A DNA stretch of 64,000 bases. Origin: Pseudomonadota bacterium. GTDB taxonomy: Bacteria; Desulfobacterota; Desulfobulbia; Desulfobulbales; Desulfocapsaceae. The notes under the pieces are model-generated. The model was not told where the DNA came from, searched no databases, and saw only the letters and a program-made list of their open reading frames with translations. Both the position numbers and the translations under genes were made by a program. This document shows, piece by piece, positions 1 to 64,000 of this stretch (position 1 is its first letter; the number at the start of each line of letters is the position of its first letter). The DNA lies in assembly GCA_018817385.1 (NCBI GenBank), contig JAHIUA010000092.1, positions 1-64,000 on the forward strand. The letters are read 5' to 3'.

Positions 1-452
1 CATTTTTCCCTACAAAGTCCTGACACCGTCCAGGCTAAAAATAGTATCATAAAGAAATCCTGTGTGTATCTCCCCCACTTGAGGAGTATTCACAAGAAAA
101 ATGTCATATTCAACCTTATTTCAGCTTGTTACGGATCAATCAATTGGTGCAGCCATACTGTCGACATCAGGAGTTCTGATGTTGCACTTGCTCTTGTTGA
201 TTCAATTATGAACATTGCAATAGATATGCTACAAACTTGCCAGAGGTTATTCCAACGTAATAACGCTATTACGGTTAATTAGGTCAAGTCAGAAACTTGA
301 GTAACATTAAAGAGTTGCATGGGTAAAAAAATGATGGTAGTAGGCATCTTGTGTCTGTACCGATCAATCCGTCATGAATCCAAGTGTTGATTTCAAATAG
401 CTGTTGAGAGACTCGGATCGACCCGATAAAACTTAGATAAAAGTAGAACCAA
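1..452. other. No gene recognised
   Basis: I see no convincing coding region here. The one open frame of some length (64-282) has no ribosome binding site, recognisable motif or neighbour that would support it. The stretch is the leader of the polysaccharide genes that follow. Confidence 0.5.
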
Positions 453-1868
453 TTGCTTAAGAAACTAATTTCATATGCATCATGGCTGTATTCATTGACT
501 ATGATTTCCTCAATTCTTAGTTTTATAGTTACTATGTATATGGCTGGGGTTATAGAAAAATCGCAAATGGGAAAATACGCTTTATACTGTGCAGTGTATT
601 ATATGTCTGGTACATTTTTGACTGCAGGTGTTGATAGGTCTTTTTTGAAATTTATATCAAATGAAACAAGTGAAAATCAATATATAACAAAATTGTTCTT
701 ATTTGTTTCTATTATCTGTTTAATTGTATTTGCAATTTTAGGATTTCTTCTGTCGCCATTTTGCAGTATCGAAATTTGGATGGGTATTGTTTCGATTGGT
801 CCATTTATATGTACTCATAATGCCTCATATGTTTTTCGTGCTAAATTAGAGAAAAAATATGAGATAATACTATTTATGAGTATTAGTTTAATTAATTCAG
901 CATTAACATTTTGGTTGTTGCATTATTACAAAAATGAAATGTCGCCAATAGTTGCTGACTTTATTAGTTTGCTTGTTCCTTCTTTTGTTATTGTATATAT
1001 CTTTATACAAAGAATTGAAAAACCAATTTGGGGTGAAAATATATTAATAAATAATAGAAAGGATTTAATTGATTTTTTTTCATTTTCCAAACCGTTGTGG
1101 CTCGCTGGATTAGCATTTACAATAAACTCTCAACAGACAACCTTTCTTTTGAAGTTTTTTCTAAGTTATCAAAGTTTAGGTGATTATTATTTTGCAAAAC
1201 GTATGTTGTCTTTGGTTGGCAAACCTCTCGATATTCTATCCAAAGTTCTTTTGGCTGGTTTTGTAATAAAAAAAAATGTTAGCATTAATAATTATCAGAA
1301 GGCACTCAGTTTGTACCTTTTGCTTTTTCCTTGTATCGCACTATTTGTTTTAAAATTTTTACCCTTAGCTCTAGAAATTTCTGGTCTAGAGAAATACAGT
1401 TCCTCTAGTTTTTATGTTTCATTATTTCTTTTTACGTTTCCTCTTGCATGTACGCAAGCAGTAATGGGTATTGTTAATATTGTTTTAAATGCGCCAAAAA
1501 CCAGTCAAGACTCTTATGTATTTACTTCCATTGTTATGATTCCTGGAGGGTTTGTGTTGATTTATTATTTTGGGGTAGCAGGTGCAGCATGTGCAATAAG
1601 CTTCTATTCTTTAATTTTGTTTGCTGCCAATGTCTTTTTCTTAATGAAAATATCTAAAGAACATGCAATATTATCTCTAAAACGAGGAGTGCTTGTTCAG
1701 TTTTTATTTTCATTTTGTATGTTTTTTCCATTTAATAATACAAGCTCCTTGTTCATGTCATTTTTGTCAGTTCCAATTTATTTTTTATTGGGACACATGT
1801 TCAAGATTTGGAATTTAAATGATTGTTTGGAATTAATTAAAATAACTATCCAAAGAAAAAAAATATAA
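453..1868 (+). CDS. Wzx-like polysaccharide flippase (PST/MATE superfamily)
   Basis: This is a 471-residue, very hydrophobic protein with roughly a dozen predicted membrane segments spread evenly along its length, the usual size and layout of O-antigen or capsule repeat-unit flippases. Such proteins move lipid-linked oligosaccharide across the inner membrane. The reading opens with TTG at 453; the first ATG in frame is at 501, so the true start is uncertain and no strong ribosome site precedes either. It is followed after 13 bases by a sulfotransferase and then a glycosyltransferase, which fits a surface-polysaccharide cluster. The DNA is conspicuously AT-rich compared with the tra genes further right, common for O-antigen loci acquired by transfer. 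The family call is from hydrophobicity, length and context, as these proteins have weak sequence motifs. Confidence 0.75.
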   Translation: MLKKLISYASWLYSLTMISSILSFIVTMYMAGVIEKSQMGKYALYCAVYYMSGTFLTAGVDRSFLKFISNETSENQYITKLFLFVSIICLIVFAILGFLLSPFCSIEIWMGIVSIGPFICTHNASYVFRAKLEKKYEIILFMSISLINSALTFWLLHYYKNEMSPIVADFISLLVPSFVIVYIFIQRIEKPIWGENILINNRKDLIDFFSFSKPLWLAGLAFTINSQQTTFLLKFFLSYQSLGDYYFAKRMLSLVGKPLDILSKVLLAGFVIKKNVSINNYQKALSLYLLLFPCIALFVLKFLPLALEISGLEKYSSSSFYVSLFLFTFPLACTQAVMGIVNIVLNAPKTSQDSYVFTSIVMIPGGFVLIYYFGVAGAACAISFYSLILFAANVFFLMKISKEHAILSLKRGVLVQFLFSFCMFFPFNNTSSLFMSFLSVPIYFLLGHMFKIWNLNDCLELIKITIQRKKI

Positions 1869-1881
1869 TGGAAGAATTAAA

Positions 1882-2826
1882 ATGAATCTCAAATTACTTT
1901 TTATTGTCGGAATGCCGCGTTCAGGGACAACATGGGTGTCAAAGATGTTTGACAGCCATCCAGATACTTTGTACCTCCATGAACCGGATTCGGTGAACTT
2001 ACTTGATTTTCTACCAATAATCCCTCCGCCACACAAAAATGTTCGTTTGGCAAAGTATGTTGATTCCATTGTTGATCTAGATAGTTATAGGGTTCGTGGT
2101 AAAATTCCGGTTTTTAATAAGAACTATTATTCGTTTCATATGCAATTATATCTACATTTAATAACATACCTCTTCCAGTTCTATCAATTTTCTGGTCTTA
2201 AATATCCTAAAATTGATAGAGTTAGAACTAAAGGGCCTATTGTTTGGAAATCTATTGAATCACTTGGCAGGATAGGCACAGTGCTTCGTTCAATAGAAAA
2301 TTGTAAAGCGATTCACATCATCCGTCATCCGTGTGGTCATATTTCTTCAATTATTAGAGGGGAACAATTGAGTCACTATAAAGAAGAAAGTAATGCGGAT
2401 ATGGGGTTGTTAAAACTTTTAGCTCAAGGAGATGAAGCAAAATCACATAACCTTACTATAAATAAATTTTCAAAGATGAGTCGGATTGAAGTCTTAACTT
2501 GGCGTTGGATTTTATCTAATGAGAAAGCTATAAATGATATAAGAAATGATAAAAACGCGTTAACGATTATGTATGATGATATTTGCAAATTTCCATATGA
2601 TAATTTTAAAAAACTATTTCAATTTGCAGGTCTTTCCTGGACGGGTCAGACTGAGAGCTTTCTCAAGAAGAGTATATCGAAAAATACTGATAGGTATTAC
2701 AGTATTACTAAATCTCCTCTTGATTCCTCTAACAAATGGCGAACAGAACTTTCACAAGATCAAATAAAAATTGTATCGGAATTAGTCAACCAATCTTCTT
2801 TATTAACTCCGACCATTGAATGGTAA
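1882..2826 (+). CDS. Sulfotransferase family protein (PAPS-dependent)
   Basis: The 314-residue protein opens with a P-loop-like phosphosulfate-binding motif, GMPRSGTTWVSKMF, at about residues 8-21, typical of PAPS-dependent sulfotransferases. A second block, HIIRHPCGHISS near residues 145-157, fits the 3'-phosphate-binding strand and helix (Arg and Ser). The family transfers a sulfuryl group from PAPS to carbohydrate or other acceptors; here a sugar of the surface polysaccharide is the likely acceptor, inferred from neighbours. The ATG at 1882 follows the flippase stop by 13 bases with a GGAAG-type ribosome site. The end overlaps the longest possible frame of the next gene, suggesting translational linkage. 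The substrate cannot be read from sequence. Confidence 0.8.
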   Translation: MNLKLLFIVGMPRSGTTWVSKMFDSHPDTLYLHEPDSVNLLDFLPIIPPPHKNVRLAKYVDSIVDLDSYRVRGKIPVFNKNYYSFHMQLYLHLITYLFQFYQFSGLKYPKIDRVRTKGPIVWKSIESLGRIGTVLRSIENCKAIHIIRHPCGHISSIIRGEQLSHYKEESNADMGLLKLLAQGDEAKSHNLTINKFSKMSRIEVLTWRWILSNEKAINDIRNDKNALTIMYDDICKFPYDNFKKLFQFAGLSWTGQTESFLKKSISKNTDRYYSITKSPLDSSNKWRTELSQDQIKIVSELVNQSSLLTPTIEW

Positions 2827-2849
2827 TTGCCTTCAATAGGGGAGCGATC

Positions 2850-3998
2850 GTGAAAATTTTATATCATCACCGAACACAGGCCGAAGATGCGCAAGGTATT
2901 CATATTTATGAAATGATAAATGCATTTCGTGAAATTGGTCATGAAGTTAGTATGGTTTCTTTGGTGAAGCTTAATCAAGGTCGAACAAAAAAAGAGAAAG
3001 GGAAAATATGGGAACCTATAGCTAAATTTGTTCCAAATTTTGTATATGAAATAATGGAGATTGGTTATAACTTTTATGGATATTTTTTACTGGCTAGAAG
3101 CATTAAGAAAGACAAACCGGATTTTATATATGAAAGGTATTCTTTGAATACATTTTGTGGAGTATGGGTAAGTAAAAAGTTTCAAATACCTTTAGTTTTG
3201 GAAGTAAATGCGCCTTTATATTATGAATGTCAAAAATATGGGAAACTTTTTTTCGCAAGATTCGCAAAGTTTTCAGAGCGTTGGATTTGTTCAAATAGCT
3301 TTCGGACAATTGCTGTTACAAATGTAATGAAAAGAATGCTGGTTAAAGAAGGTGTTCCAGAATCGCATTTAATTGTTATGCATAATGGTATCAACCTTGA
3401 TGAGTTTCGTACGGATATTGATGGGTGTAAAATTCGTAGCAAATACAATATCACCTCTGACAAAATTGTTCTTGGATTTGTCGGATGGTTTAGACCATGG
3501 CATGGGCTTGATAAAATTTTAAAGATTTTTAAGGAAAAAGGATTGGGGAGGGGAGGTGTGCACTTGCTTTTATGCGGTGATGGACCAGCATATCATGATT
3601 TATATGAATACGCATTACAAAATAACTTATTGGATTATGTAACTTTTACTGGAGGAGTCGATCGAAAAGATGTTCCTGCATATATTGCCGCATTTGATAT
3701 CGCATTACAACCTAGTGTGACGCCGTATGCATCACCTATGAAAATATTTGAATATATTGCAATGGGGAAAGGGGTTATTGCTCCAAAGCAGGATAACATT
3801 TGTGAAATACTAGAAGATGGGTACAACGCTATTCTTTTTGATGCGAATGATGAAAATGGGTTGGAAAAAGCTTTAATAACTAGTACGGAGACAATAAGTT
3901 ATGCGAAAAAAATGGCTTCTGCTGCTTCAAAAACCATAATTGAAAAAGAATATTTGTGGAAATCAAATGCTAAAAAGGTGGTTGATTTAATAAGTTGA
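2850..3998 (+). CDS. Glycosyltransferase family 4 (GT-B fold)
   Basis: This GT-B glycosyltransferase is about 382 residues from the start chosen here. Its N-terminal half begins MKILYHHRTQ, the usual first strand of the Rossmann domain. The C-terminal nucleotide-sugar domain shows HNGINLDEF, GFVGWFRPWHGLDKI, LCGDGPAYHDL and a SPMKIFEYIAMGKGVIAPK stretch with the conserved Glu of family 4 retaining enzymes. The frame extends back to an ATG at 2820, but the GTG at 2850 has a good GGGGAG ribosome site and puts the first strand at the N-terminus, so I prefer it. The gene follows the sulfotransferase closely, and the pair presumably builds and decorates one surface glycan. Donor and acceptor sugars are unknown. 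Confidence 0.85.
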   Translation: MKILYHHRTQAEDAQGIHIYEMINAFREIGHEVSMVSLVKLNQGRTKKEKGKIWEPIAKFVPNFVYEIMEIGYNFYGYFLLARSIKKDKPDFIYERYSLNTFCGVWVSKKFQIPLVLEVNAPLYYECQKYGKLFFARFAKFSERWICSNSFRTIAVTNVMKRMLVKEGVPESHLIVMHNGINLDEFRTDIDGCKIRSKYNITSDKIVLGFVGWFRPWHGLDKILKIFKEKGLGRGGVHLLLCGDGPAYHDLYEYALQNNLLDYVTFTGGVDRKDVPAYIAAFDIALQPSVTPYASPMKIFEYIAMGKGVIAPKQDNICEILEDGYNAILFDANDENGLEKALITSTETISYAKKMASAASKTIIEKEYLWKSNAKKVVDLIS

Positions 3999-4031
3999 CG
4001 CAGTGCTGTCTCATAAAGCACTCAAGTTTCG

Positions 4032-4271
4032 GACAGGAGTTTATGACTCAGGTTCTAAAATAATTAAAAAGATATGTTATTTCAAATTGATGGAGCTATA
4101 ATTCTTGTAAGACCCCACCGCTTATTTTCAAACTGAATGCCTTGATAATTTGACAGGAGTTTATGGCTCAGGTTTTAAAATAATCAAAAAGTTATGTTAT
4201 TTCAGATTGGTGGAGCTATAATTCCTGTAAGACCCCACCGCTGATTTTCCAACCGAATGCCTGGATAATTT
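4032..4271. repeat. Two tandem 120-bp direct repeats at the IS end
   Basis: Positions 4032-4151 and 4152-4271 are two head-to-tail copies of the same 120-bp sequence, each starting GACAGGAGTTTATG and ending in GATAATTT, with scattered point differences. Each copy contains the inward-facing insertion-sequence end motif GTAAGACCCC (4107-4116 and 4227-4236). The second copy overlaps the 3' end of the transposase reading frame. The duplication therefore involves the end of the element itself. Confidence 0.85.
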
Positions 4272-6035
4272 GAGCCTGAATTTCATCGGGTTCTTCCAGC
4301 ATCCGCACTGCTTTTCTTTTTTTAGGTAACCAGAGAAGGCACGAGTGCAGTTGATGCATGTGGTGCATTGCTGATTTTGCGGTGATATGACACCCGGAAC
4401 GTCGTAGTCGAAGCTCGATGATCCGGAGGAGCGCAAGGGCTGCAATGCAGGTGAAGATATGACATCTGATTTTGCTGTCTGTCCAATGACGAATAGGTCG
4501 CATGCACACCTGATCCTCATCTTTTGTCAGGCGAAATCCATCTTCCACAAACGGTCAAGGCTTGCCTGGACGATTTCATCCGTTGACCAGTTTGCGAGAT
4601 CAGTGATAATGATATTTTTCCCGAACCTATTGATGTGCCGACTTATCCTATAGTGATTTTTTCTGAAATTAACATGAAGCCTGCCTTCTATGTTGGACAC
4701 TTCCATCTTGTATAAATTTGATGGAAGGTGGAGCTCAGTGCACCTCTCCTCGTAGCGCTTTAGGATGCTAGATTGTTTACGCCATTGAGGGGCTTGGTGT
4801 TGCACTTTGGTTTGAATTTCAAACAAAAAATCCTGTAGGGAAAGTAGCTTTTTTTCAAATCCATAACGCTGTTTCGTTGCAGTCCGCGGGTTGTAGGTGA
4901 CTACCACCGTGCGTTGCCGCCCCCAGTACTCGCCCTCCGTTCGCCATGCCAGTAATCGGTCATCATTTTTGCCAATTTCTTCCAAATTTCTATTCTTACA
5001 GGTGTCTACCGGCTTGAAATTTTCCAAGTCAACATGGACAAACTCTTCGCTGAAATAAGTTGAATAGGTGGTTATGAAATTAACATTTTCTTTTGCATCA
5101 ATGGCAGCGATATTGTCTTCGCTGTTCATGCCTTTATCAAAGACAACCGTTAAAGTTGATCCCTCCTTCGAGCTCCCCTGCATTGCAGAAAAAATATCAT
5201 CTATGACCTGTAGGAAAACTTTCGAATCGTGCCGGTTGCCTTCATATTCTTTGTAATAAAGAGGGATGTGTTTGTCGCGGCTAACGAGCAAAGCGAGGCC
5301 AATCTGCCGCAACCAGTTTCGGCCTTCTTTGCTTTTGCCACGCTGGGCCAGGTCAGAGGATGTATCGCTGGCCATGAAAGTGTAGTAGTTGGTGGTGTCG
5401 AACATGAAGCAATCTGAAGAAGATGGCTCCAATCGATTGATGCGCTGAAAAAATTCCCCGGCTATCTGCTGCAATTGTTGTTCATCAACCTGGTCCCATT
5501 TCTGCCAAAACATCTGTGAAGATAGTTCGTCAACTGGAACAGGACGAATATGCTGAATGGCAGTCTGTTTGTACCATTCTGGCATAGCTCGTTTTGAACA
5601 GGCTGCAATCATACGGTTGTAGATGGCATAGAGGAAGTATTCGCCAACAGAAGGTTTCCCTGTTTCTCTTTCCGGTGGCACAATTTCGTCGATCAATCCG
5701 GCAATATCAATATCCTTTTCAATGAGATGGGCCAGCCAAAGCCCACCAAACTCTTGCACCTTGAGTTTACTTGGGAGACTTGTCTTTCCCTGAGCCATTT
5801 CAAGGATGCGCTCAGGTGTTCCGAGATAAACCTGATTGATAACCTTTGGTTTACCCTCAACCCTAGCCATCTCTCGGATGTAGTAATAGGGTCGTCCTTT
5901 TTTCATTTTCTTGTGTAAGTGAGCCATGTTGGTATAATACTAGTAGGGTCTTACAAATGCAAGTAAAAAACATCTATCCTTTTGTTTTTTTGTAATTTTT
6001 TTTAGTAAAAAATTAGTATACCGAGAGGGTCTTAC
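4107..6035 (-). mobile_element. IS1634-family insertion sequence, degenerate
   Basis: The element is defined by the transposase it carries and by an end motif that points inward on both sides. GTAAGACCC is found at 4107 and 4227 on the left, and its complement GGGTCTTAC at 5946-5954 and 6027-6035 on the right. Both ends are therefore present twice, 120 bp apart on the left and 81 bp apart on the right. I found no convincing target duplication outside either pair. Duplicated ends plus a frameshift in the transposase suggest an old, probably immobile copy. The exact outer boundaries are uncertain. Confidence 0.7.
4216..5927 (-). pseudogene. IS1634-family transposase, frameshifted
   Basis: The N-terminal 466 residues (start at 5927, in-frame stop at 4527) match the IS1634/IS4 DDE type: an opening MAHLHKKMKKGRPYYYIRE, first Asp in MFDTTNYYTFMASD and second Asp in VVFDKGMNSEDN. 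The frame then stops. The missing C-terminus continues in another frame (down to 4216) as VEDGFRLTKDE and then RPIRHWTDSKIR, the region that holds the catalytic Glu of this family. Joining the two needs a one-base shift just at the W-x-E-D-x-F motif near 4540, so the main product would lack its catalytic Glu. I see no obvious slippery heptamer, so decay is more likely than programmed frameshifting. A TATTAT -10-like box lies only about six bases upstream of the ATG. Confidence 0.8.
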
Positions 6036-6900
6036 TGGTGTTGCAGTGGTAACATTTTGGATTTGCAGGGTTTTTTTGGAAGGCGCTGGTCTAATTCCTA
6101 AACTCCTGTAAGTGTCACTGAAAGTGAAAAGTGCATTTATGGAGGTTAGCCCGTCTCCTTCCTAGCAGGGGGAAAAACAGCTAACTACCTGACATTAGGT
6201 AATTACAAACGATAATGATTGCGATACGTTGACAGAGGATACTGTGAATGGTAAACAGGAATATTGATTTTTGTAGCAGAGCGTGCATAAGGACAACCTC
6301 AGACAACCGGATAGGAGGTGATGTATAGGCAAAGAGTACGACAGGGAGCTATTTCAAACTAATAACAACACAAAAAAAGCTACTATTAGGCTACTACGAC
6401 AACAACCTGCAGTAGGTAAGAAGAGAAGGTCATATCGATGCACCAGGAACAACAAAGGCGTAACCCCTTAGCAATCAAAGAGTTACACCTTCCTTGGCAT
6501 TGGTGCGGAGGTCGGAATCGAACCGAATACATATCTTCATTTTTATCATATAGATACAAAACACCATCACAGTTCGTTTTAATATATACACCCAATAATA
6601 CACCCCTTATGACATTTTAGCGGCATAGTACCTTTTTGTGGATCCAGGTTCACTCAGGTGCAGCTTAATCGTCCTAAGCGGTCGCATATTCCCGGCCCAT
6701 CGAATGTTTCATCTCGTCTGCGAGAAAGGGATACAGTCTTATAACGTCCTGCGAAGTATTAAAAAATTAAAATTTTGAAAATCTCCGTCCAATGCTGTCC
6801 AAGAATGTCACCTGTGGTGGAAAAGAGAATTAGACAGTCGAATAAGGCCATCGGTTTGGCTTGACAGAGTCTTCCCTTTACCACAACAGGAGAAACCCGC
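6036..6900. other. Long stretch without a supported gene
   Basis: No reading frame here has motifs, ribosome site and context together. It contains the tRNA-3'-end-like segment described separately (6501-6524) and is otherwise anonymous. It probably spans the junction of the chromosome and the conjugative element. Confidence 0.5.
6501..6524 (-). other. tRNA 3'-end fragment, candidate ICE attachment site
   Basis: On the minus strand this segment reads as the T-arm and acceptor end of a tRNA gene: GG, the T-loop TTCGATT, CC, then CCTCCGC-A-CCA. The acceptor sequence suits a tRNA starting GCGGAGG, such as many tRNA-Leu genes, but the T-stem is one base short, so the class is uncertain. The sequence above 6525 does not provide the D and anticodon arms, so this is a fragment and not a gene. 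A 3'-end remnant is what integration of an ICE into a tRNA gene leaves at the end distal to the intact tRNA. The orientation predicts the intact gene on the minus strand beyond the right edge of the window. Confidence 0.45.
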
Positions 6901-6901
6901 A

Positions 6902-7141
6902 ATGAAATACATCGTAATGAAAAATTCCCTCCCTGAAACCGGTTTTGTCCGGTTACCTCACATTATTGGCGATGCCAAAACTCAACCACCCATCCCGGCA
7001 ATTATTCCGGTTTCGAAAAGTACCTGGTGGGCCGGCGTCAAAACCGGCCGTTTTCCTCAACCGATCAAACTTGGCCCCCGCATTACCGCCTGGCGGGTCG
7101 AAGATATTCGCAGATTGATATCCGACAGCAACTGCTCCTAA
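6902..7141 (+). CDS. AlpA-like HTH regulator / excisionase-type protein
   Basis: A 79-residue protein with the AlpA/phage-regulator layout: FVRLPHIIGD at the start of the winged-helix region, then SKSTWWAGVKTGRFPQPIKLGPRITAWRVED split over a helix-turn-helix and wing. The pattern of a first-helix Ser, then RFP-P-KLG and the tryptophan of the wing (AWR-ED-I) is diagnostic of the family. Members bind DNA and either activate integrase/excision genes or act as recombination directionality factors. The ATG follows a clear AGGAG site. It lies 33 bases before the replication gene, consistent with an early operon. Which of the two roles it plays cannot be decided here. Confidence 0.8.
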   Translation: MKYIVMKNSLPETGFVRLPHIIGDAKTQPPIPAIIPVSKSTWWAGVKTGRFPQPIKLGPRITAWRVEDIRRLISDSNCS

Positions 7142-7174
7142 ATTGATTCCGGCACGGTACCACGGTTTACGCCT

Positions 7175-8152
7175 ATGGAATGGGTAAAAATCATGTGTAA
7201 CATCCTCGACAACCGAAAGATCAAAATGATCCGAAGCGGCCCGGAGGGCAATACTCTCTCCCTGCTCTGGCTGTTAATGCTCACCGAGGCAGGCAAATGC
7301 AATCGCGGTGGCTACCTTATGATCGCAGACAACCTGCCATACACCGAGGAAACTTTGAATATTCTGACAGGGATTCCTTTGCCCACGGTTCGTCTCGGAC
7401 TCCTTGCCTTCACCGAACTAGGCATGATCGATCGAAAAGATGGGGCGATTTTCATCAAGAACTGGAGGAAATACCAAAGCGAAGACAAACTCCAGGCGCG
7501 CAGGGAAAAAGAGAGGCTCCGGCAGCAGCGGCATCGGGCAACAGTAAGGGAAAAAATGAAGGCTCTGCCGCCTCCGGATGAGGTGTCACGTGACAGTCAC
7601 GTTTCACTGTCACGTGACGTCACGCAGGAGAACAGACAAGAACAGAGTAGAATAGATAAGACAACAACAGAACAGATACGTCTGTTGTTGTCGGGTACTC
7701 CGCTTGGCAAAATCTCCGAGCAGGATTTGGAAGGTCTTGCCAAAAGACATGGTCCGGAACGACTTTCGCAGGCTGCCGACGTTGCCGCCGAAATATGGCG
7801 GCGTAACCCGGAAGACAGACATAACCCGGGAGGCTATCTTCACTCCATGTGCGTTTCCCTTGTCAAACCTGCCTGGTACGTCCCCTTTGAGCAAAGGACC
7901 AGGAGGGCCGCTGAGTCACAACGTCGGAAAAAGATAACACAGGCGGAGCAATCAGCCATGAGACGTAAACAAGAGGAAAATGACGCCGCTATGGACAGCT
8001 TGTGGAATTCGTTATCGGATCAACAGTGCCAGGAATATCAGGACAAGGTGGGTGCCAATCTGCCGAAAAATATTGTGGTTTCTGAAGAAATAATCCTGGT
8101 TATGGCCAAATCAATTGCCTGGCAGGAGGCACAAGCCTGCAACCATGACTGA
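7175..8152 (+). CDS. Phage-type replisome organizer (DnaD-like)
   Basis: The N-terminal ~110 residues match the phage replisome-organizer N-terminal domain: MEWVKIMCNILDNRKIKM, then GNTLSLLWLLMLTEAGKC, a GGYLMIADNLPYTEETLN helix-wing and PTVRLGLLAFTELGMI. A polar linker follows (about residues 128-170, DEVSRDSHVSLSRDVTQEN), then a helical C-terminal region. Proteins of this kind bind an origin and load the replicative helicase. The linker-coding DNA holds strong palindromes and repeats (see the repeat entry), as in lambda O, where the origin sits inside the initiator gene. It is downstream of the AlpA-like gene on the same strand. An ICE with its own replication initiator may replicate autonomously after excision. 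Confidence 0.75.
   Translation: MEWVKIMCNILDNRKIKMIRSGPEGNTLSLLWLLMLTEAGKCNRGGYLMIADNLPYTEETLNILTGIPLPTVRLGLLAFTELGMIDRKDGAIFIKNWRKYQSEDKLQARREKERLRQQRHRATVREKMKALPPPDEVSRDSHVSLSRDVTQENRQEQSRIDKTTTEQIRLLLSGTPLGKISEQDLEGLAKRHGPERLSQAADVAAEIWRRNPEDRHNPGGYLHSMCVSLVKPAWYVPFEQRTRRAAESQRRKKITQAEQSAMRRKQEENDAAMDSLWNSLSDQQCQEYQDKVGANLPKNIVVSEEIILVMAKSIAWQEAQACNHD
7584..7692. repeat. Origin-like cluster of palindromes and repeats inside the replication gene
   Basis: The palindrome TGTCACGTGACA occurs at 7584-7595 and its core GTCACGTGAC again at 7609-7618, with single half-sites at 7596 and 7619. A run of related 10-base units follows (AACAGACAAG, AACAGAGTAG, AATAGATAAG, 7631-7660). Then comes a perfect 11-base inverted repeat, GACAACAACAG at 7660-7670 with CTGTTGTTGTC at 7682-7692. 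All of it lies in the codons of the polar linker of the replisome organizer. I infer a replication origin; the sequence shows only the repeats. Confidence 0.5.
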
Positions 8153-8186
8153 GGGTGATAGAAAGAGAAATTGCATGAAAGATTCT

Positions 8187-8218
8187 CGCGCTGTGTCAGC
8201 CCACACCGACACAGCGCG
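8187..8218. terminator. 11-bp hairpin between convergent genes
   Basis: CGCGCTGTGTC at 8187-8197 pairs perfectly with GACACAGCGCG at 8208-8218 across a 10-base loop. It lies between the convergent ends of the replication gene and the XRE regulator, where a bidirectional terminator is expected. Neither side has a U-run, so intrinsic termination is not certain. Confidence 0.5.
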
Positions 8219-8347
8219 GCACCAACCCATGTCGCCCTTTCCCTGTCGCCGGCCAATGCCGAGCTTTTTGCCCCAGGGAACGCGGGGCGCTACTCTACTC
8301 CGGCTGCTACTGCATACAATTCAATCTGATCGTATTTCAGTTTACGA

Positions 8348-9493
8348 TCACCTTTTCTTGAGAAATTTTTCCAGCACCTTGCGATGCAAAGGTATCACCT
8401 TGACCACATCGTTTTCAAAATTTTCATAAGCCCAGTCCTCACTTTTGGTATGCTGTTCGCTGAATTCAACCTGGCAGACGTAAATACCGATTTCTTTAGC
8501 TCCTGCAACGACAGTACTGCTACCACCGGCACCATTTTCAGGCCAGAAATCCTCAGATTTTTGCAGCAAAGCGTTGCCAATAGCATTCGTTGATCGACCG
8601 GAAAAACCGAATGCTGCCATCTCAACACAATCTGCTTCACGAGTTATGATGACAATCCCGGCATCAGCTATCCGTCTTTGCCATTCAAGAAACTGCCACT
8701 TAAAATTTTCATCCAGATAATAGGTCCCATGGCAATTTTCATTCGTTGCACCTAATGGATTCTTCTCACCTCCAAAACAGCTCGGTACGAGTCGATCAAA
8801 CTTCCTATAGCTTAGATAAATTGGGACTTTTGGTTCTTTTTCTGCTGGAACAAAAGGTTCACAGTTGAACAGGTCAGCTACCATGTACTCAACCAGATAA
8901 TTGACCCTCTGGCTGCCGATCAAGATGGTGGAACGCCCAGGTCTTTTATCGTTTCGCATGTTTTCAAAGATACGTCTGGCGCGATCTTTATCTTCTGTGA
9001 ATCCATCCCCTCTGACATCAGAAACACCGGGGGTAAAATAAAAAGGAACATAGAGCATTTTCACCGATGGTCTCGTATCGCGCAGCTCGGCATCTGTGGA
9101 AAGAAAATGGATTATCTTTGAAGAGACAACCGAATCATGTCGGCTAATTGAAACGGGTGGAGAAGCCTGCGGTGTTGTCACCGCTCTTCCTTTAAGATGG
9201 TATTCCCCCAAAAAAATAAGAATTTTCTTTGAATGCCCCATCGCCCGCCATAATCCAGAAGGCCTAATACCAAACAAGGCGCTCGGCAGCGTTTCCGCAG
9301 GCACACCCCTTTCAATCAGCCATCCACAAATCTTTTCCAGGACTTCGAGCTTGGAAGTCTGAACCTGGTTTCGAAGAAGCTTTCCAACCGTATGTCGGTG
9401 AAACCCACAATCCTTGGCCATCTGCGATTCCACGCCAAATTTATAGAGATTGTGCTGTTCCATTACCTGTTTTAGCCGCCACTCAAGTTTCAT
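8348..9493 (-). CDS. Long XRE-family regulator with unknown C-terminal domain
   Basis: The first ~70 residues form a Cro/CI-type helix-turn-helix (LKQVMEQHNLY, AKDCGFHRHTVGKLLRN, LEVLEKICGWL). The remaining ~300 residues, including RRIFENMRNDKRPGRSTIL and IADAGIVIITREADCVEM, match no domain I recognise and show no LexA-like Ser-Lys protease pair that I can point to. With 381 residues it is much longer than a simple repressor, so the C-terminus is probably a ligand or signal sensor. It is transcribed away from the sigma-like gene, with a ~590-base shared region between them. By position it is the likely master repressor of transfer or replication. No effector can be named. Confidence 0.65.
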   Translation of the reverse strand: MKLEWRLKQVMEQHNLYKFGVESQMAKDCGFHRHTVGKLLRNQVQTSKLEVLEKICGWLIERGVPAETLPSALFGIRPSGLWRAMGHSKKILIFLGEYHLKGRAVTTPQASPPVSISRHDSVVSSKIIHFLSTDAELRDTRPSVKMLYVPFYFTPGVSDVRGDGFTEDKDRARRIFENMRNDKRPGRSTILIGSQRVNYLVEYMVADLFNCEPFVPAEKEPKVPIYLSYRKFDRLVPSCFGGEKNPLGATNENCHGTYYLDENFKWQFLEWQRRIADAGIVIITREADCVEMAAFGFSGRSTNAIGNALLQKSEDFWPENGAGGSSTVVAGAKEIGIYVCQVEFSEQHTKSEDWAYENFENDVVKVIPLHRKVLEKFLKKR

Positions 9494-10082
9494 AACGCGT
9501 CCTCCATAAATTTTTTCGGGAAAATTCAGATATCACCAGGACTGTAATTAAAAATAATTTCTCTTGTTAAACCTTATGCTCCATTTCAATACAGCTTGCT
9601 CCTCTCACAATACAAGTGACGCCATAATTGGCAGATCGTTATATCAACTTGGATCGACTTGGCATAAATAATCGACATATTAATTTTTAATTGTCTATTT
9701 AAAATGCCTAAAATACGCCTATATGTCCTCCACAATATACAGCTTCATTGTACCGTTATTACTATACTTATTGACATGTACGCCTTCTCAATGTAAGTAA
9801 TAAACCATACAGTTTCACAAAAGAAAAAGCACTAGCAAAATGTACTCTAATTGGCATTTTGAAGAGCAACTCAATCAACCTTGAAATCCGAAGATTAACC
9901 ATATTTCTTACTACGCAGCGCAGGACAAGGTGATGCACAAGACCTATAGGAGAGCATTCTAAAATGATTTTTCAGATGGACATAACACTCACAAGAAGGG
10001 GGCATAGCACTCACACATTACAAATTTAAAATCGGCTACTATGCCACACAGCTTAATCAGCAGAGAGGAGGTCGGTAAAAAA
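9494..10082. promoter_or_regulatory. Divergent control region of the XRE and sigma-like genes
   Basis: This AT-rich intergenic region separates two divergently transcribed regulators and must hold both promoters. Two direct repeats, CATAACACTCACAA at 9981 and CATAGCACTCACAC at 10003, are 22 bases apart, about two helical turns, just ahead of the sigma-like gene, and are candidates for a dimeric regulator site. A TTGACA box occurs at 9771, but no good -10 follows at normal spacing. The frame of the sigma-like gene opens at 10041, but the GAGGAGG site at about 10063-10069 favours a start at 10083. Confidence 0.45.
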
Positions 10083-10616
10083 ATGACGCGCGCAAAACAT
10101 TACCAGCAACAGATCTTCAGCCGGGAAATATGGGATACCGCAATGCATTGGGTAAACACCAACAAAAGGCTTGTTCGTCAGATTGCCTCGCCCTATGTCA
10201 GATTTATGGCCGGTGAAAGCGAAGATCTCTATCAGGAAGCAACAATTTCCGCCTATAACGCCCTGATCTGTTGCATGAAAAATGGCCAGAGAGAAAGATT
10301 TGTACCGTTCTTCCGGGTTATTTTCAAAACCAACTGTATCAAATTGGCATCCGGCATTCAGACGGTACACTGCTTAGAAGAATATTTTCTCCCGCTTCAG
10401 GAAGAAACAGCAGAGAAAGTCGAACCGGAAGCGGATCAAATCGACCAGGTACTACAAGCGGTCAGCAAGCGTCAACGACAGATCTGCCTCTGGCTTCTGG
10501 AGCAGCCCACTCCTGTCAGCACCGTGGATATCGCCAGGGAATTTAAGGTCAGCAAACGTCAAGCCTACCGCTTGCTAAGCAACACTCTTCAGCGCATATC
10601 GGGAGCCACGCAATGA
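10083..10616 (+). CDS. Sigma-70-like / ECF-type transcription factor
   Basis: The protein (177 residues from the preferred ATG at 10083; an ATG at 10041 is also in frame) has a sigma-factor layout. An N-terminal region-2-like segment reads RLVRQIASPYVRFMAGESEDLYQEATISAYNAL in pieces, with the acidic ED-YQEA that follows helix 2. A C-terminal helix-turn-helix (SKRQRQICLWLL and TVDIAREFKVSKRQAYRLL) is typical of region 4. It stands at the head of the transfer operon and overlaps the next gene by ATGA. I infer that it drives transcription of the tra genes. It could instead be a sigma-like activator that does not recruit polymerase itself. Confidence 0.6.
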   Translation: MTRAKHYQQQIFSREIWDTAMHWVNTNKRLVRQIASPYVRFMAGESEDLYQEATISAYNALICCMKNGQRERFVPFFRVIFKTNCIKLASGIQTVHCLEEYFLPLQEETAEKVEPEADQIDQVLQAVSKRQRQICLWLLEQPTPVSTVDIAREFKVSKRQAYRLLSNTLQRISGATQ

Positions 10617-11032
10617 TCTCAATCACTGACTACGCAAAACAAACCCCAATTCCCAAACGTACTCTCAGTTACCTGCACCGTATGGGCATCATCGACGATC
10701 CACTGCGCCAGGAAGACTTGGCAGGCCTTTGCTTTTTCGAACAAATCTGGGGCAATAAGGAGCTACTGCGAGCACAACTGACCTGCCTTTCCATCAAGGC
10801 ACGACTCAGTTTTGTAAGAACTGCCGACCTGCCATCCAAATGGGAACGGTACGCCTACAGTCGCTACTATAACCTGCAGCCGGGAGCAAAGCTCCCCATG
10901 CGCGCGGTCGTCGAAGAAATCCAGACCACCTTTGGCTTTCTTCTTAAAAAGCAGCAGATAAACCGCCTGTATCAAATAAGAAATCGGGTGCAGGTGGTAA
11001 AACACCGGGAAAAAAATGCTGCGAATAATTAA
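10613..11032 (+). CDS. Small basic protein, possible HTH, partner of the sigma-like gene
   Basis: A 139-residue basic protein translationally coupled (ATGA overlap) to the preceding sigma-like gene. Its N-terminus, ISITDYAKQTPIPKRTLSYLHRMGIIDDP, resembles a helix-turn-helix of the MerR or phage-regulator type. The rest is helical and rich in Arg, Lys and aromatic residues. I do not recognise the family. The tight coupling suggests that the two proteins work together, for example as co-regulators of transfer. Confidence 0.55.
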   Translation: MISITDYAKQTPIPKRTLSYLHRMGIIDDPLRQEDLAGLCFFEQIWGNKELLRAQLTCLSIKARLSFVRTADLPSKWERYAYSRYYNLQPGAKLPMRAVVEEIQTTFGFLLKKQQINRLYQIRNRVQVVKHREKNAANN

Positions 11033-11168
11033 CCAAAAACTCTCTTACAGAACACAAACAAAGAAGTAATAAACAACATTTATTGACTCTTACCAGAAGC
11101 TCTCGGCTCTTAAATATCCCATAAAAAACAGGATCACAGGTCACACCTCCCGAAAAAAGAAAGCAGAG

Positions 11169-11675
11169 ATGAAGAGCAAATACCAAATAATAATTTCAGC
11201 CCTGATCGCCCTTCTGCTGATACCGACCATGCCGGAAGCGGTGGTAATTCGACAGGAATTATACAGGATGCCAATGACCATGACTCAAGACGTTACTACT
11301 ACAACATTTCTAATCTGTGATCAGCACCAATTGCAGGCAAGGCCGGCCAAAGGTTTCCGATTAAATTTGGTACATTTCGAGTTGGGGAGTGCCATACTCT
11401 CTGCTGTTAGAGCAGAAACCATGCTCTCCGATCTGAAACTACATGGTATCACGAGCAAGACGCCCTTGGCAGTAATCGGCTATACCTGCATGCTCGGCCC
11501 CGACCAATTTAACCAGAGACTTTCCCTGAAACGAGCTGATGCTGTCGCTGATTTTCTTCGCGATCATGGCTTTGTTGTCGCAAATGTCCAAGGACAAGGG
11601 ACAACGAATCCCATCACCTATAACTTACAGGAGTTTTATAAAAATCGTCGGGTTCAAATAACGGTGTGCCCATAA
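11169..11675 (+). CDS. OmpA-family periplasmic/outer-membrane protein
   Basis: A signal-peptide-like N-terminus (KYQIIISALIALLLIPTMP) is followed by a C-terminal OmpA-like peptidoglycan-binding domain. This shows VHFELGSAILS, then VIGYTCMLGPDQFNQRLSLKRADAV with the conserved N-x-x-L-S-x-x-R-A segment, VQGQGTTNPI and a final NRRVQI. At 168 residues it is little more than the signal and this one domain. It sits directly before the pilin gene at the head of the tra operon, so it may anchor the secretion apparatus to the cell wall or affect mating-pair contact. It is not a standard F-plasmid gene. Confidence 0.75.
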   Translation: MKSKYQIIISALIALLLIPTMPEAVVIRQELYRMPMTMTQDVTTTTFLICDQHQLQARPAKGFRLNLVHFELGSAILSAVRAETMLSDLKLHGITSKTPLAVIGYTCMLGPDQFNQRLSLKRADAVADFLRDHGFVVANVQGQGTTNPITYNLQEFYKNRRVQITVCP

Positions 11676-11740
11676 ACAGATCAGGTTATTCCAACATAAC
11701 GAACGGCAGTGATTTTAATTATCTTAGAGGAGAAAAAAAC

Positions 11741-12076
11741 ATGAACATCAATTTCGCAACCCATGCAAAGAATACCCGGCAGGCAAAAGTCATAACCGGC
11801 CTGGCCGTACTTTTTGCCGCCTGCTTTATGTCGGCTAACGCCATGGCCATGGCCGTCCCTGCAGCAGGCTCCTTTGCCTATGATCTCTACGATATCGGCG
11901 TCAATCAGATCCTGCTCGGCCCCATCGGTTTTGTCGCCGGTGTTGCCTGCATGGTTTTTGCTGCAATTCTGGCCATTCGGCAAATGATTTTACCTGCGGC
12001 AGGGGTTGTGCTTGGCGGTGCATTTCTGCTGAAGGCCGATGCGGTTGTCCAGACCGTGGGAGCAATGATCATTTAA
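11741..12076 (+). CDS. traA: TraA-like F-type pilin precursor
   Basis: A small (111-residue) protein with a long leader peptide ending in ANAMAMAVPAAG, where a signal peptidase would cut after an AMA-type site. Two hydrophobic segments follow (ILLGPIGFVAGVACMVFAAI and MILPAAGVVLGGAFLLK), the hairpin layout of F-type pilins. The frame opens at 11666, but the ATG at 11741 has a strong AGAGGAG site and begins the leader, so I take it as the start. Next comes traL. Pilin genes of this class diverge quickly, so the call rests on topology and position. Confidence 0.7.
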   Translation: MNINFATHAKNTRQAKVITGLAVLFAACFMSANAMAMAVPAAGSFAYDLYDIGVNQILLGPIGFVAGVACMVFAAILAIRQMILPAAGVVLGGAFLLKADAVVQTVGAMII

Positions 12077-12104
12077 CGATAAAGCCGTAAGGGCACGGAC
12101 TCAG

Positions 12105-12386
12105 ATGAACAATAACAATTTCACCCACAGATTTCCCCAGTACCTGTCAAAACCGATCCAGGTACTCTGGTTTGAGACTGATGAGTTAATCCTGTTCGTC
12201 TTTACCCTCACCCTGGCTCTTATTTACGGGAAGATCATGTGGCTGGTTTTTCTGATGACCCAATATTTTTACACCCGTACCAAGCGGTTGAAAGCCCGAG
12301 GGTTTCTCAAGCATATCCTGTACATGTTCAGTTTCATCCAGATGAAGAAGTATCCCGAATACTTCCAACGAGAGTTTCATGAATGA
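12105..12386 (+). CDS. traL: TraL, F-type T4SS inner-membrane protein
   Basis: A 93-residue protein beginning NNFTHRFPQYLSKPIQVLWFETDE, with the short hydrophobic hairpin typical of TraL (VirB3-type) and ending in KKYPEYFQREFHE. TraL is an inner-membrane component needed for pilus assembly. It precedes traE with an ATGA overlap, the conserved F-type order. Length and order both match the family. Confidence 0.85.
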   Translation: MNNNNFTHRFPQYLSKPIQVLWFETDELILFVFTLTLALIYGKIMWLVFLMTQYFYTRTKRLKARGFLKHILYMFSFIQMKKYPEYFQREFHE

Positions 12387-12958
12387 AGACAGACATTTTC
12401 CTTCAAAAAACCAGCAATCTCTTTGTTGAGAACAGGCTGCTTAAATTCATCATCATTGTGCTGGCGCTGACCGTAATCTTCAATTCATTCATGGTGTATC
12501 GTGCCGTTAAATACCAAAGAGTCGTCTTGATCCCGCCGACAATGACCGGCACAGTTGAATTTGTTCAAGGAAGACCCACTGACACTTACACCAAAGATCT
12601 GAGCAGGAAGATCGTCAATCTGGCTGCCACTTATTCTCCACCGACAGCCAGGATCCAATTTGAGGAACTCCTTGCCTATTATGCTCCGGAATCATACCCC
12701 GAGGCGTCCAAGGCCTGGTATTCCCTGGCAAGCAGGGTGGAAGAGTCCCAGGTCAGCTCGGTTTTCTATCTACTGACCATAAAACTTGGCGACAACGATA
12801 TCGAAATTTTCGGCAACCTCAAACAATTCGCCGGAGACACCCTGCTTGAGAACTCGAGCAAAACCTACCTGATTAAGTATCGCCTGCAGGACGGTAGATT
12901 CTATATCGTCTCGTTCAAGGAAAAATTTGCCCAAAGCCAGGAGAAAGAGCGTGGTTAA
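12383..12958 (+). CDS. traE: TraE, F-type T4SS core protein (VirB5/VirB8-type)
   Basis: The 191-residue protein has one N-terminal membrane segment (FIIIVLALTVIFNSFMVYRA) and a periplasmic domain, as in TraE of F-type systems, a VirB8-like scaffold of the secretion machine. It starts by ATGA overlap with traL and ends inside the start region of traK. Order, length and topology agree with the family. Confidence 0.85.
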   Translation: MKTDIFLQKTSNLFVENRLLKFIIIVLALTVIFNSFMVYRAVKYQRVVLIPPTMTGTVEFVQGRPTDTYTKDLSRKIVNLAATYSPPTARIQFEELLAYYAPESYPEASKAWYSLASRVEESQVSSVFYLLTIKLGDNDIEIFGNLKQFAGDTLLENSSKTYLIKYRLQDGRFYIVSFKEKFAQSQEKERG

Positions 12959-13688
12959 AATCTTTGTGACAACTGCAACCCTGATGATAGCGGTAACTGG
13001 TAACTGCCTGGCGGATACGGTGATCCAGGCAGAGATCCCCACGACCGTTGAGCTCTCGAATATGGATATCAACCGGATCGTTTGCCCCGGGCCGATGAAT
13101 GATCTGATTTTTTCTCAAGAAAAGGGCATAACCGGTCATTTTTCCGGTAACAATGCCTTTATCAAATTCAAAATAGAAGACGCGGGCGATGACTATATTT
13201 ATGCAGATACCCAAAGCGAGTTGTTCGTGGTCTGCAACAACGCAGTCTATACCCTGCTGGTTACCCCAACGGATATTCCCTCCGTCACCCTCCGCCTGGC
13301 ATCCCCCTCGGGTGACACTTTCAAGCAAAACATCGACCATTTCAAGAAAATGCCCCTGGAGAAACAGTCTCTGCAGATCATCAGGGAAGCCTACAACGGC
13401 ACTTATCCGACCAGCTACCGGATAAGTGAATCAACCAGGAAGGTACCACTCTCTTCTGAACTGGAGGCAACATTAACTCAGGTCGTCGATGTAGACGGCG
13501 TTGGCTTGCGCCTGAATAAATACCTCGTTAAATCTCTTGCCCAAGGCCCCATTGAGGTGGATGAAAAGGTGTTTTTGTCATCATCTCTCGGCCAATCGAT
13601 CCTTGCAATAGCGGTTGAGGATCACCGTTTACAGCCCGGTCAATCCACTGAAGCTTTTGTCGTTGACCAGAAGGAGCGGGAAAAATGA
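12951..13688 (+). CDS. traK: TraK, secretin-like outer-membrane component
   Basis: TraK is the VirB9-like partner of the outer-membrane core complex. A signal peptide (VTTATLMIAVTGNCLA) leads into a beta-rich protein with TVELSNMDINRIVCPGPM, the usual N-terminal strand of TraK. The frame opens at 12927, but the GTG at 12951, with a CAGGAG site seven bases before it, gives a proper signal peptide start. The start overlaps the traE stop and the end overlaps traB by ATGA. It is expected to bind TraB and TraV. Confidence 0.85.
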   Translation: MVKIFVTTATLMIAVTGNCLADTVIQAEIPTTVELSNMDINRIVCPGPMNDLIFSQEKGITGHFSGNNAFIKFKIEDAGDDYIYADTQSELFVVCNNAVYTLLVTPTDIPSVTLRLASPSGDTFKQNIDHFKKMPLEKQSLQIIREAYNGTYPTSYRISESTRKVPLSSELEATLTQVVDVDGVGLRLNKYLVKSLAQGPIEVDEKVFLSSSLGQSILAIAVEDHRLQPGQSTEAFVVDQKEREK

Positions 13689-14851
13689 GTCTTAAACTGA
13701 AACAAAAATTCAATGATCTTGAGCCTAAGAGGAAAAAGATTGTTATCTGGTCATGCGTTGCGATCATTTTTTTGATCATGGTCTCCACCGGTTACAACTC
13801 TTCGCGAACGGATACTTCTGAGGAAGTTAGCCGGAAAAAGACCAGGGAGATCCAACTTGAGCCCGATATGATCGAAAAAACAATGCTTCGGGAACAGAGA
13901 CGACAGCTTGAATCTCTCCAGAACACGGTAGACAAAATAATTCAGGAACAGAAAAAACCTGAACAAGCAAATACTGAACAAGCACTGCCTGTAATCCCCA
14001 CCGCCGAACAGGTTGCAAAACAATCTCAACTTTCCATGCCATCACCCGAAGAGCAGCCATGGCCACTCCTGCCAGAGAGAACAGGCACGACAAATCTGCC
14101 CCAGCATCCAAAACCCGAGCCCAGGATGATCGGAGAAATCAGCGTCTTGTCAAATCCGGCAGCTGCGACAGGAGAACCGGATCCGAAAAATAATAAAAAA
14201 AAAGGCAGGACAGTATATCTCCCCCCATCTTTTATGGAGGCGAAGCTGTTGACCGGTTTCGATGCTTCTACTTCAGGCAAAGGAACGAGTAACCCCGAAC
14301 CACTCCTGCTTAGAATTCAAACGCCGGCAGTTCTGCCAAATGACATCAAAGCCAACCTGGCCGGATGCTTTGTCATCGCCGAAGCGGTCGGCAGGCTGGA
14401 CAAGGAACGGGCAGATGTGCGGCTGGTATCCTTGTCGTGTCTCAGTAATGAAGGCAAGGCCATCATTGACACCCCGGTTAAAGGTTTTGTCACCGATTCC
14501 GATAGCAAAGTCGGTCTATCTGGTCGGGTGGTCTCAAGGATGGGTGCAACTACGGCCAGAACGATTTTGGCCGGATTTTTCAGCGGTATGGGCGATATGC
14601 TCAAATCCGCCGCTACTACCCAGTCAACCTCGGTCCTTGGCACAACGACTACTATTGATTCCAGCCAGGTGGCAAAATATGCCATCGGAGGCGGTATGTC
14701 TGAAGGTGCCGCAAGCCTGCACGACTTCTACTTGAGCCTTGCCAAGCAGGCAACACCGGTTATAGAGGTTGGAGCGGCAAAAGAGATTACCGTTATTGTT
14801 TCAGAGGGTAAGGAACTTGAGATCAGGGAGTTTGAGGGAGAGGCCCTTTGA
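13685..14851 (+). CDS. traB: TraB, VirB10-like channel scaffold
   Basis: The 388-residue protein has an N-terminal cytoplasmic stretch, one membrane segment near residue 20 (KIVIWSCVAIIFLIMVSTGY), a coiled-coil and proline-rich periplasmic linker, and a C-terminal VirB10-type domain with LLTGFDASTSGKG and VSLSCLSNEGKAIIDTPVKGFV. VirB10 homologues span both membranes and gate the channel. It starts by ATGA overlap with traK. In F and SXT-type elements traV follows directly; here 7.8 kb of cargo intervenes. The gene itself looks intact. Confidence 0.9.
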   Translation: MSLKLKQKFNDLEPKRKKIVIWSCVAIIFLIMVSTGYNSSRTDTSEEVSRKKTREIQLEPDMIEKTMLREQRRQLESLQNTVDKIIQEQKKPEQANTEQALPVIPTAEQVAKQSQLSMPSPEEQPWPLLPERTGTTNLPQHPKPEPRMIGEISVLSNPAAATGEPDPKNNKKKGRTVYLPPSFMEAKLLTGFDASTSGKGTSNPEPLLLRIQTPAVLPNDIKANLAGCFVIAEAVGRLDKERADVRLVSLSCLSNEGKAIIDTPVKGFVTDSDSKVGLSGRVVSRMGATTARTILAGFFSGMGDMLKSAATTQSTSVLGTTTTIDSSQVAKYAIGGGMSEGAASLHDFYLSLAKQATPVIEVGAAKEITVIVSEGKELEIREFEGEAL

Positions 14852-15392
14852 GCCATGGCACCCATTCGCTATAGTTCTTGCACATGGCGGAACCACCCTG
14901 TTCCTTCTCTAAATGAGCGAATTTGGCCGTGAAGGTAGATGATGATGGTTTGGTCTTTGATTCTGACTCGTTGAATTTAGAGGTTTTCTGGATACAATAA
15001 TAGTTGTCTTGCAGCTTTCCGATTTAAAGGAAATAGTCAGTAAAACGTTTCGGGTTGGCAGTTCAAATATTCAACCTGAGATCGTTCGATAGTGTTGTGA
15101 TATATCGCAAGCAGCCAAACGCACATCCTGAAGTGATCAGCAAACATTCTCTCGAATTATCTCTGCCTCCAGAGTACTCCATTTCGGGTGGTATTTTAGG
15201 GTATGATCACGTATTAAGTGTAAAGAAAAAGATAATGGAGAAAAGGTTTGAGGAGACCTGACCCTATCATGGATAAGATATAGTTTCAGATTCTTGTTTC
15301 GATGTTAGGTTTGAGACCAGCAGAATTTTCGAGATGCAGGCATAATGTAAAATAGAGGCGCTGAAAGGATATTCAGAACTTCGATATGGCAA
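14852..15392. other. Non-coding junction of tra operon and cargo
   Basis: No supported gene lies here; the longest frame (15055-15261) has no motif or ribosome site. The stretch forms the junction between traB and the inserted cargo. I did not find clear transposon ends or direct repeats flanking the cargo. Confidence 0.5.
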
Positions 15393-15481
15393 TATTAACG
15401 ATCAAGCTGAGTGGTGCGCCCATGAACTGCCGCTTCAGCGCCGCCGATCTTTTACGCATCCACTCAAGCGCCTGGTTGGGC
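15393..15481 (-). repeat. attC-like cassette recombination site D
   Basis: Read on the minus strand this site starts with GCCCAAC, a perfect RYYYAAC core, and ends with a GTT-containing core (GTTAATA). The arms between are an imperfect palindrome: GAGTGGATGCG on one side faces CGCACCACTC on the other, leaving a single unpaired A as in the extrahelical bases of integron attC sites. It lies 66 bases after the stop of the cold-shock protein gene. A conceptual translation gives the PNQALEW-type peptide often seen as spurious ORFs over attC sites. Confidence 0.6.
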
Positions 15482-15547
15482 ATATTGTAATTAGTTTTGG
15501 TTAAATTGTTATAACAACCCTATCCTCCTTGAGAGTTTAATTGCGTT

Positions 15548-16090
15548 TCAACGATTTTTCATGTCTTCATAGACTTGTTCAATACGTTTTGACCAAAATT
15601 TTTTGCATCTGGGACATTGAAATCCGAATCTACCATCAACTTCAGAGGTGACTTGACCTACACCACCACATCGCAGGCATGGACTGGTAATCTCAACCCT
15701 GTGATGGACTTTCCCATCAGATACAGAATCCCCTGCAACGGCACCCAAAATTCCACCGACAATAGCACCAACCGGGCCTCCCAATAAGGTTCCAATTATT
15801 GCGCCACCTACTGTGCCCCGCCCAGCTTGTGTCCCATAAACATCTTCATATCTGGGTTTCCCGTAATAGGGTGTAACCGATTCTCGACTGGCTTTTTGAG
15901 TAATGGTCACTTTCGTTGCGACGGGCTTCCCTTTTTTTCCTATTTCTGGCAAGAATGTTACAGAGTCACCATTGTCAGGCAATTGGCTGCCTTGGATATG
16001 ACTTACATGAAAAAAATAATCATCGTGCCCTGAGACACATATAAAACCAAAGCCTTTTTCCTTGTTAAACCACTTGACAGTACCGTTCAT
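15548..16090 (-). CDS. Cold-shock domain, glycine zipper and zinc ribbon fusion
   Basis: The 180-residue protein combines three parts. Residues ~1-65 are a cold-shock domain with NGTVKWFNKEKGFGFI (RNP1) and DYFFHVSHI (RNP2), which binds single-stranded RNA or DNA. Residues ~90-125 are a glycine zipper (GTVGGAIIGTLLGGPVGAIV, continuing GGILGAVAGD), able to insert into or oligomerise in a membrane. Residues ~137-165 have CLRCGG and CPRCKKFW, a likely zinc ribbon. It starts 14 bases after the stop of the glycosylase-like gene, so the two are probably co-transcribed, and an attC-like site follows. The pairing of a nucleic-acid sensor with a membrane element suggests a toxin or defence effector, but that is inference only. 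Confidence 0.7.
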   Translation of the reverse strand: MNGTVKWFNKEKGFGFICVSGHDDYFFHVSHIQGSQLPDNGDSVTFLPEIGKKGKPVATKVTITQKASRESVTPYYGKPRYEDVYGTQAGRGTVGGAIIGTLLGGPVGAIVGGILGAVAGDSVSDGKVHHRVEITSPCLRCGGVGQVTSEVDGRFGFQCPRCKKFWSKRIEQVYEDMKNR

Positions 16091-16104
16091 AGTTCCTCTA
16101 CAAA

Positions 16105-16662
16105 TTAGTGCCCTTCCGGGGAGGCTCTCTTCGCATTGTGCAGTTGTTCTAAAATACAGTCAGCACATAAGCGAAGCCTTGTAGCATCTCTAACAGCTGC
16201 CGTTTTTAATCCGTTCAAAAGCGGAGAGCTGTTTTTATATTTGTTCCGCAATCCTTTGTTGCCGAGATGTGGCAATCTTATCAACTTCTTACCATGCAAA
16301 TAGGCTGAAAGTAATTCTGCTTTTTTACCGCATAGAATTATAATTGAACAATTTTTGACCTCGCTTTGAATTCGAGCAACATTTTTTTCCCTAGTAATGT
16401 TGAGACTAACGTCTTCGGTCCTACCGTTGCCTTTAAATGAATGCATGACTTCGGTTGAGGCATTCGTTATAAGGTATTCATATCTATCAGTACTTCCGAA
16501 GAGTGATGGCTCCCTTTTGTTTAGAATTTCTAAAATGGCATTGAGATTGGCACCAGTTTCCCCTGAGGCTGGGCGACCGGCCACGCCTTCTACCTTTCCC
16601 GGTGTGCTCAAAATGAAAGCAATTTTGTTAGTCGGATTTCCTTTATTGTAATGAGTAGCCAT
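16105..16662 (-). CDS. Uracil-DNA-glycosylase-superfamily-like protein
   Basis: The 185-residue protein has FILSTPGKVEGVAGRPASGE at residues ~16-35, close in pattern to motif A of family 4-6 uracil-DNA glycosylases (G-x-x-PG-x-E-x-x-x-GRP-x-x-G). A strand with ITNAS follows, then CSIIILCGKKAELL, matching the core strand and helix, and LPHLGNKGLRNKY in the place of the second catalytic loop with its His. The usual catalytic Asp/Glu after PG is represented by the Glu of PGKVEG. It could excise a modified base, or be a catalytically different relative. It is the first gene of a two-gene unit between attC-like sites C and D. The similarity is by motif only. Confidence 0.45.
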   Translation of the reverse strand: MATHYNKGNPTNKIAFILSTPGKVEGVAGRPASGETGANLNAILEILNKREPSLFGSTDRYEYLITNASTEVMHSFKGNGRTEDVSLNITREKNVARIQSEVKNCSIIILCGKKAELLSAYLHGKKLIRLPHLGNKGLRNKYKNSSPLLNGLKTAAVRDATRLRLCADCILEQLHNAKRASPEGH

Positions 16663-16680
16663 AAAGTCTCTCTTTTTGGC

Positions 16681-16717
16681 CCAATGGCTGAGTTGGCCTC
16701 GGCAACTTAGCCATTGG
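16681..16717. repeat. 15-bp hairpin upstream of the glycosylase-like gene
   Basis: CCAATGGCTGAGTTG (16681-16695) and CAACTTAGCCATTGG (16703-16717) form a 15-base inverted repeat with one mismatch and a 7-base loop. It lies in the leader of the two-gene cassette, about 20 bases before the ATG. It may be an attenuator or part of a recombination site; neither is shown by the sequence. Confidence 0.6.
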
Positions 16718-16741
16718 CGCAGCGGAGCTGTGCAAACACCA

Positions 16742-16810
16742 GTCTAACCGGCGCATATTTTGTGAGCAAAGCAAACGAAATAAGTGTCCGCGTTTACGGC
16801 CTTGTTAGCT
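16742..16810 (-). repeat. attC-like cassette recombination site C
   Basis: On the minus strand the site begins with AGCTAAC, overlapping the TAA stop codon of qatD, as is common at the ends of integron cassettes. It ends with GTTAGAC, a perfect GTTRRRY core. CTAAC and GTTAG pair, as does a GGC/GCC inner box, but the arms are short, so this is the weakest of the four sites. Confidence 0.4.
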
Positions 16811-17542
16811 GAAAGAGTTACCTAACAAAAGCTGCTTAAAGTTGTGTTCTATAATTGCTTCTGCTTCTCTGATATCACACTTCCAGATGCACGCCATCTT
16901 CCCAATCACCAGGCTCGCGTCCCACGGATAAAGAAATCTTCCTGAGAGTTTTGTGAATGGTCCATCGGTTTCTGTTAAAACGCGTTCTTTTGGCATCATT
17001 CTAGCTAGGTCATAGCCCTTTTTCGTTTCCAGCATAGATGGGTTAATGGAAAACCAACACCCTATGTCTATAGCTTTTTTCAGCTGGCTCTGCGTTCCCG
17101 TAAACCAATGAAGTATCGGAATACCATCAACACCAAGGAGGACATCCAACACAGCCGCTGCGCTTGCTCGACTGTGTATCGTCATGATTCTCCCACCGGC
17201 ATTATTCACGCTCCTAAGTATGTGTTGGAATACCTTTAGCTGAACTTTCCAGTGATCCTTAAACCCCCTCCCTCCATCGAGCCCTATCTCACCGACATAA
17301 TTTGCACTTGAGAGTAACGTATCGAATAACTCCAGCTCATGTGACCTTTGGTGCACGATTTGTGGATGAAAGCCTAACGCTGTACGAATGCGCGGACAGT
17401 CATCAGCAAGCTTGCAAGTCCCATTCCAAGCCTTAGGTGTAGTCGTCACTGACAACACATATATCCCTCGCTTTTTGCATTCCTCGGCCACTTTGAATGG
17501 CTCTGGGTATAAATCTAGATGGCAATGCACATCTATGCTCAC
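16805..17542 (-). CDS. qatD: QatD, TatD-family metal-dependent hydrolase
   Basis: The 245-residue protein carries the metal ligands of the TatD deoxyribonuclease family: IDVHCHLD at the N-terminus, VGEIGLDGG near residue 85, TIHSRAS, ILHWFTG and LTETDGPFT toward the end. It starts with GTG overlapping the qatC stop (GTGA). In the Qat system QatD is the TatD-like subunit and is required for phage protection. It is the last gene of the four-gene operon; its stop codon runs into an attC-like site. The association with an adjacent KAP ATPase, a small unknown protein and a QueC-like protein leaves little doubt about the system. Confidence 0.92.
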   Translation of the reverse strand: MSIDVHCHLDLYPEPFKVAEECKKRGIYVLSVTTTPKAWNGTCKLADDCPRIRTALGFHPQIVHQRSHELELFDTLLSSANYVGEIGLDGGRGFKDHWKVQLKVFQHILRSVNNAGGRIMTIHSRASAAAVLDVLLGVDGIPILHWFTGTQSQLKKAIDIGCWFSINPSMLETKKGYDLARMMPKERVLTETDGPFTKLSGRFLYPWDASLVIGKMACIWKCDIREAEAIIEHNFKQLLLGNSFS

Positions 17543-18843
17543 AGAACCCTCTCATCATTCAGGAAGGATTCAACCTCATTTAGTCCATCCAGAAAGACTT
17601 TTTGGTAAGCTTCAAAGTCCACAGCTGGAAGCGGCCCGCTGTCTGCAATCCATGGGCCGGGCTTTCGGGTTGCCTTCTGTGTAATCGCGATCCGAAGGGC
17701 AAGAAGATCATCTCTACGATCTGTCTCATCCAGGATATCCGCCACGGCATTAAAGGTGTATTCGATGCCCTCGGTGATTCCGCCGGCATGCAGTGCCGCC
17801 CGACGAATTATGCAGGGGACGCATATCCCGCATTGTTGATTTGATCGCTTCCAGTGGCTACACGAGACCGTATTGTCCACAATATCCGCCAGCAACTTTC
17901 TGTTCTGACAGTCTGCGGACATCTGTCCCTTGGTCTTAAACTGGTAAGGATTGATGATTTGACATGGAATCTCCGCTGCTTCGAAAATCCTTTGGATACT
18001 GTCGATGAAGTGCGGATGGGTGGTTCGCGTGCTCAGTGTCCCAATGCGTCGGGGGGTCAACGGCGCGTTTAAAGAAATAAAGCCGTTCTCAGGCACGAAC
18101 AGATCAACCTCCTCTTGCGGGGATACAGCCTGCACAGCACAGGCACCAACCGCTGCAAATGCAAGAAAATTTAGACTGCGTGTCCGCATCGTGATGTCGG
18201 TCTCGCCGGTGTACAGGTGTGGGTCCGCATTGACCTCAAAACGGGAGTATCGTCCTGCAAGCGCTTGGGCAATCTGTTCCTGATGCGTCTTATCGCCCTT
18301 ATAGGCATGACTCACCAATAGTGGAGCGCGACCTCGCGCCAGCAGATCGATCGCACCAATAGCTGAATCCATTCCACCTGAAAACAAGCATACAGAATCA
18401 AGACCTCTGAGCCGTACCAGTTGGAACCGATCACGCCGACGATAAGGTACCGGAGGAGGGTGCCCGCCTTCCAGGAATTCGAAGTCCCACATGTCACCGC
18501 TTAGAAAGTGTAGTGCTCTCTCTAGGCCCTTTTTCAAAGGTACCCATCGAGCAGGCTCATGGAGTGGCAGCTGTATGGCGAACTGACGGGTCCAACCATC
18601 CTCACTATCGGAACGTCGTACAAAGGTATCCGCGGCGGTTACCGCGAGTGCGATCGTCAGGAAATCCATGACCTGGCTGGGAATACGCACTCCCAGGCGT
18701 CTCACCTTATCGATGACCGGATTCCCGATGATAGATATATCACCTCGGCCTTGGCCGCTTAAGCCATACAGTTGCACCGGCAACAAACCTTCTCTGGCCG
18801 GGGGCAGCAGCTGGTGATTGTGGTGGAATACTAAATGTGTCAC
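17539..18843 (-). CDS. qatC: QatC, QueC-like PP-loop protein
   Basis: The PP-loop motif VCLFSGGMDSAIGAID lies near residue 155 and a cysteine cluster, CSHWKRSNQQCGICVPC, near residues 340-355. Together these mark a QueC-like ATP-pyrophosphatase of the kind that makes 7-cyano-7-deazaguanine precursors. QatC has an additional N-terminal region of about 150 residues. The frame extends to 18858, but the GTG at 18843 overlaps the qatB stop as GTGA and follows GGGAGG at seven bases, so I prefer it. Its product in the Qat system is not known to me; nucleotide or protein modification by a deazaguanine-like chemistry is a reasonable idea. Confidence 0.92.
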   Translation of the reverse strand: MTHLVFHHNHQLLPPAREGLLPVQLYGLSGQGRGDISIIGNPVIDKVRRLGVRIPSQVMDFLTIALAVTAADTFVRRSDSEDGWTRQFAIQLPLHEPARWVPLKKGLERALHFLSGDMWDFEFLEGGHPPPVPYRRRDRFQLVRLRGLDSVCLFSGGMDSAIGAIDLLARGRAPLLVSHAYKGDKTHQEQIAQALAGRYSRFEVNADPHLYTGETDITMRTRSLNFLAFAAVGACAVQAVSPQEEVDLFVPENGFISLNAPLTPRRIGTLSTRTTHPHFIDSIQRIFEAAEIPCQIINPYQFKTKGQMSADCQNRKLLADIVDNTVSCSHWKRSNQQCGICVPCIIRRAALHAGGITEGIEYTFNAVADILDETDRRDDLLALRIAITQKATRKPGPWIADSGPLPAVDFEAYQKVFLDGLNEVESFLNDERVL

Positions 18844-19592
18844 TGGTAGGCCTCCCATTCCTTCCAGGTATCGATGATGGTCTGGCGCTCAATCTGAGCC
18901 ATTTGCTGACGGCTAACGTTCCTCACATTACCTGCGAGTTTAGGAGCCATATGCTTGTCGACAACGACCTTGATGAGTTCCCGCAGCTCAGTTTCTGCTC
19001 GCATCGCCTGCGTAGGGGTATCTGCTTTGTTCCATGCTTTATCAGAGTCCATCACCATTTGCAGGAATATGCTTTCGGCCAAGTAGCCAATCATGGTGTC
19101 GACAATGACATCATCGGTGATGCATTGAGGATCAAAGGTCTCCACGCCATCCAGCGCCTCAACCAAGGCATGATTCATCGCGGCACGGATCTTATCCGAA
19201 TCCCCGTCTTCCGTGGTCAGTGCATGGGTAATAGTCGATATCGCCAGCTCGCAGGGTAGGCCTGCCAAACTGCCAAGATCGAAACTAGACTCACCTGGGG
19301 CAGGTGGCACTCCCGCCAGGGCGCCGAAGAGCCCGGAGCCAGCTTGGGTGACACTCCCCATTCGCCTGGCGGCACTACCTCCACCTCCACTGGATTTGCG
19401 CGCGTAGTGGCCAACAGCACTCTTTAGATCGTTGAGATCGCGCCCGGACACAAACTTTCCCAACGACTGTCGGAAGGCCATAAACCTTGCCGGTTGGGGT
19501 GTAGTTTGAGGTTGCTGTGGCTGATCATCCGCCCATGGCGGTACCAGTGGCGAACCGCCTCCCGGGCCGGTGCTTGATTGTGAAGTCCCCAT
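18840..19592 (-). CDS. qatB: QatB, unknown-function subunit of the Qat system
   Basis: The 250-residue protein opens with a polar, low-complexity N-terminus (GTSQSSTGPGGGSPLVPPW), followed by a helical region with GKFVSGRDLNDLKSAVGHYA and a glycine-serine-rich patch (RKSSGGGGSAARRMG). The C-terminus is all-helical. These are features of QatB proteins, which have no assigned activity. Its start shares one base with the qatA stop and its stop overlaps the qatC start, so the four genes are translationally coupled. Confidence 0.85.
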   Translation of the reverse strand: MGTSQSSTGPGGGSPLVPPWADDQPQQPQTTPQPARFMAFRQSLGKFVSGRDLNDLKSAVGHYARKSSGGGGSAARRMGSVTQAGSGLFGALAGVPPAPGESSFDLGSLAGLPCELAISTITHALTTEDGDSDKIRAAMNHALVEALDGVETFDPQCITDDVIVDTMIGYLAESIFLQMVMDSDKAWNKADTPTQAMRAETELRELIKVVVDKHMAPKLAGNVRNVSRQQMAQIERQTIIDTWKEWEAYQ

Positions 19593-21376
19593 TAAGCGTC
19601 CTTATGCCATTGCTCTTCTTTGAGCGCAGCTGTCATCCACGGAGGGCGTTTGTCGCCCAAATCCAATTCCTGCAGATACCGTACAAGGACCTTGGCCGCA
19701 TCCGCGGAATGCCGAGCCAGCAGGCAGGCGCCTGAAAATCCTTTGGGTTTCCGGGACCAATCGGAAATCTGCCTCAGATGACTGATGACCCCTTCCATCA
19801 CCGGTATCTGTTCCTCCAAGGGGAGGGTATCCAATAGCTTTTCCGCAGTCGGAGAGCTGGTATTCTTCGTGTCCACCAGCACATCCAGGATTTCTCGCCC
19901 TGTAGGGGATAACCCTATCACATAGGCACCGATCGGCATGGTTTCCCGGGACAAGTAAATTGCGGCCCTCAGGTCTACCCCGCTCAGGCAGGGTTGGAGC
20001 TGCGCCCAATCGCTTATGAAAGATTTGGTGGTTGGGTTATCCGTCCATGTCTTAGGGGCATCATCGGGTATATGGCCACCTCTTTCCTCTAGCTGCTTGA
20101 GCAGTGCGGGCGTTCCCTGTTCAGCGTCAACCAAGCGATAGAAATCAGCCGTTGCTTGCACACCAACGCATCGCTCGAAGATCACCAACTTGGTGATGAT
20201 GGCTTCATCCAAGGGCATTGATCGACGCTGGGCAATCTGTGAGCGCATTTTAACGACATTCAACAGTCGTTTCACGATCCGTGGGTTTCCGTGGATGATA
20301 GGGGAGTTGGCCAGTACCGGGGCAATACGGTCGGCCCGGGCAAACGCCCTGGCTAAGTCGCCGTCCTCCGACTCTCCGGTCAGCACCAGCGCATCCTGGC
20401 GGGTAATGGGGTCGTCCTTCCAGGACTGCTGCAAGGCCTTCTCCAACCCTTCTCGGAGCGTTTCGAGCTTTTCCACAGGTAGGTGATGGTCAATGGCGTA
20501 GAGCATAAACAGATAAGAGCGGATCTCCCGAACACCGGCCTTGGGTACACGGATGGGCACTTGAATCAGCTTGTCCAGATAGTCGATCTGGTGTCGGTCC
20601 GAAGCCCCTTTGAAGTAGTCGGCTACCGAAGAGCGGATCATTTCTTCGTCGGCCGCGATAATGAAGGCTGTATTTGTCAGGAACAAGAACAGCCGGATGG
20701 CCTCAAGGGTATGGATTGCGTTGGTTGGCAAGCAGCGATCAAGGTTATCAATGACCACCACCAGTGGCTTACCAAGCTCTTCCAGGATCTCTCCGTATTC
20801 CTTCCGGAACGCATCGATCTGCTGGGGTGGACTGTTCTTTGTCTCAGGCCTTAGCAGTCCGCCAGCCTGTTCCTTCGCTTCTTTGGCGGTTTTACCTAGG
20901 TTCCCGTATTCCTCCTGGTCTTGAATACCGTCAGCGGCATCTCCCAGGGCGCCAACACTTTTGGCTATAAGGCCACCTGTGGGGACCCCGGCAAACAGAG
21001 CGGCGCCCTCGGCCAATAGCCCCATAACTCTGAATCCATCGACCCGGGCCAGAAGTTTTTTGGTTTTCTTAGCCAGACTGGCGTTGCCGTCCGCGGCTTC
21101 TGTCAGCGCGGTAGCGATAACCTCAAGGAGCGCAGCCCGTGCATCGTCATATCCCTGGTACAGCCAGGCGTCGAACTTGATGACGATCCAGTCCTTCTCA
21201 TCCTGCTCCAGCTTCTCCTCAATCAGCTTCAATAGCGAGGATTTGCCGGCTCCCCAGTTACCGAAAACGCCAACTGAGACCGGCAACATGCCGTCCGCTG
21301 TAAGAATGTCGACTGCGAGTTGTGAGACTTCTCCAAAATTAAGATAGTCCTTATCGGATTCGGTATCTGACCACAA
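19592..21376 (-). CDS. qatA: QatA, KAP-family P-loop NTPase
   Basis: The 594-residue protein has a KAP-type Walker A, GVFGNWGAGKSSLLK, at residues ~36-50 and Walker B, LVVVIDNLDRCLP, near residue 210, followed by the KAP-typical LEAIRLFLFLTNTAFIIAAD. KAP NTPases are STAND-like ATPases often found in phage defence. The start is a TTG at 21376 preceded by a GAGGG site; an attC-like site ends about 30 bases upstream, so the operon promoter must lie in or before the neighbouring cassette, as with other cassette genes. It is the first gene of the Qat operon. Confidence 0.92.
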   Translation of the reverse strand: MWSDTESDKDYLNFGEVSQLAVDILTADGMLPVSVGVFGNWGAGKSSLLKLIEEKLEQDEKDWIVIKFDAWLYQGYDDARAALLEVIATALTEAADGNASLAKKTKKLLARVDGFRVMGLLAEGAALFAGVPTGGLIAKSVGALGDAADGIQDQEEYGNLGKTAKEAKEQAGGLLRPETKNSPPQQIDAFRKEYGEILEELGKPLVVVIDNLDRCLPTNAIHTLEAIRLFLFLTNTAFIIAADEEMIRSSVADYFKGASDRHQIDYLDKLIQVPIRVPKAGVREIRSYLFMLYAIDHHLPVEKLETLREGLEKALQQSWKDDPITRQDALVLTGESEDGDLARAFARADRIAPVLANSPIIHGNPRIVKRLLNVVKMRSQIAQRRSMPLDEAIITKLVIFERCVGVQATADFYRLVDAEQGTPALLKQLEERGGHIPDDAPKTWTDNPTTKSFISDWAQLQPCLSGVDLRAAIYLSRETMPIGAYVIGLSPTGREILDVLVDTKNTSSPTAEKLLDTLPLEEQIPVMEGVISHLRQISDWSRKPKGFSGACLLARHSADAAKVLVRYLQELDLGDKRPPWMTAALKEEQWHKDA

Positions 21377-21407
21377 AGCAATTAACCCTCGTAAAAGTCT
21401 CTGAGTA

Positions 21408-21474
21408 CGCTAACATCTGAATAAACAGACCTACACAGCTTTTTGAGCAGGTCTGGTGGAATTTTCTGTTGGGC
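21408..21474 (-). repeat. attC-like cassette recombination site B
   Basis: On the minus strand the site starts with GCCCAAC (21474-21468), a perfect RYYYAAC core, and ends with a GTTAGCG core (21414-21408). Between them CAGACCT (21426-21432) pairs perfectly with AGGTCTG (21449-21455), giving the inner stem of an attC fold with a 16-base loop. It follows the lipoprotein gene by 16 bases and precedes qatA by about 30. Confidence 0.55.
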
Positions 21475-21490
21475 GTCTTATTGTAGTGAC

Positions 21491-21762
21491 TCACTTCCGG
21501 ACACAGCGAAATTCAAGCGATATCGCGGCTGATCTTGCAAAACCCGAGTTTGTCTCCTCAAGTTTGACGGTCTCGACAGCTCTGTCCTCTTTAGCGCAAA
21601 ACTCGTTGGCCTCTCTGTATGCTTCACCCTTTATTCCTATGAGTGGGCCAAACCCGATCTGTGCGCTCTTCTTTGCAATCAAATAAGTATCCTTATCCAT
21701 AGACACAATTCCTGTACTCGCGCACCCGACCAAGCAGCTAAAATAACGACTCCACGCTTCAT
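21491..21762 (-). pseudogene. Small cassette-type lipoprotein, frameshifted in its signal peptide
   Basis: The body reads VGCASTGIVSMDKDTYLIAK and ends in SLEFRCVRK, resembling a family of ~80-residue lipoproteins with a DTY-x-I-x-KK segment, a YREANEFC helix and a terminal FRC. The lipobox Cys follows immediately. The proper start is the ATG at 21762 with an AAGGAG site and gives MKRGVVILAA, but one base is missing between this and VGCAST, so the signal peptide is out of frame. With that base restored, a normal signal peptide and lipobox result. An attC-like site lies on each side. Confidence 0.65.
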
Positions 21763-21775
21763 TTCATCTCCTTAA

Positions 21776-21851
21776 AGCCAACGGTAAGCAATTACAGAAA
21801 ATAATTTATCTCGTGTTCGGTAATGTTATACAGAAAGAGTGCATGTTAGGC
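21776..21851 (-). repeat. attC-like cassette recombination site A
   Basis: On the minus strand it starts with GCCTAAC, a perfect RYYYAAC core (21851-21845), and ends with a GTTGGCT core (21782-21776). A short inner GCA/TGC pairing lies next to the cores. It ends three bases before the AAGGAG ribosome site of the lipoprotein gene, exactly where a preceding cassette's attC should be. Confidence 0.5.
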
Positions 21852-21862
21852 AACTCCAAAGA

Positions 21863-21967
21863 CTACTCAACAGTATCGAACAATTCTAAAATAGAGATTT
21901 GCGCTGCCAATCCGAAGGATATTTTAGAGTTGTCTTGTTGACCTAATTCCTGAAAAGGCAGATTTAC
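21863..21967 (-). pseudogene. Possible 3' remnant of a further cassette gene
   Basis: A 34-codon open stretch ends 11 bases before attC-like site A, with a coding-like composition (LPFQELGQQDNSKISFGLAA and then ILELFDTVE). No start codon or upstream continuation is visible, so it may be the end of a decayed cassette gene. Chance cannot be excluded for such a short frame. Confidence 0.3.
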
Positions 21968-22676
21968 CTACTCACATGAAATTGTTCAGAAATGGAGTAA
22001 CTGCAGACTGTACCTTACCAAGGATAAGGTCTTATGAGCTTTAGGAGCAATGTCAGTTCTTCGAATTGCCAGTCATTTACCAGAGATTCATGGATAAGAT
22101 ATCGATCTTCTCCTTCGTCCAGTACTTGATCTTCCTAAAGATGCTCGGATTTGCAGGATGCCAAATACCTAACACATTTTGATTTGATGTCCGTCCGTGA
22201 TAATTGCAGAGCATCAATATTTTTAATTGCTCCATTTTACCGCACCCAGATGCACGATAGTGCTTTCCTCCATTTTTGATGAACCCCAGTTTAACATTGC
22301 CTGGCTGAAGCTTTTGATTTCCGATATTTGCTCATTATTTAGACTGTAAGTTGTCCCTATCTATGGAGTAAAATTTGGTCAGAATTTCTATTAGAGAATA
22401 CTGCCACCCTCTCTATCCGACCAAAGTGTATAACGAACAACTGCCACCATTTTTGAACAGTAGTTATTGAGTGTAACTACATACCCACCGAACCCTCCGG
22501 CTTTAGCTAGAGAGCAATTCGTACTTCCCTACCCGCACCCTATCCTCCACTATTTACAGACCATCGTATTTTGATCCTATTTTTTCCTTCCAGACAGGTC
22601 ATCCCCACAGAAAAAAGAAGATAGAAAAACAGTGCTCTCTTTTTTCAAAACAACCTTAGCCAAGGCAAGATGACCA
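21968..22676. other. About 700 bases without a recognisable gene
   Basis: This is the right junction of the cargo with the tra operon, ahead of traV. I see no intact gene, insertion-sequence end or repeat. It should contain a promoter for the second half of the tra operon if the first is cut off by the cargo, but no clear -35/-10 pair stands out. Confidence 0.5.
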
Positions 22677-23093
22677 GTGAAAATATTCAACCAGACAGTA
22701 TGCCACAGCCCCCTACTCCTCCTCATGCTTCTCACAAGCTGCGGCCCCGTTCTTAACCCCTATAATGAAGATTTCAAATGTCGGGCCAGAGACGATGCCG
22801 GAGAATGTATCGACACCCCGACGGCCTATAAAAAAGCTCGTTATCCGGAGACAGCATCGAACGAAAAATCAGAACCGACAAATGGTCTGAAACAAGAAAT
22901 TCAGGATAACAGATATAAGGTTCTTGCCGGATTGCTGCAGGAAGATAAAAAGCCACTCTTGCAACCACCAAAAATCCTCCGGGTGCTCCTGCTCCCTTAC
23001 AAAGGTGAAGGTGAGGAGCTGTTCATGAGTCGCTACGTCTATGTGAAAATCGAGGATTCCAAATGGATCCTCACTGATCTTACGGAGCAATAG
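22677..23093 (+). CDS. traV: TraV, outer-membrane core lipoprotein
   Basis: The 138-residue protein has a lipoprotein signal with the lipobox in LLLLMLLTSCGPV and the TraV hallmark NPYNEDFKCRARDDAGECID with its two cysteines, followed by PTAYKKA. TraV is the VirB7-like lipoprotein that anchors TraK and TraB in the outer membrane. A GTG start at 22677 is used. It is separated from traB by the inserted cargo and followed after three bases by traC. Confidence 0.88.
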   Translation: MKIFNQTVCHSPLLLLMLLTSCGPVLNPYNEDFKCRARDDAGECIDTPTAYKKARYPETASNEKSEPTNGLKQEIQDNRYKVLAGLLQEDKKPLLQPPKILRVLLLPYKGEGEELFMSRYVYVKIEDSKWILTDLTEQ

Positions 23094-23096
23094 TCG

Positions 23097-25643
23097 ATGT
23101 TTGCCGGATTCTTACAACGAGCAGTTCTCGGTCCCAGGCAATATTTGAAACAGAGCGATCTGGATAAGATGACCAGGCGCACCCCGTTTTCTTCGTTTCT
23201 GAACTACCTGGCTTATTATCCTGAGCTGGAAGTTTTCCTGAATCAGGACGGGAGCCTTGGTATGTTATGGGAATGCTCACCGGTTATCTATGCAGGTCCC
23301 AAAACAATAACCTCCCTGGAAGGATTGTTTCGGGCCGGTTTACCCAAGGGCAGTGTTATACAACTTATCTTCCACGCCGACTCCCATATTACGCCAATCC
23401 TTCAGCGCTATCAGCAGAACAGGACCCGTAAAAACCCTCTTATCGAGTCAAACACCGAGGCGGTGATCACATTTCTGTCCAAGGGCAAAAAAGGGTTGAA
23501 AGCGTGCAGCAATATCCCGGTGCGTAACTTCCGCCTTTTTGTTGCTGTCAATCTGCCTGGAGAGTGCCCTGAACTTCCAGGCCCGGAAGATCTTCTCAAG
23601 AAAGGTAAAACGGCACCTCTGCTAGATATAAAGCGCCAGATAAAGGAGACCCTAAAAGCCGCCCTTCTCTATCCTCGGCACATGCAAGCTGAGGATCTGC
23701 TGGAGTGGAGTCGCAGACTTTTTAACCACTATCCAGAAAACTATCCAACACAGAATTTCAACGCTTGCAATCCGGACATTCCCTTGAACAGGCAGATCAT
23801 CAACAGCGATACCGTTATCAGAGAAGAACAGGATCATATGCAGATCGGTGACCATTATTTTTGCTGCACCACCCCAAAGATAGTCCCGAAGGAAATTGAT
23901 CCTTTGCAAACAAATTCGCTTTTCGGCGGGATATGGGGTGTGGTCTCGGATGCCGACCAGATCAAAACCGATTTTCTCTATACCTTTAATATCGTCTTTG
24001 AAGCAGGTCTGGAGATGAAACTCCATGCCAAGTGCAACCTGATCCTGAACCAACATGCGGTTGGCTCCCTGTCACCAAGCCTGCGGCGCAAACAGGAAGA
24101 GTATCTGTCCGCTACCGATGATCTGGAACGGGGTGAGAAGTTTGTCAAAGTCATCCCAGTATTCTGGGTATGGCATGATGACCTGGAACAAGCCAGGGAC
24201 TCCTGCACCCGGGTAAGGCGATTATGGGAAAACAACGGCTATGTCATGCAGCAGGATCATTTGATCCTGAAGATTCTCTTTCTCTCCGCCCTGCCCTTTG
24301 GTCTCTATACAACGGGCAGAAATATCGAAAACCTGGAACGGGACTTCATCGCACCTATTACCTCGATTGCGCCGATCCTGCCGGTCCAGGGCGACTTCGC
24401 CGGTTCCGGCGGCGAGCCAAAGCTGATCTTCACCGGCAGAAAAGGGCAGCTCATTTCTCTGGACTTTTTTCATTCCGGCGCCACCAATCAAAATGTCTTC
24501 TGCTGTGCAACATCCGGTTCAGGCAAGTCTTTCTTGGTCAACTTCATTGCCTTTAATTACTATGCCTGCGGCGCGTTGGTGCGGATCATTGATATCGGCG
24601 GCTCGTATAAGAAAATGGCCAATATGTTCGGCGCACGGTTTCTCGATTTCCAGCCGAACACCCATATCTGCCTCAATCCATTCACCTCTATCCGCGAGCC
24701 GGAAGAGGAACTGAAAAGCGTGGCCGCGGTATTTGCCCAGATGGCCTACTCCAACTCCGATAGCGCCAAATGTGACGACACCGAGATGAACCTTATCCGC
24801 AACGGTGTTCGCTGGGCCTGGCAGCAAAAAGGGCAGGACGCTGATGCCGACACGGTCTATGAATTCCTGATGCGATTCCCGGAGGCGCCCGGCGCTGATA
24901 TGGACGAGATGGCTGATAATCCAAAACTGATCGAAACTGCCAGAAAGCTCGCCTTTAATATCCGGGAATTTACCAGCCATGGCTTTCATGGCAGGTTTTT
25001 TACCGGGCCAAGTACTTTTGCTATCCACAACGATGAGTTTGTCGTGCTCGAGCTGGAGAACCTGAAGGTCCAGCCGGATCTGTACAGGGTTGTAACCCTC
25101 TTGATCATCAACGCGGTTACCCAGGACCTCTATCTTTCCGATCGCTCCCGACCACGGCTTATCATCTTTGATGAAGCATGGCAGTTCCTGGATAAGGGAG
25201 CCATGATCGCCCCGGTTATCAATGAAGGTTATCGCCGGGCCAGGAAATACAACGGCAGCTTTATGGTCATCACACAATCCCTGCTCGATCTGGACAACTT
25301 CGGCGAAGTCGGCAGCGTCATCAACAGTAACTCCGCCTTTAAGATCTTGCTGGAATCAACAGATTTTGATCAGGCAAATAAGAAAGGGCTGCTTGATTAT
25401 GACGAGTTCACCATGCGGCTGTTAAAAAGCGTCAAATCCAACCCACCCAACTACTCTGAGATCTTTTTTGATACTCCTTTCGGCGTTGGCGTGGCCCGGC
25501 TGGTGGTCAACGACTATGCCTATTTCATCTACACTTCCAAGGCCAGGGAAATTGCCATGATTGAACATATCGTCCACGACGGAAAAACCTACCATGAAGC
25601 TATACAGGAAATGGTTAGACTGAGGCAACACGGTGAACTGTAA
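23097..25643 (+). CDS. traC: TraC, VirB4-type secretion ATPase
   Basis: The 848-residue protein has the layout of TraC/VirB4 ATPases: an N-terminal domain to about residue 430, then Walker A in CCATSGSGKSFLVNF near 470-480 and Walker B in PRLIIFDEAWQFLDKG near 690, followed by the MVITQSLLDL segment. TraC powers pilus assembly and substrate transfer from the cytoplasmic face of the membrane. The length matches F-type TraC (~875). The end overlaps traW by 11 bases. Confidence 0.95.
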   Translation: MFAGFLQRAVLGPRQYLKQSDLDKMTRRTPFSSFLNYLAYYPELEVFLNQDGSLGMLWECSPVIYAGPKTITSLEGLFRAGLPKGSVIQLIFHADSHITPILQRYQQNRTRKNPLIESNTEAVITFLSKGKKGLKACSNIPVRNFRLFVAVNLPGECPELPGPEDLLKKGKTAPLLDIKRQIKETLKAALLYPRHMQAEDLLEWSRRLFNHYPENYPTQNFNACNPDIPLNRQIINSDTVIREEQDHMQIGDHYFCCTTPKIVPKEIDPLQTNSLFGGIWGVVSDADQIKTDFLYTFNIVFEAGLEMKLHAKCNLILNQHAVGSLSPSLRRKQEEYLSATDDLERGEKFVKVIPVFWVWHDDLEQARDSCTRVRRLWENNGYVMQQDHLILKILFLSALPFGLYTTGRNIENLERDFIAPITSIAPILPVQGDFAGSGGEPKLIFTGRKGQLISLDFFHSGATNQNVFCCATSGSGKSFLVNFIAFNYYACGALVRIIDIGGSYKKMANMFGARFLDFQPNTHICLNPFTSIREPEEELKSVAAVFAQMAYSNSDSAKCDDTEMNLIRNGVRWAWQQKGQDADADTVYEFLMRFPEAPGADMDEMADNPKLIETARKLAFNIREFTSHGFHGRFFTGPSTFAIHNDEFVVLELENLKVQPDLYRVVTLLIINAVTQDLYLSDRSRPRLIIFDEAWQFLDKGAMIAPVINEGYRRARKYNGSFMVITQSLLDLDNFGEVGSVINSNSAFKILLESTDFDQANKKGLLDYDEFTMRLLKSVKSNPPNYSEIFFDTPFGVGVARLVVNDYAYFIYTSKAREIAMIEHIVHDGKTYHEAIQEMVRLRQHGEL

Positions 25644-26274
25644 ATTTTTTATATCCAGTATGATAGCCTTTGTATCCGTCGCTCATTTTTCTCAGGCAAT
25701 GATAAACCTTGGCACGGTTGGAGAAACATATCCTGTCTTGGAATCTGATGTTATAGCGGAACTGCGACAAGAAGCGGCCAAACGTGAAGCCAGGGATAAA
25801 CTCCCCAATGCCGTTCAGATGCAATCATATCAGCCCGCCAATCTTCATGTATTACCAAGAGCCACAGCAAACAGATCGTTCCTGGTCGACATGAACTACA
25901 CCCTCGACCAGGATCTTCTCGATGCAGAAGGAAAGGCTCTCTATCCCAAAGGATTTACGTTCAATCCGTTAGACTACCTCTCTTTCTCCGGCGGCCTGGT
26001 GGTAGTCGATGGTGCTGATCCTCTGCAGATCGATTGGTTTAAGAAAACTCCCTATGCTGACAACCACCGAGCCAGACTTCTGCTCTCAAACGGTTCTGCC
26101 TTTGAACTCATCCGGCAGTTGAAACGCCCGGTGTTTTACCTTACCAGCGATATAGCCGAGAGACTGCAACTCACCGCCGTCCCCTCTATTGTCGTGCAAA
26201 AGGAAAACAAAATGCTGGTCAAAGAAATAGTAATCCCCCGTGACAAGCTTGGAGGACCGAATGGTAATGAGTAA
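25633..26274 (+). CDS. traW: TraW, pilus assembly protein
   Basis: The 213-residue protein has a signal-peptide-like N-terminus (FFISSMIAFVSVAHFSQA) and the conserved TraW core: YPKGFTFNPLDYLSFSGG, then VVDGADPLQIDWF and a C-terminal PVFYLTSDIAERLQLTAVPS. TraW is periplasmic and acts with TrbC and TraU in pilus extension. A GTG at 25633 overlaps the traC end. Confidence 0.88.
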   Translation: MNCKFFISSMIAFVSVAHFSQAMINLGTVGETYPVLESDVIAELRQEAAKREARDKLPNAVQMQSYQPANLHVLPRATANRSFLVDMNYTLDQDLLDAEGKALYPKGFTFNPLDYLSFSGGLVVVDGADPLQIDWFKKTPYADNHRARLLLSNGSAFELIRQLKRPVFYLTSDIAERLQLTAVPSIVVQKENKMLVKEIVIPRDKLGGPNGNE

Positions 26275-27187
26275 ACCCTCTTGGTTGAGCATCCTGCTGA
26301 TATTGCTCATATGCAAGCCCGCAGGAGCATCAAAATCCGGAGATTCATTCAACCTGATCAACGATGTCCACTGGGACGAGATAGATTTCAGAATCGAAGG
26401 GATCTGTATTTGCCCGCGCCCTCCCCCTGTCTTCTATGAAACCGGCATAATTATCAGCTACTGGGAACCCTTTCTGCTGGAAGATACGGTTTCCGAGGCC
26501 AACTATTCCCCATTTCTGGGCGAGACAATAGGTTCCTCTTTGATGGATGAACTCGGCGGGAAAAACAAGAGCTCTGATTCCGTGGATATTGCGAATGAAT
26601 CGACCTTCGCCCAGGCACATGGCTATCTTCTTCCTCTGATGTATGGGATCTGTAATCGAAACGATTACGGCATATGGTGGAGTGAATATGATGCCATGTG
26701 GCAAAATGATGAGATGTCCGCCATCATCCACCCGGAAGCCAGTCTTTTTGCCAACAAAGCCATGCAACTGTCCTGCATGGCTGATGCAGCTGCAGTAAAC
26801 ACTGGTTACCCGCTCGACTTTATGCCCTGGTGTATCGGCAGTGGCGGATCCGCCTACCCCATGACCGGGCATGTCGACAATGACAACATCATTCAGGCCA
26901 ACAATACCGTTGCCTCCAGGCTGATTTATAAATTGAACAGAATCATGATGATCTGTGATCCTGCCGACAATCTCTGCGGCTGCAACTACACCCCGATCTG
27001 GATCAAAAGCCATTACAAGATGCATGTAGTCAGACCGGCTGACCGATCGCCCGCCTATCCTGTTGGCAAGTCCGCCAAGTTTTACGACTCTGGCCTTAAT
27101 CCTCCCTACCGCGGTGACAAGGGATCAAACGATGAATTTCTGTGGGTTGTCTACAGAAAGCAGAGATGCTGTACCTGCTGCAATTGA
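26261..27187 (+). CDS. traU: TraU, mating-pair formation protein
   Basis: A cysteine-rich periplasmic protein (~309 residues) with the TraU signatures GICICPRPPPVFYETG, SYWEPFLLEDTV, LPLMYGICNR, DFMPWCIGSGGSAYPMTG and LCGCNYTPIW. The many Cys residues are consistent with disulfides formed with TraF and TrbC. The frame opens at 26240, but the ATG at 26261 sits six bases after GGAGG and starts a signal peptide (WLSILLILLICKPAGA). It overlaps traW upstream and trbC downstream. Confidence 0.93.
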   Translation: MVMSKPSWLSILLILLICKPAGASKSGDSFNLINDVHWDEIDFRIEGICICPRPPPVFYETGIIISYWEPFLLEDTVSEANYSPFLGETIGSSLMDELGGKNKSSDSVDIANESTFAQAHGYLLPLMYGICNRNDYGIWWSEYDAMWQNDEMSAIIHPEASLFANKAMQLSCMADAAAVNTGYPLDFMPWCIGSGGSAYPMTGHVDNDNIIQANNTVASRLIYKLNRIMMICDPADNLCGCNYTPIWIKSHYKMHVVRPADRSPAYPVGKSAKFYDSGLNPPYRGDKGSNDEFLWVVYRKQRCCTCCN

Positions 27188-27924
27188 AATCTTTGATGAT
27201 TTCCATCGTCTTCGTGATTGGAGCAAGTCTCACTCTGGCACAAGCAGAAGATGCCCGCTCCATCATGGAGCAGGCAAGAAAAGATGCTGAGAAAATGAGA
27301 CTGCCGGTAAACAAGTACACAGATGAAGGGCTGAAGGCTGCACAGGAGACCTTGGATCATTTTCATTCTCCAGAATTTCAGGAAAAGATCAGATGCGAAG
27401 AGCAACGGCTGGAAAAGGAGATTTTTATTGACTACACAGCACCATGGAAAAAGAAGCAACAACCGAAAGAGGAACAGGAAATGGAGGCCGGCAATCTAAA
27501 CAGCACGGAAAAAGTATACCTCTTCTTTTCAAGCTCAGTGCCGGATGAAACCATGCAGGCGTATCTCACAACTATTGGAAAAGCTGGTGACCCCAATGTC
27601 ATCCTGGTGATACGCGGTTGGGTGGGCGGCATGGCCGATACTAAGGCCGACGTAACATACTTCAGCCGAATATTGCAAAAAGACCCTGCTTGCCGGGACT
27701 TAAGCAAACCATGCCAACATTACCAGATGGAAATCAACCTTCAGCCGGCATTATTTACCAAATTTGGAATTACTCAGGTACCCGCGGTTGTCTACGAAAA
27801 TAAAAACAAAGCTTACCTGATCCAGGGGGATGCCGGACTCGATTATCTCCTGGAGCGAATCAACCACGAAGCAAAGAGCGCTACTCTGGCCAGCCTGATA
27901 AAGAAAATGCGAGGCACATATTGA
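27166..27924 (+). CDS. trbC: TrbC, F-type pilus assembly protein
   Basis: A signal peptide (ISIVFVIGASLTLAQA) is followed by a helical, charged region and the TrbC thioredoxin-like domain: VYLFFSSSVPDETMQAYL, VILVIRGWVGG and, near the end, FGITQVPAVVY with the cis-Pro signature. TrbC works with TraW in pilus assembly. The frame starts at 27142; the ATG at 27166 is preferred because the signal peptide follows it directly. Order TraW-TraU-TrbC is conserved in F-type systems. Confidence 0.85.
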   Translation: MLYLLQLKSLMISIVFVIGASLTLAQAEDARSIMEQARKDAEKMRLPVNKYTDEGLKAAQETLDHFHSPEFQEKIRCEEQRLEKEIFIDYTAPWKKKQQPKEEQEMEAGNLNSTEKVYLFFSSSVPDETMQAYLTTIGKAGDPNVILVIRGWVGGMADTKADVTYFSRILQKDPACRDLSKPCQHYQMEINLQPALFTKFGITQVPAVVYENKNKAYLIQGDAGLDYLLERINHEAKSATLASLIKKMRGTY

Positions 27925-28253
27925 ACGATGACAAGCAACAAAAGCCAAGTCCCCGTTCCGGTCCAGGATATCTTGAGATCATAGTCATTACCTTGATGAT
28001 CGCGGCTATAGCAGTATTTGGCTATGACCGGTACATCGCCCAAAAAATCTATACACTGGACTTAAAAGGCTATCTCCGAACTCAAAAGGCTTTACTGGTG
28101 GCAGGAGAAATCAACGAGGAAGAATGGAAGGCAAGCTTTGATGTGCTTGAACAATCCCTGAACAACGCGGCTGCCAATCCTGCTCACATTATTCTGCTCA
28201 AAGACGTTGTGCTGAGAAATGGAGACGAAATCAATATCGAACAGTATCGGTAA
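27921..28253 (+). CDS. TrbI-like small inner-membrane protein
   Basis: The 110-residue protein has a single N-terminal membrane segment (YLEIIVITLMIAAIAVFGYD) and a short periplasmic helical domain with KGYLRTQKALLVAG. This matches F-type TrbI in size, topology and position between trbC and the peptidase gene. TrbI affects pilus length in F. It starts at TTG overlapping the trbC stop. The family call is moderate because this protein is poorly conserved. Confidence 0.6.
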   Translation: MNDDKQQKPSPRSGPGYLEIIVITLMIAAIAVFGYDRYIAQKIYTLDLKGYLRTQKALLVAGEINEEEWKASFDVLEQSLNNAAANPAHIILLKDVVLRNGDEINIEQYR

Positions 28254-28761
28254 AAAGAGGCTTTTTCAGAAACTGAGTAATAGGGAAATAAGTATCGCCC
28301 TGGTTTTTCTGGCAGCTCTGTTGGCGGGCCTGTGGCTGCCGCCAAGAATCATTGTTGCAACCAGTGCGTCACTTAATCATAGAATATTTTTTCTGACCAA
28401 AGCCGGAGGCAAAATAAAGACCGGGGATTACCTGGTTTTTATACACAAATCAGAAATAAAGACCTTTTTAAAACGTGGGCTGAACAAAAAAAATGATCGG
28501 CTGATAAAGAAGGTAGGATGCAGCCCTGGGGAGACGCTGGCAAGAGACGAAGACAACCAGTTTTTCTGTGGAGAAAGACCCCTGGGAAAAGCTCTGACCA
28601 AAGACAGTGAAGGAAGAAATTTACCGCAATTCAACTTTATCGGCCCAGTACCGGACAACAACTATTTCATGGTGGGATCAAATCCCCGCAGTTTTGACTC
28701 CAAATACTTTGGTTTTATCCATGCAGACGAGATTTTATATAAAGCCTTGCCACTCTGGTAA
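28219..28761 (+). CDS. TrhF-like S26-family signal peptidase
   Basis: The 180-residue protein has one membrane segment (ISIALVFLAALLAGLWLPP) and the Ser-Lys catalytic pair of S26 peptidases: ATSASLNHRIFFLTK with the nucleophile Ser, and LIKKVGCSPGETL with the Lys, followed by MVGSNPRSFDSKYFGF. In F-related elements TrhF/TraF-type peptidases process pilin or other tra substrates. It overlaps the trbI-like gene by 35 bases and the next gene by 41. Confidence 0.8.
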   Translation: METKSISNSIGKKRLFQKLSNREISIALVFLAALLAGLWLPPRIIVATSASLNHRIFFLTKAGGKIKTGDYLVFIHKSEIKTFLKRGLNKKNDRLIKKVGCSPGETLARDEDNQFFCGERPLGKALTKDSEGRNLPQFNFIGPVPDNNYFMVGSNPRSFDSKYFGFIHADEILYKALPLW

Positions 28762-29635
28762 TCATCTGGTTTTGCTACTCTGTCTGACTCTTTCTCTGGC
28801 GACCAGTGCCGGAGCCACCGACAACAATTTCTACCTGGATACCAAGCATGGCTGGTTCTGGTATGAGACTCCACCGCCGGAGCTGGATGAACCTGAAATC
28901 AAACCAGATCCCGCCATCAAACTCCGAATAATCCCATCTCTGGACAACTATACGATCGACGACCTCTGGAATCTGCATCCAGATGATTTCCAGGAGCTCC
29001 TGAACAACCTCCAGAAAAAAGCAGTCCAGGCCCCGGACGAGCAAAATATCATGGAATATCTCACCATGCAGGATATCGCCAGGCGTAAGGCCCTGGCCTA
29101 TACCAATGCCACCATGTATGTCACCCAAAAGTACGGCGACCTCTTTAATGTCAATCAGGTGTATCCGGCAGCAGGTCCTGGGGTCACCGCCAGGGTACAG
29201 ATGCAGCAACAGGAGATTGTCCAGACAATCAACCAGGCAGCCGCCAACCATGCCCTGTTATTTTTCGTCAGTCCTGGATGTGGCTTCTGCGAACAGCAGG
29301 CCCAAATTCTTGCCTATTTTATCGATAAATACGGTTGGCAGATTAAGACCGTGGATACCAGCAGAGATCTCAATGCCGCTACCCGGTTTAACATTACCAC
29401 TTCCCCTACTCTGCTCCTTATCAAGAAAGGGCAAGACGATTACATGACCGTGGCGGGCGGTGTCATAACCTTGACCGAGCTGGAAAGAAAACTCTACCGG
29501 GCTATCCGTTATCTGCAGGGAGACACCAAGGGCGACAATTTCCTGATGTATCAATTCCAAAAAGGCAGTGCATTTGATCCAACTTCCATCCTGGATAAAG
29601 GAGAACAGCCATGGCAAAAGCAAAAGACACCTTGA
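28721..29635 (+). CDS. traF: TraF, F-type thioredoxin-like assembly protein
   Basis: The protein has a signal peptide (LVLLLCLTLSLATSAGA), the TraF N-terminal YLDTKHGWFWYE segment, and a thioredoxin-like domain with the active-site CGFC in FFVSPGCGFCEQQ and the cis-Pro of FNITTSPTLLLI. TraF supports disulfide-dependent folding of TraH, TraU and other Cys-rich periplasmic proteins. The open frame begins at 28607; the ATG at 28721 is the logical start for the signal peptide. The stop overlaps traH. Confidence 0.9.
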   Translation: MQTRFYIKPCHSGNHLVLLLCLTLSLATSAGATDNNFYLDTKHGWFWYETPPPELDEPEIKPDPAIKLRIIPSLDNYTIDDLWNLHPDDFQELLNNLQKKAVQAPDEQNIMEYLTMQDIARRKALAYTNATMYVTQKYGDLFNVNQVYPAAGPGVTARVQMQQQEIVQTINQAAANHALLFFVSPGCGFCEQQAQILAYFIDKYGWQIKTVDTSRDLNAATRFNITTSPTLLLIKKGQDDYMTVAGGVITLTELERKLYRAIRYLQGDTKGDNFLMYQFQKGSAFDPTSILDKGEQPWQKQKTP

Positions 29636-31062
29636 AAATCATTGTCGCAATCATGGTAATATACCTGTTTCTCCCGGTGATTGTTTCAGCCGCCTGGGTT
29701 GACGACTGGCTGCAGCAGAAAACAACCACCTCGCCGAATTATTTTTCAGGGCAACAGCGGGGCTATTATTCCGGTGGCTCATTTAATGCCCGGTGGCCAA
29801 ACACCAGCACCTACCCGGTAACAGTGGAGATGCCACGGATCAAAAGCGGTTGCGGTGGAATTGATGTGTTTATGGGTGGATTCTCTTTTATGAACTCGGA
29901 TTACCTCGTCGATAAGCTCCAGGGAATTTTGTCCAACGCTGCAGCAGTGGCTTTTGATCTTGGCCTGAAAACACTCTGCGAGCAATGCTCCAACACCATC
30001 AAGAACTTTGAAGCACTGTCCGACAAGCTCAACTCCATGCAGCTGGATGAATGTGCGGCAGCTAAAGAGCTGGTCGGGGTGGTTATGGATGACAACGGTT
30101 TTCATTCAACCGAGGTCATGCGGGAAAGGCTCGGCACTTCCATAAAGGAAAATAAATTGTCCCAGGGCGTCTCCGAGATGTGGGACATCGTTACCAAGGA
30201 AGATGAGGCCAATAACAATGTACCTCAGGCTGGAGATGTTGCCCAAATAACCAGTGGTTGCAACGCCGATATCCAAAGCACCTTTCTGTCCGGAGGATCC
30301 CTTTTGGAAAATGTCGGCAGCAAAATGGGTCTGCCCACAGATTATACCGATCTTATTCGCGGCCTGATTGGAGACGTTAACCTGGAAGGTCCAGTTAATG
30401 CCTACAAGGTCTCCTATGAAACGCCCTGTCCACAGAATAATCCCGATGACATCAAAGGCTTTGCCAGTGGCAATATCTACGCCAAAGCAACGAACGGCAC
30501 ATGCAGCCAGATTACCGATACCAACCGGGATCTGGTGCAATATGTCAGTGATACCTTAATGACCATTAGCGGCAAGATTGAAAGCAAAGGTACCCTCAGT
30601 TTAGCCGAACAGACATTTCTGCAGACGAACCCTCTCGCCGTTTTGCCCATACTCAAAACGGCAGTAACGGTGAATATGAAGGATGCGGTTGTAGCTGGTC
30701 TTGCTGATATTACCGCCAACGCCTACGCCCTGCAGATCCTGTCCGACCTCTACCTCCGGGCTGAAATTATTGCTAGAAAGGCCAAAGAGATGCTGGAGAA
30801 ACAGGCCGGAGCAACTGCCGGCCAGCCATCGGAGAACTGCGCAGCTGTGGTCTTTGCCCAGCATGCAGACCAGGATATTTCTCTGATGCTGGAGAGGATC
30901 AAACAGGTCCAGGAAGCAGCCCGGGCCAGCTATATTGCTTCGGCAAATGAGATGAACAGCATCATGACCTACCTCGAACACATGCAGAAAATTGAAGCGC
31001 AGATGACGGCAGAAATCACCCGCCGCTACGGCAAAGATGTAGCGGCCAGGTTGCAAATGTAG
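29611..31062 (+). CDS. traH: TraH, pilus assembly protein
   Basis: The 483-residue protein starts with a signal peptide (IIVAIMVIYLFLPVIVSA) and shows TraH marks: a tyrosine-rich opening, SGCGGIDVFMGGFSFMN and the paired Cys in LKTLCEQCSNTI. The C-terminal third is coiled-coil. TraH is periplasmic, associates with TraF and TraU, and is needed for pilus biogenesis. It overlaps the traF end and is followed by traG after 13 bases. Confidence 0.93.
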   Translation: MAKAKDTLKIIVAIMVIYLFLPVIVSAAWVDDWLQQKTTTSPNYFSGQQRGYYSGGSFNARWPNTSTYPVTVEMPRIKSGCGGIDVFMGGFSFMNSDYLVDKLQGILSNAAAVAFDLGLKTLCEQCSNTIKNFEALSDKLNSMQLDECAAAKELVGVVMDDNGFHSTEVMRERLGTSIKENKLSQGVSEMWDIVTKEDEANNNVPQAGDVAQITSGCNADIQSTFLSGGSLLENVGSKMGLPTDYTDLIRGLIGDVNLEGPVNAYKVSYETPCPQNNPDDIKGFASGNIYAKATNGTCSQITDTNRDLVQYVSDTLMTISGKIESKGTLSLAEQTFLQTNPLAVLPILKTAVTVNMKDAVVAGLADITANAYALQILSDLYLRAEIIARKAKEMLEKQAGATAGQPSENCAAVVFAQHADQDISLMLERIKQVQEAARASYIASANEMNSIMTYLEHMQKIEAQMTAEITRRYGKDVAARLQM

Positions 31063-31075
31063 AGGGTGTGAGAAC

Positions 31076-34000
31076 ATGAAAAAAGCCGCAGTCACCATCA
31101 TTCCAGCCCTTGGCTTTGTCCTGTTTCTGTCCTCACCAGCCCTGGCGCTGGATATGGAATATTATACCTATGGCGGCTTTAACCCGATCACTCAGGCCTT
31201 CACCAAGATTGCGCTTATTTTCAGTGACTCAGGCTACCAGGGTCTGCTCTTTGTCGTCACGGTGCTGGGCCTTCTTGCCGCCGCCTGCGGTTGGCTGGCA
31301 AGGGCAGCCACCGGTGCACGAATCATCCCCCTGGTGTGGGCGGTGCCGGTGCTTGTCGGTGCTGTCATGTACCTTGCCCTGTTTGTGCCCAAGGGCAACA
31401 TCACCGTCTATGACCCGGTCCTGAACAGATTCCAGACTATTGGCGACATTCCCGATGCGGTGGTATTTACCGCTGGTTTTCTCAATAGGATCGAGAAAGG
31501 CATGGTCGATATCATCGATACTGCTGCAGCTCCTGACGCTGCATACCAGACAAATGCCGGGGGGATAGGCTTCAAGGTCCTGGAGTCCGTCAAGGGCTCC
31601 TCTCCCAAAAACAACTTTGTCAGGATCAGCATGATCCGCTATATCAAGGACTGTGTAACCTTTGAGCTGTTGCGGCCGGGAACAACCCTCTCCCTTGATG
31701 ATCTGCGTAACACGACCACCGATTTCCTGCCTGACCTGGGCCAGGCGGTTAATCCGGCCGTCTATACGGTATACTATGATTCCACAACCCCTGAGGGAAG
31801 CGCTGTCACCTGCACAGAGGCCTGGAACAGATTGCAGCCCATCTATGCCAATCCGACCAACTACGATGAGGCAATCAAAAAGGTCTGCAGCAAGGCCTAT
31901 TTTGATCCATCAAACCCTGTGGAGTTGAACACCTGCAAGGCACTGCTTACCAGCACTTTAAACTTTACCACCGGGGCCATGGTTACCCCGGAAAAAATCA
32001 TCCAGCAGCGGCAGATTGCCGAGATCCTCTACAACTTTTATTACCAGGATGACTACGAAACCGCCGTACTGATGGAGAGTAACCGGAAGATCACCTCCAC
32101 CGGTTTGGGGATTGGCCTCACCATGAACGAGTGGATCCCTATTATGCGAGCCATCATGACCGCCATAGCCATCGGAGTAATCCCATTTCTGGTGCTCTTT
32201 CTCCCCACCCCGGTTGTCGGCAAAGCGGCTTCAGTCATGTTCGGCTTTTTTGTCTTCCTCACCACTTGGGGGATCACCGATGCGGTGATCCACGGCGCGG
32301 CAATGGACTATGCCTCTTATGCCTTTGAGGATATGCGGCAATCTAACCTTGGCGTCTATGCCATGGCCGCATTTCCAACCATCTCTCTCAAGTTATTGGC
32401 GATGTTTGGTGTAATCCGTTCCGCAGGTATCATGCTGGCGAGTTTTTTCTCCATGATGCTTATTCGCTTTGGTGGCCATGCCCTGGCCATGCTTGCCGGA
32501 AATTTAAGCCGCATAGCCCAATCAGCAGGTGCCCAGGCCGGTCAGTTACTCACACCGGAAGGCACTTCAGCCGCCATGAATCAGCAGGTCCGGGCAGCCG
32601 GTCTGCTTGAAGGTATGCCGGAACATCGCTTTACCAATATGGCAGCGGCACAGGCTTGGAGTACGCATCGTTCAGTAGGTGGATATACTGCAGCCATGAA
32701 TGCCAAAAACACCCTGCGGGAGTCTGGCCAGATACACCCGGGAGTCTCGGACAGTGAAATGGCCACCATGATGGCCTCGACAAGAATGGGTGTGGGAACC
32801 AGCTCAGGGCCGGTGGAAGTATCCACCGCTCCGGACGGACACGGCACCAGAATAAAGTCTGAAACCGTCAACGCTGATGGTTCCACCAGCATTATGACTA
32901 CCGGTGCGGATGGCACCGGCATGATGATAGACACTAGTGCCGGCGGCAGAGCTTCATATTCCGTGGATGATTCCGGTAATTTCACGACTACTAGCGTCGC
33001 CGTCAACGGTCTTGATCCAGTTAAGGTGGGGGCCATTGCCCAGCACCAGCGCATTGTTGCGGCTTCAAACAGTCTGGGCAGCAGCATTAATTGGAATTTA
33101 GCCTCACAGCAGCTACAAAAAGACAGTCTCTCCAGCAGCGAAGCCAGAACGTTTAGCAATCGCCTGGATAATACAGAGAGAAGCAACTGGAAACGGTCTT
33201 TTGATGATAAATCAAATTTTGTTCACACCATGGACGAAACCACTCGAACCCAGTTTCTGTCTGCAATTGGAGGCGGTTTTCGAAAGATCATTAGTGGAAG
33301 TGGCCAGGTTACCGTAATTGGAAATGATAATGAGAAAATGAGCTTTAACGTCTCTGAAGATACGAGTAAAACTTTCACCCGAGATCAAGCAAGGGTCCGT
33401 TCCGAATCTCTTCAACAGACTTTTAGTGATGCACATGGACTAGATTTCCTTACCAATATGGCCAAACAAATCGGTGCCACAGAAGCATACTCATACCTCA
33501 ACGATGCAAGAGAGATGCGAAGTTCCACAGAATCGTACGGTGCAGATTTGACAACTGCCTTGGTCAGGAATTATGCATTGGAAAGATATGGCAGTGAATC
33601 ACCTGAAAATATTCGAAATGCAATTAATGACTTCAATCACTTTCTGACACAACAGGGAAGCCAAGGTGTCGACAATATGAGCAATATTGTTAATGGCTTT
33701 GTCAGTGGCAACGGCTATGGGTGGGGAAATACCACAAACGTGGTGAATAATACTATTTCTGACACGAGAGGGCATGTCCAACAGGGGAAAGCAAGTTTGG
33801 GTGCAGTTGATCGTGCTGCCGGCACTGCATCAACCATGACCTCCAACATCAATCAAAACAGCTTTTCAGTGCCCAAAAGTGATGTTCCTATTCATGAACC
33901 TGATGGGGCATCAGTTTTCCAAAATGCAAAAACTCTCCGCTCTTATAACAGGAATGAAGAGGATGGCATTAGTAGCAGTAGAATTCGAACCACAATCAGT

Positions 34001-34183
34001 GGCTTGACCAAGGAAGGAATAGGAAATGTTTTTCAAGGACAAGGCCTCGTAGACAGTCAAACAAAGAGAGCGACTAGTGAAGGTTTCTTTGATAAAGATC
34101 CTGATTTGGTCAGAGGAAATGATATTCCTGACCCTGGGCCTATCCCAAAAGACGCGCCCTCAACTCTTGGGAATAAGAAATAG
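31076..34183 (+). CDS. traG: TraG, mating-pair stabilisation and entry-exclusion protein
   Basis: The 1035-residue protein has an N-terminal signal-like segment, then the TraG_N membrane domain (about residues 20-500, with YYTYGGFNPITQAFTKIALI and several long hydrophobic stretches). It ends in a long polar C-terminal periplasmic region rich in Ser, Thr, Asn and Gly. In F-type systems the N-terminal part is needed for pilus assembly and the C-terminal part for mating-pair stabilisation and, in some, as the target of entry exclusion. The C-terminal third (from about 33000) is visibly more AT-rich than the N-terminal part, which may reflect exchange of the specificity region. It is the last recognised tra gene here; TraN was not found. 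Confidence 0.92.
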   Translation: MKKAAVTIIPALGFVLFLSSPALALDMEYYTYGGFNPITQAFTKIALIFSDSGYQGLLFVVTVLGLLAAACGWLARAATGARIIPLVWAVPVLVGAVMYLALFVPKGNITVYDPVLNRFQTIGDIPDAVVFTAGFLNRIEKGMVDIIDTAAAPDAAYQTNAGGIGFKVLESVKGSSPKNNFVRISMIRYIKDCVTFELLRPGTTLSLDDLRNTTTDFLPDLGQAVNPAVYTVYYDSTTPEGSAVTCTEAWNRLQPIYANPTNYDEAIKKVCSKAYFDPSNPVELNTCKALLTSTLNFTTGAMVTPEKIIQQRQIAEILYNFYYQDDYETAVLMESNRKITSTGLGIGLTMNEWIPIMRAIMTAIAIGVIPFLVLFLPTPVVGKAASVMFGFFVFLTTWGITDAVIHGAAMDYASYAFEDMRQSNLGVYAMAAFPTISLKLLAMFGVIRSAGIMLASFFSMMLIRFGGHALAMLAGNLSRIAQSAGAQAGQLLTPEGTSAAMNQQVRAAGLLEGMPEHRFTNMAAAQAWSTHRSVGGYTAAMNAKNTLRESGQIHPGVSDSEMATMMASTRMGVGTSSGPVEVSTAPDGHGTRIKSETVNADGSTSIMTTGADGTGMMIDTSAGGRASYSVDDSGNFTTTSVAVNGLDPVKVGAIAQHQRIVAASNSLGSSINWNLASQQLQKDSLSSSEARTFSNRLDNTERSNWKRSFDDKSNFVHTMDETTRTQFLSAIGGGFRKIISGSGQVTVIGNDNEKMSFNVSEDTSKTFTRDQARVRSESLQQTFSDAHGLDFLTNMAKQIGATEAYSYLNDAREMRSSTESYGADLTTALVRNYALERYGSESPENIRNAINDFNHFLTQQGSQGVDNMSNIVNGFVSGNGYGWGNTTNVVNNTISDTRGHVQQGKASLGAVDRAAGTASTMTSNINQNSFSVPKSDVPIHEPDGASVFQNAKTLRSYNRNEEDGISSSRIRTTISGLTKEGIGNVFQGQGLVDSQTKRATSEGFFDKDPDLVRGNDIPDPGPIPKDAPSTLGNKK

Positions 34184-34205
34184 GCATAGTGAGGCTTGTG
34201 CCCAG

Positions 34206-34490
34206 TCAGTCTTCGTCTTCTGACCAAATATAGTGATAAGAGTTACCTGGTAAATGCGCTAATCCCGGATCATCAGAGGCATCGATATCAATTAATTCAT
34301 TATCTTCAGTCCCATGGAACCCTTGATCTTGCAATCCAGAGACAAAGGCGTCGAAAATGTGACCCAGCGAGACTTTTCGGACAGGAATATCAACATCTGC
34401 CAGTTTACCACAAGCTGGGCATAACTCTAGAACATCGGATTCGAATCCACAGTGGGGACAAACTGCTTTGGGAGGTGTCTTAAATGTCAT
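34206..34490 (-). CDS. Small zinc-ribbon protein
   Basis: A ~94-residue protein with CPHCGFESDVLELCPACG, two CxxC pairs forming a probable zinc ribbon, followed by an acidic C-terminus ending YIWSEDED. The frame opens at 34541, but the ATG at 34490 has an AAGGAGGG site and starts the protein naturally just before the ribbon. It converges on traG. Function is unknown; the acidic tail would suit a regulator or anti-restriction role, which is speculation. Confidence 0.65.
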   Translation of the reverse strand: MTFKTPPKAVCPHCGFESDVLELCPACGKLADVDIPVRKVSLGHIFDAFVSGLQDQGFHGTEDNELIDIDASDDPGLAHLPGNSYHYIWSEDED

Positions 34491-34854
34491 GATTTTCACC
34501 CTCCTTTTAATGAGTCCTTCATCATATAAAAACGATATCACACCTCAAACGCTCGGCACACGCAAACCTTATTACAATGTTTACCATTTCTTGAAATCAT
34601 GTCAAGAAACCTGCCAGACACAGTTTTTTCTGGGCCGATACGTTTCGGCTTACCGTCTTTCTGGAGATTACATATGATGTGACTTTCTAATATCCGAACA
34701 AGTATCAATAATTCTGGCTTAGTAATAGCTCCATTTTGCAGGATAGTTTCAAAATTTTTCCCCGACTTTTTCCCCGACACTTGCCTGCTGTATTGAATAG
34801 CAGTACACTGCTTATCCGCTAGGATAACTCGGTTTTCAAAGAGAGGAGAAACCA
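34491..34854. other. Intergenic gap, no supported gene
   Basis: A minus-strand frame (34538-34930) overlaps the start of the next plus-strand gene and has no motif; I leave it out. The stretch carries the promoter and AGAGGAG ribosome site of the HNH gene. Confidence 0.5.
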
Positions 34855-35841
34855 ATGTGCGGACGGCTTGATTACTTTCTGAATGCGTTTGCAATGCTGC
34901 GAACGGATGGATCCAAGAAGAACTGGACAAGTCTCACCTACAATCGCTCACCCTATAAACCCTTTCTGCTTTTAGCTGTTCTCGACTTTATCGAATCCGG
35001 ACTGATTGTCAGAAATTTTATTGAGCCATCGTTTGAACTTGCTCAAACTTTCCAGAGCTATTGTGACTTATTACTTCCACCTGAACGGAAGGCAAGTATG
35101 TCCTATCCTTTTTATCATCTGGAGAGTGCAGCTTTCTGGGAGTTGAAGCCACAGCCTGGACAGCAGCACCAAAGAGGGTTGGCGGTAAGCTCGGTGAAAC
35201 GGCTTCGACAGTTATATCTCGGAGCAAAATTCAGTGATGATCTCTATCCGCTGCTGCAAATGCCAGGTTCTAGAGATAAACTCCGCATGGTTCTTATAGA
35301 GAAATATTTTTCACCTGAAATCCGGCAAACAATCCTTGAACACTCACTACTCAATTGCCAATCAGCAGTATATTCCACCAGCCTGCTCACAACACAAGAG
35401 ATGTTCCAGGACTTTAAACAGACAATAAACCAATCCCCTCTGGTCGATGTTGACAAAGTCCGTGACCAGGGGTTTAGAAAGGCTGTTGTCAAACTTTATG
35501 ATCATCGCTGTGCACTCTGCGGTATCAAAATGCTTACTCCGGAAGGCCACACCATAGTCGATGCCGCCCATATTAAACCATGGAGTGTGAGCTATAATGA
35601 CCACCCAACGAACGGCATAGCCCTGTGTAAACTCTGTCACTGGTCTTATGACGAAGGGCTTATGTCAGTGGATCACAACTACCTGGTGATGATATCTCCA
35701 GTCGTAAAAAATGACCATAACCTTCCAGGGCATATGTTAACTCTTTCAGACCGTCCAGTGTTCAGGCCGTCTGAAAGTCGTTTTTGGCCTGATCAAGAGA
35801 ATTTGGCCTGGCACAGGAGGGAGAGATTTACGAAGAAGTAG
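34855..35841 (+). CDS. HNH endonuclease, McrA-like type IV restriction candidate
   Basis: The 328-residue protein has a C-terminal HNH domain: RCALCGIKMLTPEG, then VDAAHIKPWSVSYNDHPTNG with the conserved His pair, and ALCKLCHWSYDEGLM. The N-terminal segment NRSPYKPFLLLAVLDFIES resembles the opening of sulfur-binding-domain HNH proteins that cut phosphorothioate-modified DNA. That would make it a type IV (modification-dependent) restriction enzyme. It has a strong AGAGGAG ribosome site, is on the plus strand and converges with the defence operon that follows. The modified-base specificity cannot be read here. Confidence 0.75.
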   Translation: MCGRLDYFLNAFAMLRTDGSKKNWTSLTYNRSPYKPFLLLAVLDFIESGLIVRNFIEPSFELAQTFQSYCDLLLPPERKASMSYPFYHLESAAFWELKPQPGQQHQRGLAVSSVKRLRQLYLGAKFSDDLYPLLQMPGSRDKLRMVLIEKYFSPEIRQTILEHSLLNCQSAVYSTSLLTTQEMFQDFKQTINQSPLVDVDKVRDQGFRKAVVKLYDHRCALCGIKMLTPEGHTIVDAAHIKPWSVSYNDHPTNGIALCKLCHWSYDEGLMSVDHNYLVMISPVVKNDHNLPGHMLTLSDRPVFRPSESRFWPDQENLAWHRRERFTKK

Positions 35842-35914
35842 GTTCTAGAATATTTCAACCTAACTGTCTCAGGTACAATTCCAACAACAGAAGCTAAAAA
35901 CATGAGCCAGTTTT

Positions 35915-38176
35915 TTATTCATCCAGCATATACCAAACCTCTCCACCTTCAACAATCTCAGCAAAGCGCCTGGCAGTAAAACCTTGCGGAAACAGGTCAT
36001 CTTTTCGCTTATTACCAGTTTCATACTGGTCAAAAAGGTCAGAAAAACCGGAGGAGCCGTTGCCTTCAGTGGCGATCATGCTCTTCATCAAAGATTTTCG
36101 CAATAAATGCTGTTCGTTTCTGAGAACAATGAGAAGCGCCTCCAGCGATACCTTGAGGAAACCATCAATTATTTCTTGGTCGTATTCAATCGAGGTGTCG
36201 ACAATCCACGTGTGTACTTCAATGACATCTGATTGATTAGTTATGTGAAGTTTGCCTTGCAGGGTTACATCCTTTTCCAAAGCTGATGTAACTGCTTCCT
36301 GCTTACGCTTGAGTTGTCTGGCAGCTTTGCGCAAAGTATTGGTACGATGCAGCCAGGCTTCGTGCTGAGTTTTCCGTATATAGGTCGACTTTACTTCAAA
36401 AATAAAAAGATGTCCCTCAAGGAAACAGATCAGGTCAATCTCGCCGGGATCTTCAAGGTGGTTTTTTTCTGGTTGGTAACCTTTAACAATGACAAAACCT
36501 TTCGTTTCGAGCTGTTCTCCCAATCGATGTTCAATACAGTGCGTTTCATCGCTTCGGCCACTGCGGCGATTGTCCACCCGTCGCAAATTATTAATTGCAG
36601 CCGTCGAATTATTTTGTACAGCTGTTAACCATGGTAATTGAAAACCAAAAAGCCCCAGCCTCAAGATAGGTTTTTCGTGAAATTCAGGAACTGGCAGATT
36701 GGGGTTCTTCTTAAGTTTTTTAGCAAGATCTTTAAGATCGCTACTCCACAGTGTGAGGATAGCTCTGGCTTCTCTTATATCACCTCCAGGGTGATGATCA
36801 GAAACGGTCCATGATTTAATGCTATTCGCTTTCTCCTCATGTTCGGCCCAGGTCAATGGAAAACGATTCTGCATATCATTCAGCAGCCCGTCCATTGCTA
36901 GTTGGTGAAGCGCAAGACACCAGTTGCCAGAATCTTGATAAAATGATTTGAAGCGATCAATATAGGCGGTATTGAAAAAGGCAGTCATCAGTTCTAGTGA
37001 ATGCAAAGCCTTAAAAAGATCAAAACTACCTCCATTCGAATCATCAAGCCTGGCACCCATACCATAGACATCTACCAACTGTAAAAATATTCTGGATGCT
37101 TTCAAATAAGCAAATCGATTCGAATTGTCGTTCTCCGGTTTTCCAAAAGGTTGATATAGAATGCCTGACAAATGGGCATCAATAAGTGCTCGATTGAACC
37201 AATATCGATGAAGAGCCTCTAATTTTTTACCGTTTCTATCCCAGGCAGTTTCTTCTGGGATTTCCACCGGAAATAGGGTGAGAAAGTCTCCATCAAACCG
37301 ATAGCGATAGTCCTCATCAAAACAAAATGCCGTGATTGATGTTGACCAAAAATCATTTTTTCCGATCTTCTTGACGACCAAGTCTGTAAAAAGATCCAGA
37401 TTGCGTTTACACGATGCGGGTGAATTGCTTGATGGCATAATCAGCGGCATCAGGTGTTGCTTCAATGATTCTGCGAGCATTTGCTCCGTCAGCTTGAAAT
37501 CACTTTCAGGCCTTGTCCTAATTTTCCAGTCTAAAAGCTGGTTCAATACATCCCAAGCCTCCTGTTCCCGGTCATTTACCGGCACGCCTGTTTCGAATGC
37601 GGCGCAACGCTCAGGAATGAGATGCTGATAGGCGAACAGGCTCGAATAAACAAGCGTTTCCAGAACAGTCAGGCCAGCAAGCTGCAACTGCAATTTTTCA
37701 ATTGGTTCTTCCCTTATTTGAAGCTCTTCATGTAGACGATCGCAAACCCTTATGAACATTTTAAAATCGTCAGTTGCAGTCGATGAAAGCTGCAAAATTG
37801 TACGCCAAAGTGTCGATTTTGGTCTAAGAAATATTTGCGAAAAACGAATACCTTGTTTAAGCGCTTCTGGTGCAATCTGGAAAATCCGCTCAAGCACAGC
37901 AAGTTCTAGATCTTTATGCTGCAACGCGCGCCCCAGTGCTAAAATGACCGTCTCCAATTCAAAGCAAGCCGCTGGAATGTTCTGCCAGAAACCACAAGCC
38001 CAAAAAGCAGCAGAACGCTTGAAGTGTGTGAGCCCCTTTATATATGGCTTTCCATCCAGAAAACGATGAGCACACCCCTCAGCTGCGGCTACAGCAGAGC
38101 AACCAGCCATAAGCATCTGAGCATAGCAGCTTTCATAATTACCACGACAGCTCTCAATCAATTTATCCCGAACCAC
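35915..38176 (-). CDS. Large protein with C-terminal PD-(D/E)XK-like nuclease
   Basis: The 753-residue protein is all-helical and unrecognised over its first ~540 residues. Residues ~549-600 then give a PD-(D/E)XK pattern: EHRLGEQLETKGFVIVKGY, GEIDLICFLEGHLFIFEVKS with Asp 581, Glu 594 and Lys 596 at the expected spacing. It is the last gene of a six-gene minus-strand operon that begins with an Hsp70-like protein, 146 bases after the CoiA-like gene. The size and unknown N-terminus suggest a sensor or scaffold joined to a nuclease effector. A role in nucleic-acid cleavage is inferred from the motif only. Confidence 0.6.
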   Translation of the reverse strand: MVRDKLIESCRGNYESCYAQMLMAGCSAVAAAEGCAHRFLDGKPYIKGLTHFKRSAAFWACGFWQNIPAACFELETVILALGRALQHKDLELAVLERIFQIAPEALKQGIRFSQIFLRPKSTLWRTILQLSSTATDDFKMFIRVCDRLHEELQIREEPIEKLQLQLAGLTVLETLVYSSLFAYQHLIPERCAAFETGVPVNDREQEAWDVLNQLLDWKIRTRPESDFKLTEQMLAESLKQHLMPLIMPSSNSPASCKRNLDLFTDLVVKKIGKNDFWSTSITAFCFDEDYRYRFDGDFLTLFPVEIPEETAWDRNGKKLEALHRYWFNRALIDAHLSGILYQPFGKPENDNSNRFAYLKASRIFLQLVDVYGMGARLDDSNGGSFDLFKALHSLELMTAFFNTAYIDRFKSFYQDSGNWCLALHQLAMDGLLNDMQNRFPLTWAEHEEKANSIKSWTVSDHHPGGDIREARAILTLWSSDLKDLAKKLKKNPNLPVPEFHEKPILRLGLFGFQLPWLTAVQNNSTAAINNLRRVDNRRSGRSDETHCIEHRLGEQLETKGFVIVKGYQPEKNHLEDPGEIDLICFLEGHLFIFEVKSTYIRKTQHEAWLHRTNTLRKAARQLKRKQEAVTSALEKDVTLQGKLHITNQSDVIEVHTWIVDTSIEYDQEIIDGFLKVSLEALLIVLRNEQHLLRKSLMKSMIATEGNGSSGFSDLFDQYETGNKRKDDLFPQGFTARRFAEIVEGGEVWYMLDE

Positions 38177-38322
38177 AGGGCTCCTTAAAATCCGTTGAAA
38201 ATTTTATTCATGAACATGGCAGGGCAAATGATGTTCAACCAACATATTTTCTGTTTATTAAAACTGTGAACAGGTTAAATCAGATACAGGTTAGAGCAGT
38301 CTATTAGGCATTGAGACATTCT

Positions 38323-39423
38323 CTATCCCCTACCCTGGAGCGTTCTCAGACATTCCCTGCTGCAAATGCAAGTATTCTTGCCCGTATCGAGCATTGTCCA
38401 TGTAACCGTCGAGATACCGCAAACACTGCAAAGATAATGTGGTTCGAGACCGGAGGTAACTGGCTGTTTAATTGCGTCCCGTTGTTGCTCTTTCTGGACA
38501 TCAGGCACAGAAAATTTCGTCTTTATTTTTACCTGTTCCTTCTGAGTAAGTAACCGCTCCCGCTCGCACTCCCACTCCAGCTGTCGCGCTTGTTGCTGCT
38601 CTCGTGCCTGTTCCTGCAGTCGTATTTTCAGTTCCTCTTCTCGCTGTTGTTCTAATCGATCATTCTCCTGAAGCTCCAATAATTTCTCATGCTCTCCAGG
38701 GTGTACAAGTTCTCCAGTTTTGGGAGACACCAACATGTTTGGCAATTCATCTATTAATTGCTCACAGAATCGAAACTGTTGAGGGGAATGAATACAATAT
38801 AGACCGCGCAGGGTTGTGACTAAATTATTTTCAATATTGAGATAATTCAGAGCCTGGTCGGATGAAGAATATATTTGATTATACTCGGAAGAATAGGTGA
38901 ACTCGCGTTCTGTTGGAGAGAGATGCGCCGAATCTGTTCTTTCTTGATCAACCTTGAGCATGGTTGAAAGGAATACCCAAGTATTAGCAATATTCAATTC
39001 ACTTAGCGCCATCTCTATGGGAAATCTCGACCTGACTCCCTTTTCAAGGATCCAGTATCCAAATTTCTGCGTCTCTGATATCTCAACATAACAGTCAAGA
39101 GGTCGAGGTAAATCAGAACCAGGGAAATGCTTTTCAATTGTAACGCTATCACCGTGTTTCGACTTCAGCCATTTATACAATATGCTTCGGGCTTGTAAAA
39201 TATTTGGGGATTCGTACTTTAGAGGGCAATTGCTTAAATCTTTATGGGCAAAATGCCATCGATTTTTTTCCCCAGCTCTGACATGAACCGGTTGTTTGCA
39301 GACTGGGCATGCCAGGCTATTCTCCCTACCTTTCGTCCGAAGCTGACCTACCGTTTCCTCATTCCAATATGGATCAAGTATTATAATCTCTTGGCTTGAT
39401 TGACAGTCTGTAGATTTAAACAT
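38323..39423 (-). CDS. CoiA-like competence-type protein with zinc ends
   Basis: The 366-residue protein starts with a CoiA-type zinc segment (LACPVCKQPVHVRAGEKNRW and then HFAH), a typical DNA-repair or competence nuclease entry domain. A stretch with PLDCYVEISETQKFGYWILE follows, the position of a restriction-like fold. A long Glu/Gln/Arg coiled coil runs from ~255 to 310, and a C-terminal Cys cluster (CSVC, CICSREC) ends it. CoiA-like proteins act on single-stranded or uptake DNA. In the operon it stands between a PLD-helicase (75 bases after it) and a PD-(D/E)XK protein, suggesting a DNA-processing role. Confidence 0.6.
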   Translation of the reverse strand: MFKSTDCQSSQEIIILDPYWNEETVGQLRTKGRENSLACPVCKQPVHVRAGEKNRWHFAHKDLSNCPLKYESPNILQARSILYKWLKSKHGDSVTIEKHFPGSDLPRPLDCYVEISETQKFGYWILEKGVRSRFPIEMALSELNIANTWVFLSTMLKVDQERTDSAHLSPTEREFTYSSEYNQIYSSSDQALNYLNIENNLVTTLRGLYCIHSPQQFRFCEQLIDELPNMLVSPKTGELVHPGEHEKLLELQENDRLEQQREEELKIRLQEQAREQQQARQLEWECERERLLTQKEQVKIKTKFSVPDVQKEQQRDAIKQPVTSGLEPHYLCSVCGISTVTWTMLDTGKNTCICSRECLRTLQGRG

Positions 39424-39497
39424 AGCAGGTATTTTCCTCTATCAAATCAGCCCACCCCGACGTAGTCACTCGCTTGATTACGATATCATTCAACCAA

Positions 39498-42400
39498 TCA
39501 GTTCCCAGGTACGCCGACAATGGCAGCAACAACCCTTGTATGAATAGACTGAGCTATTTTTACGGAAGAGAAAGCGTTGTGCAATCGCTCGTTATCAATA
39601 GGTTTTTGCTCTAAATCCTTACGGATATCTTTTAATCGTAGAATTTTATTACGATTTTTCCTGCTCAGTAATTTTTCATACCAAACATCACGGGTCAAAT
39701 CGAGCCAGGCCTCAGCAACCTTATCCAGGTCAGGCCGTCCTTGGTCATTATCGGGCACTGACAAGAGGTCCAGAACGCTTTTTATCAAATCCTTTCTCTC
39801 CCAATCTTCTCGCTCTTTGGCCTTTTTATCGTAATAATTGAGCACCATTTCCATTTCAAACAACGCTCTTTGTTTTTTCCTCGGTAAAAGCTCTTTTTCT
39901 GTAGACAGTATTTGATTCAAAAATTTTTCGATGAGAAGGGATGCTTCAGAATCCATCTCCCTGTTTTCCACATCACCTTGTAAGTGCTCTTTCAATTTTT
40001 GAGCTACATCAGCGAGATGTGTAACTGGTTTTGCCTTCCAGTTGTCCAGATAGACCCACTTAGGTGCCCCCCGGTCAACACCGCCAATTGCAAAGAAGGC
40101 CCATGGCCGCTCTGACTTTATCAAGCTTACTGAGGAAATCACTCTCGCTTTTGATTTCCTTAATTGCTTGTATATCTCGACAGGTACAATGCCGATTTCC
40201 GGGTCAACAAGCTCCTTAACAGGTTGAAACGCGTCTTGAATACCATCCCAACTTTGTCCAGCCTTATCTAATTCGTCCAGCTTTTCGACCATTTCTTCAA
40301 CCGTCGAAGGTGCTGTATCGCTCAACTCCTCTGGAATAAGATTCTCCGGTAATTCGAGATTAGAGCCCAAAATATCTTTTACCTCTGAATATCGACGAAA
40401 AAACTTTCGATCGGTCTTCAAGGAATACGCATCACTGTCCTCTGGCCACCACACCTCTATCTCTTTGTGAGGACTATTCATACGATCCACTCGACCAACC
40501 CTCTGCTCCGCAATACGAATAACACTTGGCATATCCAATAAAAGAACAGCAGAAGCCTGTTGGAGATTTAGCCCCTCAGACATAGCGTCGGAACAGAGGG
40601 CAATAACTCCATGGGCCTCTGAACCTAAGGCAAAGAGTCTATTCACTTCACTTTTGTTTTTTAGTTGAGTACCGGTAGCAACTATTGACCTGATATTTTT
40701 GTTAAATTCTTCAATGTTCTTTTTGATGATTTCCAGACTAATAAGACAACTGTCGAAAGCCAGTATAAGGGGATGCTTCTTTATCAGTTCTGCAAGTTTT
40801 AATGATTTAGACTGTTCTCGCTTATCTGAAATCTTTTCAACAAGTTCCAAAATCTTTTTGTAAATTTGAATCTCTTTTTCAATAGCGCGACGGTGCGATT
40901 CGCTCTCGGTCAGCCATTCAGGCAACTTGTTGACTATTGAACTCTCTCTTATTTTCCCGGCTCCTTCAGCAAGAGTACGAATTACATTTCCGCTATCTTC
41001 CGTTTTAATCCGATCAATGATACCAAACTGGTCACAAGCTACCTGCGTACCCAAAAGATGTTCTACCAAAGCAGCTTTGGATGAACGCAAACGTGACATA
41101 ACATGGTAAATTGCCAATCCCCTTGCACCCTGAATCCGGCCATGTATGTACTTATCTTCGTCAATATCTCCCCGCCAACCAACAGGAATATCAATTCCTG
41201 ACTGCAGATTCAGCAGGCCTTTCAGCTTTGTCGCCAGCTCACGAATCTGGCCAGCTAATTCCTGATCCTGTGCAGTTTCCCCGGTTTTATATGTTTTCGG
41301 ATTATGGATGGGATACCTGCACTTTTTTCCCCTGTCATCACAATAGGCATCTGGATCCTCATCAACCATTCTGTTCAGGATTGATTTAGTTCTGCGAAGA
41401 GTAAATCTCTGCACCTCTTTCTGTAAAATCTTTCGTTCTTCCGGGGTAGTGACAAATTGGTTACTTTCTGAGCGCATTCGTCTTTCAAGTCGTTCAAAAA
41501 TCTTCAGCGCTGAATCCTCAAGATTGTCAGCACCCAGAATATCAACAATTCTCAGTAAATCTCGAGCACCCTTGTTTATTGGAGTGGCCGTAAACATAAC
41601 CACAACATCAGCCATATTACCGAGCAGACTGCGAGTCCGTGAAGATTTTTGATTTAAGAAATTATGCGCCTCATCGACGGCAAGAGATTGGGCTCTTCGT
41701 ATGGTACTAATTGCATCATCACTTTTTTCCGATCCCTTTCTACTCAAAAGGCCATGCGACAGAGTAGATAGAGGCAAACCGCACTCAACGGCCTCCCTTT
41801 GCCAGGCGCTTTCAACTACCTTCGGAGGCGAAACAAGTACAGTAACGTCCTTACGAACCCTACCGGTGCTCCATATCCTGTCCATAACTGAACGTAAGAG
41901 ATGGGCACCCATTCTCGTCTTGCCTGCACCTGTCGCATCGGCAACGAGAACACTACCAACATTCTCAACCATCCACAAAGCCTGAGCAATTCCAGTTTTC
42001 TGTGACGGCCACAGTTGCTTACCGCTGCTCACATAACTTGTCTTTATATATTTTTCAGCCCAATGCCCTTCAAGCAGCTCAGCACATGCTCTGCCAAGAG
42101 CTTCCTGCCATGATACTACACTGAGCAACATCTCGAGCAGTCCAAGCAGTTCCTGATTATAGTCCTCACCGAGTTCCCAATAATTTTTAGCTATCTGCCA
42201 AACTTCATTGTATCGCTTTTTATCTGCAGTGGCATCAAAACGGGCGTTGGCTTCCAGCTGATTTTTTTGACCATTAAAAGAAAAATTGCTCGATCCGAGG
42301 GTAATTGCGCCATCTGCAACATAAATCTTGGCATGAAGTTTATGTCTCTGATCGGGAATGTATCTGCTTTCTACCCTGCCTCCCCGAATCATGTCGATAA

Positions 42401-42785
42401 ACAGAACGATCTTATGGCACAAACGTAGAGATATGCCCACTTCGAGCCAGTAATCAGTGACCTCCTGCGGGAAATTGGATGATCCCAAACTATAATCTTG
42501 TCGTCGTGCGGGACTTGGTTCACTTCCAAGGAGGATGCATATTTTTTCAGTTTGATCTATTGGTAGATCTGCGACGAAATCAATAAGGTAATCAAGTGAG
42601 GTAAAACCAGTGATAATCAGAGGGGAGGCGGATGCTTTGAGATCTTCCCGAACAATCTGCTCAACGCGCATACTATCAAAGTTAAGCGGAAAACGTTTTG
42701 AGTCCGGCCACTCAGTTATTTGACGCCGCTTGGCAGCACGTACTATTTCATCATCAAATAGTTTTAGAGGCGTTCCCTTGATCAA
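39498..42785 (-). CDS. PLD-nuclease / SF2 helicase (Snf2-like)
   Basis: The 1095-residue protein has a phospholipase-D-type nuclease half-site at residues ~151-170 (HAKIYVADGAITLGSSNFS: HxK and GSSN). An SF2 helicase follows with Walker A in VADATGAGKTRMG at ~281-293 and DEAH in AVDEAHNF at ~371, then SAT-like FTATPINKG. The C-terminal helicase half contains CSDAMSEGLNLQQA and EQRVGRVDR. A long helical tail ends it. Such proteins can translocate on DNA and cut it. It follows the NERD-UvrD gene by 22 bases. A second PLD-helicase of the same overall plan occurs in the next operon (54354-57752). Confidence 0.85.
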   Translation of the reverse strand: MIKGTPLKLFDDEIVRAAKRRQITEWPDSKRFPLNFDSMRVEQIVREDLKASASPLIITGFTSLDYLIDFVADLPIDQTEKICILLGSEPSPARRQDYSLGSSNFPQEVTDYWLEVGISLRLCHKIVLFIDMIRGGRVESRYIPDQRHKLHAKIYVADGAITLGSSNFSFNGQKNQLEANARFDATADKKRYNEVWQIAKNYWELGEDYNQELLGLLEMLLSVVSWQEALGRACAELLEGHWAEKYIKTSYVSSGKQLWPSQKTGIAQALWMVENVGSVLVADATGAGKTRMGAHLLRSVMDRIWSTGRVRKDVTVLVSPPKVVESAWQREAVECGLPLSTLSHGLLSRKGSEKSDDAISTIRRAQSLAVDEAHNFLNQKSSRTRSLLGNMADVVVMFTATPINKGARDLLRIVDILGADNLEDSALKIFERLERRMRSESNQFVTTPEERKILQKEVQRFTLRRTKSILNRMVDEDPDAYCDDRGKKCRYPIHNPKTYKTGETAQDQELAGQIRELATKLKGLLNLQSGIDIPVGWRGDIDEDKYIHGRIQGARGLAIYHVMSRLRSSKAALVEHLLGTQVACDQFGIIDRIKTEDSGNVIRTLAEGAGKIRESSIVNKLPEWLTESESHRRAIEKEIQIYKKILELVEKISDKREQSKSLKLAELIKKHPLILAFDSCLISLEIIKKNIEEFNKNIRSIVATGTQLKNKSEVNRLFALGSEAHGVIALCSDAMSEGLNLQQASAVLLLDMPSVIRIAEQRVGRVDRMNSPHKEIEVWWPEDSDAYSLKTDRKFFRRYSEVKDILGSNLELPENLIPEELSDTAPSTVEEMVEKLDELDKAGQSWDGIQDAFQPVKELVDPEIGIVPVEIYKQLRKSKARVISSVSLIKSERPWAFFAIGGVDRGAPKWVYLDNWKAKPVTHLADVAQKLKEHLQGDVENREMDSEASLLIEKFLNQILSTEKELLPRKKQRALFEMEMVLNYYDKKAKEREDWERKDLIKSVLDLLSVPDNDQGRPDLDKVAEAWLDLTRDVWYEKLLSRKNRNKILRLKDIRKDLEQKPIDNERLHNAFSSVKIAQSIHTRVVAAIVGVPGN

Positions 42786-42807
42786 GATTTATTCCTGGAA
42801 GTTATCT

Positions 42808-44646
42808 TCAATAACAATTTAATTTTTGAATCACCCTATTCTCCGAAACATATGGCACATAAAGCCTATACCTCGCACGGGTAATTCCTACATAGACAAG
42901 CCGATCAATCTGCTTACTATCCCACCGGCCTTCGTCTAGCCAATCAAGGCCGACCATAAAGACTGCCGCAAAATCAAAACCTTTGACACTATGTATTGTC
43001 GAAACAGTTACAATATCGGTGGTAATATCGTAGGATTTTTTGGCTCGGTAATCTTCAGATACCCATTTGAAAAGAATACCAGATTCAGAGAATATTCTAT
43101 CGACAATGTCGATCAGGTTTTGGGAGGAATTATTGGGAATTTTGCTTGTACCATACAGTACAGCAATTTCAGACATTGGATAACCAAGCTCATGAATTAA
43201 TAGCTCTATCTCTTTTGCAATAAATGAGATCACAGTGTCGATATCAGAAAACTGTTTTAATGCAGGATTGGGTCCTCGAAAATCGAAAAAATCAGAGAAC
43301 ATTTTCTGTTGGCGATGCTCACTTTTGACAGGTTCTTCGTGCAGATCATTGGCAAATTCCCCTGCAAATTCAGCCAGCTCTTTTGTGCTTCTATAAACAA
43401 AATTTAAAAAATGGGTACGACCACGAGCATGTATTCCCAATTCCTTCCAATTTCGTTTGGTTGAATAAATGTTCTGGCTTTCATCAAGAGCGATAGTAAG
43501 GCTATCTGTCTGTGGATTAAGTAAATTCATTACCACCCGCAACATATCATCAGAGAAATCCTGTCCTTCATCTATCAATACAGCATCATATTTCTCATGA
43601 TTTTTTGAACTCTCAAGAGCTTCTTCCAGTACTAACCGGAAATAGTCCCCATCCTGTTTTTCAAACTCAACTTTATCTTTCAGAAGTCTGTCACAAAGTT
43701 CATAGAAATGAACAACATCAACACCACTTTTCCCAAAGGGGACTCTCTTTTCCCCGAGAATTCGTCGTATATAGTTAACGAGTGTAATATTGAAACAAAC
43801 AAAAAGAATGGTTTTGATCTTGGGGTTGTACCGTTTTAGGAAGAATGCCTTGTTGATTAATACAAGGGTTTTCCCACACCCTGAAGGTCCTTTGAGGATA
43901 CGGTGACCACCATCATATTTCCTTGCCAGCGATTCCTGGTGATGGTCAAGCGCAGATATTAGCATTTCCATCGCCGAATATTCTGCCTCTGCATATTTCC
44001 TTGTCTGCTCAATCCGTACAACCGGGAAGATTAATTGCTTCAGGTGAACCTTTTCTTTCCCTGTCAAATTGAAAGCAAATCGCGGTTCAAATTTGGCTTT
44101 TAAAAAGGAGTAAAATTCTTGGCCGGAGAGATCCCTGCACAGAGGTGATTCCGGATGGAGGTCATCCCAGAAGAAAACCTGCCCTTCTTCAAGCACCGAA
44201 CCAAGGTCTTTTTCTTGGAATTCCAACTTATTGATATTAGTAAGGACAACCCCACAGTGCAGTGGAATCTTCGGATTTCCATAACTCCCAGGAGCTACAG
44301 ATAATAACTGACCATCTTTGCTTATGGCATCCTTACAGGCATGAAAATAGCCCTGAGCTTGGAGAAATGGATTTTTACGGGTTTCCTCCTTCCCGTTCAT
44401 GAAAAGTCTAAACTGCTTCCTATCGGCTTCAAGAATCTGAGCAAGTGACCAATCTTTCACCTCTAAAATGATCAGGCCGACAGCATCGTTGTAAAGGATG
44501 AAATCTGGTTCCCTTCCTTGGATATCAGGTGAGTACCAGACGATATAGTCAGCGTCAGGCTTAGCAACTGCCCCAAGAAAGTTATAGACCTGCCTTTCAC
44601 CATCCGTCGTGAATTGCTCTACGCCTTCCGGGATCATTATTGCCAT
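42808..44646 (-). CDS. NERD-nuclease / UvrD-like SF1 helicase fusion
   Basis: The 612-residue protein fuses an N-terminal NERD nuclease-related domain (TDGERQVYNFLGAV; GREPDFILYNDAVGLIILEV followed by KDW; Asp 48, Glu 62, Lys 64) to an SF1A helicase. The latter has Walker A GPSGCGKT at 253-260, Walker B VLIDEGQDFSDD, VYRSTKEL (motif IV region), STIHSVKGFDFAAVFM (motif V) and YVGITRARYRLYV (motif VI). This is a full-length member of the NERD/UvrD group. It is third in the operon, 53 bases after a second SF1 helicase, so the two may act as a pair. Confidence 0.88.
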   Translation of the reverse strand: MAIMIPEGVEQFTTDGERQVYNFLGAVAKPDADYIVWYSPDIQGREPDFILYNDAVGLIILEVKDWSLAQILEADRKQFRLFMNGKEETRKNPFLQAQGYFHACKDAISKDGQLLSVAPGSYGNPKIPLHCGVVLTNINKLEFQEKDLGSVLEEGQVFFWDDLHPESPLCRDLSGQEFYSFLKAKFEPRFAFNLTGKEKVHLKQLIFPVVRIEQTRKYAEAEYSAMEMLISALDHHQESLARKYDGGHRILKGPSGCGKTLVLINKAFFLKRYNPKIKTILFVCFNITLVNYIRRILGEKRVPFGKSGVDVVHFYELCDRLLKDKVEFEKQDGDYFRLVLEEALESSKNHEKYDAVLIDEGQDFSDDMLRVVMNLLNPQTDSLTIALDESQNIYSTKRNWKELGIHARGRTHFLNFVYRSTKELAEFAGEFANDLHEEPVKSEHRQQKMFSDFFDFRGPNPALKQFSDIDTVISFIAKEIELLIHELGYPMSEIAVLYGTSKIPNNSSQNLIDIVDRIFSESGILFKWVSEDYRAKKSYDITTDIVTVSTIHSVKGFDFAAVFMVGLDWLDEGRWDSKQIDRLVYVGITRARYRLYVPYVSENRVIQKLNCY

Positions 44647-44699
44647 AGCAAACCAACCTATCTTTCTGATTAAACTACAAACACTTACGTATGAAATAA

Positions 44700-45944
44700 T
44701 TACAGTAAATCAAGGATATCCCCTGTGTCCTTAGTGTTTGTGGGCTGTTGAGATGTTTTGTCTGCCTGAGTCCCCGAATATTGAATCGTGAGATAATTCT
44801 GCATCGCGAGTGGTATAATTCTTTCAAGCACTGAATGTTCTTTTCCCTGTTCAGTGCAAAAGCAAACCCATTTGGTTGCTCGGCTTATTCCAACAAAAAG
44901 CAATCTATCCACCCATGCTGGTTCTAAACGGTTAAAATAATTTTCTTTTAATTGAGGCATAATTACCGTATCGAAAGTCAGCCCCTTCGCGCTGTGATAG
45001 GTCATAACTTTGGGTAAATCTGTCTGAAAATCGATGGCTGAATAGTTGGCCTGCAGCTTTCGTTTACCGGGTACTTCTGTTTCTATTCCCAGTTCATTTA
45101 AACCTGTGCTGAAGCCATATACCTGGCGGTTTGTCGGATACAGCACTGCTATACGATCACCCTTCAGTTGCCTGTTACGGATCAATTCAGCAACTCGCTC
45201 TTTCTCATCGGTTGTGTCTTTAGCGTAATACAGAAGCGGCAGTTGCCTCTCTATCTGGGCCATTTTCACCTGACGCAAATATTGTTCTCTCTCCAACTCG
45301 TTATCAATAAATCGGGATGAAAGCCAGGCGATATATGGACAACAGCGAAAAGCCGATAACAATGAAACATTGCATTGACTCAGCCCTAACTTTTTCAAAA
45401 TCTCCTGCTCTGTAGATCCGTGCTCATAAATCTGTTGTTTATGATCCATACAGACAGTTGCATGCTTGGCGATCAATTTTATGATAGCAAAAGACACAGG
45501 GTCAAGATCTTGCCCCTCATCAACTAGAACAGCATCATAAATAGGCAGTATGTCAGAGTGCTCCAGCAAATATGAGTACACTCCCTGTCTGACTGCAGCA
45601 TAGTCAGGGCTTTTGTTCGCCTTGTTCCATGGGGTACGACTGTTAATATGTTCTGTGTAAAACAGCTTACACCAGTGATCAAAAGTTAAAACACTGTCAT
45701 CCGGTAGGTTGAGTAAATGTAGGGAAGATTTGATATAGTCTCGAAGGAGGTTGGTAAAAACAAAGATACGGAAATTATCATTAGTTATCTGCCGTTCATC
45801 CAGAAGGTGGCGAGCCCGATGAAGCAAAATCTGTGTTTTCCCAGATCCTGGGGCACCAAATATGACCCGATTTTGCCTGGCAGGTAACTGTATAGCCCGC
45901 AGTTGTTCCGGGGTCATATCTGAGGCAGGAACTAACCACGTCAT
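44700..45944 (-). CDS. SF1A (UvrD/Rep-like) helicase, compact
   Basis: A short helicase (~414 residues) with FGAPGSGKTQILLHRA near residue 30, VLVDEGQDLDPVS (Walker B), LSAFRCCPYIAW, MTYHSAKGLTFDTVIMP and FVGISRATKWVCF. It is missing the 1B/2B insertions of full UvrD, so it may need a partner, most simply the NERD-UvrD protein encoded next. The frame opens at 45953; the ATG at 45944 overlaps the Hsp70-gene stop as ATGA and follows GAGGTG, so I prefer it. The coupling ties its dosage to the Hsp70-like protein. Confidence 0.85.
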   Translation of the reverse strand: MTWLVPASDMTPEQLRAIQLPARQNRVIFGAPGSGKTQILLHRARHLLDERQITNDNFRIFVFTNLLRDYIKSSLHLLNLPDDSVLTFDHWCKLFYTEHINSRTPWNKANKSPDYAAVRQGVYSYLLEHSDILPIYDAVLVDEGQDLDPVSFAIIKLIAKHATVCMDHKQQIYEHGSTEQEILKKLGLSQCNVSLLSAFRCCPYIAWLSSRFIDNELEREQYLRQVKMAQIERQLPLLYYAKDTTDEKERVAELIRNRQLKGDRIAVLYPTNRQVYGFSTGLNELGIETEVPGKRKLQANYSAIDFQTDLPKVMTYHSAKGLTFDTVIMPQLKENYFNRLEPAWVDRLLFVGISRATKWVCFCTEQGKEHSVLERIIPLAMQNYLTIQYSGTQADKTSQQPTNTKDTGDILDLL

Positions 45945-48364
45945 GAGGCACACCTCATGACTCCTTGCTGAGTTATGGGTAATTCGCCAGCAACCTTCAC
46001 AGAGACTCCTCGTTTTCTTTTACGCTGTTCTTCAATGCCTGCATCTTCTAAGGAACTGTTACCGGCCATTTTGGCACCTGTTATTAACCAGCCAAGTTCC
46101 CAATCACTTAAAGCCTGAACAGAGCCGAATGATTCCAAAGCACTAGAGATGAGTTGTTCCGATTCGTCCTTGTTGATTTTTCTAGCCAACCGGGCATGAA
46201 GTACCTGGTAAGGTGCAGATGATTCTTGGTTAACAGCCGCGCCAGCAGAGATATACGCCTTTTCTATATGACCACGCCTTTCCTGTAAAAGGGCGAGATT
46301 AAACCATGGGCCACCCCAGGATGATGCAGCACCAGCTTCCCTATAGAGTTTTTCCTCTCGCTGGTAATCGCCCATCTCTCCACAGTAAATGGCCATTTTG
46401 TTAAGCAAAGTCGCATCCGGCTCATTCCTTACCCGCAATACCTGTTTCACGTATGCCAATGCTTTTTCGTGTTGTCTAATATCTGCGTACTTATCAGCTA
46501 ATTCAAGCATCGTTTCCTGCACCTGATCCTTAGGTATCTGCCCCGTACGTAGTTTTTCTTCAGTGGCATCAATCTCCAGCTTCTCATGTTGAGGATTCAT
46601 CACATTTGACAAGGGATGTTCCAAATGCTGCTCAAAAATTGTTCCATCAGGTTTAGCAGTCAGCTGCATTCGCAAAGCAAGAACTTGATTTTCATCATAA
46701 CGATATTCAAGAGTAATAGCATCACCACGGTTCACAGGAGGAGGGATTTTCCAACAGCCGGAAAATAAAACACGTTCATCCTCCCGGGCGACTATCTCAA
46801 CCCTGAGTTCCTGTTGCTCAATAAGTGCTGAAGTTGGTACCTCCAAGGCAGCACATTTTTCGTAGCCACCTTTTTTCGGCCAGGGTAATGCTGCCCCTTT
46901 AGGCACTAGATCGACAAAACCAGACTGAGTCCTGATCGCAAGAGTTTCGCTACTTATTGGCCTTACTAGGCCCCGATTATACAAACACAACGAAAGAGCG
47001 TGATAGGCCGCTCCCTTAGCAACGGCTGTTTGAGTAGCCTCATAGTCGGAATAGGTTAAAAGCGATCCCTCAGAAAAAAATGCAGCAACTGCATCTTCAA
47101 CCTGAGGTATCAAACTGCTCCCACCAGCGAGGAGGCAGAAATCGATATCTTCAGCTGTTAATCCAGACCTATCTAAAGCATCCTGGAGAGGCGCGAAAAT
47201 TGAACAAGTTAAACGATATTCTGTTTCGCGAGCATAAAGAAGATCCTTATCTAAAAACGATACCATCAAGTCATCAAACTGTTTTCCGTTCAATGATGGC
47301 GAATCCAAGGTTAGTTCTCTACCATCTGGTAGACGACATGTATGGCGACCGGGGTGCTTTTTTACAATATCGATATTCTTCTCGTGATCATATGCATTAA
47401 ATTTTCGCAACCGTCTAATTTCATTACACAGACCTGTCTTTAAGGCCTCAGCTATCCCAATTAACGAGGGTTCAATGACCTTTTTCTTGACTGAATAATC
47501 CAGTTCAAATTCGGTGAGGTTATTCTGTTCCACGAGCTGGGTCAGCAACACCTCATAGAGTACTGCTTGATCGATATCTCCACCACCAAGCCGATGATAT
47601 CTTGAAACAGAAATTGGTGCCATATCCAGCTGCAGTGGGGTTCCGTGAGCCCGAACTGACAAAATTGCCACGTCACAGGTTCCACCCCCGAAATCGAACA
47701 CAACTAATTTTTTCTCTTTGCCGATTTCGAGATCAAGTGAATCCCAATGGGTGACCATATAGTCAAGAAATGCAGCCACTGGTTCATCAAGTAAATCGCC
47801 ACCATTGATCGAAATACCGGCAAGTTCAGCAGCCTTAACAGTGTCCATTCGCTGCGATGCCTGAAAAGATGCTGGCACAGTCACTATTGTCCGGGAATAT
47901 GTAATGTCCTCGCGGTCAGGTTGAGATAAAAAACCCAAGATCTTGCTTCCTATTTCAGCAGCAGTTCGATATCCTTCAGCACCTTGGTGATAGGTTTTTT
48001 TTACACCGATATCATTTTTACATTCGCAAAATAGATTCTTCTTTTCCTGCAAACCAAAGTCTGTACTTCTTCCACGAAGTAATTTTGCCCCTTCTCCTAT
48101 ATATTCTTTGCCTTGATAGAGGGCGACAACTGAAGGTACCAGAGTGCTTATATACGGACCATCCATAGTAGCCTGTTCGATCTCCAAACATTCAGCGCAG
48201 GGTGGGAGCCCATCTTCGGGCGACCAATCAATCTTGGCCGCTGTGGAATTGGTTGTCCCGAGGTCTATACCAAGGACGCGTAGCTGCACACCTTTAGGAA
48301 TAATGCATTTTTCTTTACTTGGAAGGAGGAATGATGGGACATTATTCTTCATGAAGAATACCAT
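45941..48364 (-). CDS. Hsp70-family (DnaK-like) protein with TPR C-terminus
   Basis: The 807-residue protein has an actin-like Hsp70 ATPase domain: phosphate-1 GIDLGTTNS at residues 32-40, phosphate-2 VVFDFGGGTCDVAIL at ~221-235 and the adenosine-binding LLAGGSSLIPQVE near 425. A beta-rich substrate-binding-like region follows (~470-610). In place of a DnaK lid, TPR-like helices run from ~620 to the end (KYADIRQHEKALAYVKQVLR, MAIYCGEMGDYQREEKLYRE). The first ~25 residues may not be translated. It heads an operon of nucleases and helicases, so it is probably a dedicated chaperone or ATP-switch sensor and not a housekeeping DnaK; no DnaJ or GrpE is nearby. Confidence 0.88.
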   Translation of the reverse strand: MVFFMKNNVPSFLLPSKEKCIIPKGVQLRVLGIDLGTTNSTAAKIDWSPEDGLPPCAECLEIEQATMDGPYISTLVPSVVALYQGKEYIGEGAKLLRGRSTDFGLQEKKNLFCECKNDIGVKKTYHQGAEGYRTAAEIGSKILGFLSQPDREDITYSRTIVTVPASFQASQRMDTVKAAELAGISINGGDLLDEPVAAFLDYMVTHWDSLDLEIGKEKKLVVFDFGGGTCDVAILSVRAHGTPLQLDMAPISVSRYHRLGGGDIDQAVLYEVLLTQLVEQNNLTEFELDYSVKKKVIEPSLIGIAEALKTGLCNEIRRLRKFNAYDHEKNIDIVKKHPGRHTCRLPDGRELTLDSPSLNGKQFDDLMVSFLDKDLLYARETEYRLTCSIFAPLQDALDRSGLTAEDIDFCLLAGGSSLIPQVEDAVAAFFSEGSLLTYSDYEATQTAVAKGAAYHALSLCLYNRGLVRPISSETLAIRTQSGFVDLVPKGAALPWPKKGGYEKCAALEVPTSALIEQQELRVEIVAREDERVLFSGCWKIPPPVNRGDAITLEYRYDENQVLALRMQLTAKPDGTIFEQHLEHPLSNVMNPQHEKLEIDATEEKLRTGQIPKDQVQETMLELADKYADIRQHEKALAYVKQVLRVRNEPDATLLNKMAIYCGEMGDYQREEKLYREAGAASSWGGPWFNLALLQERRGHIEKAYISAGAAVNQESSAPYQVLHARLARKINKDESEQLISSALESFGSVQALSDWELGWLITGAKMAGNSSLEDAGIEEQRKRKRGVSVKVAGELPITQQGVMRCAS

Positions 48365-48476
48365 AGTCTATTAATATTGTTTGCAATTACCTTCTTGCGA
48401 CACATAGCTCTGTTGATTCAGTGATATTTGTTCACCGGTAAAAATGTCATTTTATAATTTTATCATTAGACACGCC

Positions 48477-50210
48477 TTATTCTGCTTCCAGATGTTGTTT
48501 CAATTTCTGCACACCTATAAGAGCATCCTTTAGTTCAGATTCGTATAATGGCGTAAAGGAGGAGTGAGAAGCGGGATTCATTATTCTTTTCAAAGTACTC
48601 TGTAGATCTTCAATAAGTTTTCCTATGTTCTCTTTTAGCTCATACTGTTTTATGAGATAGGCGATCAACTCCTTCTGCAATCCCCTCAATTGACCTTTTT
48701 CATCGGGTTCAAGAGAACCATCAATATTAAAGTCTGTTGCTAATTTCTTTATCAGATCAATAGATAATTTCTTATTCACAAATAGTTTTGCGAAATCTTT
48801 ACGACTTGTTTCTGTAATCTCCTTAAGAACGTGATTCAGTTTATTGGCTAAGGGTTCAAATTTACCATCATCACCTATTGAATTAAGATGGCTTAAGTAT
48901 TTACCTATAATTACTTCAGTTTCTTTTCTGAGTTCACTTCCACAAGCATCATATTCTCCATCTGCCAATAAAACCTGGGCCTTTTCAAGATGTGTCCTAT
49001 CTTTTTTGATTATTGGAGCGCTATTCTCTTCCTCTCTAACGTGGAAGTTGTAATATTCCCACAGGTGCGATGATGTCTGCCTTTTAATCAGCTCATAAAA
49101 GCCTTTATCATGCGTTAGAATAATTTTCTGAAATTCATCAAAAAAATGTAAATCAGGATCGTTGTTCTGGTTTAGGACCATTTTGATAATGGGCATCCTG
49201 TTTGACATATCCAAACTTATAAGCATATCATCAAGAACAAGGATTTTGAAATCTGTTGTTTGGACTCGAGTACGTAAGGCGCCGATACGTATACCAATTG
49301 CAATTCTAGTGAGTTGCGCTTCGTTTAGAAAAGACTGGACTCGATGGATTGCCTTCCAGTCGTCGCTGGCTTCCTGAAATATTTCTACGGTAAGCTTTAT
49401 GTGGAGTCCACTGTGCCTTTCCGCTTCCTTTCCTTGCTCCCAGAGCTGGTTTTTTACTTTTTCAAAACTAAATTTTTTAGTAAATTGAAGTGCCAGGCGA
49501 ATGACATCCTTATTATCAAAAAAATGTTTTTTGATAAAATCATTCGCATTAACCTGAATTTGTGACAATAAAGATTCAATCTCAGAATTGAGTACCGCAA
49601 GCTCACTTTCCATGGCCTCAGCTCTCTTTCCTCTAATCGGTTGCCCAGATTTATAACGCTCAACTCCTGATGTTTTAGTTTTGATCTTCTCAAGCATGTT
49701 GCTGTTGGTAGTATCATCAATCAAAAAAGGAAAAATATCCCTTTCGAAAACTGGCCAGAGGTTCACTTCCTGTTTATGAGTCGCTGCATAAAAATTATGG
49801 AGCAATTTATAATTGATAAAATCACTAGCCTGATTCAGCTCTTGGATGATGGTATCGTTAGTTTTATTGGTGTTTATAATGTCATCTGAGATCCTATAGA
49901 CATCTTTTTTCGAATTTTCATCAATTGTGGTCAGTTCAATGAAGGATTTCTCTTCACGGGGAGTAAACACATTCCTGAGACTCTGGTGAGTTCCTTTATC
50001 TGACTCTTTAAAATTTCTAAAGTACTTTTGAATTTCCTCATCTTTTTTTATGCTGCTTTGAGTCAGGGTGTACAAAGCCCAGAAAAGAGATGATTTGCCC
50101 GAACCATTGTTACCATAGATTAAAACGTTTTTCCCTTTTATGTTAAAGGATTGCTCTAGTTGAAATGCTTTGAAATTCTTAATTTTAACCTGGAAGACTT
50201 TTTTTCTCAT
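48477..50210 (-). CDS. ABC/RecF-type ATPase of a helicase-methylase-ATPase system
   Basis: The 577-residue protein begins with a RecF/SMC-type N-lobe: KIKNFKAFQLEQSFNIKGKN and Walker A NVLIYGNNGSGKSSLFWALY (residues ~28-47). Walker B, FKILVLDDMLISLDMSNR, follows near residue 320, with a D-loop-like SLD. A helical C-terminal domain of ~200 residues ends it. It starts by ATGA overlap with the methylase, so the two are made together. In such three-gene systems the ATPase is thought to regulate the effector. No nuclease motif was seen in it. Confidence 0.82.
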   Translation of the reverse strand: MRKKVFQVKIKNFKAFQLEQSFNIKGKNVLIYGNNGSGKSSLFWALYTLTQSSIKKDEEIQKYFRNFKESDKGTHQSLRNVFTPREEKSFIELTTIDENSKKDVYRISDDIINTNKTNDTIIQELNQASDFINYKLLHNFYAATHKQEVNLWPVFERDIFPFLIDDTTNSNMLEKIKTKTSGVERYKSGQPIRGKRAEAMESELAVLNSEIESLLSQIQVNANDFIKKHFFDNKDVIRLALQFTKKFSFEKVKNQLWEQGKEAERHSGLHIKLTVEIFQEASDDWKAIHRVQSFLNEAQLTRIAIGIRIGALRTRVQTTDFKILVLDDMLISLDMSNRMPIIKMVLNQNNDPDLHFFDEFQKIILTHDKGFYELIKRQTSSHLWEYYNFHVREEENSAPIIKKDRTHLEKAQVLLADGEYDACGSELRKETEVIIGKYLSHLNSIGDDGKFEPLANKLNHVLKEITETSRKDFAKLFVNKKLSIDLIKKLATDFNIDGSLEPDEKGQLRGLQKELIAYLIKQYELKENIGKLIEDLQSTLKRIMNPASHSSFTPLYESELKDALIGVQKLKQHLEAE

Positions 50211-53200
50211 CTAGATTCCAAAATGGGTTTTAGAAAGTCTGGACTGCGGACAGCAAATAGTTTAATACGATTGCGGACATTACTATCAGGGTGTGTCCAT
50301 TTTGCATGAAGTTGATTGATTATATCTTCTTTCTCGTTGTCTCGTAATATATTGAAATTACGGTTTTGAATTACTACATCAATATCCCGCTCTACAAATT
50401 GTAATACATCTATTTCACGATCTTTCAAATGTTTTGGAAAATAGAGCTCAAAAATCAATGAATCAGCTATATTTTCAAATATGACACTCTGATTAAGCAA
50501 CACCATAGAAACGATTAATTCAATAGCTTGACTCATTGAATCCGAGGGAATAATAACTGGTATTTGTTTGCCATCATTAATTTGCAGTGTATGGGTATTG
50601 GTGATGAAATTCTTAATATAAAATGAAATAAACGTTGAATTAAGAATTGCAGTAAATATTTTGTCAGATACGTTAATCATGGAGTGAAACTTAACAATAT
50701 TTTTAGAATATGGACCTCTTTCGACAAAAAACGCTTTAATTCTATTGGTAAAATAATCAACCCAACCAAATCCAGTTTGCGCGTAAAATTCGCTTCCTTG
50801 CCATCTCGAATTAGTTAATTTACTTTCTTTTAATTCTCTCACATTAGAATATGACCAATCTATGGCCTCTACAAAAGGGACTTGCCATTTCACCCCTTCA
50901 TTATTCCCTCTCGAATAATAAATCCATGTGTTTCCTTCCCTTATTCCATCTACCTGTTCTTTAATTGTTAAATGCTCATAGTGTCGCAGATCGTTTCGTA
51001 ATACTGTTTTATAAATAAAGAATTTTCCAAAGAAACCAACATTTTTAGTCTCTAATTTAATACCCTCAGCTAGATCATATAACTCCAAGCAGTTATTAAC
51101 TTTTAAATCAAAAACATCTTTGTGTTCTTTGATTATATTCCTCAATTTAATATTATATATTTCCTGTTCTTCTCTATCATCACAGATGATCGCAAGATAT
51201 TTACTGTTATTGCCAGTCACAAGACCTTGTGCACCCTCTGTAACTAATCCCAAGAGTGTTAAATCACCGTGGGTAAGAGCCTCTCGATGATCGGCAATAA
51301 TTTGGTAATTTTTTCTAAGTGCACTTTGACTTGCAATTGCATTACGGTACTTAATGTTTAAGTTGCAAATATTTTCACTCAACATCTTACTTATAGTTAA
51401 ATTAGTAAAATGAGGTGGGAAATAAACATTATCAAGAGATTCTTTGTAGAGAGAAATATTTGCTGATATTTGATTTGGCTCAAAAAATGATTTATCTGCT
51501 ATTTTATAAGTAAATGTGTAATCTTTAGCAGATGCATTAGTTATTGATGTAATAACTGTATCCACATACGCTTCATTAAAAACATAGCCAACTAAAAATA
51601 TTTCATTTAACTTTCTACTGATAAACAATTTCCTTAAGTTAGCTTTTGTAGAAAGTGTCAAAAATGTATTTGGAGTTATATATGTAATAATGCCATTCTC
51701 ATTGAGAAGTGAGATACCTTTGTGGTAAAAATAATTATACATATCGTCAGTGAAACCAAACACATTTTTAAAGACTTTTTGTTTTTCTGCACCAATTTCC
51801 TTATGCCCAAGGTACGGAGGATTGCCAATAACAACATCAAAACCATTTTCAATGCCAAACATCCATTCCGGATCAAAAAAGGAAGATGATGAGTTCTGGT
51901 CATAAGGATCCCAGCCGGCAAGTTGTTTTGCTGTTTTATTTTCCCAGCCATCGATAACCAGCAATTCCCCCATTTTCTCCCTCAAACCTTGATCCTCTCC
52001 TCGTAGTTTTCTTTTTGTACTTGGAGTTCTTGCTGAAAAGATCCGGTGCCTGACATCTTTCAGTTCTTCTTCTAACTTTTTGATCTCTTGGTTTGCAAAT
52101 AAATGCATTCTCCGATCGGGTTTTTTGATACCAATCAGGGTATTGGCAGCAACAAATTTTGTCTCTAAATTTGGAAGGGGGCGAATTGCAAAATTGATTT
52201 TATTTTTATCTACTTTCTGATCCACCACTAATGAGATAAAAAATCGTAATTTTGAAATCTGAACGGCAATGGGCTGGATATCAACGCCATAGATACAGTT
52301 TTCAATCAAAAAAAGTTTCCTGGCGTAATCAGGATCATTAACTTGTCTATCAAAGGCCTCGTTAATTTCATTGAGCTTTTGTTCTCGTGCTTCTTTGTCT
52401 GCTAGGTGAAAAGTCGACTCTGTTTCCCGCGTCGCCTTTTCCATTTGCAATTCTCGCCAATGGGTATTTAATGGATCAACTTTCTGAAGGATATGAACCA
52501 TTTTCTGCAAAATCCCCATCGGAAATGCGCCAGATCCACAGGCCGGATCAAGGATAGTAGAGCAGTCAAGTACCTTGATAATTTCTTTCTGAAGAGATTG
52601 ATTATCTGCAAATGGGTTTGTTGTATCAAAAGAGAGTAGTTGATGAAGTTTATTATCAAGTTCATTTTCTTGTATATCCCAGGACGTAACTCCCTTTTTT
52701 AAATAGGTAATTAGGCTTTCATCAACCATATAATTAACTATTTCTCTTGGAGTATAAAATGAACCTGTTTGTTTTCTGGCCGTAGTTTTTGTTTCGGGGT
52801 TATAGCTTGCGAGCAAGTTCTCAAACACCTTGCCCAGTAACTCGGGATCAAGAGCAATATCCTCTTCAATTGGAGTGTTTTCAGCGAGTGTGAATTTGTA
52901 AGACTCAAAGATTTTGATTAACCCTTTAACCCCAGCTTTGGTCGTTTTTGTGTTTTTTATACCTATTATTGAGCTCAAGTCTATATTTTCATCCCTACCA
53001 AAAAAGAGATAATCAGGGACTCTAAGGGGGTTGTCGCTACGATCTGAGAATCCGTCTTTGTAAACTATAATATCACCACCTTTTGGCCCTTTTTTAGTTG
53101 AATGTGGCTTATCGAGACATTCAAAAAGACCACCGTTCATGAACGGTACTATTGATTCCACCAAGGTAATGAATTTTTGAGAATCTTTGAAAAAGTCTTC

Positions 53201-54265
53201 ATAACGTAGCAAATTTGTAACATTCATATTTTGCTTGTCTTTGCGAAATGCTCTTTTGCCCATTTCTTGATTCAAGGTGGCAAAAAAGAGGTTCTGCAAA
53301 ATAGCTTTATAAAAATGACTGCTGATATTTGTTGATTTAAAAAGGTCATCTTTACGGAATGGAGATAAATCCTCTAAAAGTTCATTTTTAAGATAAACAA
53401 GATCGAAAAACTCCTGTGGAATCAATTTCTTCTCTTTTATAAACCAGACAAAAAGGAACCTGGTTAAAAGCCTGATAACATTCTTGGCATTGTGCTCCTG
53501 CTGCAATTCCCGAAGCTTGTCTTCATTAGTAGATCCTGTTTCTTCAAAAAGGCTGTGGATGGTAGGCTCTGATGGAAAAACAACTTCTTTAACTGCCCAA
53601 AAATACCAGTTTGAAAGCTCTTCATAGAATTTTTTATTGAGTAGGGAAACATTAAAAACAGTTTGCCAGTACGTATAAAGATCAGCAAAATTTTTAATTG
53701 CCTTTGTTCCTGTACGTTGGATTGCAAGCTCAGATAGAATACGCAAATGGCCGGAATGTGGATTCTCAGGATTTATATCTCTGAGCATAGACACCTTTCC
53801 TGCCTTTTCTCCCTCTCGCCATTCTTGTTTATATTCCAGCCTTTCAGCGTTGGCAAAGGCAATAAGATTTTCATACTTAAAAATAACGACCACCGGAGTG
53901 TAATGATACTCTCGGTTGAACGCGCGGGTTATTTCAGCTAGGTGTGACCTGGTTGGTAATAGACCATTATCCCTTGGAATTAGAGTTACACCGAAGATAA
54001 GTATACCATCATAATCTGATTCTATTTTTGCCGGATCAATGCCTCGATTCCCTTCAAAAGCAGCATCGTCTACCATACCTATAAAATAAACATCATCCAT
54101 TAGTTGAAAAGCATCATGGTCTTTTCTATAATTGTTCAAAAGAATATCTTGCGGCCGAGCAGACTCTTCAGCAATATAGCTAACAGGAACTTGTAGTTTT
54201 TCAAAAAAAATCCGCAAAGCTAAGTGGAAGTCCTTTGTGTTGAAGTAATTCAATTCTGCCTTCAT
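50207..54265 (-). CDS. Eco57I-type DNA adenine methylase (type IIG/ISP-like)
   Basis: The 1352-residue protein has the adenine-methylase motif I in LDPACGSGAFPMGIL near residue 575, and motif IV NPPY in VVIGNPPYLGHKEIG near residue 815, in the order typical of Eco57I-like enzymes. Residues 1-540 are a long N-terminal region, and the C-terminal ~450 residues should be the target-recognition part. I could not find a convincing catalytic PD-(D/E)XK site in the N-terminus, so cutting may be done by the helicase partner. The gene lies between a PLD/SF2 helicase (88 bases upstream) and an ATPase (overlap). It is visibly AT-rich compared with the tra genes, consistent with separate acquisition. Confidence 0.85.
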   Translation of the reverse strand: MKAELNYFNTKDFHLALRIFFEKLQVPVSYIAEESARPQDILLNNYRKDHDAFQLMDDVYFIGMVDDAAFEGNRGIDPAKIESDYDGILIFGVTLIPRDNGLLPTRSHLAEITRAFNREYHYTPVVVIFKYENLIAFANAERLEYKQEWREGEKAGKVSMLRDINPENPHSGHLRILSELAIQRTGTKAIKNFADLYTYWQTVFNVSLLNKKFYEELSNWYFWAVKEVVFPSEPTIHSLFEETGSTNEDKLRELQQEHNAKNVIRLLTRFLFVWFIKEKKLIPQEFFDLVYLKNELLEDLSPFRKDDLFKSTNISSHFYKAILQNLFFATLNQEMGKRAFRKDKQNMNVTNLLRYEDFFKDSQKFITLVESIVPFMNGGLFECLDKPHSTKKGPKGGDIIVYKDGFSDRSDNPLRVPDYLFFGRDENIDLSSIIGIKNTKTTKAGVKGLIKIFESYKFTLAENTPIEEDIALDPELLGKVFENLLASYNPETKTTARKQTGSFYTPREIVNYMVDESLITYLKKGVTSWDIQENELDNKLHQLLSFDTTNPFADNQSLQKEIIKVLDCSTILDPACGSGAFPMGILQKMVHILQKVDPLNTHWRELQMEKATRETESTFHLADKEAREQKLNEINEAFDRQVNDPDYARKLFLIENCIYGVDIQPIAVQISKLRFFISLVVDQKVDKNKINFAIRPLPNLETKFVAANTLIGIKKPDRRMHLFANQEIKKLEEELKDVRHRIFSARTPSTKRKLRGEDQGLREKMGELLVIDGWENKTAKQLAGWDPYDQNSSSSFFDPEWMFGIENGFDVVIGNPPYLGHKEIGAEKQKVFKNVFGFTDDMYNYFYHKGISLLNENGIITYITPNTFLTLSTKANLRKLFISRKLNEIFLVGYVFNEAYVDTVITSITNASAKDYTFTYKIADKSFFEPNQISANISLYKESLDNVYFPPHFTNLTISKMLSENICNLNIKYRNAIASQSALRKNYQIIADHREALTHGDLTLLGLVTEGAQGLVTGNNSKYLAIICDDREEQEIYNIKLRNIIKEHKDVFDLKVNNCLELYDLAEGIKLETKNVGFFGKFFIYKTVLRNDLRHYEHLTIKEQVDGIREGNTWIYYSRGNNEGVKWQVPFVEAIDWSYSNVRELKESKLTNSRWQGSEFYAQTGFGWVDYFTNRIKAFFVERGPYSKNIVKFHSMINVSDKIFTAILNSTFISFYIKNFITNTHTLQINDGKQIPVIIPSDSMSQAIELIVSMVLLNQSVIFENIADSLIFELYFPKHLKDREIDVLQFVERDIDVVIQNRNFNILRDNEKEDIINQLHAKWTHPDSNVRNRIKLFAVRSPDFLKPILESR

Positions 54266-54353
54266 CGCTTGCCTTTAAATTTTAAAATTATTAGTCAGAG
54301 AGAGCCTTTTTTCCGCTATAAAACGAGGGTAAATAGTTGTTCTATTTTTTCAT

Positions 54354-57300
54354 TCAACTCACCAGAAACCAGGTGATCAAATCAAAGTTATCAACCATAT
54401 ACTTGTCACTCACCTTAATGTTTTGTTTCACTTTTTTGAGAGCAGAAGGATCGCCAGATCGAAGTTTAGCAAGAATATCCTTTACTTCTTTTCCCATCCG
54501 TTTTTTAGTACCTCCATCTTCCTGTTTTTCTTCTTCAACAGCCTGACTGGTAAGCCAGGTTTTGATTGCATCCGCAAGTAATTGAATTGCTTGTTCTTCA
54601 CCTTTGTCTACACTTTGATGGACATAACGATTCTTATCCTTGTGGGCGCCGAGAGCATCAAGAACTTCTTTCTGGTTCAACAGCACAGGCTTGCCATTCA
54701 TATCAATATAAATAAGCTCATAAATCTGATATTCATGGATCGTTGCTTTTGGTGGCCTAGTAGGATAACCAAGAAGTGCAATAATCCCTTCATCTGAGCA
54801 GATAGCCTTGTCAGCAATGAATCCTGTATAAACTCCCTTAGGCATTTCGTAATATTTTTTGCCATTCTCCTTAATTTCAGCCAGTAAATCCTGCCTATAT
54901 CTTTCGAGAGAAAGATTATCAAAACCCAAACCCCGTTCGCTGGTTTCAATATCATCCCATGAGGTCTGCATTTGTTCCAGCATCCTTGCTTTCATCCTGT
55001 TTTCAAGATTCTCATCGGTAGCCATTTGTGCGAAGGTATCAGAAAACTCCAAATGTACTTCGGAGCCGGCTAACTTCATTGCCGCCATGCGGTGTTCGAT
55101 TCTTCCCTGCAAATTTAGATAGGTATTAATATTACTGGAAGGCCAAAAATTGATCCCAAATATTATTTTATTTGGAGAGCCTAGGCGATCAATACGCCCC
55201 ATCCTTTGAATAATCCTTACCGGATTCCAATGGATATCGTAATTAATGACAGTGTCAGCATCTTGCAGATTTTGTCCTTCACTGAGAGTGTCTGTTGCAA
55301 TTAGGATGTCAATGGGCTTTTGAATTTGCTTGTATGCCGGGTCGTTGTTATCAGCAAGCCAGGTAATCCACTCACCAAAAATCTCACTTTCGGTCAGGTC
55401 ATCTTGACTTCCGGAAAATTGCCATTCCTGCTCTTTAAATAATTTGGTGAAAGGTGCAAAACGTTGAAGAATTAGTTCAAAGTTTTTGGTCTCTTTGGAA
55501 GAAGTATCGGTTAAGGAGCCACTGCCGCTGACCATAGCAATCTTATTGAACCCTCGTGCTTTTAATTGTTCAAAAATATATTTAGCCGTATCTTTGTAAG
55601 CCGTGAAGATAACAATCTTTTTGTTGTAATTGTTTGTCGCAGAATTCTGCTTTGTGCGTATTTTTTCAATAAGTACCTGAAGTTTGTCGTCAGAACTTTT
55701 ATGATTATTAGGTTTGGTTATTTCCTTTTTAATTTTGTTGTCGAACCTGACTAAGTTAGCTAAGAGGTTATCAAGGGCATCGATGTCTTTTTTAAGATCC
55801 CTTTTGTATTGCTCAATTGTTCTTGCTGCATCTATCTCAGATAATTTTATTTTCCTCTTTTTCCCCAAAGTAAACTCCGAGACATCAGCTTCCAAATCGT
55901 CATCCTCAAACAAAAGGATTTCATTTTCGTCATCTAATTCAATATCCTTTTTGGCAGATTGGTAGGCTTTGATTTTATTTAGGGCATTCTGATGATGATC
56001 TCGGATTTTCTCAACAGTTGAATAAAATGAAAACCAAGACGATTCCAACCTCTTAACCATGAGGATATACATCATCTTGACAAGGAAAAATTCTCTTTGT
56101 TTCTCATCATGTAGGATATCTTTGTCGCCAGCTCCTTCCGTTTCAGCATAAAACGATGGCTGATATCCTGACAACATTGGGGGGAAATGGTTGAAGAGTT
56201 CTTCGAAACTCTCGAAATTCCCTATCTGGCGAGGTGTCACAAAAATATTCTCCGGCTTAGCTTTAATTGGAAAATTGAGACCGGTCTGCTGTCCTTCGAT
56301 CATCTTTCTTGTTCGAGCTACGGTAAGAGCATCAGTTAGCCTGAAAAAATTATCAGGAAGGTTTTTTATAAATGTGCTTATTTGGGGGTGTTCAAGTTCT
56401 CTCCATTCATTAAAGGCCTTTTGGGCGGCACGAAAGGTATAATCAAGATTCTTGATACTTAGTGAATCAGCAAAACCTCGATTGTCTCCTTGAACCATCA
56501 ACTTAAACTGATTGCGGATATCATTAAGGGAATTGTTGATTGGAGTTGCGGAAAGCATAAGAACCTTAACGTCCAAATTTAACTTTAGTATCTTTTCAAC
56601 CAAAAAAGCATATCTCTGGGATTTATCATTTCTTAAATTATGACTTTCATCTATAACGATTAGTTTTGGTTTGTCGTTGATAAATAATTTATCAGAACGA
56701 TCAGTGTATTTCTCCATCCGGTCAAGTTGCATATCCGTATGAAACCGAATAAAAAACTCGAATTGATCTTTTTCAAATTTTGAATTTTGATGCTTAATAT
56801 ATCGATGCCAGTTGTGTTGAAGTTTTTTCGGACAAATCAACACAATCTCTCTTCCTTGGAACTGGAAGAATTTCATAACAGCAAGTGCACTCCAAGTTTT
56901 TCCTAGACCAACTGCGTCAGCCAGGATGGCTCCATTATACTTCTGCAGCATCTTTATAAGGCTCAGCACGCCTTTTTGCTGAAACTGATATAATATTTGA
57001 TAGACGACAGTGTTCTCAAGTCTTCCTACTTGCCTGTTAAATTCAGGATTATCTTGTTCAGCTAATAATTGATTACCGAATAATTCAAAAAGGACCTTGT
57101 AATAAAGCTCTTTAGGAGTGTATTCAATGAATATTTTTTCAATTTCTTCGATTAGATATATTTTAAATGGCTTGGTAGATTTTGCCCCATTTTTATCAAT
57201 CGATGTTTTATTTTTATGGGCTTGCGGTTTTCCCCAGAGATCAGCAAACCACTTTTTGAGTTCTTTGTACTGATTGTTTTTTCCGGATTCAGCGATATTT

Positions 57301-57752
57301 AATTCAATATTACTGGTTGATTTTAGTCCAATACCAGCTTCTGTTAAATTTGAGCTTCCTGTAATAAAATAGTTATCCCGATTATCGTTGTTTTCTGGAG
57401 TAAAAAGATACGCTTTCGCATGGCAAAAGTTAGGTTCCAGAGTTTTAGCTACAACCTTATCCTGCTGAAGGAATTTAACAGCTTCTCTAGCAAGAATATT
57501 TAGCTTGAGAGAAGATTCTACTGTTATATTTTCATTCAACAAGTCTAAAGCTCTGCTTGTGTCTATCTGTGCATTTACAATATCACCAAGTACAAAACGG
57601 AATTCTGATATTTTGTCATTAACCTCTTGCGAGAGATACGCAAGTGCACCTACTGTGAAATAGCCAGTAACAACATCCAAAGTTCCTTCTTCAGTGTACT
57701 TTGAAAGCCACTCATGAACTTTTAGATTTTTGTTTTCGTTATCTAACAACAT
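54354..57752 (-). CDS. PLD-nuclease / SF2 (Snf2-like) helicase
   Basis: The 1132-residue protein has a PLD-type half-site at residues ~111-140 (HAKAYLFTPE with GSSNLTEAGI) and an SF2 helicase: Walker A ADAVGLGKTWSA at ~278-289, LIVIDESHNLRND near 370, MLSATPINNSLND, then the second lobe with DTLSEGQNLQDADTVINYD and RMGRIDRLGSPNK. It is of the same plan as the 39498-42785 protein but clearly a different sequence. It is followed 88 bases later by the methylase and then the ATPase, the helicase-methylase-ATPase arrangement of Hma-like defence loci. It most likely translocates on unmethylated invading DNA and degrades it. Confidence 0.85.
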   Translation of the reverse strand: MLLDNENKNLKVHEWLSKYTEEGTLDVVTGYFTVGALAYLSQEVNDKISEFRFVLGDIVNAQIDTSRALDLLNENITVESSLKLNILAREAVKFLQQDKVVAKTLEPNFCHAKAYLFTPENNDNRDNYFITGSSNLTEAGIGLKSTSNIELNIAESGKNNQYKELKKWFADLWGKPQAHKNKTSIDKNGAKSTKPFKIYLIEEIEKIFIEYTPKELYYKVLFELFGNQLLAEQDNPEFNRQVGRLENTVVYQILYQFQQKGVLSLIKMLQKYNGAILADAVGLGKTWSALAVMKFFQFQGREIVLICPKKLQHNWHRYIKHQNSKFEKDQFEFFIRFHTDMQLDRMEKYTDRSDKLFINDKPKLIVIDESHNLRNDKSQRYAFLVEKILKLNLDVKVLMLSATPINNSLNDIRNQFKLMVQGDNRGFADSLSIKNLDYTFRAAQKAFNEWRELEHPQISTFIKNLPDNFFRLTDALTVARTRKMIEGQQTGLNFPIKAKPENIFVTPRQIGNFESFEELFNHFPPMLSGYQPSFYAETEGAGDKDILHDEKQREFFLVKMMYILMVKRLESSWFSFYSTVEKIRDHHQNALNKIKAYQSAKKDIELDDENEILLFEDDDLEADVSEFTLGKKRKIKLSEIDAARTIEQYKRDLKKDIDALDNLLANLVRFDNKIKKEITKPNNHKSSDDKLQVLIEKIRTKQNSATNNYNKKIVIFTAYKDTAKYIFEQLKARGFNKIAMVSGSGSLTDTSSKETKNFELILQRFAPFTKLFKEQEWQFSGSQDDLTESEIFGEWITWLADNNDPAYKQIQKPIDILIATDTLSEGQNLQDADTVINYDIHWNPVRIIQRMGRIDRLGSPNKIIFGINFWPSSNINTYLNLQGRIEHRMAAMKLAGSEVHLEFSDTFAQMATDENLENRMKARMLEQMQTSWDDIETSERGLGFDNLSLERYRQDLLAEIKENGKKYYEMPKGVYTGFIADKAICSDEGIIALLGYPTRPPKATIHEYQIYELIYIDMNGKPVLLNQKEVLDALGAHKDKNRYVHQSVDKGEEQAIQLLADAIKTWLTSQAVEEEKQEDGGTKKRMGKEVKDILAKLRSGDPSALKKVKQNIKVSDKYMVDNFDLITWFLVS

Positions 57753-57813
57753 ATATTTACCTTTTTAATTATCGTTTATCATCTCATGGCTCAACTGTAT
57801 TTTAAGAAACAGC

Positions 57814-60800
57814 CTATATTCTAAAGTGTTGGGTTATAACATTTCTAACAATAAGACTATCAAAGCCGGCACTTTCTTTTGTAATGAGCAACCTGACATC
57901 AAAACCATGTTTCTTATACCAAGCATGTTTCACCTCTTGCCGATTACGGTACTCCTCTAAATGCAACATACCTTCATGTTCCCAATACCATACTTCTCCT
58001 CTCCAGTTAATGGTGAAATCGGGAAGCATCGTAGTTCCATCAGGCGCCCGCAAAGGCACTTCGTACGCAAAGGGTATATCTCGATCAAAAAGCATATTAG
58101 CGATGATCACTTCTGATTTTGACCGGACCATGTAATCAGCTAACGTCTTATGAATTTTGCCTTCCTCGTACCACTGGAACATATCCTGGAATTCTTCCGG
58201 TACTGGAGTGAAATTAAACAGAGAAGAATTTATTCGCAGTAGCTGAGAATTTTCCGGTCTCCTCAAGCTGTAAATAGGCCCCATATCTTCTTCAACCAGG
58301 AGAGTACAGTGGCTTTGTGCCCGAGTAAGACCGGTGTAGAAAAGCTCTTGTGACAACAAACCACGCTTGTGCTTTGGGAGAACAAAATAGACTCTCTCGA
58401 ATTCAGACCCCTGGGCTTTATGAACAGATATAGCATAGGCTAATTCCAGGTTTTCAGATACTTGGCTCTCTGATGAAAAATTGACCCAATAGTCTTGCTT
58501 ACGGCTAAATATCACCTGAAACTGGCTCATATGGAATTTCGACCATTTCCATTTCTTGTGATCATAACCGTGAACTTTTGTGTATCCTATCTCACCATTA
58601 AAGACTTCAAGGTCAGAAGCTTTTTTGGTTTTTGTATTATAGGCTTTCAACGGTTTTGAGCGTGAACGATTTCGTGTCTGAATGACTTTATCATTATATG
58701 TAATACTGCCCAGAGTTCCTTTTTTTTCAACCATCCACAAATTTTTATGACCCTGGATTATCTGGTTCAAATGCTCAATGCCAAAAAGTTCTCCACGATA
58801 CGGGGAGATCACCTGGCTACGTTCCGGCTTACCAATTTCATCAAAGAGTCCATAGTACTGATTCCAAAGGGTATCCGGTCGTTCTGGATCAAAGACTTTT
58901 CCAGTATCAGTCTTCATATCAGAAATCATGGTATCCAGGAGAAGTTTTTCCAGGGTGTCTGGATTATCCCAGAACAATACCCGCAAATCACCAGTTACAT
59001 CCCCACCTTCCTGAATTTTTGCTAATATCTCTTCTTCCTGTGCGTCAAAGTCACCTGATTTTTCATCAGCAAGAGCCCGGTGCTGGTAGATATTAGCTAG
59101 ATCGAGAATACCGGTTCCTTTATTGGTCAAACGGTTGTGAATTTGACGGATATTCGTTGTTAAAGCACCAACATTCTCTGGAAGGTCCGTTCTCAGCCAA
59201 TCAAGTAGATCAGAGAAAACCTTTCCCGTTCCAATAGGTGGTAATTGATTAGGATCACCAACAAAGATCAACCGCTGAACTGCGTTCAGATTTACAGCCT
59301 TAAAAAAGGTCGCAAGCATAGTCAGATCCAGCATTGAAGATTCATCAATAATGAATGTCGTTATGTTCTCCTCACGCTTTCCGCCATTTTGCTTAAAGGT
59401 GAAATTCTTATTTAACCAACCTCGTTGAGCAAGAAAGGCATGGATTGTACTTGCCTCCTTTCCTGTTTGTTCTCGGAGGCGATCAGCCGCCTTGCCAGTT
59501 GGTGCTAAAAGTTGAAAAGAAGGCTGAGCACCATGCGCCTTTTCTATTGCCCTAATTATAGCTTTAATAATTGTAGTTTTACCTGTTCCTGCAGCTCCTG
59601 AAAGTATTGCTAAGGGCCTGCGGAAAATCTTCTGACACACTTCAACTTGTTGTGTGATAGCTCTATCGTATTCTTCTGGATGCTCTTGCGCCAATGAGCT
59701 GTTTATTATCTTCAGGTAATTTTGCCAATGACTTGCGGTAACAGGGGATTGAAGGGTAATATCCGCTTGAGCTGCCATTTGGCGAAGGGCTTGCTCGACC
59801 ACACGTTCATCATCAAAAGTTGTTTTCCGATACAAATACAGATTATCTTTTTCTGTTCGATAACAAAGGGCCTTACAGATATCCTCTTTTTCAACTTCGA
59901 GATGCCGCTGGTTGAACTGAGCTCTTTTCCAGTCAGGCATAAAGCTGAGCTTATGATTTAGTCCGAACAAAACTCGTTCTGCCGAGAGGAATGTGTGCTG
60001 ACTGGCATGCTGCAACTGTTCAACACATAATGCTCGCAACCGTTGCCAATCATCCGGCTCAAGATCTGTTCCCTCCCCTAAGTCTGGCGATGGCAACATT
60101 CCATGATCTATTTGGCTAAAGGAAATTTGATCGTCTGCATCCTCACCGACATATTCCTCAGAGAGGATATAGGGGCTCTCAATAATACTTTCGTAATTGG
60201 AAATAATGCTGCAACTCTCTGGGCTTTCAATAATATTCTCGATTTGACGCACAGACAAATCAAATCTTGGCAAAATATCTTGCAACAACTTCTGCTGATG
60301 TTCTTCTAAATACTTCCACCTCTTCCGAAGAGAAGAAAACTCTTTTTTTGTGAGATCAATTCCTTGAATAGAACTCTCACCGCCTTCAAGGTATGAAAAA
60401 ATAGATTTTTTAACTTTCTCTTCCCCAACAATCGGAATTTGCTCTATGGCGTAATGAATGCCTTTACTGAATTTTAAATAATCAAGAACAGTTAATAGCC
60501 CTGGATATAAACCACGCTCCGACCAAAGCTCTGCCATTATCGAGGCAAGCCATTCCTGACGAATAGACCAATTCTCGGAAATATCACCTACCTCTTGTAA
60601 AACACCAACTATTTCGCTAAATCTTTCAATCAGCCCAAGGGCTCTATCATCAGAGAAACGACGAGTTGCATACTTAAAGTCACGTGAATTTTCTGGTGAA
60701 AATAAAATCTTGTTCAGAATTTCAGGATTATTAAAATATTTTTCATATGGTATACGGAGTCCTTGATTCGGATAATCGGAAGTAATGTTTCGAGCCCACA

Positions 60801-61410
60801 CATTTGGCCCATATCTCTCTTCCATTTGCTGAGATTGATTATCCCAAGTAATTTCCGCACCAACATCTTTTATTCGGCTTACACCGACTATCACATATTG
60901 ATGCTCATCATTTTCACTGAAGGGGTTACTGTAATTGGCGTAGTAAAAAATGAGACTTTTCCCAGGAGAAATATCCTTAAAAAAACTATTTGCCCCATCT
61001 CTTCTAGCAACAGAATCATACTTGGGTGTCCCCTTATCACGAGAAGGATTTTGCACCTCGTCTACATACATCTCCTCATATGGCCAGATACATACAGTGT
61101 ATGCAGGCAGTTTCCATTTTTTTGTTTCTGTACCGTCATTAAACCACGAAGGCGGCGGGTTATATGTGGTCAGTTGTTGATCGCCAAATGCATTACAACT
61201 CCAGATACAAGGTGGTATGTAATCATCAAATTTTGTTGGAGATTCCCCAGCATGAGCCACCTCAATATCTATATCACGGCGTTTAGCTATCATATCTCCC
61301 GGGAAAGAATATTGACCAACACAGTAAGTATTCGAACGGGGGTCACTGCATATCTTGCCGTTCCAGCCATTCTGGTGCCAAGCTAATCTTGCGGATATAT
61401 GTTTTGTCAT
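57814..61410 (-). CDS. RecD2-like SF1B helicase with C-terminal nuclease
   Basis: The 1198-residue protein has an unrecognised N-terminal ~550 residues. A RecD2-type SF1B helicase follows, with Walker A ILSGAAGTGKTTIIKAII near 605-620, FIIDESSMLDLTML, RLIFVGDPNQLPPIGTG and, in the last part, AYAISVHKAQGSEFERVYFV and LFYTGLTRAQSHCTLLV. The C-terminal ~110 residues look like a T7-exonuclease-type PD-(D/E)XK fold: VRSKSEVIIANMLFDRDIPF, LPDFTINWRGEVWYWEHEGM. This may let it unwind and cut. It precedes the PLD-helicase by 61 bases. The N-terminus probably provides target or signal recognition. Confidence 0.83.
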   Translation of the reverse strand: MTKHISARLAWHQNGWNGKICSDPRSNTYCVGQYSFPGDMIAKRRDIDIEVAHAGESPTKFDDYIPPCIWSCNAFGDQQLTTYNPPPSWFNDGTETKKWKLPAYTVCIWPYEEMYVDEVQNPSRDKGTPKYDSVARRDGANSFFKDISPGKSLIFYYANYSNPFSENDEHQYVIVGVSRIKDVGAEITWDNQSQQMEERYGPNVWARNITSDYPNQGLRIPYEKYFNNPEILNKILFSPENSRDFKYATRRFSDDRALGLIERFSEIVGVLQEVGDISENWSIRQEWLASIMAELWSERGLYPGLLTVLDYLKFSKGIHYAIEQIPIVGEEKVKKSIFSYLEGGESSIQGIDLTKKEFSSLRKRWKYLEEHQQKLLQDILPRFDLSVRQIENIIESPESCSIISNYESIIESPYILSEEYVGEDADDQISFSQIDHGMLPSPDLGEGTDLEPDDWQRLRALCVEQLQHASQHTFLSAERVLFGLNHKLSFMPDWKRAQFNQRHLEVEKEDICKALCYRTEKDNLYLYRKTTFDDERVVEQALRQMAAQADITLQSPVTASHWQNYLKIINSSLAQEHPEEYDRAITQQVEVCQKIFRRPLAILSGAAGTGKTTIIKAIIRAIEKAHGAQPSFQLLAPTGKAADRLREQTGKEASTIHAFLAQRGWLNKNFTFKQNGGKREENITTFIIDESSMLDLTMLATFFKAVNLNAVQRLIFVGDPNQLPPIGTGKVFSDLLDWLRTDLPENVGALTTNIRQIHNRLTNKGTGILDLANIYQHRALADEKSGDFDAQEEEILAKIQEGGDVTGDLRVLFWDNPDTLEKLLLDTMISDMKTDTGKVFDPERPDTLWNQYYGLFDEIGKPERSQVISPYRGELFGIEHLNQIIQGHKNLWMVEKKGTLGSITYNDKVIQTRNRSRSKPLKAYNTKTKKASDLEVFNGEIGYTKVHGYDHKKWKWSKFHMSQFQVIFSRKQDYWVNFSSESQVSENLELAYAISVHKAQGSEFERVYFVLPKHKRGLLSQELFYTGLTRAQSHCTLLVEEDMGPIYSLRRPENSQLLRINSSLFNFTPVPEEFQDMFQWYEEGKIHKTLADYMVRSKSEVIIANMLFDRDIPFAYEVPLRAPDGTTMLPDFTINWRGEVWYWEHEGMLHLEEYRNRQEVKHAWYKKHGFDVRLLITKESAGFDSLIVRNVITQHFRI

Positions 61411-61576
61411 TTTTCTATTAGTTTTTAAAGCAACCCCTACCTAAATATCACGGCAGGTATGAGTGATCCAGGTTGAACTTGTCAGACGTTCTGACTTTGC
61501 AATTCCTAGCGTGCTAAATTAGTTAGTTGAACAACCAAGCAAGGCTTCTTGAATCGTGCAGTACTTATAAGCCCCA

Positions 61577-61804
61577 CTAAATCATTTCTACCCCTATAAA
61601 ACGATCTGCTGGGTCAAAATCAGGCTTGGAAATTTTTATGTCATCCACCTCACTCTCAGGTATAACCTCGCCAATTTCATCAATTGAAAAACTTAAACCA
61701 TAAGCAAACGCAAGCCTGTTATATTCAGTTGACAGTGCACAAAGCAGGGCATGTAAGTTCGTGAGACGTGGAGGCTTCCTTTGTGAAAAAAAAGCTGAAA
61801 TCAG
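61577..61804 (-). pseudogene. 3' remnant of an unidentified gene
   Basis: On the minus strand a 75-codon stretch reads LTNLHALLCALSTEYNRLAF and AYGLSFSIDEIGEVIPESEV, ending KPDFDPADRFIGVEMI and a stop at 61577. It has the composition of real coding DNA, but an in-frame stop lies directly upstream (61805-61807) and no start codon fits. It is therefore the tail of a gene whose front has been lost. The parent family is unknown to me. It lies in the 700-base gap between two defence genes. Confidence 0.5.
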
Positions 61805-62107
61805 TTAATTTTTCAAGTCTTAACGTTACCAATATTTTGTTTCTTTACTTAATAACATTTTCAAATTTTATAACAAAAACTATACCCAGAGGCACTCTAC
61901 CATTCAGACCAATGGGGCATATCTCCAAAATGTAAATTAATCTACATGTTCAGTCTAACCCACCAATACCAAACGTTTTAAAATATGAAAAACAAATAAA
62001 TACTATCTTATCTCTGTACTTTTCAGCTAAATTTAATTTTATTTTTTCTAAGTTCTATTATCAGCATAAGTACGGATTTACTCTTTAAATTGAGCGCTCT
62101 CTTTGTT
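61805..62107. other. AT-rich intergenic region
   Basis: No gene is visible between the remnant and the sacsin-type gene. The DNA is AT-rich and probably holds the promoter of the RecD2-like gene and what follows. Confidence 0.4.
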
Positions 62108-64000
62108 TTATATTTCAGATATTGTTTCTAAGAATGCTTGCAAATCCACAATATGTTTTTCCTTATATCTAATTTGGCATTCCTCTCCACAAAGACCTAT
62201 TGTAAGTGCAAGATCATCAGCCCCTTCGGATTTAGTTTTCTTAGACCGAATTTGGCCTATGATGTCAACTGCTTCTACTTTCCCATGTCTCCACTGAGCA
62301 AAATGTTGGGGGCATAGGCATAATGTATTAGCAGGATCATCAAGCAATCGAGCATATTTTCGTTCAACAATATGGCCTGCAATAAAAAAAGGGCTGCCAC
62401 TTCTCTGGGGAAAAGTACTTCCACATATTTGGCATTTTCCTGTATACAAATTGAGTAAATATGCTCTTGTAGCGAGGTCAGCAGGCTCCATTATCATTCG
62501 AGTTGTTTCCCTAAGGCGCTCATCATGATTCGGCTCATTTATAACTCTTTCCCTGTGACCTGCTTTGGATCTTTCTCGCCGACGAGTGGGATTTTTTACA
62601 GTCCCCTCATTGAAATAATCATCGTCTTCGTATTCTTCGGAGAGAAAGGTCTCACCATTTCTGTTAAAAGCCTTTTCAAATTTTTCTAATATATCATCGT
62701 TCTGAACTGGCTCATCTTTAACATCTTCATTTCCATGGTCAGCATCAGCGGACCCATTCTCTTTGTCATTAACTGTATCAGACTGCGACCCATTATCGCT
62801 GTTTTTCTCCACTTTTTTATCAACGGGACTTTTGACCTGCTTTTCCTCATTGTTACCTGAAGCATTGCTGTTGCTTGATGAATTTTTTTGAGAACTTTCT
62901 GTATCCCGATACTCTGATCTTTTAGAAGCCGAACTGCTGGTTTCTCCTTCAGGTTGACTAGCCTTAATATCCTCCTTGCTGGTAGTCTCATTATTTTTCG
63001 ATGTTTCATCATCAGGTTGTTGAGTATTTGGTTTAAATAATTTACTAATTTCCCTGGGAATAGACCAACCCTCATCATCGATTCTTTCTGTATTCACTGC
63101 ACTTAAAGTTAGCTCAATCCAATGAGACAAATCTTTGTATGACCTGTTTTTCATCAAACCTTTGGCTAATTCTGTAGATATTTTACGTTTTATCTCAGAC
63201 TTTTTCTCTTGTTTATTGATTCTAAGTATCTTGTTTTGTTGATCCCAGTATACAGGATAATTCGCCTCGACTTCTGCACGAATATAGCCTTTTTCCAATG
63301 TAAAAAGGATTTCTATTGCCTCATCAGTTTTCGCCTCCTGAAGATCAAACAGGCTTTGAAAAACACCATCATCGAATAATTTTTCATAGTACTTAGCGTC
63401 TTTCTCTCTTAGCCAAGACGACAACATTAATATTGTGGATTCTGTGACAAATTCATTATTCAGGTTTATTGTAAATTTAGTATTTTCATCAACCAACTCC
63501 GTTATAACTGATTCGGAAATATTAGGTATGTTAAACGCTCTATAAAATGGCGCCCACTGACTGAAAGAATCTTTTTCAGGACGCCACACAAACTCTGTGT
63601 CAGTAACAGCAAATATCTTCTTTAATTCACCATCATCAGGAACAACAACTTCTTTAGAGTCAACAAATTTGCCACTCTGAGTCAATATCAACGCATTGGC
63701 TACAAAATTACTCCACCAGGCTGGCCTTTCATCTTGTTCTCTTTTTGCTATCGGCAGTAGTGTTCTATAAATAGATTCGATACTCTCTCGTATCTCTTGA
63801 AAGGATTTTTCAGTATCATACTGCAGCTTTAGCCAACGTTGAGCAAATGACTCAGGGTCTGCTTTTTCCTTAACTCCTAGAGTGTTAACAAAGAAATCTT
63901 TTAACTTGGGGTAATGATTCTGAAGGTAGGTAAAATCATCACCAAGAACTTGTTCCGAGTCTTCCCAAATTACCTGTCGCAAAGTATACCAATGTCCTTC
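62108..64000 (-). CDS. Sacsin-type (NOV-like) protein with C-terminal HNH-like domain, partial
   Basis: The frame runs open to the window edge (EGHWYTLRQVIWEDSEQ and onward), so the 5' part is missing. What is visible begins with the segment YLQNHYPKLKDFFVNTLGVK, common in large bacterial proteins with an Hsp90-like (sacsin N-terminal) ATPase domain further upstream. A helical region, a Ser/Asn/Lys/Asp-rich linker (about 160 residues) and a C-terminal HNH-like part follow: GKCQICGSTFPQRSGSPFFI, GHIVERKYARLL, LCLCPQHFAQWRHGK. If so, it would join an ATP-dependent sensor to a nuclease. The N-terminal assignment is inference because the domain itself lies outside the window. Confidence 0.6.
   Translation of the reverse strand, partial: EGHWYTLRQVIWEDSEQVLGDDFTYLQNHYPKLKDFFVNTLGVKEKADPESFAQRWLKLQYDTEKSFQEIRESIESIYRTLLPIAKREQDERPAWWSNFVANALILTQSGKFVDSKEVVVPDDGELKKIFAVTDTEFVWRPEKDSFSQWAPFYRAFNIPNISESVITELVDENTKFTINLNNEFVTESTILMLSSWLREKDAKYYEKLFDDGVFQSLFDLQEAKTDEAIEILFTLEKGYIRAEVEANYPVYWDQQNKILRINKQEKKSEIKRKISTELAKGLMKNRSYKDLSHWIELTLSAVNTERIDDEGWSIPREISKLFKPNTQQPDDETSKNNETTSKEDIKASQPEGETSSSASKRSEYRDTESSQKNSSSNSNASGNNEEKQVKSPVDKKVEKNSDNGSQSDTVNDKENGSADADHGNEDVKDEPVQNDDILEKFEKAFNRNGETFLSEEYEDDDYFNEGTVKNPTRRRERSKAGHRERVINEPNHDERLRETTRMIMEPADLATRAYLLNLYTGKCQICGSTFPQRSGSPFFIAGHIVERKYARLLDDPANTLCLCPQHFAQWRHGKVEAVDIIGQIRSKKTKSEGADDLALTIGLCGEECQIRYKEKHIVDLQAFLETISEI

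Follow-up and report, generated by a model that had tools for sequence, protein, structure and literature searches.

The lambda O gene carries its own replication origin, and the question raised by the locus described here is whether a replisome organizer gene (rep) of a Gram-negative integrated element does so too. We analysed a window of 64,000 nt (GCA_018817385.1, contig JAHIUA010000092.1, positions 1-64,000) from a member of the Desulfocapsaceae (Desulfobacterota). In this window, rep (7175-8152, forward strand) encodes a protein of 325 aa that matches PF09681 (Phage_rep_org_N; E 2e-42) over residues 3-121 with 144 bits, against a curated cut-off of 23.3, and also TIGR01714 and phrog_4880. 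A Pfam scan at E <= 1 returned PF09681 and a weak HTH_Crp_2 match only, with no match to PF06970 (RepA_N). Sequence searches of PDB found no relative, the one hit being a chance match (E 0.11). An AlpA-like excisionase/regulator gene (6902-7141, forward strand; PF05930, E 4.9e-5) is located directly 5' of rep, and the same arrangement was observed in 6 of 6 relatives examined (71-76% identity by tblastn).

The original prediction had assigned rep to an ICE, and this was right. A 21-bp direct repeat, CGGAGGTCGGAATCGAACCGA, forms attL at 6506-6526, and its other copy lies at contig positions 104696-104716, at the 3' end of a tRNA-Leu(caa) gene (L160:690-776). The tRNA gene is adjoined by an ORF of 439 codons that resembles a tyrosine integrase, an identity read from the sequence by eye. 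Between the att repeats we found genes for TraC, TraU, TraG (TraG_N), a TrbI-like protein and a TraD/TraG-type coupling protein, which represent F-type transfer. With these att repeats, integrase and transfer genes the host element is an ICE of about 98 kb, and rep is situated near its left end. A relaxase search in the ICE gave only an HD-domain match beside the coupling protein gene (E 6.4e-6), and assignment of the relaxase to MOBH is a guess. TraU genes were also present in the genomes of the rep relatives L006 and L007 and of two relatives from the same order (L161 and L162). Several other genes were observed in the window: a small sigma-70-like ICE protein (10041-10616; TIGR02937, E 6e-9, below cut-off), a DDE transposase gene just outside attL that adjoins polysaccharide genes (4527-5927, reverse strand), and a QatA-like KAP NTPase (16805-21376, reverse strand; PADLOC QatA, E 0) whose TatD-like and QueC-like neighbours, read by eye, look like the rest of a QatABCD defence system. 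A defence island occupies 35915-61410 (reverse strand), with a type IIG-like restriction/methyltransferase, PLD-Snf2 helicases, NERD-UvrD, AAA and a PDC-S68 candidate.

Inside rep, a segment at about 7584-7692 is composed of three parts: ACGT-core iterons, an A-rich and T-poor tract, and an inverted repeat. The two palindromes with extra half-sites that had been predicted are present. Palindrome 1, GTCACGTGAC, is located at 7585-7594; a single unit, GTCACG, follows as a half-site at 7596-7601 (forward strand), and an ACGT core occurs at this place in the closest relatives, with a 2-bp shift in L007. Palindrome 2 occupies 7608-7624, where a second GTCACGTGAC (7609-7618) overlaps GTGACGTCAC (7614-7623), the whole forming the 17-mer TGTCACGTGACGTCACG. 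The predicted run of related 10-base units was likewise found, at about 7628-7677, with AGAACAGA at 7629, 7639 and 7669; these units make up the A-rich tract (7625-7677, forward strand), which is 56% A and 8% T over 7628-7677 and is a candidate unwinding region. The inverted repeat exists as well, at 7660-7692, although its length had been given as 11 bases and the actual arms are 12 bp (7660-7671 and 7681-7692, with a loop of 9).

These elements were far more frequent than the encoded amino acids would require. The linker of the window gene contains 6 GTAACG/GTCACG units, with 1.0 expected, and none of 20,000 synonymous resamplings reached 6. It also contains 3 palindromes, with 0.05 expected (synonymous resampling, P 5e-5). 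A search of the 5.38-Mb host genome located GTCACGTGAC at these two places only, whereas the reversed control pattern occurred 7 times, and the 17-mer was found once in the window even when 3 mismatches were allowed. No DnaA box was detected near the segment, and this lack weighs against an origin. Besides, a search for a DnaC/IstB loader or DnaB (DnaB_C) gene near rep found neither, one sub-cutoff match being the only one in the ICE, and this absence also counts against an origin.

The predicted structure of the protein places the iterons in a distinct region. AlphaFold models a winged-helix domain for residues 14-94 (codons 7214-7456, forward strand), which matches CRP-type winged helices and RepA initiators (Z 8.2-9.1); against the RepA initiators 4pql, 4pta and 4pt7 the score was 8.2-8.6 over 85 residues, tied with CRP-type proteins. 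A continuous helix is predicted for residues 103-130 (7481-7564, forward strand; block pLDDT 71-90, and 86-90 over residues 111-130), and it includes the basic motif E113-R-L-R-Q-Q-R-H-R121 (codons 7511-7537, forward strand), a proposed iteron contact in the columns that covary with iteron type. Codons 137-161 (7583-7657, forward strand) encode a linker predicted to be disordered (pLDDT < 50) and overlap both the iterons and a portion of the A-rich tract. An embedded origin would be tolerable for the protein, since the linker encoded by the iterons is predicted to lack order. A helical C-terminal domain is predicted for residues 164-322 (7664-8140, forward strand) and was modelled alone with a pLDDT of 89.5. 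A fold search with this domain gave no clear structural match (best Z 4.9); a DnaD domain (2i5u, Z 3.5) and lambda P (Z 4.1) were considered as its fold and rejected, their scores being too weak.

Full-length relatives of rep were found in Desulforhopalus L006 (66%), in L007 (65%), in IMG/VR L009 (71%), in L008 (43%) and in two genomes, L161 and L162, from the same order (49-52%). An alignment-based viral scan recovered L009 again (as L286) and found no other close relatives. In a comparison of the window gene with L006, L007, L009 and L002 (the gene found in L161), wherever an amino acid was shared in codons 137-166, which lie inside and just 3' of the predicted disordered linker, the codon was identical in 186 of 198 cases (94%). 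Elsewhere in the gene the figure was 43%, and the highest value in any other 30-codon window was 57%. Since synonymous codons are 94% identical here against 43% elsewhere, the DNA of codons 137-166 is under selection. This makes it barely credible that conservation acts at the protein level or that the repeats arose by chance from a low-complexity linker, since the amino acids SRD...SRDVT are indeed conserved too but the synonymous codons contradict the former, and unit counts far above those of synonymous resampling argue against the latter.

The iterons, the A-rich tract and the inverted repeat are all kept in close relatives, down to third codon positions, and only the most distant relative, L008 (43% identity), has degenerate iterons (TCACGTGAT and CCGTGATGTAACG). 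The original prediction would have failed had homologous genes lacked the repeats; that objection falls because relatives keep the same codons in 186 of 198 comparisons, and at the family level iterons occupy the same linker position in most PF09681 genes. The inverted repeat is present in all seven genes with differing arms and compensating changes: GACAACAACAGA in the window, GACAACAACAAC in L162, GACAACAG paired with CTGTTGTC in L009, and ACAACAGAC paired with GTCTGTTGT in L161. Summed over the seven genes, arm length was 65, compared with a null mean of 36 and a null maximum of 49 in 300 null runs; taken singly, the repeats of L007 and L008 were non-significant. A hairpin search limited to loops of <=10 nt had suggested that the window inverted repeat was not conserved, a result overturned once loops of up to 26 nt were allowed. 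The rep of L003/L162 (about 9995-10939) is broken into two reading frames of 122 and 196 aa, which reflects a frameshift or an assembly error.

To examine the wider family, we collected phage, plasmid and IMG/VR loci, yielding 91 non-redundant genes, 84 of which were picked independently of the iteron. In these 84 genes, the 14.9 kb of linker contained 325 GTAACG/GTCACG units (both strands) and the remaining 54.7 kb contained 21, i.e., 21.8 per kb versus 0.38 per kb in the rest of the same genes (57-fold). At least two linker units occurred in 73 of the 84, with 18 expected from synonymous resampling. The window 17-mer is found letter for letter in the rep gene of a Bacillus altitudinis plasmid (L016), and its reverse complement in B. 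paramobilis and E. faecium. One PF09681 gene, from Fusobacterium phage Funu1 (L020), has no ACGT iterons; its linker contains the repeats GGACAATGTCC and GGACATTGTC, which possibly represent a third iteron type.

A scan of IMG/VR for the 17-mer gave at least 120 loci, and among the matches listed, 94 of 120 were inside PF09681-like ORFs. In the other 26 listed loci, which include two that look like truncated or broken PF09681-type genes (L244 and L255), the motif [DEN]xxR[QKN]xxxR was present no more than 45 residues before the site in 18, compared with 1.5% of control windows. Five of these 26 were scanned; PF09681 was matched in none of the five, and four matched phage replication-initiation or primosomal families. 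In L243, L267, L276, L280, L246 and L270, the 17-mer iteron directly follows a DRxRQ-like basic motif in replication-type genes, and those of the six that were scanned gave no PF09681 domain.

This distribution bears on the idea that the segment serves the ICE in cis in some other way, for example as oriT or in partition. An ICE does require sites of these kinds, and in SXT/R391 elements replication proceeds from oriT by way of TraI (PMC4489591), but the same type of site occurs in the same gene of phages and of plasmids typed as non-mobilizable, and the iteron type follows the helix of the rep protein (see below), which renders this explanation very improbable.

Taken together, the segment at about 7584-7692 is probably an origin of replication that lies within the initiator gene, in its linker codons, a reading that we give a probability of roughly 0.83 on sequence evidence. 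Iterons in linker codons, together with conserved DNA, are what marks origins of the initiator-gene kind, and both are present. The original prediction of an embedded origin thus gains support from the family comparison and from synonymous conservation. The rep protein would bind the iterons by its basic helix together with the winged-helix domain and would then open the A-rich tract; its C-terminal domain would recruit the host replicative helicase, and replication of the ICE circle would start after excision. No clear structural match was obtained for the C-terminal domain, so its recruitment of the helicase is a step that we infer. Similarly, we infer initiation at this segment, and replication of the excised ICE from it, from the patterns described and from experimental precedents in other initiator genes. 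A different possibility is that the iterons are operator sites by which the rep protein regulates transcription from inside its own gene, with no replication start. Palindromes near the gene of a DNA-binding protein would look alike, and the observed patterns fit binding as well as initiation. However, the sites are about 410 bp into the gene and not at a promoter, the adjoining conserved A-rich tract and inverted repeat are origin-like, and related layouts in other families are origins, all of which makes regulation alone improbable.

If the embedded-origin reading holds, the question arises of which part of the protein reads the iterons. Iterons fall into type A (GTAACG; 49 genes) and type C (GTCACG; 27 genes). 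Among 130 alignment columns, those best associated with type were 120, 116, 121, 123 and 118, all in one basic helix upstream of the iterons, with scores that use residue sets picked from the same data; the same columns also led when ranked by independent pairs. Columns 119 and 124 in this helix stretch are nearly always arginine, and the helix face that covaries with iteron type consists of N/T/E/D at column 116, R at 119 and R at 124. A tree calculated with the helix stretch left out placed at least 10 type changes on well-supported branches. In each of the 10 independent pairs, residue 120 (K/N versus V/Q/A) switched together with iteron type (p 0.002), a result that is somewhat optimistic in that the K/N grouping was picked after the data were seen. 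When loci selected by the 17-mer were dropped, the five helix columns still ranked first, and the sign test gave 5 of 6 pairs (p 0.06). The clade of the window is an exception at column 120, combining Q with C-type iterons; its residue at column 116 is E or D, which is also the case in most motifs outside PF09681 (DRxRQ).

Basic regions of eukaryotic bZIP proteins read ACGT-core sites through an N-x7-R face, and the helix pattern resembles their base-reading face, a resemblance that serves as a lead only. A leucine zipper after the basic region was not seen in the AlphaFold model, where the helix stops at residue 130 and is followed by the disordered linker. We put forward tentatively, at somewhat short of an even chance, that a common basic-helix module, present in PF09681 initiators and in replication proteins of other phages without the domain, reads ACGT-core origin iterons in a bZIP-like manner, that the code is partly readable (V/Q with GTAACG; K/N or E/D..Q with GTCACG), and that helix and origin travel as a matched cassette. 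Alternatively, the segment is an origin whose iterons are read by the recognition helix of the winged-helix domain, and the covariation of the basic helix reflects only the carriage of both on a single recombining cassette; this overlaps the embedded-origin reading above and differs from it just in how the iterons are read. In RepA_N proteins, the N-terminal domain uses a winged helix to bind origin boxes (PMC5703833), and the rep N-domain matches such domains at the Z scores of 8.2-8.6 given above. Column 74, in the region of the recognition helix, ranked seventh. Moreover, because several A/C pairs look like cassette swaps, helix and iterons may be inherited together; for example, L164 and L010 share 95% and then 47% nucleotide identity. 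Joint movement of a similar cassette has been reported for pPR9 versus pSK41 (PMC5703833). On the other hand, scores are low for columns 106-115, which belong to or adjoin this helix, and high for 116, 118, 120, 121 and 123, and the 9-residue motifs of L021 and L110 are identical save for N/V and Y/H, yet their iterons differ. At the sequence level, both observations argue for function, and not linkage alone, behind the helix-iteron covariation. Considering also the basic motif in 18 of the 26 listed 17-mer loci without a PF09681 match, two truncated PF09681-type genes being included in the 26, reading by the winged helix is a real though rather unlikely alternative.

If the embedded origin and the helix code are correct, a Gram-negative conjugative element would gain phage-type replication after excision, beside the relaxase-driven route of SXT/R391, and a family that so far bears no more than the label 'putative replisome organizer' would become a predicted initiator-origin pair. 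The residue-base relation would be testable via swaps of two or three residues, and origins could be located in many phages by sequence alone. Dozens of related phage genes carry this kind of DNA code at the corresponding position, and its variation seems to follow that of a short stretch of the protein that would read DNA, which would make protein-DNA recognition testable. We found no description of this iteron family or helix code in the literature, with most subscription journals outside coverage, and no link of GTAACGTTAC to phage origins; literature matches for GTCACGTGAC were unrelated among the matches listed.

Lambda O and SPP1 gene 38 are established cases of an origin carried within an initiator gene (cited in PMC5499656), and the proposed origin of the window gene has this layout. 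In 80alpha, ORF20 contains an embedded origin, its deletion is not complemented in trans, and ORF20 with ORF21 is sufficient for autonomous replication (PMC5499656); this origin carries a rep_origin annotation (L163). Like the candidate segment in the window, it is situated in linker codons of the initiator gene and is followed by an inverted repeat. In contrast, the N-terminal domain of ORF20 is not PF09681, its iterons differ, a DnaC-like loader gene follows, and it is located on a phage. Because the 80alpha origin gene is not PF09681, the experimental precedents come from other initiator families. The annotated 80alpha origin (L163, 1175-1400) ends in the hairpin TTGTCGGGCAACCCGAC, and the same hairpin occurs after the iterons of B. 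altitudinis L016; hairpins of this type are present with compensating changes in other Bacillota genes, and both the ORF20 and L016 proteins have a Phg_2220_C C-terminal domain.

In pSK41, the origin is also inside rep, and the linker that it encodes is dispensable (PMC5703833). The pSK41 Rep protein has an N-terminal winged helix, Rep boxes in central-linker codons and a separate C-terminal domain (PMC5703833). The window gene is like pSK41 rep and other RepA_N initiator genes in its boxes in linker codons and separate C-terminal domain, and its N-domain may be similar in fold, but it has no PF06970 match, contains ACGT-core palindromes and resides on a Gram-negative ICE. PF09681 genes of Bacillota phages and plasmids (e.g., phi11, B. 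altitudinis L016 and E. faecium L021) have the same domain, linker ACGT-core iterons and a purine/A-rich tract; unlike in the window gene, the C-terminal domains are of other kinds and a gene for a helicase or loader often lies next to them, and their C-class helix is mostly N..RK or N..RN, whereas that of the window is E..RQ. Integrative elements with replisome organizers are also known, and the replication of excised IMEs was then unstudied, according to a review (PMC5704250). IMEs with replisome organizers (e.g., Tn6104) and ICEs with dedicated theta replication (TnGBS) similarly use a phage- or plasmid-type initiator for maintenance after excision; such replisome-organizer IMEs are Gram-positive, unlike the window element, and the passages of the review on these elements do not describe an embedded origin. 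Initiator genes that carry their own origin are known already, and the ICE setting and the helix-iteron code are new: the rep gene of the window, with its PF09681 domain and ACGT-core iterons, belongs to the known embedded-origin kind but resides on an ICE of a Gram-negative host.
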